A stretch of DNA of 28,497 nucleotides, from the IMG/VR virus record IMGVR_UViG_3300043419_000597, positions 1-28,497 of that record; one strand, 5' to 3'. Source of the stretch: a virus. Shown one piece after another: positions 1-28,497 of the stretch (the stretch's first letter is position 1; the number at the start of each line of letters is the position of its first letter). Under the pieces are notes generated by a model that did no database searches, was not told the origin of the DNA, and saw only the letters and a list, made by a program, of their open reading frames with translations. A program made the position numbers and the translations under genes.

Positions 1-2
1 GT

Positions 3-377
3 TATTTCCGTGAAATAAAACAAGATAGCGTTTATAGAATTTCTCCACATAAACATGCTCAGACATTGGGTGTTGGTATTATATACTTAACAGTTCCAAA
101 AAGAAATGCTGGTAATTTAGTTATGTTGGATCCACGTGGTGGTTGTTTATGGCATAATCAATTCACACCATTCAAACGAGTTGCTGTTGAGCGTGGCTTA
201 ATGGTTATTCATCCAGGATATCTTGTTCACTTCGTTGAACCAACTGACTATGATAACGCTAAGTTTGATTATCGTTTAGCTGTAATCTCAAACATTCATT
301 GGAAACACTCTGACTTTATTAAAGAATTAGAAAAGAATGAAGATGCAGTATATAAAATGGGATCTATTGAAGTATGA
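3..377 (+). CDS. 2OG-Fe(II) oxygenase-like protein, 3' part only
   Basis: The open frame runs in from the left edge, so the N-terminus is missing; a TTG at 66 is only an internal codon. The visible 124 residues contain an HxH pair (HKHAQ) followed by a strand-rich stretch (GVGIIYLTVP), then LDPRGG and later GYLVHFVEP with a second conserved His. This is the layout of the 2OG-Fe(II) oxygenase family common in T4-like aquatic phages (Pfam 2OG-FeII_Oxy_5 type), in which His-x-Asp/His and a distal His bind iron. Family assignment is by motif; the substrate is unknown. It overlaps the next gene by ATGA (374-377), so the two are probably translated together. Confidence 0.65.
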   Translation, partial: YFREIKQDSVYRISPHKHAQTLGVGIIYLTVPKRNAGNLVMLDPRGGCLWHNQFTPFKRVAVERGLMVIHPGYLVHFVEPTDYDNAKFDYRLAVISNIHWKHSDFIKELEKNEDAVYKMGSIEV

Positions 378-1819
378 GTTATTTCTTTGACGAATATCAT
401 GAGTTTATTGATCAAGACCCGAGAAAGATTCGCGATGTAACTACAGTATCGTCAGAATCTCTTCATAAGCGATGTTCAGTTTTACTACCACAATGGTTAG
501 TTGAAGGTAAAACTATATTAGATCTTGGTCACTGTATGGGTGCTTTTGGTCATTGGGCATTATCTCATGGAGCTAAACACTATACTGGTGTTGATATACA
601 AAAAGATTTCTGTTATAAATCAGGATTACTGTTATCTAAACATTGGGAAGCAGATAAATTTAAAATTGTATGTTCAGATTTGATACAGCACTTAAATACA
701 TGTCAAGAAAAATATGATATTATAATAGCATGCGGTTCTATACATGGATGTTCAGACCCATTCGAGATATTGAAAGCCATCACTAATAAAAGTAATCAAT
801 ACGTAGTGATAGAAACTCTTGATATACATGAGGTAGATTACCCAACTATATTATTCAAACCATATAGAATGAATAGTAAATACTCTAAGTATCATTACAC
901 TGGATGGAGCCCAATTATTGGATTTAATGCTCTACGCACAGTTATGAATGAGTATGGTTATTCAATTCATGGGGATAGAATATATCCAGAACGAATTGTT
1001 GATGGACATGATTCTTATAATGATATCATACAGCATGCAGATCGAAGTAAATTAGATAGTTTACCGAACAGATTTATGGTTAGATATGTCAAAGATTCTA
1101 CCATTAAAAAATCTTTACACAGTAAAATTATTACAAACAACGTTAATACATCTACAGCATCCAACGCTAAACATAACTATATTATAGTTAAACCAGAGAT
1201 GTGGAAGTTTGATGATGCAATAGCTAAAAGATTTCAAGAAGAAGCCACTAATAACATACCAGACTATGAGCGTGTTATCGACATTTGTTTGAGTATAGCG
1301 AAGATTAAAGTTGATTCTGAATCTACTATTGTTGATGTTGGGTCAGCATTAGGGCATACTATGAATAAGTTTGTTACCAATGGATTTAATAATGTCATTG
1401 GTATTGAATCTAGCCAAGCTATGATTGATAACTCACAGTATAAAGACAAAGTGATTATTTCTGATGTTTATCCGTCAGAATTAAAATCTGATTTTGTTAT
1501 GGCTAACTGGACATTACATTTTGTAGTTGAAAGAAAGAAATACATTCAAGATGTTTATGATTCATTATCAGATGGTGGAGTTTTTATTATATCTGATAAG
1601 ACTTCTCAAACAGAAGAAATAAAAGAATTATACTATGACTTCAAACGACAAAATGGTGTTTCTGATGAATATATCTATGAGAAAGAAAAGAAATTACAAG
1701 GATATATGCACCCATACCCAGCCGATTGGTATATTGAAACATTAAAAGATATCGGGTTTAAAAACATACAGATCATTAACGCTAAACTTGGATTCGTTAC
1801 ATTCTACTGCGAAAAATGA
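374..1819 (+). CDS. two-domain SAM methyltransferase, CmoA-like C-terminal half
   Basis: 481 residues with two Rossmann methyltransferase domains. Domain 1 (about 30-240) has motif I ILDLGHCMGAFG at 48-59 and GVDI at 72-75. Domain 2 (about 275-481) resembles CmoA, the carboxy-SAM synthase of the tRNA cmo5U34 pathway, over its whole length: FDDAIAKRF, PDYERVI, DVGSALG (321-327), IESSQAMI, MANWTLHF and YDFKRQNG. By remembered E. coli CmoA numbering, Tyr39 and Asn132 have counterparts (Tyr298, Asn378). Arg199, which holds the extra carboxylate, aligns with Glu438, so carboxy-SAM use is doubtful. Domain 1 recalls CmoB in a few places (HGCSDPFEIL, VVIETL), but weakly. It sits in an ATGA-coupled run between two oxygenase-like genes. 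The fold is confident; the substrate (tRNA, other RNA, protein or small molecule) is open. Confidence 0.8.
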   Translation: MSYFFDEYHEFIDQDPRKIRDVTTVSSESLHKRCSVLLPQWLVEGKTILDLGHCMGAFGHWALSHGAKHYTGVDIQKDFCYKSGLLLSKHWEADKFKIVCSDLIQHLNTCQEKYDIIIACGSIHGCSDPFEILKAITNKSNQYVVIETLDIHEVDYPTILFKPYRMNSKYSKYHYTGWSPIIGFNALRTVMNEYGYSIHGDRIYPERIVDGHDSYNDIIQHADRSKLDSLPNRFMVRYVKDSTIKKSLHSKIITNNVNTSTASNAKHNYIIVKPEMWKFDDAIAKRFQEEATNNIPDYERVIDICLSIAKIKVDSESTIVDVGSALGHTMNKFVTNGFNNVIGIESSQAMIDNSQYKDKVIISDVYPSELKSDFVMANWTLHFVVERKKYIQDVYDSLSDGGVFIISDKTSQTEEIKELYYDFKRQNGVSDEYIYEKEKKLQGYMHPYPADWYIETLKDIGFKNIQIINAKLGFVTFYCEK

Positions 1820-2448
1820 ATTATACAGTATCAGAAATATTCCCAACACCGATATATCAATCTACCATAGATTTGCAGATATTGAGAAAGTATGAACAAG
1901 AACTCAGTTCTTTATGTGAGAAAAACACGTTATCTAAAAACTTCTATAACAATGACCATGTAATTGATTATGAACGTAGACATGTCCTAGATAAATTTCC
2001 TGAGTTAAAGAATCATCTACAGGAACACCTCAATATATTTTGTAAAAATATCATCGGCGAGCGTGAAGATAAGTTCTCGTTATACATAACTACATCATGG
2101 TGTGTCGGTATAAATCCTGGATTCTCTCAACAGGTTCATCAACATGAGAACTCAATCGTTTCTGGTGTAATGTATTTTATGAACGAAGATGATGCATCAG
2201 AAATAAGTTTCGTAAGAGATGTTTCCGTATCATTTAATTCTCAGTTGAATTTAAATCCATCACATGGAACTAAATTCACATACAAAGAGAATAGAATAAA
2301 ACCAAAGAATGGTTCTTTACTATTGTTTCCTGCGCACCTAAAACATAAAGTGTTGGAGCATAATGGAAAACAAAGAAGAAATTGCTTGGCGTTTGATTCT
2401 TTCGTCAATGGAACTATCGGTGATAGAAGAACATTACTTACAATATGA
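1816..2448 (+). CDS. 2OG-Fe(II) oxygenase-like protein
   Basis: 210 residues. It opens with the phrase typical of this phage family, SEIFPTPIYQSTID. It carries QVHQHENSIVSGVMYF (HxH at 108-110), then FPAHLKHKVLEHNGKQRR near the C-terminus, which supplies the distal His and the Arg that binds 2-oxoglutarate. The family (2OG-FeII_Oxy_5 type) is frequent in T4-like phages of cyanobacteria and other aquatic bacteria; substrates are mostly unknown, with protein hydroxylation usually supposed. ATGA overlaps join it to the methyltransferase upstream and the membrane protein downstream. Confidence 0.75.
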   Translation: MNYTVSEIFPTPIYQSTIDLQILRKYEQELSSLCEKNTLSKNFYNNDHVIDYERRHVLDKFPELKNHLQEHLNIFCKNIIGEREDKFSLYITTSWCVGINPGFSQQVHQHENSIVSGVMYFMNEDDASEISFVRDVSVSFNSQLNLNPSHGTKFTYKENRIKPKNGSLLLFPAHLKHKVLEHNGKQRRNCLAFDSFVNGTIGDRRTLLTI

Positions 2449-2708
2449 AATTATATAAAGACCATCTTCATAAAGCAGCAGAATATTCTCGTGTTAAAAA
2501 CACCAGAGGGTTCTACTTCAAACATATGTATTGGGCAATACACCTATCTCTACTCTTGATGACATGGTCTATTCTTATGCTTATACATGCAATTATACCA
2601 CAATTCGTTGGGTTCACTGTTGTTGAAAAATTAGTTAATCTTTTGAAAGAGTTGAAAGAACAACACCCAGACGATCCAATGTTGCAAAAAATTACATTTG
2701 ACAATTAA
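2445..2708 (+). CDS. DUF6356-like membrane protein
   Basis: 87 residues: a basic N-terminus, then FYFKHMYWAIHLSLLLM, a hydrophobic segment (about 30-57) containing MLIHAIIPQFVG, and an amphipathic C-terminal helix. The H...A...L...IHA.IP pattern matches what I know of DUF6356, small membrane proteins of unknown role found in bacteria and phages. The start overlaps the previous stop by ATGA. It is the last gene of the first coupled run; a promoter starts inside its final codons. Confidence 0.6.
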   Translation: MKLYKDHLHKAAEYSRVKNTRGFYFKHMYWAIHLSLLLMTWSILMLIHAIIPQFVGFTVVEKLVNLLKELKEQHPDDPMLQKITFDN

Positions 2709-2726
2709 TCTTATAATAGGTATAAT
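2698..2726 (+). promoter_or_regulatory. sigma70-like promoter, ATG at predicted +1
   Basis: TTGACA (2698-2703), a 17-bp spacer and TATAAT (2721-2726). The predicted transcription start, about 7 nt after the -10 box, is the A of the ATG at 2733. The -35 box lies within the last codons of the upstream gene. Confidence 0.8.
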
Positions 2727-2732
2727 TATACT

Positions 2733-3074
2733 ATGACACTACTAATTCTTCTGTTCGTTAAACACTGGTATGTCGATTTTGTTTTACAAACAGATGAGAT
2801 GGTCAGATCGAAAGCCATATACGGTTCTGCGTATGGAATCTTGCATTCTTTACAACATGCAGCATTTACGTTATGTTTATTGTTGTTAGCTACATCAGTG
2901 CCAGTTGCAATTTTACTTGCGTTGATTGATGGAATAGTTCACTATCATATCGACTGGGCTAAGATGAATTATGGTTGTCGAGATATACAGAATCCCAAGT
3001 TTTGGAATCATCTAGGACTTGATCAATTGGCTCATGCCATAACTTACATTACTATTGTTGGAGCACTACAATGA
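2733..3074 (+). CDS. DUF3307-like membrane protein
   Basis: 113 residues, mostly hydrophobic. It opens with LILLFVKHWYVDFVLQTDEMV and later has a His pair (HSLQHAAF), LLALIDGIVHYHIDWAKMN and GLDQLAHAITYI. The order FxxxHxxxDFxLQT ... HxxIDWxK ... LDQxxH matches DUF3307, membrane proteins of unknown function found in many phages and bacteria. The conserved His and Asp residues suggest metal binding or an active site, which is inference. No ribosome binding site precedes the ATG, because those bases are the -10 box; the message is probably leaderless. Confidence 0.7.
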   Translation: MTLLILLFVKHWYVDFVLQTDEMVRSKAIYGSAYGILHSLQHAAFTLCLLLLATSVPVAILLALIDGIVHYHIDWAKMNYGCRDIQNPKFWNHLGLDQLAHAITYITIVGALQ

Positions 3075-3268
3075 CAGAAGCATTATCTTTTAAAGAGCAG
3101 TGGGAAGCAAAGAAAGCATTAAAGAAAGCCAAGAAAAAAGCTCGCAACAATGCCATGAAGCAACATGGTATGGACAAGAAAACTGCAACAAAGGCAGTTA
3201 AGAATGCAATCAAACGAATTGTTGCAAGTAACAAACCAGAAAAGCGTGCTGCAGGTAGAGGAAGTTAG
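3071..3268 (+). CDS. small lysine/alanine-rich basic protein
   Basis: 65 residues, very rich in Lys and Ala (KALKKAKKKARNNAMKQHG), predicted helical and strongly basic, ending in an AAGRGS tail. It could bind nucleic acid, but no family is recognised. Its ATG overlaps the DUF3307-like stop by ATGA, so it shares that promoter and is probably translationally coupled. A minus-strand ORF over the same bases is a shadow of the biased composition. Confidence 0.65.
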   Translation: MTEALSFKEQWEAKKALKKAKKKARNNAMKQHGMDKKTATKAVKNAIKRIVASNKPEKRAAGRGS

Positions 3269-3271
3269 TGC

Positions 3272-3300
3272 TTGACATTTATTGAAATGTGAGGTATAAT
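3272..3300 (+). promoter_or_regulatory. sigma70-like promoter
   Basis: TTGACA (3272-3277), 17 bp, TATAAT (3295-3300). An ATG lies at the expected +1 (3307) but opens only a 13-codon frame that ends at 3348. The real gene starts at 3329, behind AAAAAGG. The tiny frame overlaps the true start and could modulate it, or may just be part of the promoter's usual 3' sequence. Confidence 0.8.
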
Positions 3301-3328
3301 TTTATTATGTTGTTTAAAAAGGTTGTAA

Positions 3329-4447
3329 ATGTCATACTTTATTCGTAATGGTCAAAATTTTCATGTAGCTTCTGAAGAGTCGTTGAATATTCACAACGCA
3401 CTCCCAGTTGGAAACTATACTGTCAAGCAGAACCCAATGACTGGTGAGTTCTTTCTTGAGATGGTTGATAGTTTCTCTCAGCTAAAGAAACTTTACGGTG
3501 ATACTACTCGTCATGCCGATCGCATTCTACGCACGTTCAACGATCGCCCGCATAGCACTGGTGTTATGCTGAATGGTGAAAAGGGTTCTGGTAAAACTCT
3601 GTTGGCTAAGACACTTTCAATCGAAGGTGCCAAGCAAGAAATCCCCACACTAATCATCAACACACCATTCACTGGTGATAGCTTCAACAAATTCCTTCAG
3701 GACATTGACCAACCAACCATCATTCTGTTTGATGAGTTTGAGAAAGTGTTTGATGCTGAATCGCAGGAACATGCTCTGACACTGCTTGATGGTGTATTCC
3801 CAAGCAAGAAACTGTTTATCATCACATGTAATGATAAGTGGCGTGTCAACGAACACATGCGTAATCGTCCAGGACGTATCTACTACATGTTGGACTTCAA
3901 AGGTTTGGAACCAGACTTCATTCGTGAGTACTGTGAAGATAACCTGAATGACAAATCTCAGATTGATAAAATCTGTGAGATCGCAGCATTGTTTGAGCAG
4001 TTTAACTTTGACATGTTGAAAGCAGTTGTTGAAGAGATGAATCGTTACAACGAAACCCCACAGCAAGTATTGACCATGTTGAATGCCAAACCAGAGTTCA
4101 ACAACAATGGTAAGTTCACTGTTCAACTGGTTATCGATGGTGAGCAGGTTGTTGGTGATGGTGTTCGCACTGAGTGGAGCGGTAATCCTCTGTCGGGAAC
4201 AATCTACTTTGACTGGTACTCAAAGATTAACTACAATCTACCATCAACTACTAGCGATGAAGATTGTCTCCGTGCTGTATCGGCAGTGCCAGATAATGAT
4301 GGCGAGTTCTGGAATGAAATTTACTTCAATCCTAACAACATCATTAAAGTTGATGCTAATGAAGGTAAGTTTACTTATCATGTTGGTAATGCATTTTGTA
4401 TTCTTACTCGCAAGAAAGAATCTAGCTACAATTACTTGGCGTTTTGA
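3329..4447 (+). CDS. AAA+ ATPase
   Basis: 372 residues. Walker A is GEKGSGKT (83-90), Walker B IILFDEFE (131-138), the sensor 1 Asn is in FIITCND (162-168), and RNRPGR (178-183) supplies arginine-finger candidates. This is a single-domain AAA+ module of the moxR/FtsH-like remodelling type, followed by about 150 residues with no recognised family. The N-terminal 60 residues may be a substrate-binding part. It has its own strong promoter, and AAAAAGG precedes the ATG. Function is unknown; remodelling of a phage or host complex is inferred only from the fold. Confidence 0.85.
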   Translation: MSYFIRNGQNFHVASEESLNIHNALPVGNYTVKQNPMTGEFFLEMVDSFSQLKKLYGDTTRHADRILRTFNDRPHSTGVMLNGEKGSGKTLLAKTLSIEGAKQEIPTLIINTPFTGDSFNKFLQDIDQPTIILFDEFEKVFDAESQEHALTLLDGVFPSKKLFIITCNDKWRVNEHMRNRPGRIYYMLDFKGLEPDFIREYCEDNLNDKSQIDKICEIAALFEQFNFDMLKAVVEEMNRYNETPQQVLTMLNAKPEFNNNGKFTVQLVIDGEQVVGDGVRTEWSGNPLSGTIYFDWYSKINYNLPSTTSDEDCLRAVSAVPDNDGEFWNEIYFNPNNIIKVDANEGKFTYHVGNAFCILTRKKESSYNYLAF

Positions 4448-4857
4448 TGAGAGAAGAACAGACTAGAGTTAACAGAGATGCCTACTTTTTAATCACTGTG
4501 AAGTGGTTGAGTGGGTTTTCTCATAAAGTTCCATGTCGTGGATATGGATTGAAATCGCAGTTAGATTTTACTCAGTCTCTTGAGTATGTTGAATCGTTTA
4601 GTTATGAAGAAACTACTAAAGAAGATTATGAGTTTCGTGTTTTTGGAGATGGATCAGAATGGGAATCACAGCCAGTTGCGGACATAAAGTCAAAGAAATC
4701 GAAGACACCTACCAAATCGCCACCAAAGAGTGGACCATCGGTGAAGAAGGGTGGACGAAAGCCATCGGCTATAAAAGTGTCTGCTACTCCTGCAAAAAAG
4801 ACTACGAAGAAAACAACGAAGTCCTCAACAACGAGCAAGAAGAAAACCACTGGCTGA
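4447..4857 (+). CDS. uncharacterised protein with Lys/Thr/Ser/Pro-rich tail
   Basis: 136 residues from the ATG at 4447, which overlaps the upstream stop as TGATG; a TTG three bases earlier is less likely. Residues 1-70 look folded (AYFLITVKWLSGFSHKVP, YEFRVFGDG). The remainder is low complexity, made of Lys, Thr, Ser and Pro (SKKSKTPTKSPPKSG, TKKTTKKTTKSS). Nearly all of that tail overlaps another plausible gene (4659-4865) in a different frame, so its odd composition may be a by-product of overprinting. No family is recognised. Confidence 0.55.
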   Translation: MREEQTRVNRDAYFLITVKWLSGFSHKVPCRGYGLKSQLDFTQSLEYVESFSYEETTKEDYEFRVFGDGSEWESQPVADIKSKKSKTPTKSPPKSGPSVKKGGRKPSAIKVSATPAKKTTKKTTKSSTTSKKKTTG

Positions 4858-4865
4858 GTTCATGA
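4659..4865 (+). CDS. small zinc-ribbon protein, overprinted on the previous gene
   Basis: 68 residues. CGH near the N-terminus (residues 7-9) and CYSCKKDYEE later form a four-ligand zinc site, and it ends EEENHW like other small phage proteins of the 'CGH ... VCxxC' type. GGAG stands at a good distance before the ATG. It overlaps 199 bases of the 4447-4857 frame. Its balanced composition, metal ligands and ATGA link to the next ORF favour it as a true gene. Function is unknown. Confidence 0.6.
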   Translation: MGITASCGHKVKEIEDTYQIATKEWTIGEEGWTKAIGYKSVCYSCKKDYEENNEVLNNEQEENHWLSS

Positions 4866-4978
4866 GAACACCAATATATAAGTGGCAGATGATATTTCAT
4901 CCTAGGCATCATAAATACGTTATGGTGAAACTATATTTAAATATAACAGCAAAAGGTGTATTTTGGAGAATAAAATGA
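4862..4978 (+). CDS. 38-residue basic protein, coupled on both sides
   Basis: Reads MRTPIYKWQMIFHPRHH... and ends in WRIK. The ATG overlaps the zinc-ribbon stop as ATGA, and its own stop overlaps the ATG of the TctC-like gene as ATGA. That double junction is the main evidence that it is translated; no family is recognised. It has many aromatic and basic residues and no signal peptide. It also spans a possible late-promoter motif (4910-4917), so it could instead be only a leader for the exported protein. Confidence 0.5.
   Translation: MRTPIYKWQMIFHPRHHKYVMVKLYLNITAKGVFWRIK
4910..4917 (+). promoter_or_regulatory. possible T4-type late promoter (CATAAATA)
   Basis: CATAAATA fits the NATAAATA late-promoter form known in T4-like aquatic phages and lies about 57 bp upstream of the TctC-like gene. 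The window encodes gp33, so a late system exists. A single 8-bp match in AT-rich DNA is weak evidence. Confidence 0.3.
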
Positions 4979-5937
4979 AAAATGTATTACGTAGTTTAGT
5001 CGCTGGTCTGGCATGCATTAGTTTTAGTGCTATCGCAGCAGAGACAATCGTTGTTACTAGCCCATACGGTGCTGGTCATGGAGCAACAGCATCAGAATTT
5101 AAAATCCTAGACGCTGCCAATAAAAATCAGTCTAAGTATAACTTCATTATGGAGTTTAAGCCAGGAGCACAACAAACGCTGGCATTAAAAGCAGTTAATG
5201 CTGAACCACAAAATAGACTTGGTATTATCGCAGCATCTATCGTGGAAAACACTAGAGCTGGAACTATCAACGCCAAGGACTATGTTCCTGTCGCTGCGTT
5301 GGGTGAAGCATGCTGGGTTGTAGTAATGAACGTAGGCGACCAAGCTAGAGGTCTAGATTCTCTACGTCAGGTTCGTAAGACACGCGACGAATTGGTTATC
5401 GGTGGTGTCGCATTCGGTAATGCTGCTCACCTAACTGGATTGCAGATTGCAGAAAAATATGGATTCAAGGTTCGCTATGTTCCATTTAAATCAAACACCG
5501 AAGCAATGATTCAGGGCATGGTTGGCGATAGCTCTGTTAACATGGTAATTGTTCAGGTTAAAGACTTTGAGGCATTTAAACCTAAACAAGATAAACTACA
5601 AATGTTGGCATCTTCATGCCCAGTGCGTATTGCAGCAGCACCAAAAGTAAGTACACTAAAAGAACAGGGTATTGCTGCACCATACATTATGAATGCTGTA
5701 GTTGCACATGTGAACATGGATGCTGCCAAGCGTTATGAAATCGAAAAGATTTTTGAACAGGCTATGAGAGATGTTGGTGCTAAAAGCATTGCTGAAATGT
5801 CTGACATGAGCCCACCAATTTTCAGAAATTTATCTGTGAAGAAATGGTATGATGATTCATATAAGTTGATTGATACACTGTTGGATAAGCATGCGACAGC
5901 TATCGAAAACAACCGTAACGGAAACCCATCAAAATAA
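4975..5937 (+). CDS. TctC/Bug-family periplasmic solute-binding protein
   Basis: 320 residues from the ATG at 4975, with GGAG 6-7 nt upstream; a TTG at 4963 is less likely. Residues 1-22 form a clear Sec signal peptide (MKNVLRSLVAGLACISFSAIAA). The mature part follows the tripartite tricarboxylate transporter receptor pattern: TIVVTSPYGAG, DYVPVAALGEACWVVVMN, LVIGGVAFGNAAHLTGLQIA, VRYVPFKSNTEAMIQGMVG, and a C-terminal helix pair. Known relatives bind carboxylates in the periplasm and hand them to TctA/TctB membrane subunits, which are absent here. In a phage it would be an auxiliary metabolic gene using host permeases, or a decoy receptor. The ligand cannot be read from the sequence. TAATG coupling joins it to the next gene. 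Confidence 0.8.
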   Translation: MKNVLRSLVAGLACISFSAIAAETIVVTSPYGAGHGATASEFKILDAANKNQSKYNFIMEFKPGAQQTLALKAVNAEPQNRLGIIAASIVENTRAGTINAKDYVPVAALGEACWVVVMNVGDQARGLDSLRQVRKTRDELVIGGVAFGNAAHLTGLQIAEKYGFKVRYVPFKSNTEAMIQGMVGDSSVNMVIVQVKDFEAFKPKQDKLQMLASSCPVRIAAAPKVSTLKEQGIAAPYIMNAVVAHVNMDAAKRYEIEKIFEQAMRDVGAKSIAEMSDMSPPIFRNLSVKKWYDDSYKLIDTLLDKHATAIENNRNGNPSK

Positions 5938-6521
5938 TGTCTTACTGTAAAATTCTCGGGGATCTACCGCATCCACCAAAAGAGTTGATTGAAAAAATCG
6001 ACATGGTGTATCGTCCAGACATTCAGAAGTTCAAGCCAGATAATTATGATCATCTGGCCATTGATAAAGCTGATGATTGGAAAGACCAAGAATACAACTG
6101 GATTAAGCCGATGGCCAGCAACAATAATGTTCGATATCGGTTCAACGATGAGTATACGCAGTGGGTAAAACAAAATATCGTTGAGGATTTTTTAGAACAT
6201 AATTCTGGTGTTATGTTTTTCGATGAAGAACAGTTACCACATACCGATACCACCAGAAAATATGTACTACTTTACAACATTGAAACTGGTGGAGATGATG
6301 TAAGTTTGTCTTTCTGGCAGGAAGATGGATTTGATATCAATCGAGATCGTGGTCTGGCTGTCCAGCGTGGACCACATCTAAAATTGTTGGAGAAAATTCC
6401 TGGACCATTCAACTGTTGGTATCTTATGAACACTCAGGTATTACATAGTGTCGAAGGTATGACCAAACGTCGTGTTAATTTTCAGGTAAGTTTTAACGAA
6501 CTACCAAAAAAGTTTTTATGA
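5937..6521 (+). CDS. 2OG-Fe(II) oxygenase/hydroxylase-like jelly-roll protein
   Basis: 194 residues. PHTDTTRKYVLLYNIETGG supplies an HxD iron-binding pair before a typical Y-x-L strand. WYLMNTQVLHSVEGMTKRRVNFQVSF supplies the distal His and an Arg. This HxD...H...R order is that of 2OG-Fe(II) dioxygenases, although the overall family is not certain. It overlaps the TctC-like gene as TAATG and the zinc-ribbon gene as ATGA. The substrate is unknown. Confidence 0.6.
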   Translation: MSYCKILGDLPHPPKELIEKIDMVYRPDIQKFKPDNYDHLAIDKADDWKDQEYNWIKPMASNNNVRYRFNDEYTQWVKQNIVEDFLEHNSGVMFFDEEQLPHTDTTRKYVLLYNIETGGDDVSLSFWQEDGFDINRDRGLAVQRGPHLKLLEKIPGPFNCWYLMNTQVLHSVEGMTKRRVNFQVSFNELPKKFL

Positions 6522-6661
6522 GCGATAAGTGTAAAACCTGTGGACAGGAATACTCGCCATCATGCGATTGGCGACAGGGACGTTGTCCCTATCACTCTCC
6601 TGCTCTGGACTTATACCGAGAGCGATTCTTAAACCTTTTTAAATTATTATTCAGAAAATGA
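6518..6661 (+). CDS. 47-residue zinc-ribbon protein
   Basis: Reads MSDKCKTCGQEYSPSCDW... then GRCPYH. The ligand order CxxC ... C ... CxxH within 26 residues marks a small zinc-binding protein. The C-terminal half is a basic amphipathic helix (LYRERFLNLFKLLFRK). It overlaps neighbours by ATGA at both ends. The role is unknown. Confidence 0.7.
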   Translation: MSDKCKTCGQEYSPSCDWRQGRCPYHSPALDLYRERFLNLFKLLFRK

Positions 6662-7164
6662 ACATTGCATCACTGGCTCAGTACGCCAAACATAAAGACG
6701 GCACTTATGTATCAATGGATCTTGATGAACAATCAAGACAACTTCTTGACAACTTTGTTGAGATGAATCTTGGTTTAACAGAGCGTGTCGATAAGTCAAC
6801 TTATCACATCACTGTTATCTACTCAAGAACACCTGTTCCTGATGCTGAGTCATACCTGACTGCTCCATCTCCTCTGCCAGTTGAAGCCACTGTTACTGGA
6901 TATGAAGTATTCCCAACTAAGAGTAATGGTAAGTGTTTGGTGATGCGTCTTGATTGTCCATACGGAACAAGACTGAATGGCGAGTTGACCAAACTCGGTG
7001 CCACTTCTGATTATCCAGAATATAAACCACACCTGACTATCGCCTATGATATGACACAGGAAGTTGACCCAAGTTCACTACCGCTACCGCAGTTTCCATT
7101 GGTGTTCGATAAACTAAATGTTGCACCTCTGGATCCACAGTTCACGCCAGAGAACAAGAAATAA
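6658..7164 (+). CDS. acb1: 2H phosphodiesterase, probable anti-CBASS protein Acb1
   Basis: 168 residues with two HxT motifs, YHITVIYSR (H50, T52) and KPHLTIAYD (H125, T127), the catalytic pair of 2H phosphoesterases. The intervening phrases VFPTKSNGKCLVMRLDCP and LGATSDYPEYKPH match T4 57B/Acb1 as I remember it, better than LigT or ThpR. Acb1 cleaves the cyclic di- and trinucleotides that activate CBASS abortive-infection effectors, so this would protect the phage in the host cytoplasm. The family identity is recall-based; the HxT pair is directly visible. It is coupled by ATGA to the zinc-ribbon gene. Confidence 0.75.
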   Translation: MNIASLAQYAKHKDGTYVSMDLDEQSRQLLDNFVEMNLGLTERVDKSTYHITVIYSRTPVPDAESYLTAPSPLPVEATVTGYEVFPTKSNGKCLVMRLDCPYGTRLNGELTKLGATSDYPEYKPHLTIAYDMTQEVDPSSLPLPQFPLVFDKLNVAPLDPQFTPENKK

Positions 7165-7166
7165 TT

Positions 7167-7466
7167 ATGAAACCATTTGACCCAGTGTTCGACACATATG
7201 ACTACGCAATCGGTGGTAAGATGGTTGTTGGTAAAGCAACTCTCGGTGACGAATATAGTCAATTGATGAAGACTGATAGCGAAGCAAGACTGCGAGTGAA
7301 GAACGAACTGATACAACAGATGGCTCAGTACATTCTCGAGAATAACTTGGTTGAGTTCACACAGTACACAGATCCAATCACTTTCAATACAGTGGTTCAT
7401 GTCCGTGCTTATCTGGCACCAAACGAGCAGGTCAAACTATTACGAGTTGCAAATAAAATCCTATGA
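7167..7466 (+). CDS. conserved phage protein of unknown function
   Basis: 99 residues, soluble, mixed helix and strand, no Cys. VKNELIQQMAQYILENN is an amphipathic helix, followed by a strand-rich stretch (TDPITFNTVVHVRAYL). It starts three bases after the acb1-like stop and ends with an ATGA overlap into a zinc-binding gene. It appears to be part of the same transcription unit. No family is recognised. Confidence 0.65.
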   Translation: MKPFDPVFDTYDYAIGGKMVVGKATLGDEYSQLMKTDSEARLRVKNELIQQMAQYILENNLVEFTQYTDPITFNTVVHVRAYLAPNEQVKLLRVANKIL

Positions 7467-7654
7467 AATGCTGGTGTGAAGAATGCACTCCAATCAACTG
7501 GCTCAAGCCAGAGACAGTGCGAATGATTCTCTGTCCCGACTGTGGCAATAAACGCTGTCCAAAGGCGAATGACCATAGAAACACATGCACTCGCTCTAAT
7601 GAGGTTGGACAAGTAGGTTCCTCATGGGAACACATTAAACCACCAAAACCATAA
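7463..7654 (+). CDS. 63-residue cysteine-rich zinc-finger protein
   Basis: MKCWCEEC at the start, then LCPDCGNKRCPKANDH and NTC give eight Cys and a His, enough for two zinc sites. The order CWCEEC ... CPxCGNKRCPxAxDHxxxC is familiar from small phage proteins of unknown role. It is ATGA-coupled to the previous gene and is the last gene before the terminator at 7653, whose stem begins in its stop codon. Confidence 0.7.
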   Translation: MKCWCEECTPINWLKPETVRMILCPDCGNKRCPKANDHRNTCTRSNEVGQVGSSWEHIKPPKP

Positions 7655-7679
7655 CCCTACGTCCTGTAGGGTTATTTTC
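7653..7679 (+). terminator. rho-independent terminator
   Basis: Stem AACCCTAC (7653-7660) pairs with GTAGGGTT (7666-7673) around a 5-base loop, followed by ATTTTCT. It closes the 4.4-7.65 kb unit. Confidence 0.75.
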
Positions 7680-7701
7680 TCCTTTAAAATCAACGACTTA
7701 C

Positions 7702-7720
7702 AAGGGCTAAAATAGTCCTT
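7702..7720. repeat. hairpin abutting the -35 box
   Basis: AAGGGCT (7702-7708) pairs with AGTCCTT (7714-7720) around AAAAT, with one G-T pair. Its right arm runs into the -35 box of the next promoter. It may be an operator, a second terminator, or chance. Confidence 0.35.
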
Positions 7721-7747
7721 TACAATAATTCACTTTTCAGGCATAAT
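7719..7747 (+). promoter_or_regulatory. sigma70-like promoter
   Basis: TTTACA (7719-7724), 17 bp, CATAAT (7742-7747). The predicted start near 7754 gives a leader of about 24 nt containing AAAAGGAA before the ATG at 7778. Confidence 0.7.
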
Positions 7748-7777
7748 TCTATTATAGGATAAGAAAAGGAAATAAAA

Positions 7778-7975
7778 ATGTTTGAATCAAAAGTGTTGAA
7801 TGTGGTTGAAAAAGTTCTCGGTGACGTGAAAGCTGGTTTTACTTGTGGTTGCTTGTTTGTTGAGTGCTCTGTTCCTGATGCCGTGAAACTTGAAACTGCT
7901 CTTTTGGCTGAAAAACAGTTCGGTGGAATTATTCTGAGTCGTGTCGGTGGTGAATCTGCCTACGATTTCGTTTAA
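7778..7975 (+). CDS. small protein of unknown function
   Basis: 65 residues (MFESKVLNVVEKVLGDVKAG...), a helix followed by a Cys-containing strand segment (FTCGCLFVECSVPD). First gene behind its own promoter and a good ribosome binding site. Its stop codon is part of the TAAGGAG that serves the next gene. No family is recognised. Confidence 0.65.
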   Translation: MFESKVLNVVEKVLGDVKAGFTCGCLFVECSVPDAVKLETALLAEKQFGGIILSRVGGESAYDFV

Positions 7976-7985
7976 GGAGTTGGCC

Positions 7986-8186
7986 ATGAAAATCGAAATT
8001 GGTTCTAGAATTTACTACGAGTCTGCTGCTGGTGCAATCGTGGGTGTTGTGAAAAATATTGTTCTCGATCAGAATGCTGCTGGTGAGACAATTCCTTGGA
8101 TGATTATCCAACCTAAACGTGGTTCTGGTTTTATGATGTGTGCATCTAACAGTTATTTGAAGATGATGAAAGTTGAGGTATTGTGA
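7986..8186 (+). CDS. small beta-rich protein of unknown function
   Basis: 66 residues from the ATG at 7986, chosen because AAGGAG lies 7-8 nt upstream; an upstream GTG in the same frame would overlap the previous gene. KIEIGSRIYYESAAGAIVGVVKNIVL and PWMIIQPKRG suggest a small SH3-like beta barrel, which is inference from the strand pattern. It overlaps the next gene as TGATG. Confidence 0.65.
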   Translation: MKIEIGSRIYYESAAGAIVGVVKNIVLDQNAAGETIPWMIIQPKRGSGFMMCASNSYLKMMKVEVL

Positions 8187-8416
8187 TGAGTTACGCTGAA
8201 GCCAAATTGGCAACTGAACATTTTGACAAAGACCATGGTTCGTTCTTCGATCGTGGTTCAGCTGATAGCTACTATGGTCGTCCCCGTAACCCACATCGTG
8301 GCGGTGTCGGTGGTATGAGTGGTCCACGAATTGAAGCTGTGAATCCTGCAGACATTGAAGCATACCATGCTGGTTATGACTTCAACGAAATGTATGGAGA
8401 CAAAAAGCAATGGTAA
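8186..8416 (+). CDS. small Gly/Arg/His-containing protein
   Basis: 76 residues from the ATG in TGATG (8184-8188). It has an N-terminal helix, a Gly-rich central part (NPHRGGVGGMSGPR) and AYHAGYDFNEMYGDKKQW at the end. The pattern of a short helix around a Gly-rich loop recurs in small phage proteins, but I cannot name a family. It overlaps the following membrane-protein gene by 7 nt. Confidence 0.6.
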   Translation: MSYAEAKLATEHFDKDHGSFFDRGSADSYYGRPRNPHRGGVGGMSGPRIEAVNPADIEAYHAGYDFNEMYGDKKQW

Positions 8417-8625
8417 CAACTGTGTTGAAGTGGCTGGGAACTGGGTTCACATTGGCTGGTGCACTGGCTACATCGCTGGCTCTAGATCCGCTAAATGTTT
8501 ATCTGTTCAATGCTGGTGCCGTAACATGGCTGGCAGCTGCAGTCCGAATGCGTGAAAGTAGTCTGATTGTTGTGAACGCTGGTCTACTGGCAATTTATGT
8601 GTATGGTTTGATTTATCGTCTATAA
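8410..8625 (+). CDS. small integral membrane protein
   Basis: 71 residues with two or three hydrophobic segments (GTGFTLAGALATSLAL, VYLFNAGAVTWLAAAV, LIVVNAGLLAIYVYGLIY) split by a short RMRES loop. It has no signal cleavage site and is probably in the inner membrane. It overlaps the preceding stop by 7 nt (ATGGTAA). It could be holin-like by size, but no lysis gene is adjacent. Confidence 0.65.
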   Translation: MVTTVLKWLGTGFTLAGALATSLALDPLNVYLFNAGAVTWLAAAVRMRESSLIVVNAGLLAIYVYGLIYRL

Positions 8626-8635
8626 GGAAATTATC

Positions 8636-9100
8636 ATGGGTCTCGATATGTATCTGTCCGCAAAGAAGTATATGAGCAAGTATTTCGATACTGCCGATGT
8701 GGAACGAATCAACAAAGTGAATGAAATCTTCGGTGTCACTGGCATTGAGGATGGCGATTATGGTGCTCAGGAAGTAACTTTCCGTGTAGCCTACTGGCGT
8801 AAAGCCAATGCAATCCATGCATGGTTTGTGAAGAACTGTCAGGATGGCGAGGACGACTGTCGCGAAGCATGGGTTTCCCGTGATCAATTGCAAGAACTTA
8901 TTACGCTATGTGAAACTGTGTTGGCGGACATGTCCAGGGCAGAACAACTGCTCCCTGCTCAGAGTGGATTCTTCTTCGGTGGAACTGACTACGACGAGTG
9001 GTATAAACAGGATCTGACATATACCGTTCAGCGTCTCAATAAGATTCTGTCTGACCCAGCAATGAATATGTGCGATCTCTACTATCACTCGAGTTGGTAA
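8636..9100 (+). CDS. conserved 'MGLDMYL' family protein
   Basis: 154 residues opening MGLDMYLSAKKY, with VAYWRKANAIHAWFVKNCQ in the middle and SGFFFGGTDYDEWY later. This set marks a family common in phages and prophages, sometimes labelled phosphoglycerate kinase without basis; its function is unknown. AAGGAA precedes the ATG at a good distance. TAATG joins it to the SLOG gene. Confidence 0.8.
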   Translation: MGLDMYLSAKKYMSKYFDTADVERINKVNEIFGVTGIEDGDYGAQEVTFRVAYWRKANAIHAWFVKNCQDGEDDCREAWVSRDQLQELITLCETVLADMSRAEQLLPAQSGFFFGGTDYDEWYKQDLTYTVQRLNKILSDPAMNMCDLYYHSSW

Positions 9101-9441
9101 TGAAAGTAATCATTGCAGGTGGTCGCGACTACCACAACTACGATACACTGTTAGATGCCATAAAGGAGTCTGGGTTTGATATCACAACTGTCATATCTGG
9201 CGGTGCATCGGGAGTTGACGCACTGGGTGAACAATATGCCGATAACATGTGTATTCCACTGAACGTCTACTATGCAGACTGGAAAGCCAATGGAAAGGCA
9301 GCTGGTCCAATACGTAATCGTAAGATGGCTGAAAATGCCGATGCCCTAATTGCTCTCTGGGATGGAAAATCCCCAGGAACAAAGAACATGATTGAAACTG
9401 CAACAAAGAAAGGTCTACCCACCCATGTCAAATACTATTAG
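9100..9441 (+). CDS. SLOG/DUF2493 Rossmann-like protein
   Basis: 113 residues from the ATG in TAATG at 9098-9102. IIAGGRDY (4-11), VISGGASGVDALGEQYA (31-47) and PIRNRKMAENADALIALWDG match the DUF2493/YspA-like branch of the SLOG superfamily, which binds nucleotide-derived ligands. Some SLOG proteins sense or process signalling nucleotides in defence conflicts. Whether this one does is unknown, though an acb1-like gene lies nearby. Confidence 0.8.
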   Translation: MKVIIAGGRDYHNYDTLLDAIKESGFDITTVISGGASGVDALGEQYADNMCIPLNVYYADWKANGKAAGPIRNRKMAENADALIALWDGKSPGTKNMIETATKKGLPTHVKYY

Positions 9442-9640
9442 TCTAAACAAACGAGAAATCACCAGAATCTATGAGTTATTCAATAATCTCAATGATCTGA
9501 AAGAATACGGAACAGTTACAATTACACAGGGTTCACATTCCAGTGGTATAGGCTCAGTCATCAATGCAACCTATACAATTACACACAAGGACGTGGATGG
9601 TGAATTCACTGTAACAATCTCCGACGAAAGCCACTGGTAA
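9425..9640 (+). CDS. small protein of unknown function
   Basis: 71 residues from the ATG at 9425, with AAAGG about 10 nt upstream; the start overlaps the SLOG gene by 17 nt. An upstream in-frame ATG at 9392 would need a longer overlap. An N-terminal helix (LNKREITRIYELFNNLNDLKE) precedes Thr-rich strands (TVTITQGSHSSG, TYTITHKDVDGEFTVTI). No family is recognised. Confidence 0.6.
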   Translation: MSNTISLNKREITRIYELFNNLNDLKEYGTVTITQGSHSSGIGSVINATYTITHKDVDGEFTVTISDESHW

Positions 9641-9915
9641 TGAGCCAACACAACAGAACAATTGACCAGTGTATTGATGCTCTCAGGAAAGAATGGTATC
9701 GAGTAAACAACAACCCAGATACATCCACTGATCCAAGAGACATCGGTCTAAGAGTTGGAACTAAGAGTGGTCTGATCACTGCAATGAATATTCTCCATAC
9801 TCTTTACGAATACGAGCTGGGCACGCAGGAAAAATACGAAGAATTCAATGCAAAACGCAACTATCATTACACCAATACAGGTAATCCAATAGACTTTCCG
9901 AATGACAACAGTTGA
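9640..9915 (+). CDS. small helical protein of unknown function
   Basis: 91 residues, mostly helical (TIDQCIDALRKEWYRV, LITAMNILHTLYEYELGTQEKY), ending in a polar tail. It starts in TAATG with the preceding gene and overlaps the next start by 14 nt. No family is recognised; it is one of a run of tightly overlapping accessory genes. Confidence 0.6.
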   Translation: MSQHNRTIDQCIDALRKEWYRVNNNPDTSTDPRDIGLRVGTKSGLITAMNILHTLYEYELGTQEKYEEFNAKRNYHYTNTGNPIDFPNDNS

Positions 9916-10081
9916 TAAAGAATACGATATAGTCCTAGATACACTGCAAAAACAGCGTGATAGGCTATGGAAGATGACTCAGTCTAATATGAACCATGAC
10001 CTGTTTAATATAATGGATCAAATACGACTGGAACAAATAGACCAGTTAGATAAGGCAATGAAGATGTGGAGTGAACGATGA
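9902..10081 (+). CDS. 59-residue helical protein
   Basis: Reads MTTVDKEYDIVLDTLQKQRD... and ends KAMKMWSER. It is charged and probably a two-helix hairpin or coiled coil. Supported by its position: it overlaps the previous gene and shares ATGA with the next. No family is recognised. Confidence 0.55.
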   Translation: MTTVDKEYDIVLDTLQKQRDRLWKMTQSNMNHDLFNIMDQIRLEQIDQLDKAMKMWSER

Positions 10082-10362
10082 ATCACTTTGAAGCAATTAC
10101 AGAAATGCATAAGGGAAATGTAGTACGCTATATTGGAACAGTGAATGGTCCAGTCTGGAATAAAGGTAAATCATGGTGTATGCAACGTGGAATCATTTTT
10201 GAATATAATCCTGAATATATCAACTACAAAACCTGTGGAAATATGGTCTATGATCCAGATTTTCGCTATGAATTAACTGGTGAGATAGTGGATACAAGAG
10301 GTTGGCCGAATAGAAAGCGAGAAGTCACTGGATATTCTAGAGTGGGATTGAATAATATATGA
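10078..10362 (+). CDS. conserved small phage protein of unknown function
   Basis: 94 residues. It begins FEAITEMHKGNVVRYIGT, resembling small phage proteins that start 'FxEAIxxLKxGKxVxR' (DUF2829-like). It continues with NKGKSWCMQRGIIFEY and MVYDPDFRYELTGEI. The DUF2829 link is tentative. ATGA overlaps flank it on both sides. Confidence 0.55.
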   Translation: MNHFEAITEMHKGNVVRYIGTVNGPVWNKGKSWCMQRGIIFEYNPEYINYKTCGNMVYDPDFRYELTGEIVDTRGWPNRKREVTGYSRVGLNNI

Positions 10363-10532
10363 CCAAATACTATCAGTGGAGATTGGCTAAGTGTAATGGT
10401 GAGATATTTCAACAAAGAAGATTAGTCACTATAACAACTAGAAGAAATAAGTGGTATAAACCATGGGAATATACCGCAGTTTATACCTATGGAGAATGGG
10501 AAACTATTGATATGGTGGAGATTGCTATTTAG
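10359..10532 (+). CDS. 57-residue basic, aromatic-rich protein
   Basis: MTKYYQWRLAKCNGE... with many Trp, Tyr and Arg, and likely strands (RLVTITTRRN, YTAVYTYGEWETI). ATGA overlap with the upstream gene is the main evidence that it is real. It ends the coupled run; about 90 bases without a clear gene follow. Confidence 0.5.
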   Translation: MTKYYQWRLAKCNGEIFQQRRLVTITTRRNKWYKPWEYTAVYTYGEWETIDMVEIAI

Positions 10533-10622
10533 GTGACCTGTGTGGAGTGAATGAAAGCGATACTAAATAGATGATTATGGTCTACTACCGCAAAAATCCA
10601 TCGCACAATTGCCAGACTACTC

Positions 10623-10955
10623 ATGAGTTATCGTGAAAAACAATGTCCCTACTGTGGGAAACTTCATAAAAAGCGTGGACCATTCTGCTCTAAGGTTTGC
10701 TCCAATAAAAACCGAACATACTCCGATGCCACTCGGCTGAAGATGTCTCAGAGTCAATCACTGGCTCAATCTACTCCTGAATCGATGGAACGAAATCAAC
10801 AGTTGGTCGAAAAAGGTCGACTGGCACTGATTCAGCGACGCACACCAGAACCAATTGAAACAAATCCTGATAACCTTTACCTACCACCGATGCGTGACGA
10901 TACTCCAGATGGTGCATTTAGGGCTGGTGGTGACCTATGGTTCGAAGCGGACTAA
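10623..10955 (+). CDS. zinc-ribbon protein
   Basis: 110 residues. KQCPYCGKLHKKRGPFCSKVCSNKNR (7-32) is a four-Cys zinc ribbon, followed by a polar helical part with many Ser, Gln and Arg and an acidic end (GDLWFEAD). It is probably nucleic-acid-binding by analogy with other phage zinc ribbons. No ribosome binding site precedes the ATG; a 21-codon frame from 10571 overlaps the start and could couple it. CTAAATAG at 10563-10570 may be a late-promoter-like element. Confidence 0.65.
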   Translation: MSYREKQCPYCGKLHKKRGPFCSKVCSNKNRTYSDATRLKMSQSQSLAQSTPESMERNQQLVEKGRLALIQRRTPEPIETNPDNLYLPPMRDDTPDGAFRAGGDLWFEAD

Positions 10956-10972
10956 TTGCAAGAAAAAATTAC

Positions 10973-11001
10973 TTGACATTTATTTGACAATGAGGTAAAA
11001 T
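10973..11001 (+). promoter_or_regulatory. sigma70-like promoter
   Basis: TTGACA (10973-10978), 17 bp, TAAAAT (10996-11001). Gives a leader of about 23 nt with AAGGAG before the ATG at 11031. Confidence 0.75.
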
Positions 11002-11030
11002 ACGGTGTAGGGTTTGAAATAAGGAGTTTT

Positions 11031-11183
11031 ATGAGTTACACCGTGATTTGTCCCTCTGGTAAGGTACTTTGCTTCTATGTTAAGAGTGTAGCTGAGCTGT
11101 ATGCGACTCTGAATCGTGGTTTTGTCGTCTCCAATGAGGTTTTCTCCTCTGAATTTCACCTTACAGAACAAGAACTTGGCTAA
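11031..11183 (+). CDS. 50-residue protein in its own transcription unit
   Basis: MSYTVICPSGKVLCFYVKSV... then LNRGFVVSNEVFSS and LTEQELG. It looks like a compact alpha/beta miniprotein and matches no family I know. Strong support comes from context: a good promoter, AAGGAG 6 nt before the ATG, and a terminator starting in its stop codon. It is a single-gene early unit. Confidence 0.7.
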   Translation: MSYTVICPSGKVLCFYVKSVAELYATLNRGFVVSNEVFSSEFHLTEQELG

Positions 11184-11208
11184 AACCCCTCTGTAAGTAG
11201 GGTTTTTA
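11182..11208 (+). terminator. rho-independent terminator
   Basis: AAAACCC (11182-11188) pairs with GGGTTTT (11200-11206) and the right arm runs into the T-tract. It overlaps the stop codon of the 50-residue gene and lies just before the next promoter. Confidence 0.7.
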
Positions 11209-11217
11209 CGAAATACC

Positions 11218-11246
11218 TTTACATATATTCAAAATCACCGTATAAT
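11218..11246 (+). promoter_or_regulatory. sigma70-like promoter
   Basis: TTTACA (11218-11223), 17 bp, TATAAT (11241-11246). The predicted start is near 11253, one base before a TTG and 7 before the ATG at 11260, so the leader is very short or absent. Confidence 0.75.
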
Positions 11247-11259
11247 TACTCTATTGAAT

Positions 11260-12177
11260 ATGAAAAAGCGAGTGAAAATGACTAAATCTGTGACCGAAAT
11301 CCGTTTTAACGAGAAAAGTGGTAAATTTGAAGGTTTCTTCAAGGGTTCTTTGGTTAAGCGTACTCAGGATAAGAAGTATCTTGAGCGTATGTTGATGAAA
11401 TTGGCCAAGGATGAGCAGTCTAGTATGGCTGCTGTCCGTAACGAGCGTTTTAACATCAATGAGCGATTCGGTTTCGTTGAAAAGTTGGTGAATATGGTGG
11501 CTTCTGGTGTTCAACCGAGTGCTGTTATCACTGGTGAAGGTGGTCTAGGTAAAACCTACACTGTAACCAAGACTCTTGAGACTGCTGGTTATCAGGACAT
11601 CTCGGATTTGGCTTCTTTCCAGATCGGTGCTGCTCTGAATATGCGTCGTTGCTTCACTACCGTTAAGGGCTACTCTACTCCAAAGGGTCTGTATCGTACC
11701 TTATTCGAGAACAACAAAAGCATCGTGGTGTTCGATGACTGTGATTCTATTCTAAAAGACCCAGTTGCACTGAATCTACTTAAGTCAGCTCTTGATTCAT
11801 ACGGTAAGCGTATCATCTCCTGGAATGCAGACATGCGTGATGAAGATCTGCCACGTAGCTTTGAGTTCACTGGTCGTGTAATCTTCATCTCCAATATGAC
11901 TCAAGACGGTATCGATCAGGCAATTCGTAGTCGTTCTATGATGATTGACCTATCAATGACCGCTGACCAGAAGATTCAGCGTATGGAGACCATTGCTCAG
12001 TCCGATGAGTTCATGCCCGAGTATGATACTCAGTCTAAAGCCGATGCACTGAACCTTATCCGTGAAATCAAGGATGATGTAAAAGAGATCTCACTACGTA
12101 CTCTTATTGCAGTTACCAAGGTACGTGCATCCAATACAGACTGGAAAGATCTTGCTACTTATATGTTAACTGCCTAA
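11260..12177 (+). CDS. AAA+ ATPase
   Basis: 305 residues from the ATG at 11260; TTG 11254 and ATG 11278 are alternative starts, and none has a strong ribosome binding site. Walker A is GEGGLGKT (92-99) and Walker B IVVFDDCD (155-162). FISNM is a sensor 1 candidate, IRSRSMMIDL gives arginine-finger candidates and SLRTL a sensor 2-like Arg. It differs from the AAA+ at 3329, so it is not a recent duplicate. Such single-domain ATPases are common in phages and uncharacterised. An ORF on the opposite strand is a shadow. Confidence 0.85.
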   Translation: MKKRVKMTKSVTEIRFNEKSGKFEGFFKGSLVKRTQDKKYLERMLMKLAKDEQSSMAAVRNERFNINERFGFVEKLVNMVASGVQPSAVITGEGGLGKTYTVTKTLETAGYQDISDLASFQIGAALNMRRCFTTVKGYSTPKGLYRTLFENNKSIVVFDDCDSILKDPVALNLLKSALDSYGKRIISWNADMRDEDLPRSFEFTGRVIFISNMTQDGIDQAIRSRSMMIDLSMTADQKIQRMETIAQSDEFMPEYDTQSKADALNLIREIKDDVKEISLRTLIAVTKVRASNTDWKDLATYMLTA

Positions 12178-12186
12178 GGAGAAGCT

Positions 12187-12264
12187 ATGACTACAATGAA
12201 ACTACTGGGGTATGCTGTATTAATGTATGCAGTACCAATTGCACTTTACTGGGTAACACGATGA
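12187..12264 (+). CDS. 25-residue single-helix membrane microprotein
   Basis: MTTMKLLGYAVLMYAVPIAL then a short YWVTR end: one transmembrane helix with little else. It is behind a strong AAGGAG and shares ATGA with the next gene, which makes translation likely. The function is unknown. Confidence 0.55.
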   Translation: MTTMKLLGYAVLMYAVPIALYWVTR

Positions 12265-12488
12265 TTACTATAACTGGATTGACTAAACGAGAAGTCCAGT
12301 TACTGGATAAAATGTGGAGTATCATGGACATTCAGGAGTATGATGATTGGAAGAATGGACTCCCACTGGGAACTATGAATCTGGTGGATACACTGGAACA
12401 ATTAGTGCTGCTGGCTCAACTGGATGATATAGAGGATGTAAGTCTGGCTGAGCAGGTGTTGGAACAGTATAGGGGTAGGGGTATTTAA
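12261..12488 (+). CDS. small acidic helical protein
   Basis: 75 residues, Leu-rich and acidic (LTKREVQLLDKMWSIMDIQEYDDW, TLEQLVLLAQLDDIEDVSLAEQVLEQY), predicted all-helical. It is coupled by ATGA to the membrane microprotein. It is the last gene of the unit; the terminator stem starts one base after its stop codon. No family is recognised. Confidence 0.65.
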   Translation: MITITGLTKREVQLLDKMWSIMDIQEYDDWKNGLPLGTMNLVDTLEQLVLLAQLDDIEDVSLAEQVLEQYRGRGI

Positions 12489-12517
12489 GACCGACTTTAA
12501 GTGTCGGGTCCCCTTTT
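12489..12517 (+). terminator. rho-independent terminator
   Basis: GACCGAC (12489-12495) pairs with GTCGGGTC (12503-12510), one bulged G, followed by CCCCTTTT. Confidence 0.6.
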
Positions 12518-12562
12518 GGTGTATGGAGAGCGATGTAATAAACCCGAGACTTAATTTATCTC

Positions 12563-12591
12563 TTGACATTAATGCAATACGGGGGTATAAT
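12563..12591 (+). promoter_or_regulatory. sigma70-like promoter
   Basis: TTGACA (12563-12568), 17 bp, TATAAT (12586-12591). The predicted start is about 12598, two bases before the ATG of a 33-codon frame. Confidence 0.8.
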
Positions 12592-12599
12592 TACTGTAT

Positions 12600-12701
12600 A
12601 TGACCTTTACATACATGGACGTTTCCGTTTTTACACTTGGCGAAAAATTCGCCTGCAAAATTTTTAGTCTACAGGAGTCGCAACTACAGGGAGTATTATA
12701 A
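12600..12701 (+). CDS. 33-residue leader-type ORF
   Basis: Reads MTFTYMDVSVFTLGEKFACK... and stops in TAATG, overlapping the next gene's start. The ATG falls about two bases after the predicted transcript end, so it would be nearly leaderless. A hairpin (GGCGAA 12639-12644 / TTCGCC 12648-12653) and a T-run at 12661 lie inside it, which suggests a regulatory leader peptide. The 3' part carries two near-identical ribosome-binding elements (CTACAGGAGT 12669-12678; CTACAGGGAGT 12684-12694). Confidence 0.4.
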   Translation: MTFTYMDVSVFTLGEKFACKIFSLQESQLQGVL

Positions 12702-13216
12702 TGGGTGTTTTGAATTCTTATGCGTCAGATGAGGGTAATATTAGAGCCAGAATGGAGGTTCGCCGATATTCTATCTTCAAGAGTCTAGTAAAAGAAATTG
12801 ACTCAGAGATTGCTTCTAATATGCATGCCTATCAGATTCTTGGGTATGATACACTATTAGAATGGGTTTTAGCTGCTTTAAGTGGTGTCACATGGACTGA
12901 TGTTGCAGGAAGAGATTTTTCCAATGATATGGAACTTAAGAGTAGAACCATATACGAATATGCCAATGGTAGCCGAACTATCAATATTAATAGTCTAAAG
13001 AATAAGGTTGGTGATTTAATTGTTGTAGTGTTCGACCCCAAGTCCGAAGAGTATAGATTCTTTAATATGCCATTCAAGGAGTGGCGAGCTAATATGAATG
13101 ATGGTGGTAGGGGTTCATTTACAATGTCTTTTCCAAGATATTCAACTGAGAATAATTGGTGGAATAAATTCGAGAAAAAGAATTTACGTGGTTTAATTAG
13201 ATCTATTAGGAAATGA
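12701..13216 (+). CDS. possible PD-(D/E)XK nuclease-like protein
   Basis: 171 residues. After a helical N-terminus, TDVAGRDFSNDMELKSRTIY (67-85) followed by INSLKNKVGDLIVVVFD (96-112) gives a D-x-E-x-K-like triad (D72/D76, E78, K80) in the beta-strand setting of restriction-endonuclease folds. Some phage and restriction proteins show the same 'GRDFSNxxExK ... KxGDLxVVV' order, but I cannot assign a family. AGGGAG lies about 8 nt before the ATG. It is first in a run down to 14866, under its own promoter. Confidence 0.55.
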   Translation: MGVLNSYASDEGNIRARMEVRRYSIFKSLVKEIDSEIASNMHAYQILGYDTLLEWVLAALSGVTWTDVAGRDFSNDMELKSRTIYEYANGSRTININSLKNKVGDLIVVVFDPKSEEYRFFNMPFKEWRANMNDGGRGSFTMSFPRYSTENNWWNKFEKKNLRGLIRSIRK

Positions 13217-13217
13217 T

Positions 13218-13394
13218 ATGAGTTATATCTTTAAACGTGGCGTTGAAGCACTGCGTCAACCCGATCGTAATCCTCGTTGTTATGAATTAACCGATGCTGA
13301 AAAGCTGGAAAAGATTCGTCAGTGGAATAATCGTAATGTATGGAATACACCTGAGTTGGCTCAGGATGATAAAAACACCTACTACGGAGCGTAA
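13218..13394 (+). CDS. 58-residue protein of unknown function
   Basis: MSYIFKRGVEALRQPDRNPR... then LTDAEKLEKIRQWNNRNVW and a polar tail ending YYGA. It is charged and mainly helical. It starts two bases after the previous stop; no strong ribosome binding site is visible, so coupling is likely. No family is recognised. Confidence 0.55.
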   Translation: MSYIFKRGVEALRQPDRNPRCYELTDAEKLEKIRQWNNRNVWNTPELAQDDKNTYYGA

Positions 13395-13398
13395 GAAT

Positions 13399-13836
13399 AT
13401 GGGATTCAGAATAGGTAGGCGAGTCGGTCGGTTCTATGTTTCCACTGGTAAGGGTGGAACTAGAGTATCAACTAAGGTTGGTGAGTATAATGTATCTAAC
13501 TGGATTCCTAATAAGCGTGGATCTAAGAAAGTAGAATCTGATTATATTGGGGAAGTTGCCACTGATGCTGAGAATATGGCAACCAACAAACAGATCTGGT
13601 GGAACCTATTTCTAACCCTTGTTCTTTTCTTTTGTGTATGGATCACTGGAGAATTTTTAGTTCCACTTGTAGTTCTTCTTGTTGTTCAGGCTGTAGGTGC
13701 TGGTTATATTTGGTGGGATGTAGAATCTGAGCATAAGTGGATTTACTGGTTCTTTCCTTTTGTGATATTATTTGTTACACCACTGGCATGGTTTTGGTGG
13801 ATCATTTTACTTGGAGTTTGTTATGGGCTTTCTTGA
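13399..13836 (+). CDS. membrane protein with DUF4236-like N-terminus
   Basis: 145 residues from the ATG at 13399, with GGAG upstream; an earlier in-frame start would overlap the previous gene. The N-terminus MGFRIGRRVGRFYVSTGKGG with GTRVSTKVG recalls DUF4236, short beta-rich domains that begin MGFRxRK. Three or four transmembrane helices follow (QIWWNLFLTLVLFFCVWITG, VPLVVLLVVQAVGAGYIWW, WIYWFFPFVILFVTPLAWFW). It overlaps the next small membrane gene. Confidence 0.65.
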   Translation: MGFRIGRRVGRFYVSTGKGGTRVSTKVGEYNVSNWIPNKRGSKKVESDYIGEVATDAENMATNKQIWWNLFLTLVLFFCVWITGEFLVPLVVLLVVQAVGAGYIWWDVESEHKWIYWFFPFVILFVTPLAWFWWIILLGVCYGLS

Positions 13837-13927
13837 ATTAGCCGTTGTGTTTGGTATGATGCTGGTGCTTGTTGTACTGGCTGGTTGGATTGGATGCTTT
13901 TTACGTAGTTTATTTCTTGGAGATTGA
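13823..13927 (+). CDS. 34-residue single-helix membrane protein
   Basis: MGFLELAVVFGMMLVLVVLA is one transmembrane helix, followed by GWIGCFLRSLFLGD. It overlaps the previous gene by 14 nt, with GGAG 8-9 nt before its ATG, and is followed one base later by the next start. The function is unknown. Confidence 0.5.
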   Translation: MGFLELAVVFGMMLVLVVLAGWIGCFLRSLFLGD

Positions 13928-13928
13928 T

Positions 13929-14162
13929 ATGGGGTTGCAGTTAGACTATGAGACTGGAGATCGTATTACCGTATGTGTAATGAAGAATCAACTGGAATAT
14001 CTACTGAGAGAACAGCGTTGGTTCGAAGCCGACTCCGAGACTCGTGAGAATATGCAAGTCGAATTGGGATATCGTCTGTGGGTTCATCCAGAGGACTATG
14101 CGTTGAATCGGGATAAATACATTCCTGCGTTACAAACTCTAATTGGATACTTCGGTGGATGA
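13929..14162 (+). CDS. small acidic protein of unknown function
   Basis: 77 residues from the ATG at 13929, behind GGAG. RITVCVMKNQLEYLLREQRWF is strand-helix, and YALNRDKYIPALQTLIGYFGG ends the protein. It fits a conserved phage type with 'DRI..aVlK.ql.yl' phrasing, but I cannot name it. It is ATGA-coupled to the oxygenase-like gene. Confidence 0.65.
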   Translation: MGLQLDYETGDRITVCVMKNQLEYLLREQRWFEADSETRENMQVELGYRLWVHPEDYALNRDKYIPALQTLIGYFGG

Positions 14163-14866
14163 TAAAGGTATATAAAAACTTTCTTTCTGAGGTTGAGTGT
14201 CATAAACTCATGGCATTCGTCAATGAAAATTTGGATGCATGGAAAGATTACCAAGATTCCAATATAAAGGTGTATGGTAATAGCTACTTTAGACATCTAC
14301 TGGAGACTGGGTTCGATGAGAGCGCAGCTGGTAAGTTATACTCTGAAACTGATGGAATAGACTCAGAAGAATATAGAGAGTTTTTACTGGATAAGTTCTC
14401 TGCCTTATATAAAGAGGTTTGCTTTATTGATGGATTCTCAATCCCTGGATTCCAGATTGTGGAACAGGAAACTCCACGTGTCTGGCACTATGACGATGAG
14501 AAACTCAGGTATCCATATAAGAAGGCTTTTTCGGATTATGATAATTCCAGATACTTTGATCGTTGGATAACCTTCACGATTATGCTCAGTGATGGTGACT
14601 TTCAGTATGATTATTACTGGCAAACTGAATCTGCATATAAAGAAGTTCCTGAGTATTATTGCAGAAAACATCATGGTCTAATTGGAGATTCCTGCAACTG
14701 CGACCTGAAAGAATATACAACAATAAAATATTCTGTCGGCGATATGATTCATGCAGATGGTAGATATCTACATAGGGTTGGACAGTCTTCCTACAATAAT
14801 GATAAACGAATAACGATTCAGGGTCACATAGTGACCAAGGGATCTGTGGCCTATATGTACTGGTGA
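14159..14866 (+). CDS. 2OG-Fe(II) oxygenase-like protein
   Basis: 235 residues. It begins with the family's opening FLSEVECHKLMAFVNENL. Later come PRVWHYDDE (HxD at 109-111), WITFTIMLSDG, YSVGDMIHADGRYLHRVGQ with the distal His, and RITIQGHIV with the oxoglutarate-binding Arg. All iron and cosubstrate ligands seem present, so it is likely active. The C-terminal part carries an extra Cys/His cluster (YYCRKHHG, DSCNCD) that may bind a second metal. The substrate is unknown. A promoter follows directly. Confidence 0.7.
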   Translation: MIKVYKNFLSEVECHKLMAFVNENLDAWKDYQDSNIKVYGNSYFRHLLETGFDESAAGKLYSETDGIDSEEYREFLLDKFSALYKEVCFIDGFSIPGFQIVEQETPRVWHYDDEKLRYPYKKAFSDYDNSRYFDRWITFTIMLSDGDFQYDYYWQTESAYKEVPEYYCRKHHGLIGDSCNCDLKEYTTIKYSVGDMIHADGRYLHRVGQSSYNNDKRITIQGHIVTKGSVAYMYW

Positions 14867-14867
14867 C

Positions 14868-14896
14868 TTGACATTTATTATGTTTGGTAGTATAAT
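14868..14896 (+). promoter_or_regulatory. sigma70-like promoter
   Basis: TTGACA (14868-14873), 17 bp, TATAAT (14891-14896). Starts a transcript with a leader of about 15 nt before the ATG at 14918. Confidence 0.8.
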
Positions 14897-14917
14897 TAAC
14901 TTTTAATTGGAATTATT

Positions 14918-15790
14918 ATGAAAATTGCACTTTGTTCAGACGTCCATCTTGAGTTCGGTACCATTGAGCTACAGAATCCAGGAGTGGATGTTCTTATCCT
15001 TTCTGGCGACATCTGCGTTGCACGTGACCTAATGGAAAACGATCCACATGGTATTGTTGACTTTGGTAAGTCAGCACGATATCATAAGTTTTTCCAAGAG
15101 TGCTCAGAGCGTTTCCCCCATGTAGTTTACGTGGCTGGTAATCATGAGCATTATCATGGTGACTTTAAGTATACGCTATCTGACCTAAAGAAACGTCTTG
15201 CCTATCTTCCAAACATTCATGTCCTTGATAAGGAAGTGTTTGAGTTGGACGATGTTGTCTTTGTGGGTGGAACACTGTGGACTGACATGAACAAAGAAGA
15301 TCCTATGACACTTCACGTGATCAGTAAGATGATGAACGACTTCCGCTGCGTCGATAACAGTAATCGTGAGGTTACATTTAAAACCTTTGATGACCCAGAG
15401 AATCCAGATAAACCTACATTCCGAACTCGTCCAGCAAGGTTTTCTCCGCAGGATGCTGTCGAGGAACACAAGAAAATGTTAGACTACATTCGTATTGTGT
15501 ATGAAGGTATGCCAGCATGGAAGCAGATGGTCGTTGTTGGTCATCATACTCCGTCTCACTTCTCATGTCATCCAAAGTATAAGGGTGATCGAGAGATGAA
15601 TGGTGGTTATCATTCTGATCTGACAGAGTTTATTCTGGATCGTCCTGGCATTAAACTTTGGACCCATGGTCATACTCATGAGATATTTGATTATCCGATC
15701 GGCGAGTGTCGTGTCGTTTGTAACCCACGTGGCTATATCGGCTATGAAGATCTTGCCGATAACTTTGAATTAAAGGTTGTGGAGATTTAA
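14918..15790 (+). CDS. calcineurin-like metallophosphoesterase
   Basis: 290 residues with all five metal-site motifs: SDVH (7-10), GD (30-31), GNHE (74-77), GHH (208-210) and HGHTH (250-254). It closes with CNPRGYIGYED, typical of phage and bacterial relatives. Members hydrolyse phosphomono- or diesters, including nucleotides and nucleic acids; the substrate here is not evident. It has its own promoter and heads the unit that ends near 16611. With MazG-like and HAD enzymes nearby, nucleotide metabolism is plausible. Confidence 0.85.
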   Translation: MKIALCSDVHLEFGTIELQNPGVDVLILSGDICVARDLMENDPHGIVDFGKSARYHKFFQECSERFPHVVYVAGNHEHYHGDFKYTLSDLKKRLAYLPNIHVLDKEVFELDDVVFVGGTLWTDMNKEDPMTLHVISKMMNDFRCVDNSNREVTFKTFDDPENPDKPTFRTRPARFSPQDAVEEHKKMLDYIRIVYEGMPAWKQMVVVGHHTPSHFSCHPKYKGDREMNGGYHSDLTEFILDRPGIKLWTHGHTHEIFDYPIGECRVVCNPRGYIGYEDLADNFELKVVEI

Positions 15791-15791
15791 T

Positions 15792-15971
15792 ATGTTATCC
15801 CATGAGAAAATGCAGAGTCGCATCGATGACATTAAGAATAAGCTGTATCCAAGTGAGATAGATGATGCAGTCTTATTCTTATTTACTGAGGTTACCAAAC
15901 TCAAGCATGAGAATGATAATCTGAAGCAAGAAATTAAAGAGTTACATTGGCGTTTAGAGGAGCATGACTAA
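15792..15971 (+). CDS. small coiled-coil protein
   Basis: 59 residues from the ATG at 15792, behind GGAG; an earlier GTG would overlap the phosphoesterase. The second half (VTKLKHENDNLKQEIKELHWRL) shows clear heptads, so it probably dimerises. TAATG joins it to the next gene. The role is unknown. Confidence 0.65.
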   Translation: MLSHEKMQSRIDDIKNKLYPSEIDDAVLFLFTEVTKLKHENDNLKQEIKELHWRLEEHD

Positions 15972-16237
15972 TGGCTAAGTTCACATTGATCGCAGAACAC
16001 ACTGACCTGTATGGAAAACCAACTGGGCATAAAGTGACACATGAGTTTACAGTAGATTCTCTTGATTCAGTTCTTGAGAATACTGACTTGTTTATCCGTG
16101 GTATTGGGTATATGCCAACAGGAACATTAGATTATACATTTGATGAATATTCTGATCATGGTGGTGGATCCACTCTGGAAGATTATCCTGAGATTAAACA
16201 TTCCGAATATTATTTTGATACAGAAAGAAACAAATGA
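15971..16237 (+). CDS. conserved small phage protein
   Basis: 88 residues. KFTLIAEHTD then KVTHEFTVDSLDSVLENTDLFIRGIGY and an acidic C-terminus (YPEIKHSEYYFDTER). The strand-helix-strand plan recalls small proteins widespread in aquatic T4-like phages. I cannot name a family or activity. It overlaps neighbours by TAATG and ATGA. Confidence 0.7.
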   Translation: MAKFTLIAEHTDLYGKPTGHKVTHEFTVDSLDSVLENTDLFIRGIGYMPTGTLDYTFDEYSDHGGGSTLEDYPEIKHSEYYFDTERNK

Positions 16238-16611
16238 CAAAAGTATTTACAGACGTGGCAGTATTCTTAAAGGCATGTGGTCAAGAGTATCCATCAGTTC
16301 CACAATCAGATGTTTCTGATCTGGCACAGTTATACAAGAAATTGATTGACGAAGAATATGAAGAGTTTCTCGAAGCATATTATGCCAATGATGATGCTGA
16401 GCAACTTGATGCATGTTTCGACATGATTTGGGTCATTGTTGGATATATGAAGTCTCGAGGGTGGGACTGCGAAGCTGCATGGGACGAGGGTGCTTATTCT
16501 AATCTTGCAAAGATTGACAAGGTTACAGGAAAGGTTATTCGTCGCGAAGATGGTAAGATCCTTAAGCCAGAGGGTTGGAAGACACCTAACTTTAAGAAAT
16601 TTACTGCTTGA
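16234..16611 (+). CDS. MazG/PRA-PH-like nucleotide pyrophosphohydrolase
   Basis: 125 residues. LIDEEYEEFLEAYY (38-50) and EQLDACFDMIWVIVGYM (56-72) form the paired helices with the EExxE...ExxD signature that binds Mg2+ in all-alpha NTP pyrophosphatases. The end (GKILKPEGWKTPNF) is typical of phage and bacterial relatives. Known members cut (d)NTPs or related compounds to monophosphates; in phages a role in tuning nucleotide or alarmone pools is often proposed. Its TGA stop lies inside the -35 box of the next promoter. Confidence 0.75.
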   Translation: MTKVFTDVAVFLKACGQEYPSVPQSDVSDLAQLYKKLIDEEYEEFLEAYYANDDAEQLDACFDMIWVIVGYMKSRGWDCEAAWDEGAYSNLAKIDKVTGKVIRREDGKILKPEGWKTPNFKKFTA

Positions 16612-16636
16612 CATTTAATCAAAAACAGAGTATAAT
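16608..16636 (+). promoter_or_regulatory. sigma70-like promoter, ATG at predicted +1
   Basis: TTGACA (16608-16613) contains the upstream gene's TGA stop; 17 bp; TATAAT (16631-16636). The ATG at 16643 is the predicted first base, so the message is likely leaderless. Confidence 0.85.
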
Positions 16637-16642
16637 TATACT

Positions 16643-17146
16643 ATGACTGATATTACACTTTACTTAGATATGGATGGAGTTCTTGCGGACTTTATGAAAG
16701 CGTATACCAAATACGACCCACACAAAGAAGATCGCAAGAAATTTCGTGACTCTGTTATGAGCTACAAAATTTTTGAAGATTTGGATTTTATGTCAGATAC
16801 TCAAGAATTGCTGAACCACGTAAGTAAATTGCGTGGTGTTGATGTTCAGATTCTCACATCAATGGGAACACATGACCCTATTCAGGGTAACGAAGCTAAG
16901 CGACAAAAAATTGTTTGGTTGAATAAACATAATATTCCATACAAACCAAACTTTGTAAGAAGTAAAGAAGAGAAAGCACAGTACGCAACACCAACATCAA
17001 TTCTTATTGATGACTCTATTGGTTGTATTTCTCCATTTATTCGAGCAGGTGGTCAGGGTATCTTACACGTACATGCTTCTGACACAATCAAGCTACTTGA
17101 TTCCATCATATTACAATTACGTGCACTAAAAGCGTTGCGACAATGA
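16643..17146 (+). CDS. HAD-family 5'(3')-deoxyribonucleotidase-like phosphatase
   Basis: 167 residues. YLDMDGVLADF gives the nucleophile D9 and acid/base D11. ILTSMG (70-75) is motif II, Lys in RSKEEKAQY (107-114) motif III, and LIDDS (121-125) motif IV. The small cap between them and the 'DMDGVLADF' form match dNMP 5'-nucleotidases (NT5C type), which supply or trim deoxynucleosides. No ribosome binding site is visible; the ATG falls at the predicted transcript start. It overlaps the next gene by ATGA. Confidence 0.8.
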   Translation: MTDITLYLDMDGVLADFMKAYTKYDPHKEDRKKFRDSVMSYKIFEDLDFMSDTQELLNHVSKLRGVDVQILTSMGTHDPIQGNEAKRQKIVWLNKHNIPYKPNFVRSKEEKAQYATPTSILIDDSIGCISPFIRAGGQGILHVHASDTIKLLDSIILQLRALKALRQ

Positions 17147-17427
17147 TTGATATTTTCTTAAACACACTTGGATGGATTAAAGATGACTGGAGCAGTAATC
17201 GTTTTCGTTTTATTGTTGAGTTGTTGGCTTGGGCTATTAGTATTGGCTGTTCGATCACCATGGCTCTTACTGTTCCCAACCCTCCGCTACTTATTCTCTA
17301 TCCTATCTGGATCTCTGGTTGTGCTATGTATGCTTGGGCTGCTTATACTCGGAAATCGTTTGGCATGTTGGCTAACTACATGCTTCTGGTGACAATTGAC
17401 TTTGTTGGTTTGATCAGGATGTTATGA
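17143..17427 (+). CDS. small multi-span membrane protein
   Basis: 94 residues with three hydrophobic segments (FIVELLAWAISIGCSITMAL, LLILYPIWISGCAMYAWAA, LANYMLLVTIDFVGLIRML). Similar small membrane proteins occur in T4-like aquatic phages with no known function. A 74-codon frame inside it, shifted in phase, is a shadow. It is ATGA-coupled on both sides. Confidence 0.7.
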   Translation: MIDIFLNTLGWIKDDWSSNRFRFIVELLAWAISIGCSITMALTVPNPPLLILYPIWISGCAMYAWAAYTRKSFGMLANYMLLVTIDFVGLIRML

Positions 17428-17675
17428 TGAAATTAAACACTAAACAAATATTCCCACCTGCACCAGCAGTGATGCCGATCCAATATGTTAAACCGATCTC
17501 ATATGAGTTTCGTGTTGCTGAGACTGTAGACGAACATGGTAAAGTCATGAAAGTTTCGTTACAGATTCAAATATGGGAACATGACGAGAATGGGTTTGGT
17601 ACTGTGGCACAAGTTTGGACTGATGTTCCAAGACATAAATTTGATAAACATGGAAGTATGTTACCTACATTTTAA
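17424..17675 (+). CDS. small beta-rich protein of unknown function
   Basis: 83 residues, starting at ATGATG and overlapping the previous stop. The first 25 residues are Pro-rich (FPPAPAVMPIQYVKPI), then strands (YEFRVAETVD, VMKVSLQIQIWEHDENGFG) and VWTDVPRHKFD. It follows the membrane protein in the same coupled unit. No family is recognised. Confidence 0.65.
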   Translation: MMKLNTKQIFPPAPAVMPIQYVKPISYEFRVAETVDEHGKVMKVSLQIQIWEHDENGFGTVAQVWTDVPRHKFDKHGSMLPTF

Positions 17676-17677
17676 TT

Positions 17678-18217
17678 ATGAATATTTTTTATTTGCACCA
17701 CGACACTAAGATCTGCGCACAGATGCATGTTGATAAACATTGTGTCAAAATGATTCTAGAGTATGCTCAACTACTTTCCACTGCACATCGTTACCTTGAT
17801 GGTCGAGAAGCAGTAGTCCCAAACGCCAATGGTAGAAAAATGAAACGATGGATTCTTGACGACCATCGCGAATCAGTTCTATATAAAGCCACTCACATTA
17901 ATCATCCATCGGCAGTATGGGCACGTAAGTCCCTTGAGAATTATCAGTGGCTTTACAACATGTTCCGTGATTTGATTACAGAATACACTTATCGTTACGG
18001 TAAAGATCACAAGTGTGCCAATCTATTATCTGAATTGCAGTATCCTCCGAATAATATTCCTAAAAATATTCCATTCTCACAACCTACTCCAGCAATGCCA
18101 GATGACTTTAAAGTAGCTGGCGATTCGATCAAGTCTTATCACAATTATTATAATGGTGCCAAGACTAGAATGTTTTCTTGGAAAAATAGACAGGTGCCTT
18201 CTTTCATCGCTAAATAG
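17678..18217 (+). CDS. conserved T4-like phage protein, possible DNA-repair type
   Basis: 179 residues, with an opening typical of aquatic T4-like phages: IFYLHHDTKICAQMHVDKHC followed by VKMILEYAQLLSTAHRYLDG. Later come THINHPSAVWARKSLENYQWLY, EYTYRYGKDHKC and PTPAMPDDFK. It is highly conserved among such phages and rich in His. It is sometimes described as pyrimidine-dimer-glycosylase-like; I cannot confirm that from the sequence. It ends in CTAAATAG (18210-18217), which may double as a late-promoter-like element for the next gene. Confidence 0.75.
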   Translation: MNIFYLHHDTKICAQMHVDKHCVKMILEYAQLLSTAHRYLDGREAVVPNANGRKMKRWILDDHRESVLYKATHINHPSAVWARKSLENYQWLYNMFRDLITEYTYRYGKDHKCANLLSELQYPPNNIPKNIPFSQPTPAMPDDFKVAGDSIKSYHNYYNGAKTRMFSWKNRQVPSFIAK

Positions 18218-18233
18218 AAATGAAGGAGTTATT

Positions 18234-18482
18234 ATGCCAACATATACATTTAGAAACAAAGATACTGGTGAACAGTTTGATGAGTTCATGGGTATCTCTG
18301 CTCGTGAAGAATATCTGAAACAAAATCCCCATCTAGAAACACTTATCACTGGAACTCCAGCAACTATTGATCCAGTTCGACTAGGTATAACTAAATCTGA
18401 TTCTGGATTTAAGGAGGTTCTGCAAAGAATACATGAGAAAACAGCTGGAAGTCAATTAAACAAAACAACTAGACAACTATAA
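18234..18482 (+). CDS. conserved T4-like phage protein of unknown function
   Basis: 82 residues from the ATG at 18234, with AAGGAG 6 nt before it. MPTYTFRNKDTGEQFDEFMG then ISAREEYLKQNPHLETLITG, PVRLGI, and SGFKEVLQRIHEKTAG form a set familiar from T4-like aquatic phages, similar in its first 40 residues to FmdB-type zinc proteins but without their cysteines. The role is unknown. Confidence 0.75.
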   Translation: MPTYTFRNKDTGEQFDEFMGISAREEYLKQNPHLETLITGTPATIDPVRLGITKSDSGFKEVLQRIHEKTAGSQLNKTTRQL

Positions 18483-18495
18483 TAAAGGATTGTGA

Positions 18496-19263
18496 ATGGC
18501 TCGTAAAGCTCCAATTAAAACAGTTGATAATGAACATATTGAGACAAAAAATCCAAGACCTATTAGTAATTCGTTGAAGATTAGATTAGATGATTTAAAA
18601 ACATTCGACCCTCTTACTGAAAATCAAAAATTATTTTTTGAAGCGTATAAGCGTGGTGATTATTTTGTAGCACTACATGGTGTAGCTGGAACAGGTAAAA
18701 CTTTCTGTGCTTTATATAAAGCAATTGAGGAAGTTCTTGATAAGTCAAATCCATTTGATAAGATTATCGTAGTTCGTTCAGCAGTTCAATCTCGTGAGAT
18801 CGGACATCTTCCTGGAGACGTTAATGAGAAGATGGAAATTTATGAACAGCCATATCGTCAGATTTGCGAAACATTATTTGGACGCAAAGACGCATGGGAT
18901 AGATTAGAAGAACAACATCATATCTCGTTTATCTCAACATCGTTCATTCGAGGTATGTCTTTCGATAATGCTATCATCATCGTTGATGAGATGCAGAATT
19001 TAACATATGAAGAGATCGACACAGTTATGACTCGTGTTGGTCATATGTCAAAGATTATTTGGTGCGGAGACTACCGTCAAACTGATCTAAATAAACGTAA
19101 GAGTGATGTTAGTGGAATTTTAAAGTTCTTTGACATCGCACAACATATGCGTGCATTTACCCGTATCGAGTTTACTGTTGATGATATTGTTCGTTCTTCA
19201 TTAGTGAAGGATTATATTTTAGCTAAACTAAGATACGAAGACTTCGAGGACAATAAGAAATGA
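18496..19263 (+). CDS. phoH: PhoH-like ATPase
   Basis: 255 residues. Walker A GVAGTGKT (62-69), VVRSAVQSREIGHLPGDVNEKM (92-113, the classic PhoH stretch), Walker B IIIVDEMQ (160-167) and WCGDYRQTDL (189-198). PhoH is widespread in aquatic phages and is used as a marker gene. It is an ATPase related to superfamily 1 helicases; its role in infection (RNA metabolism or phosphate stress) is unsettled. AAAGGA precedes the ATG. ATGA couples it to the endolysin. Confidence 0.9.
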   Translation: MARKAPIKTVDNEHIETKNPRPISNSLKIRLDDLKTFDPLTENQKLFFEAYKRGDYFVALHGVAGTGKTFCALYKAIEEVLDKSNPFDKIIVVRSAVQSREIGHLPGDVNEKMEIYEQPYRQICETLFGRKDAWDRLEEQHHISFISTSFIRGMSFDNAIIIVDEMQNLTYEEIDTVMTRVGHMSKIIWCGDYRQTDLNKRKSDVSGILKFFDIAQHMRAFTRIEFTVDDIVRSSLVKDYILAKLRYEDFEDNKK

Positions 19264-19880
19264 TAACAGTAGAACAGTTTAGTCACCTGTTTCCTAGAAA
19301 CACTGACCCACAGGGTTGGGTTGATTCTATGAACGAGGTGTTCCCAACATATGACATTAATACACCACAACGAATAGCTGCCTTTCTTGCGCAGTGTGGT
19401 CATGAGTCTGGTGGTTGGACAGTATTTGAAGAAAATCTTAACTATTCAGCTAAAGGTTTGAATAGTATTTTCAAGAAGTATTTTCCTACACTTGAATCAG
19501 CATTACCTTATGAGCGTAAGCCAGAAATGATTGCCAATAAGATTTACTGCAATCGTATGGGTAATGGTAGTCCAGAATCTGGAGATGGTTGGAGATTCCG
19601 TGGTCGTGGCCCGATTCAATTAACTGGTCGTAGCAATTATACTCAGTTCGCTAAAGATATGTTTGAGAACTGGGAAGAAGTTGTTGAGAATCCAGATTGG
19701 GTAACTTACGACAAAGACTTTGCTCTTATGTCCGCCATTTGGTTCTGGAATAAAAATGGTTTGAACAAAGAAGCAGACGCTGGCGATATTAAAACTATGA
19801 CTCGTAAAATCAATGGTGGATACATTGGTTTGGAGGATAGAATAAAACATTACAATGAAGCAATACATTTACTGACATAA
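19260..19880 (+). CDS. GH19 chitinase-like endolysin
   Basis: 206 residues covering a single GH19 domain. FLAQCGHESGGW holds the catalytic Glu (E49), FEENLNYSA a second acidic pair (E57, E58), and RFRGRGPIQLTGRSNY (112-127) is the substrate cleft signature. No signal peptide is present, so release needs a holin or similar; a peptidoglycan muramidase role is typical for phage GH19 enzymes. TAATG joins it to the exonuclease. Confidence 0.85.
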   Translation: MITVEQFSHLFPRNTDPQGWVDSMNEVFPTYDINTPQRIAAFLAQCGHESGGWTVFEENLNYSAKGLNSIFKKYFPTLESALPYERKPEMIANKIYCNRMGNGSPESGDGWRFRGRGPIQLTGRSNYTQFAKDMFENWEEVVENPDWVTYDKDFALMSAIWFWNKNGLNKEADAGDIKTMTRKINGGYIGLEDRIKHYNEAIHLLT

Positions 19881-20530
19881 TGAAGAATTTTATACATCAT
19901 GACTTTGCGAAATTAGAACGCATTACTACGCCAGAGGTGAGGTTATATAAAACTCCCTCTGGTAATTCTTATCCATCTGTTACTAGTGTGACAGGATTGC
20001 ATACTGCTAAAGGTATCGCTGAATGGAGACGACGAGTAGGTGCTGAGGAAGCAAATAGAATTTCAACTAAAGCCAGTGCCAGAGGTACTAGGATTCACCA
20101 ATACTGCGAAGATTACTTACGAGGTAATGTTTTCGAAGCAGATATGTTTGACCTTGAGATGTTTAACTCTATTAAGTTTTTACTTGATAGTATTGATAAC
20201 ATTCATGCGTTGGAAACTCCATTATATTCTGATCATTTACAAGTAGCTGGAACAGTTGATTGTATCGCAGAGTTTCAGGGTAAACTTTCCGTGATAGATT
20301 TTAAGACATCAAGTCGACCAAAAGATCGCGATGATATTTACAATTACTTTATGCAATGCGCAGCATATTCTGTTGCATTTGAAGAACGAACTGGTATTCC
20401 TATTGGTAGATTAGTAATTATTATGGCAGTTGATAATGATGATCCAAGATGGTTCATCGAAAAGCGTGATAATTGGATCGGCGGATTTAAGAAATTGCGT
20501 TTAGATTACAAAAATCTAAAAGGTATTTGA
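19880..20530 (+). CDS. RecB/PD-(D/E)XK-type exonuclease
   Basis: 216 residues with the RecB-family nuclease order: RGTRIHQYCEDYL (69-80), the metal-binding GTVDCIAEF with D127, VIDFKTSS with D140 and K142, and FMQCAAYSVAFEE with Q159. The set resembles phage homologues of mitochondrial genome maintenance exonuclease 1. It probably trims DNA ends in replication, recombination or packaging. Its TGA stop lies within a -35-like element. Confidence 0.8.
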   Translation: MKNFIHHDFAKLERITTPEVRLYKTPSGNSYPSVTSVTGLHTAKGIAEWRRRVGAEEANRISTKASARGTRIHQYCEDYLRGNVFEADMFDLEMFNSIKFLLDSIDNIHALETPLYSDHLQVAGTVDCIAEFQGKLSVIDFKTSSRPKDRDDIYNYFMQCAAYSVAFEERTGIPIGRLVIIMAVDNDDPRWFIEKRDNWIGGFKKLRLDYKNLKGI

Positions 20531-20555
20531 CAAATATTCAAAACTGGAGTAAAAT
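20527..20555 (+). promoter_or_regulatory. sigma70-like promoter upstream of the tmRNA region
   Basis: TTGACA (20527-20532), 17 bp, TAAAAT (20550-20555). The predicted start (about 20562) lies inside the next ORF, so it may serve the tmRNA gene and a shortened message rather than that ORF. Confidence 0.6.
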
Positions 20556-20556
20556 T

Positions 20557-20757
20557 ATGTTATATGTTGATTATAATTTTGAACTAAATGATAATATAAT
20601 TATATTCGATCCTGACTTAAAGTTGACTACTCAAACTAATGAAAAGCAGTGGGGTAATCTACCAAATAGTTGGAAAGAAGGAGATATGTTTAAACTTATC
20701 ACAGGTGCTAACGGTAACGTGACTTTGGTTAAAGTTACAACTGATGGTAAGATGTAA
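20557..20757 (+). CDS. small acidic protein of unknown function
   Basis: 66 residues from the ATG at 20557, with GGAG 8 nt upstream; a TTG at 20527 overlapping the previous stop is less likely. LYVDYNFELNDNIIIFDPDL and FKLITGANGNVTLVKVTT are strand-rich. It ends just before the tmRNA acceptor segment. If the -35/-10 pair over its start is the active promoter, it would be translated only from longer upstream transcripts. Confidence 0.55.
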   Translation: MLYVDYNFELNDNIIIFDPDLKLTTQTNEKQWGNLPNSWKEGDMFKLITGANGNVTLVKVTTDGKM

Positions 20758-20760
20758 AGA

Positions 20761-20825
20761 ATTGTTGTAATCCCTTCAAAACGAAGGCATGTTGGACGTG
20801 GGTTCGATTCCCACCTGCTCCACCA
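20761..20825 (+). ncRNA. ssrA: permuted tmRNA, acceptor (3') piece
   Basis: Contains the tRNA-like T arm GTGGG-TTCGATT-CCCAC (20798-20814), the 3' acceptor strand CTGCTCC (20815-20821), a discriminator A and an encoded CCA (20823-20825). A hairpin (CCTTC 20773-20777 / GAAGG 20783-20787) and CATGTTG (20088-type P2 strand at 20888 minus 100, i.e. 20788-20794) precede it. No 5' tRNA half lies upstream. The matching half, GGGGCAG, is found downstream at 20963-20969 and pairs at all seven positions, including G3-U70, the alanine identity pair. The 5' end is approximate. Confidence 0.85.
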
Positions 20826-20835
20826 AAAGAGATTT

Positions 20836-20961
20836 ATGGAAAACTTAGTTTTATTGTTGTTGATTGTTGTACTACACGTTTATTGGATTTATTCTGTATT
20901 GACGTATGATTGGAGCGACTTTGATAATGATCAAGAACAAGCTAAGAAAGATCTTTTTTGA
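20836..20961 (+). CDS. 41-residue membrane protein inside the tmRNA intervening segment
   Basis: MENLVLLLLIVVLHVYWIYS forms one transmembrane helix, then VLTYDWSDFDNDQEQAKKDLF, an acidic tail. It begins 10 bases after the encoded CCA and its TGA ends one base before the mature 5' end of the coding piece, so it fills the whole spacer. AAGAGA before the ATG is a modest ribosome binding site. It may be a real gene or chance; its clear membrane-protein character favours a gene. Confidence 0.5.
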   Translation: MENLVLLLLIVVLHVYWIYSVLTYDWSDFDNDQEQAKKDLF

Positions 20962-20962
20962 T

Positions 20963-21130
20963 GGGGCAGACCTGGTTTCGACAGCGTGAGATAGTGGAGA
21001 CGGCAACACGGTAGGCGATGACCGTAAATCAAGCAAATCAAGTAAACGCAAACGATGAAGTTTACGCATTGGCAGCTTAACCGCTGACTAGGGTTTCGGT
21101 TGGTTTCCTCGTAACAGAATAACCAACCAC
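20963..21130 (+). ncRNA. ssrA: permuted tmRNA, coding (5') piece
   Basis: Starts GGGGCAGACCTGGTTTCGAC, the usual tmRNA 5' end and D-like loop. CAGCGTG (20982-20988) pairs with CATGTTG of the acceptor piece to form P2. The tag frame begins at resume codon GCA (21048) and reads ANDEVYALAA before TAA (21078-21080), a normal proteolysis tag ending in ALAA. Downstream, AACCG/CGGTT and the 8-bp GGTTGGTT (21098-21105) / AACCAACC (21121-21128) provide pseudoknot and end helices. It should rescue stalled ribosomes and tag incomplete proteins. The 3' end is approximate. Confidence 0.88.
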
Positions 21131-21146
21131 TTACATTAAGGAAAAT

Positions 21147-21422
21147 ATGAATATCGTACCATTAAAGAATAAAGTTTTAGTAGCTGAGAACGTAAGTGAA
21201 CGTAAAACTGAATCTGGAATTATCCTAGACGGAGCTAACTCAGTTGCTATGTCTAAAACAGCAACTGTTTTATCTATCGGTCCAGATGTAGTTGACGTTA
21301 AAGTCGGAGATGTAATTTATCTAGAATGGCCAAAGGGACAGATGGTAAAGATCGGCGATGCACAGCGAGTTATTATTGAAGATAAGTATATTGTAGCTGT
21401 ATTAGAAAAGGAGACAGTATGA
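21147..21422 (+). CDS. GroES/Cpn10-like co-chaperonin
   Basis: 91 residues. It has VPLKNKVLVAENVSERKTES then GIIL (the mobile-loop region), TATVLSIGPDVVDVKVGDVI, and IIEDKYIVAVLE at the end, the full Cpn10 order at normal length. The usual hydrophobic Gly-Ile-Val/Leu tripeptide that contacts GroEL is present as GIIL. Like T4 gp31 it probably directs host GroEL to fold phage proteins such as the capsid. AAGG precedes the ATG just after the tmRNA. It overlaps the next gene by ATGA. Confidence 0.85.
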   Translation: MNIVPLKNKVLVAENVSERKTESGIILDGANSVAMSKTATVLSIGPDVVDVKVGDVIYLEWPKGQMVKIGDAQRVIIEDKYIVAVLEKETV

Positions 21423-21634
21423 AATTTTTATTGATATTGGCATTATGTTTTGGTATTACTAGCGTATATGCTGCAGATCCAACGAAAGCTGTTCAGAATG
21501 ACACTAAATCTAAATCTGTTCAGAAACAAACTGCACCTAAAAAGAATTGCGATATGTTAAAAGATAAGAACTGTAATAAAGCAGCTCCATCTGCCAACAA
21601 ACCAATTCCTAAAAAGAAAAGTGAAACTAAATAG
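21419..21634 (+). CDS. small exported Lys-rich protein
   Basis: 71 residues: a Sec signal peptide (MKFLLILALCFGITSVYA, likely cut before ADPTK), then a Lys/Thr/Ser/Asn-rich part with two Cys (KKNCDMLKDKNCNK) that could form a disulphide, ending in KKKSETK. It is probably periplasmic. AAGGAG lies before the ATG. The role is unknown; neighbouring lysis genes suggest envelope work. Confidence 0.65.
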   Translation: MKFLLILALCFGITSVYAADPTKAVQNDTKSKSVQKQTAPKKNCDMLKDKNCNKAAPSANKPIPKKKSETK

Positions 21635-21739
21635 TTTCATTTCATAAATCCCAAATAAACTATAAAGACTAGCAAAAAGTCAACCTGATAGGGATCGGGG
21701 TGAGGTTAAACTCAACCCTTAACTGTAAAGGAGATAATT

Positions 21740-22300
21740 ATGCGAGTATATAAAAATATATTCCTCATAATCTTAATGATGATTACTGTTACAGCAATTG
21801 CTGTTAATTATGGTAATCAATATACTAGATTGTTTGATGTTAAATATACAGATTTAACAAAAGACGCAAAGAAACAAGTAGACTGCCTAGCAGAAAATAT
21901 ATACCACGAAGCTGGTTCTGAATCTGAACAAGGTAAGGTAGCTGTGGCTATGGTAACATTAAACAGAGTGCAAGATCCAAGATATCCGAAAGATATTTGC
22001 TCTGTGGTAAAACAAAAGGTAAACTATACATGTCAATTCTCATGGTTCTGTTCTGCACCAAAGTTAAATAGAAACAGTGACATGTTTAAAGATTCGATGC
22101 AGGTTGCATTGCATGTTTACGCTAATTATGAAAATTTAAAAGATATAACTCATGGTGCTTTATTTTATCATGCTGATTATGTGAATCCTAATTGGAAATT
22201 AAACAAGACTACCGTAATTGGAAGACATATATTTTATAAGGAAGGTGGCACAAATAATGATGCAAAAATTAAATCTACAACTAAAGGAAGACCAATCTAA
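21740..22300 (+). CDS. SleB-like cell wall hydrolase
   Basis: 186 residues. An N-terminal hydrophobic segment (IFLIILMMITVTAIAV) acts as signal anchor. The Hydrolase_2 domain follows: CLAENIYHEAGSESEQGKVA (49-68) with the catalytic Glu, VTLNRVQDPRYPKDICSVV, CQFSWFC, and GALFYHADYVNPNW then GRHIFY. Members cut glycan strands of peptidoglycan. AAGGAG precedes the ATG. The 105-base gap upstream holds only weak inverted repeats. As a second wall-cutting enzyme besides the GH19 endolysin, it may act in lysis or in superinfection-type wall changes. Confidence 0.8.
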   Translation: MRVYKNIFLIILMMITVTAIAVNYGNQYTRLFDVKYTDLTKDAKKQVDCLAENIYHEAGSESEQGKVAVAMVTLNRVQDPRYPKDICSVVKQKVNYTCQFSWFCSAPKLNRNSDMFKDSMQVALHVYANYENLKDITHGALFYHADYVNPNWKLNKTTVIGRHIFYKEGGTNNDAKIKSTTKGRPI

Positions 22301-22814
22301 ACATTCGTTCTTCTTATTAATGGAAGATATTTCTTTATCTACATGTAAGAATGCAGTTGAGTGGATTTTAGAAGCAAACTTTTCCGAAGAACGACCATCG
22401 ATGTTGAATCTGATTGTATGTTCTCCAGGTGGAGATTTGAACGCAGCTTTTGCTTTAGTTGATACTATGCGTGGGTCTGCCATTCCAATCAGAACAATTG
22501 GTCTTGGTCAAATTGCATCAGCTGGTTTATTAATTTTTATTAGTGGCGATAAGGGACAAAGAATTCTTACTCCAAATACATCGATTTTATCACACCAATA
22601 TTCATGGGGTGCTTTTGGTAAAGAACATGAATTGTTCGCTACAATTAAAGAGTTCGATTTAACAACTAAGCGTATGATTGCACATTATAAAAAATGCACT
22701 GGCATGGCTGAGCAAAATATTCGTGATGTTCTATTACCACCACAGGATGTTTGGTTAAGTGCAACTGAAGCAAAGAAACATGGGTTATGTGATGACGTTA
22801 AAGACCTTAAGTAA
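22257..22814 (+). CDS. ClpP-like serine protease
   Basis: 185 residues from the ATG at 22257 (or 22260), with AAGGAAGG about 9 nt upstream and a 44-nt overlap with the SleB-like gene. CSPGGDLNAAFALVDTM and GQIASAG (catalytic S88), LSHQYSWG (H113) and WLSATEAKKHGLCDDV near the end match the ClpP fold and order. Such genes occur in aquatic T4-like phages; a role in host protein turnover or tmRNA-tagged protein disposal is possible, which is inference from the nearby tmRNA. Confidence 0.8.
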   Translation: MMQKLNLQLKEDQSKHSFFLLMEDISLSTCKNAVEWILEANFSEERPSMLNLIVCSPGGDLNAAFALVDTMRGSAIPIRTIGLGQIASAGLLIFISGDKGQRILTPNTSILSHQYSWGAFGKEHELFATIKEFDLTTKRMIAHYKKCTGMAEQNIRDVLLPPQDVWLSATEAKKHGLCDDVKDLK

Positions 22815-22983
22815 GTATATTCGTTATTCTGGTATTTGGTTTGGGTTAGTTATTAACCCATTCCATTGGACATTCGTTTGGGAATTTCTACACCCAGATG
22901 AGTTAAATCCAAACATGGTAGGTGTTTATATTTCTATCGGTCCAGTTTGGGTTCGTGTTGTTATTGATGATGGTTCATGGTAA
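22792..22983 (+). CDS. small aromatic-rich membrane-associated protein
   Basis: 63 residues from the ATG at 22792, overlapping the ClpP-like gene by 23 nt; earlier in-frame starts would overlap more. Two hydrophobic stretches (YSGIWFGLVINPFHWTFVW, MVGVYISIGPVWVRVVI) are rich in Trp and Phe, so it is probably membrane-associated. No family is recognised. Confidence 0.55.
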   Translation: MTLKTLSKYIRYSGIWFGLVINPFHWTFVWEFLHPDELNPNMVGVYISIGPVWVRVVIDDGSW

Positions 22984-22993
22984 GGAGAAACAT

Positions 22994-23233
22994 ATGAGTA
23001 CAAGTAAAGATTTAATGTCGTTTATTATTGGTGGAACTTTGGTGATTATGACTGCCATTGTTTGTATTACATATTACAATATCAAAAAAGACGAAGCTAT
23101 CAAGTCTAACATAGAATCAGCGATTGTTAAGGGTATTGACCCACTCGCAGTTCGTTGTGCATATGGTTCTCAGAGTAATACTTGTGTTGTGTATGCAGCC
23201 GTTCACAGTAGGGACTCTCAGCCTAAAAAATAA
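22994..23233 (+). CDS. small single-span membrane protein
   Basis: 79 residues from the ATG at 22994, with AAGGAG 7 nt upstream. One transmembrane helix (FIIGGTLVIMTAIVCITYY) is followed by a soluble part with IVKGIDPLAVRCAYGSQSNTCVVYA. The phrase 'DPxAVRCAY ... C' is familiar from small proteins in aquatic T4-like phages, with an unknown role; the two Cys may pair outside the cell membrane. It ends the unit that starts at the tmRNA. Confidence 0.7.
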   Translation: MSTSKDLMSFIIGGTLVIMTAIVCITYYNIKKDEAIKSNIESAIVKGIDPLAVRCAYGSQSNTCVVYAAVHSRDSQPKK

Positions 23234-23293
23234 CCCCAGAAACACCTACAGTTAAGGTTAAAAAATAAGTTTTAGTCTTACCTGTAAAGACTT

Positions 23294-23324
23294 TAAATAC
23301 CCCTCTTTTCTGTAGGGGTATTTA
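23294..23324 (+). terminator. 10-bp inverted repeat, terminator overlapping a -35 box
   Basis: TAAATACCCC (23294-23303) and GGGGTATTTA (23315-23324) are perfect inverted copies around an 11-base loop. The right arm contains TTTACA's first four bases (23321-23324), so terminator and next promoter share bases. Confidence 0.65.
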
Positions 23325-23349
23325 CATTAATTGAATAATAGGGTATAAT
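23321..23349 (+). promoter_or_regulatory. sigma70-like promoter
   Basis: TTTACA (23321-23326), 17 bp, TATAAT (23344-23349). Leader of about 28 nt with AAAGGAG before the ATG at 23384. Confidence 0.75.
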
Positions 23350-23383
23350 GTTATTATAAGTTGATTAATGTAAAGGAGTTGTT

Positions 23384-23728
23384 ATGAGTGATTATACGAA
23401 TGTTCAAATTGAAGAAATTCTTTCTGATGCAGATATTGCTTCCACTGTTGAATCTACGAAGTATCTGAACGAGCAACTTGGTGGTAAAGATAATTATCCT
23501 TGCGGATTTGCTTGGGTTGAGATTTATGGTGTTCGTGCCAACAGCAAACTTGGTAAACTGTTGTCTGCTCGTGGTATGAGAAAAGACGTTTATTCTAAGT
23601 GTTTTATTTTCCACAGTAACACCCCAAATGTTCAGAACATGGATGTGAAATACATGGGTGCTCGTGCTGCTGCTGAAGTTTTGCAAAAACATGGCTTCCG
23701 TGCCTACGCAACATCAAGAATTGATTAA
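23384..23728 (+). CDS. conserved small phage protein of unknown function
   Basis: 114 residues in its own unit. FAWVEIYGVRANSKLGKLLS and GMRKDVYSKCFIFHSNTPN suggest a compact alpha/beta domain; the tail MGARAAAEVLQKHGFRAYAT resembles phage proteins of the same length that I cannot name. It is behind a strong ribosome binding site and followed by another promoter. The minus-strand ORF over it is a shadow. Confidence 0.65.
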   Translation: MSDYTNVQIEEILSDADIASTVESTKYLNEQLGGKDNYPCGFAWVEIYGVRANSKLGKLLSARGMRKDVYSKCFIFHSNTPNVQNMDVKYMGARAAAEVLQKHGFRAYATSRID

Positions 23729-23736
23729 AATACTCC

Positions 23737-23765
23737 TTGACATTTAATCAATAATAGGGTATAAT
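23737..23765 (+). promoter_or_regulatory. sigma70-like promoter, ATG at predicted +1
   Basis: TTGACA (23737-23742), 17 bp, TATAAT (23760-23765). The ATG at 23772 is the predicted first transcribed base. Confidence 0.85.
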
Positions 23766-23771
23766 TATATT

Positions 23772-24116
23772 ATGATGATTTTTACTGCACCACAGCGTTC
23801 CAAAAAACGAAAGCCGACGGCAAAGCAACGGGAGTTGTCTAAATCTTGGGACGAACTGTTAAAGAAGTATCCTACAAAGAATCTTGCTGCAAAGTCAACA
23901 GATCTCAGTAGCGTATACTCACTTGGGAAACCTGCTTGTCGTGAGACACCTAAGATTCCAAGTCTTCCATTCACTGCTGGTCCATGCACAAAGCCAGCAC
24001 CTAAACAATACACGGGAACTAAAGTCAAAGGTATCGGTACGATGCACAAGTCCAACGCTGTTCCCATTTTCAGTGACGAAGAAGCTAAAGATATCGCTAA
24101 AATGAGGAGAGGGTGA
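23772..24116 (+). CDS. conserved basic phage protein of unknown function
   Basis: 114 residues, basic at the N-terminus (RSKKRKPTAKQRELSKSW). It then has Pro-rich stretches and ends with SNAVPIFSDEEAKDIAKMRR, an ending familiar from proteins conserved in aquatic T4-like phages. It is probably nucleic-acid- or complex-associated. The start ATGATG has no ribosome binding site and coincides with the predicted transcript start. TGATG joins it to the next gene. Confidence 0.7.
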   Translation: MMIFTAPQRSKKRKPTAKQRELSKSWDELLKKYPTKNLAAKSTDLSSVYSLGKPACRETPKIPSLPFTAGPCTKPAPKQYTGTKVKGIGTMHKSNAVPIFSDEEAKDIAKMRRG

Positions 24117-24289
24117 TGGAGTTCTGCGTTAAATGTTTAGAGCATGAAAATGAAGTTGCTAAATTGCGACAAGAGAAATATGTTTTAGAACAAAAAGTAC
24201 TCAAGCTAGAGAACGAGGTTGATTCTTTGTCTTTAGATCTTGCCTTTTATAATGGTATGATAACTAACACTGGATGTGATGGTAAATAA
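24116..24289 (+). CDS. 57-residue coiled-coil protein with CxxC
   Basis: MEFCVKCLEHENEVAKLRQE then LEQKVLKLENEVDSLSLDL: a CxxC at the start followed by about four heptads of coiled coil, and a short polar tail with one more Cys. It starts in TGATG. It probably forms dimers and may bind zinc. No family is recognised. Confidence 0.6.
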   Translation: MEFCVKCLEHENEVAKLRQEKYVLEQKVLKLENEVDSLSLDLAFYNGMITNTGCDGK

Positions 24290-24290
24290 T

Positions 24291-24551
24291 ATGCGAACTG
24301 AATATCAACAAATCGTTAATGCGTCAACTTATGGCGACAAACAAGCAATTCAAAAAATTCACTCATCTTTACTTAAAGAAAAGATGAAGCTGGATAAATT
24401 CTTCAGTTTATTCCTAGATAAATTCGAACGAAAGATGGATCCTGAAAAACCAAACACACCTGTTTGGCAACTTTATAAAACTAAAACGAGCGAATATGCA
24501 GAACTTAATCAATCAATCAGAGCAGCTGAATACTATTTACAAAAACCTTAA
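24291..24551 (+). CDS. conserved helical phage protein
   Basis: 86 residues from the ATG at 24291; an ATG at 24279 is possible. TEYQQIVNASTYGDKQAIQK, LLKEKMKLDKFFSLFLDKFE, and DPEKPNTPVWQLYKTKTSEY then IRAAEYYL are typical of a helical protein found just before gene 33 in aquatic T4-like phages. The role is unknown. It is separated from gp33 by one base. Confidence 0.7.
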   Translation: MRTEYQQIVNASTYGDKQAIQKIHSSLLKEKMKLDKFFSLFLDKFERKMDPEKPNTPVWQLYKTKTSEYAELNQSIRAAEYYLQKP

Positions 24552-24552
24552 T

Positions 24553-24771
24553 ATGTTTAAAACAGCAAACGAATTTTCTTTATACATAGAACAGTTAGTC
24601 AAGGAAAAGAAACTTTCCTATATGGACGCTGTTCTTGATTATTGTAAAGAAAACTTTCTTGAACCAGAGGACGTAGCGAAACTCATCAACAAATCTTTGA
24701 AAGAAAAGATTGCGTTAGATATGCAAGAGCTAAACTACTTACCGAAGACTGCCAAACTAGATGATGTATAA
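24553..24771 (+). CDS. 33: gp33-like late transcription coactivator
   Basis: 72 residues from the ATG at 24553. KKLSYMDAVLDYCKENFLEP with EDVAKLINKSLKEKIALD and ELNYLPK matches T4-like gp33, which links the sliding clamp (gp45) to RNA polymerase carrying the late sigma factor gp55. The expected C-terminal hydrophobic clamp-binding motif is not obvious; the end is LPKTAKLDDV. Gene order 33-59-32 is the T4 order, which supports the call. TAATG overlap with gene 59. Confidence 0.75.
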   Translation: MFKTANEFSLYIEQLVKEKKLSYMDAVLDYCKENFLEPEDVAKLINKSLKEKIALDMQELNYLPKTAKLDDV

Positions 24772-25385
24772 TGGATGGATTTAAAGCGTATAAGTATTAC
24801 ATGGCTGTGAAGTTACACTTCACAAAAGATGGGTTTGATGTTTTTAAGAATCGAGGAACTGTTAAGGGAACTAGAGAAGCATTCAATGCAAGAAACGATA
24901 AGTATATGTTTGATAAACTTGCAAGAAAGTTTCCAGTAGATAAAGATTTAATTCAGTTCTTTGTTGCAAACTTTGCTTATGGTAATGACGCAGCAGTTTA
25001 TTCTTATGAAGAAGCTGAAACGAATCTCCTTGAGTGGAATCGTAGAAAACAATCTATTACAAAAATCTTTTCAGATGATTGTAGTAAGATAATTATGGAT
25101 GCTTACAAGAATAAACACAAAGAAGATGCTATATTTAACTTGACAAATAAATCATATTCAAGTATACTTAAGTTATTCCTTGGTGGTCAGATAAGTTTAG
25201 AAACTGTTAGAATTTTAGATGACCTAAACCCTATAGTTGAATCTTGGAAAAATAATACATCGATGGTTTTGTTATGGGAAAATGAACTCCGCAGAATTGA
25301 AAAATCTAAAGGGTTTGTTAAATATGATGTTGATAAAGTGTCAAAAGTTTTTAATGATTTTATGCAGGAAGTAAAAGAGTTATAA
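24771..25385 (+). CDS. 59: gp59-like loader of the replicative helicase
   Basis: 204 residues. The start, MDGFKAYKYYMAVKLHFTKD then FDVFKNRGTVKG and NARNDKYMFDKLARKF, matches T4-like gp59. In T4 this protein binds fork DNA and gp32 and loads the gp41 helicase. The length is close to the T4 protein (217). Its place between gene 33 and gene 32 fits. A promoter-like pair (TTGACA 25140-25145, TATACT 25163-25168) lies inside it. Confidence 0.8.
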   Translation: MDGFKAYKYYMAVKLHFTKDGFDVFKNRGTVKGTREAFNARNDKYMFDKLARKFPVDKDLIQFFVANFAYGNDAAVYSYEEAETNLLEWNRRKQSITKIFSDDCSKIIMDAYKNKHKEDAIFNLTNKSYSSILKLFLGGQISLETVRILDDLNPIVESWKNNTSMVLLWENELRRIEKSKGFVKYDVDKVSKVFNDFMQEVKEL

Positions 25386-25386
25386 T

Positions 25387-25590
25387 ATGGGCAAGACTTA
25401 TCAAAAGAATCAGAAACGATTCGATGATGAAACCAGTGGGCGATCTGGTAAACATGCAAAACATGCTAATGGTAAAAAAACCAGCGGTATGAAAACGCTA
25501 AATAGTTATGTTGAACAAGATTATGAAGATCCTTTCGAGGATGACTTTGAAATTAGTGATGAGATATTCATACAACATACAAAATCTTAA
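25387..25590 (+). CDS. small charged protein between genes 59 and 32
   Basis: 67 residues: a basic Gly/Lys/His-rich first half (KTYQKNQKRFDDETSGRSGK, HAKHANGKK) and a strongly acidic second half (VEQDYEDPFEDDFEISDE), so it is probably mostly disordered. It starts one base after the gp59 stop. A CTAAATAG stretch (25498-25505) occurs mid-gene. No family is recognised; the position suggests a replication-module accessory. Confidence 0.6.
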   Translation: MGKTYQKNQKRFDDETSGRSGKHAKHANGKKTSGMKTLNSYVEQDYEDPFEDDFEISDEIFIQHTKS

Positions 25591-25614
25591 TACATTTTTA
25601 TATAAGGAAATACG

Positions 25615-26538
25615 ATGGACATTCAAACACTTCGCAAGATGCGCAATTCTGACTTCGGCAAAATCGCTGGAGAATTCGAGAAAATCGCAAATCCCCAAAC
25701 TGAATCAAAGAGCTACGGCGACGATCGCTTCTGGAAACTAGAAGGTGATAAAGCTGGTAACGGCACAGCCACAATTCGTTTTCTACCACGTGTAGAAGGT
25801 GATGAGTTGCCATGGGTTCGTATCTTCAGTCATGGCTTTCAGGGTCCGACTGGTAAATGGTATATTGAGAATTCTTTGACCACTCTAGGCGAGAACGATC
25901 CAGTTGGCGAATTGAATACCAAGTTGTGGAACTCTGGTTCTGAAGCAAATAAAGAAATCGCTCGTAAACAAAAGCGTAAGCTAAGTTTTATTGCGAACGT
26001 GCTTATTGTTTCTGATCCTAAGCATCCAGAAAACGAAGGTAAAGTATTCTTGTTTAAGTTCGGCAAGAAAATCTTTGATAAGATTATGGACAAAGCTCGT
26101 CCTACTTTCGAAGATGAAAAACCAGTTAACGTGTTCGACTTCTGGGAAGGTGCCAACTTTAAACTTCGTATGCGTAAGAAAGATGGTTTCACTAACTATG
26201 ATGAATCTTCTTTCAGCGATCCAGTTTCTATTTCTGATGACGAAGAAGAAATCCTACGTATCGCTAATGCGCAATTCAAACTTTCTGAATTCACAGATCG
26301 TAAGAACTTCAAATCTTATGATGAGTTGAAGCAGAAACTTGAGCAAGTTTTATCTGGTGATTCTTTCAGTGCAGTTCGTGCAGAGAATCTAGATGATGAG
26401 ATGGAAAGAGCTGAAGTTAAGGCTGCTCCGCAACCAACTTCTAAACCTGCTCCTGCTCCAGCAGCAAGTAAATCTCCTGTCGTTGATGACGACGAAGCCG
26501 TTATGTCTTATTTCGAGAAGATTGCTCGAGAAGATTAA
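25615..26538 (+). CDS. 32: gp32-like single-strand DNA-binding protein
   Basis: 307 residues. KSYGDDRFWKLEGDKAGNGT, ATIRFLPRVEGDELPWVRIF, KWYIENSLTTLGENDPVGEL, ARKQKRKLSFIANVLIVSDP, and FKFGKKIFDKIMDK match gp32 of aquatic T4-like phages. It coats single-stranded DNA during replication and recombination. There are no Cys residues, so the zinc-binding site of T4 gp32 is absent, as in cyanophage relatives. An Ala/Pro linker precedes an acidic tail (VVDDDEAVMSYFEKIARED), the part that contacts partner proteins. AAGGAA precedes the ATG. Confidence 0.9.
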   Translation: MDIQTLRKMRNSDFGKIAGEFEKIANPQTESKSYGDDRFWKLEGDKAGNGTATIRFLPRVEGDELPWVRIFSHGFQGPTGKWYIENSLTTLGENDPVGELNTKLWNSGSEANKEIARKQKRKLSFIANVLIVSDPKHPENEGKVFLFKFGKKIFDKIMDKARPTFEDEKPVNVFDFWEGANFKLRMRKKDGFTNYDESSFSDPVSISDDEEEILRIANAQFKLSEFTDRKNFKSYDELKQKLEQVLSGDSFSAVRAENLDDEMERAEVKAAPQPTSKPAPAPAASKSPVVDDDEAVMSYFEKIARED

Positions 26539-26559
26539 ACTTTTCTCTACTAAAAAATT

Positions 26560-26583
26560 AAGCCACCGAAAGGTGGCTTTTTC
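26560..26583. terminator. bidirectional terminator between convergent modules
   Basis: AAGCCACC (26560-26567), GAAA loop, GGTGGCTT (26572-26579), with T-runs on both sides. It separates gene 32 from the minus-strand tail gene, which ends at 26585. Confidence 0.85.
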
Positions 26584-26584
26584 A

Positions 26585-28075
26585 TTATGCGTATCTACTT
26601 CGCAGATACCTATTCATAGTTTGGTCTTGGTTTCTAACTGGTAATTTAACTACTTGATTGCTTGTGTTTTTAACATTCGTTGTTGGTGCTACAACAGCAG
26701 TAGTATTACCACCAGAAGGTTGTTGCATAGCAGATTGAGCATTTTCTGCTGATCTCTGTTCTACGCTTGTAGCTGCTGTCGGTTCTGGTGCTGCTGGAAC
26801 TGGAGCTGGCTTTTTATCCATACGGAATGGATAAAACTCTGGTATTGTTACTTCTTTGTTTATTACTGGAATCTTAAATTTAATTTCAGGAATACCAATA
26901 CTACCAAACAGTGAGTCGAGACTTTCTCTTAATGATTGATAAACCTTCTTCAATGTGTCTTTATTAATAAGACCAAAGGTCAAAAAGTCTAAGAAACCAC
27001 CAAGACCAGCAATTAATGCTTCTCCGATATCACCAGATTCAGAAAACTCTTTGAATCCATCCATAATACCATTCACAACACCACCGATAATTGCCAGTGG
27101 AGCAAATACTTTAGTGATTACCTTTAACATCATAGCTGGGCTGAATAAACTTCCAATCGCAGACATAAATCCGCTAGAGAAGATACCCATAATTCCATCA
27201 AGCAATCCACCAGACTTACCTTCTGATGGTGCAGCTTCTACCTTAGGTTTATTACCACCAGTGTTTGCTACTAATTGTTTTAATAAATCAGTTTGTTCAC
27301 CCTGAGCTCTTGCTGCTTCCATCTCTTCTTCAGATGTATTATCATCATCTGTTAATCTAGCCTTAACATCATACTTCGCGTATTCAGAAGAAAGTTTTTC
27401 TCTATTGCTTAATAGTTTCTTACCTTCTGCAGTTTTAGCGATTTGATTTTCACTCAAACCCATTTTCTTATAAGCATCAATCTTAGCTTCGTTAGACTTG
27501 ATTGCCTTAGAAGCTGCCTGTTGTTTAGCGAAATCAGCAGAGATATCTGCGTTTGATCTTGTATCACCGAGCATTTTTTGCTCTTTGACATAATCCATTT
27601 TAGCCAAAGACTTATTGAATATACCACCGACATTGGTAGCTGATAATGCAGTTCTCTTTAATGCACCAAAAGAACCATACTTATTCATAAAATTACTTTT
27701 AGCGTCACCTATCTTTTCAGATATAGATTTAAAAGTTGTAACATTACCAGCCATCGCTGCTATAATTTTAGCATCTTCTTTGACTTTCTTTTTAACTTCT
27801 TCAGCCAACTTATGAATGTTTTTATTTGTTTCTTCAGTCTGTTTTAATTGTTTCTCTTCAAGTTCTGATTGTCTTTTTAATTCAACCTGTTCTTTAGTAG
27901 ATTCAATAAGATCTTTCTGACTATTCAATTGCTCATGGTTTATTTCCCTAATGTTTCTTAGGACTTGTCCATTAACATCAGCATGGATAGTTTGTGCGAT
28001 CGATTGATCCAACAATCCACGTTGTAGTTCTAATAGTCTACCAAACTGAGTTGGCGAAGCTGTTATTACTGTCAT
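26585..28075 (-). CDS. tail tape-measure-like protein (gp29-like position)
   Basis: 496 residues. The first 250 are highly charged and helical with coiled coils (LNSQKDLIESTKEQVELKRQ, SELEEKQLKQTEETNKNIHK). A hydrophobic Gly-rich region follows (LLDGIMGIFSSGFMSAIGSL, LKVITKVFAPLAIIGGVVNG, LIAGLGGFLDFLTFGL), then a Pro/Ala/Gln-rich end. This plan is that of tape-measure proteins, which set tail length and enter the host membrane at infection. T4 gp29 is 590 residues, so this tail may be somewhat shorter. Its ATG overlaps the upstream frame's stop as ATGA, so it depends on that frame's translation. Confidence 0.65.
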   Translation of the reverse strand: MTVITASPTQFGRLLELQRGLLDQSIAQTIHADVNGQVLRNIREINHEQLNSQKDLIESTKEQVELKRQSELEEKQLKQTEETNKNIHKLAEEVKKKVKEDAKIIAAMAGNVTTFKSISEKIGDAKSNFMNKYGSFGALKRTALSATNVGGIFNKSLAKMDYVKEQKMLGDTRSNADISADFAKQQAASKAIKSNEAKIDAYKKMGLSENQIAKTAEGKKLLSNREKLSSEYAKYDVKARLTDDDNTSEEEMEAARAQGEQTDLLKQLVANTGGNKPKVEAAPSEGKSGGLLDGIMGIFSSGFMSAIGSLFSPAMMLKVITKVFAPLAIIGGVVNGIMDGFKEFSESGDIGEALIAGLGGFLDFLTFGLINKDTLKKVYQSLRESLDSLFGSIGIPEIKFKIPVINKEVTIPEFYPFRMDKKPAPVPAAPEPTAATSVEQRSAENAQSAMQQPSGGNTTAVVAPTTNVKNTSNQVVKLPVRNQDQTMNRYLRSRYA

Positions 28076-28256
28076 CTGTTTCTACTCTCTAGTCTTTGTT
28101 TTTCTTCTTCTAGGTATTTGACCAGCAGTGCTACATATATTTCTTTTTCAAACGGTATTAGGTTCTCAATTTCCGTTAACGAGTATTTGTGGTATTGCAT
28201 CAAAGCAAAATTCATTTTATAATAGTTACTCAGACTCTCATGACAAAGATTAATTA
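28072..28256 (-). CDS. frameshift extension of the gp26-like protein (tail assembly chaperone type)
   Basis: An open -1 frame continues from the gp26-like stop: LINLCHESLSNYYKMNFALM then YHKYSLTEIENLIPFEKEIY, ending EEEKQRLESRNR. The only ATG is at 28215, so the conserved-looking 14 residues before it would be lost without a frameshift. It stops inside the tape-measure start (ATGA). Two overlapping frames just before the tape measure recall the G/GT tail assembly chaperones of lambda. Confidence 0.6.
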
Positions 28257-28496
28257 GAAAAAACTCGATAAACCTTCTAACACTGTATGATTATGTGCTC
28301 CACATACTGGGCAATTAAAATCTACCTCATGTTTTATCTTCGGCATTGATTCGAAGAATGCCTGAACTTTTTTAAACTGATCAGACGTCAAATTATTAAC
28401 AAACTCTTCAAGTTCTTCTTTTGATTGTTCTTTGGCATAGTAAACTTGGCTGCCATCGTAAATGTAATCGATAGAACTTGTGATAATTTTGAAAAC
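28254..28496 (-). CDS. 26: gp26-like baseplate protein, 3' part only
   Basis: The frame enters from the right edge; 80 residues are visible. IITSSIDYIYDGSQVYYAKE, then LTSDQFKKVQAFFESMPKIK with HEVDFNCPVCGAHNHTVLEG and a final LSSFF match the C-terminus of the T4 baseplate family that includes gp26 (Pfam T4_baseplate). The CPVCG pair may bind metal. The last two codons before the TAA are TTT TTC, part of a -1 slippery heptamer. Confidence 0.7.
   Translation of the reverse strand, partial: VFKIITSSIDYIYDGSQVYYAKEQSKEELEEFVNNLTSDQFKKVQAFFESMPKIKHEVDFNCPVCGAHNHTVLEGLSSFF
28257..28263 (-). promoter_or_regulatory. -1 frameshift slippery heptamer T TTT TTC
   Basis: On the minus strand the last codons are AGT TTT TTC TAA. 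The heptamer T-TTT-TTC is in the right phase for a tandem -1 slip, and the stop comes directly after it. The -1 frame is open for 61 codons. Confidence 0.65.
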
Positions 28497-28497
28497 G

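Follow-up and report, generated by a model that had tools for sequence, protein, structure and literature searches.

It was confirmed that the open reading frame at 374..1819 (+) encodes two class I SAM-enzyme domains in one uninterrupted frame of 481 aa with an ATG start; the window, that is, the whole stretch of DNA analysed, is a 28.5-kb viral fragment that begins inside the oxygenase gene lying upstream. We tentatively favor the view that these two domains form a fused donor-maker/transferase module, in which the partners of a pair such as CmoA-CmoB or TglE-TglF would be contained in one protein. Domain 1 (residues 1-250; 374..1123, +) showed the class I methyltransferase fold in its matches to Pfam Methyltransf_12/25/11, and domain 2 (residues 271-481; 1184..1816, +) was CmoA-like by phrog_4752, TIGR00740, the structures 1im8/4gek and hhalign to CmoA. 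Conserved SAM-binding motifs were present, and the frame overlapped each of its two neighbours by 4 bases. The AlphaFold model of the fusion (pLDDT 87, pTM 0.53) supports two predicted folded domains, the relative placement of the domains being without support in the model.

When domain 2 was compared with the CmoA profile TIGR00740, residues 271-474 covered positions 9-232 of 239 (E 1.5e-21, 77 bits), and the CmoA-like stretch runs almost from end to end, much as originally predicted; with the isolated domain, the next unrelated NCBIfam family reached only 28 bits. The CmoA structures PDB 1im8 and 4gek were matched with E about 1e-14 to 1e-13 and phrog_4752 with E 3e-45, and in hhalign CmoA was the closest family (E 1e-32). 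Judged from these profiles, the CmoA match of domain 2 is far beyond chance. The 77 bits lay below the curated TIGR00740 cut-off of 193.3 bits, and so did the 115.6 bits of the proven CmoA of phage S-B43, indicating that this cut-off is strict for phage proteins. The equivalents of CmoA Tyr39, Asp62, Gly64, Asn132, Phe137 and Lys165 were retained in domain 2, and Lys198 was found in every tabulated row.

In the tree, 34 domain-2 rows were set apart from 16 CmoA rows with a support of 100/99 and a long branch. All domain-2 members shared two family-wide markers, Ser66 being replaced by Ala and Gln136 by His, whereas the seven phage CmoA-type proteins tested kept Ser66 in 7/7 and Gln136 in 6/7 cases. 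The separate clade and the Ala/His markers argue that domain 2 represents a sister family of CmoA and lies outside CmoA proper. A new use of the fold, raised in the original prediction as a possibility, agrees with a clade distinct from CmoA.

The carboxylate of carboxy-SAM is bound by Arg199 of CmoA through a salt bridge (PMC3663124), which is the role of carboxylate holder that the original prediction gave to this residue. In an ungapped block of the alignment with the E. coli protein (IYEKEKKL in the window, ISQKRSML in E. coli), Glu438 (codon 1685-1687, +) stood at the Arg199 position between Lys437 and Lys439, as had been predicted; the motif IYEKEKKLQGYM (residues 434-445; 1673..1708, +) was located by the alignment with CmoA. 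The further claim that the lost Arg199 meant a lost carboxy-SAM had to be given up. The CmoA of the Synechococcus phage S-B43 is a very active carboxy-SAM synthase with a kcat of 2.33 per s, compared with 0.23 per s for E. coli CmoA (PMC12783734), and its gene (from MN018232.1) reads IMDKEKEL at this block, with Glu in the same K-E-K setting. Glu was also found at this site in a related RN05-S protein and in an S-CRM01 protein. Because a proven synthase is likewise without the Arg, its loss is uninformative on function, and the change from Arg to Glu is not by itself a removal of carboxy-SAM synthesis. The rule of thumb that Arg199 alone divides carboxy-SAM synthases from methyltransferases is hereby corrected.

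Among bacterial CmoA of the tRNA type, Arg was found by pattern in 19/23 of those sampled, and the remaining four read K-R by eye. In the domain-2 family, R was absent from the 35 viral rows (E in 25, K in 6, A in 2, Q and V in one each), while the nine cellular rows had R in four and E, Y, A, Q and D in one each; the cellular Arg carriers were three bacterial fusions and one domain-2-only relative. When the tree was rooted with CmoA, a mostly Arg-bearing bacterial group formed the first branch inside the family. Since bacterial members carry Arg and branch first, Arg is most simply regarded as ancestral at this site, and probably is so as far as the tree tells. The natural occurrence of R, Y, K, E, A, Q, V and D states within one family makes the question of the Arg199 site directly testable. 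A separate observation was made with the CmoA of Staphylococcus phage PhiSepi-HH3 (L040 4116-4802), in which Ser occupies the Arg199 site and whose gene lies beside an HhaI-type DNA methylase; it is likely a carboxy-SAM synthase with a further substitution at this site.

The predicted fusion to a second methyltransferase domain was borne out by the Pfam matches of domain 1, but the slight CmoB character ascribed to that domain dwindled to near background. Against the CmoB models of NCBIfam (TIGR00452/PRK15068) it reached 29 bits with a cut-off of 209, and hhalign gave E 9e-11 for domain 1 with CmoB, 1e-9 for CmoA with CmoB and 1e-8 for domain 1 with CmoA, so that the CmoB likeness appears to be near the background between pairs of class I methyltransferases. 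Domain 1 was also considered as a CmoB with CmoA and domain 2 as the baselines; the likeness was barely higher, and membership was not established. At its N-terminus CmoB has some 100 residues that are peculiar to it, and its Lys91 is the residue deciding the choice of donor (PMC4482062); in the alignments, no residue of domain 1 was placed at Lys91. Domain 1 has only about 42 residues ahead of its Rossmann core, and the N-terminal region of CmoB is absent. Near-invariant residues of domain 1, found in at least 24 of 25 fusions, were D15, R17, R20, D50, G52, G56 and R233; Arg233 (1070..1072, +) fell at CmoB Arg315 in a forced global alignment only, and this placement is weak. The position of CmoB Tyr200 was occupied by His124 (743..745, +) in the window and by Tyr in five bacterial fusions and several viral relatives.

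The fusion was found to be carried by freshwater phages and also by a few bacteria. Alignment-based scans of IMG/VR gave 25 confirmed loci, with more obtained via domain 1, and 20 full-length viral fusions including that of the window were aligned at 36-56% identity. The bacterial members were obtained by scanning genomes and by targeted searches; the fusion was present in full in 5 of the 369 genomes searched (E below 1e-130), the genomes searched belonging to the class of a Gammaproteobacterial MAG. Several family members sit on bacterial contigs amid housekeeping genes. Near-copies exist among the viral loci (L029 of L016 was left out, L024 of L022 was counted), so the numbers of members are not numbers of events. 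When the phylum to which the L035 genome belongs was searched for domain 2, no further members turned up, and a fusion search in a broader phylum sample gave nothing beyond the genome used as its centre. In a literature search of a limited collection, no paper on a phage CmoA-CmoB fusion was found.

The two domains were also observed as adjacent ORFs (L007/L008, L028, L030, L117, L122 and L134-L137) and in reversed order, with domain 2 before domain 1 (L032, and L034 with TGA read as glycine); loci with a single domain were L033, L035, L036, L074, L133 and L138. Fusion or adjacency in nearly every locus, in either order, is, on the evidence of gene arrangement, the pattern of a working pair. 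No stand-alone CmoA was detected in the 12 relative contigs that were also searched for a C5-cytosine methyltransferase, the single match in each being the fusion's own domain 2. L034 lies on a Patescibacteria MAG contig, where the domain-2 frame (174-1703) contains three in-frame TGA codons read as glycine (code 25).

The oxygenase genes predicted on both sides of the fusion were confirmed. The upstream 2OG-Fe(II) oxygenase (3..377, +), whose 5′ end is cut by the contig end, matched phrog_81 (E 2e-7) and PF13759, and the second one (1816..2448, +) belonged to the TIGR02466 family with 79.6 bits (cut-off 62.5) and also matched PF13759. A TIGR02466-type oxygenase lay directly upstream with an overlap of 1-4 bases in nine viral loci including the window, and PhyH oxygenases, a different family, flanked a divergent fusion on both sides in L140. 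The enrichment of oxygenases near the fusion as compared with far from it was modest (p 0.03), the co-occurrence statistics being weak. Further downstream, a TctC-like periplasmic solute-binding protein was encoded at 4963..5937 (+) (PF03401, E 2e-9); its cluster (cluster 16) occurred near the fusion in six loci, and a link to the fusion may be inferred. TctC-type proteins near the fusion were also seen in L013 (7833-8747 and 9040-9921) and in L032, where TctA too is close to the separate domains (L032 3378-4325 and 6435-7880); TctC and TctA are phage-borne parts of a tricarboxylate transporter. MFS transporters were found near some loci of the family. The window additionally carries at 20711-21171 (+) a tmRNA gene that is permuted and of the betaproteobacterial type, with the tag ANDEVYALAA (RF01850 161.8 bits, RF04321 150.2 bits), and ARAGORN found no tRNA gene in the window, the tmRNA only.

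Many loci had asparagine-synthetase-like PP-loop ligases in the vicinity of the module; beside the window's own fusion no ligase was seen. For one ligase group, hhalign gave E 3e-9 with CmoY, 7e-7 with AsnB, 2e-4 with QueC and 2e-3 with TtcA, which places it nearer to CmoY than to the three other PP-loop families, yet only distantly so at the level of profiles. Ligases co-occurred with members having R, Y, K, E and A at the Arg199 site. PP-loop ligases were not significantly enriched near the fusion as compared with far from it (p 0.08). A tblastn search of named phages with a ligase as the query gave no match. In two bacterial genomes a PP-loop ligase adjoins the module, within a row consisting of a cupin, the fusion, the asparagine-synthetase-like ligase and a small unknown protein (L080 1313-5147, L089 7122-11282). 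This row looks like an undescribed biosynthetic operon. It is conserved between the two, and an NRAMP-like transporter lies alongside. In the viral locus L133 a ligase, a cupin and domain 1 stand in a row, the cupins being homologous to the bacterial ones.

Other relatives had metabolic neighbours. An acyl-CoA ligase, an SDR and a BKACE protein lay beside the fusion in four viral loci (L010 6232-9303 and 11370-12020; also L011, L012 and L013), with a MaoC hydratase in 3/4 of them; this cluster resembles a partial beta-oxidation or acyl-modification pathway. Tryptophan halogenase, carbamoyltransferase, B12-radical-SAM or class IV aminotransferase genes were found in other viral loci, and in the genome G429 the fusion is followed by an AMP-binding enzyme, a PLP decarboxylase, a second AMP-binding-enzyme-like protein and radical-SAM genes. 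The small phage contig L006 carries the halogenase (PF04820) and the carbamoyltransferase (PF16861) at 1255-2883 and 7360-8994 together with the fusion and five oxygenase-cluster genes. Taken from predicted genes, the context of the family is that of metabolite biosynthesis, not of tRNA modification.

We read the fusion as an alkylation enzyme for a small molecule (or another non-tRNA substrate) within biosynthesis-like clusters. In the proposed course, the adjacent 2OG-Fe(II) oxygenase would hydroxylate the substrate, most likely a small molecule; domain 2 would bind SAM and, acting like CmoA, may turn it into carboxy-SAM or a donor of a related kind; domain 1 would then move the alkyl group onto the hydroxylated substrate; and where a ligase is present, the asparagine-synthetase-like PP-loop enzyme would amidate the carboxylate so introduced, in the way that CmoY acts on phage DNA. 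Carboxy-SAM chemistry by domain 2 is possible. Such a pair of donor-maker and transferase is favored by the fused, adjacent or reversed domains, by the closeness of domain 2 to CmoA, the Arg of bacterial members and the K-E-K of a proven synthase, and by the upstream oxygenases and nearby ligases. Against it stand the separate long-branch clade with the Ser66-to-Ala and Gln136-to-His changes, a domain 1 scarcely more CmoB-like than CmoA is, the single-domain loci, and the p values of 0.08 for ligases and 0.03 for oxygenases.

A close rival, which we consider a real if somewhat doubtful possibility, is that both domains are ordinary SAM methyltransferases, domain 2 having kept the CmoA fold and not the CmoA reaction. 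They might act on two sites of one small molecule or carrier-bound intermediate, or one of them might methylate a carboxylate. Domain 2 gave secondary matches to trans-aconitate and juvenile hormone acid methyltransferases, and these enzymes methylate a carboxylate. The loss of Arg in all 35 viral members, the family-wide change of both marker residues, the separate clade and the presence of TctC/TctA and MFS transporters in the neighbourhood of some loci would also suit two methyltransferases; however, tight coupling in both orders is more like a donor-maker with its transferase, a proven synthase is also without Arg, and the basal bacterial members keep it. We think it unlikely that domain 2 makes for domain 1 a modified SAM other than carboxy-SAM, with the Arg199-site residue setting the donor. 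It is rather improbable that domain 2 supplies carboxy-SAM for phage DNA hypermodification as in CmoA-CmoX-CmoY: phage CmoA usually lies beside CmoX and CmoY (PMC12783734) and Asn-synthetase-like ligases occur near the module, but C5-cytosine methyltransferase (PF00145) was absent from 12 relative contigs of 53-231 kb, which makes DNA modification unlikely, the family lies outside the CmoA clade, and members occur on bacterial contigs amid housekeeping genes. Most improbable of all is the original proposal that a phage CmoA-CmoB fusion modifies the wobble uridine of tRNA: although the best NCBIfam matches of the window's two domains were CmoA and CmoB and the 2OG oxygenases could give the hydroxyl as TrhO and TrhP do, the N-terminal region of CmoB is missing (PMC4482062), the CmoB likeness is near background, the relatives' neighbours are acyl-CoA ligase, BKACE, MaoC, halogenase, carbamoyltransferase and B12-radical-SAM genes, the window has a tmRNA only, and a real CmoB is also present in 3/5 bacterial fusion genomes (G102, G145 and G429).

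Should domain 2 produce a modified SAM, the protein would represent a natural fusion of donor-maker and transferase, carried by phages into their hosts within gene clusters of the metabolite type; with a donor other than carboxy-SAM, it would be a self-contained enzyme of unusual alkyl transfer common to phages and bacteria.

With CmoA (TIGR00740; PDB 4gek, 1im8), domain 2 shares the fold by sequence profile, the N-terminal WxFD..PxY motif and the K198 helix; it differs in its clade, in Ala for Ser66 and His for Gln136, in E/K/A/Q/V at the Arg199 site of viral members, in being about 10 residues shorter ahead of the NWTLHF motif and in being joined to another domain. The CmoA of the S-B43 system (CmoA-CmoX-CmoY, PMC12783734) is likewise phage-borne with K-E-K for K-R-S, and an amide-ligase gene lies near many fusion relatives; the S-B43 protein, however, is a lone domain encoded close to a DNA C5-carboxymethyltransferase, a gene absent from the contigs of 12 fusion relatives. 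Domain 1 has in common with the carboxymethyltransferases CmoB and TglF (PMC4482062, PMC10491745) the class I fold and, in bacterial fusions, the Tyr200 equivalent (His124 in the window), but it is without the N-terminal CmoB domain and its likeness is near background. By profile, domain 2 belongs to phrog_4752, 'tRNA methyltransferase', a family name that is an annotation only and does not describe the fusion.
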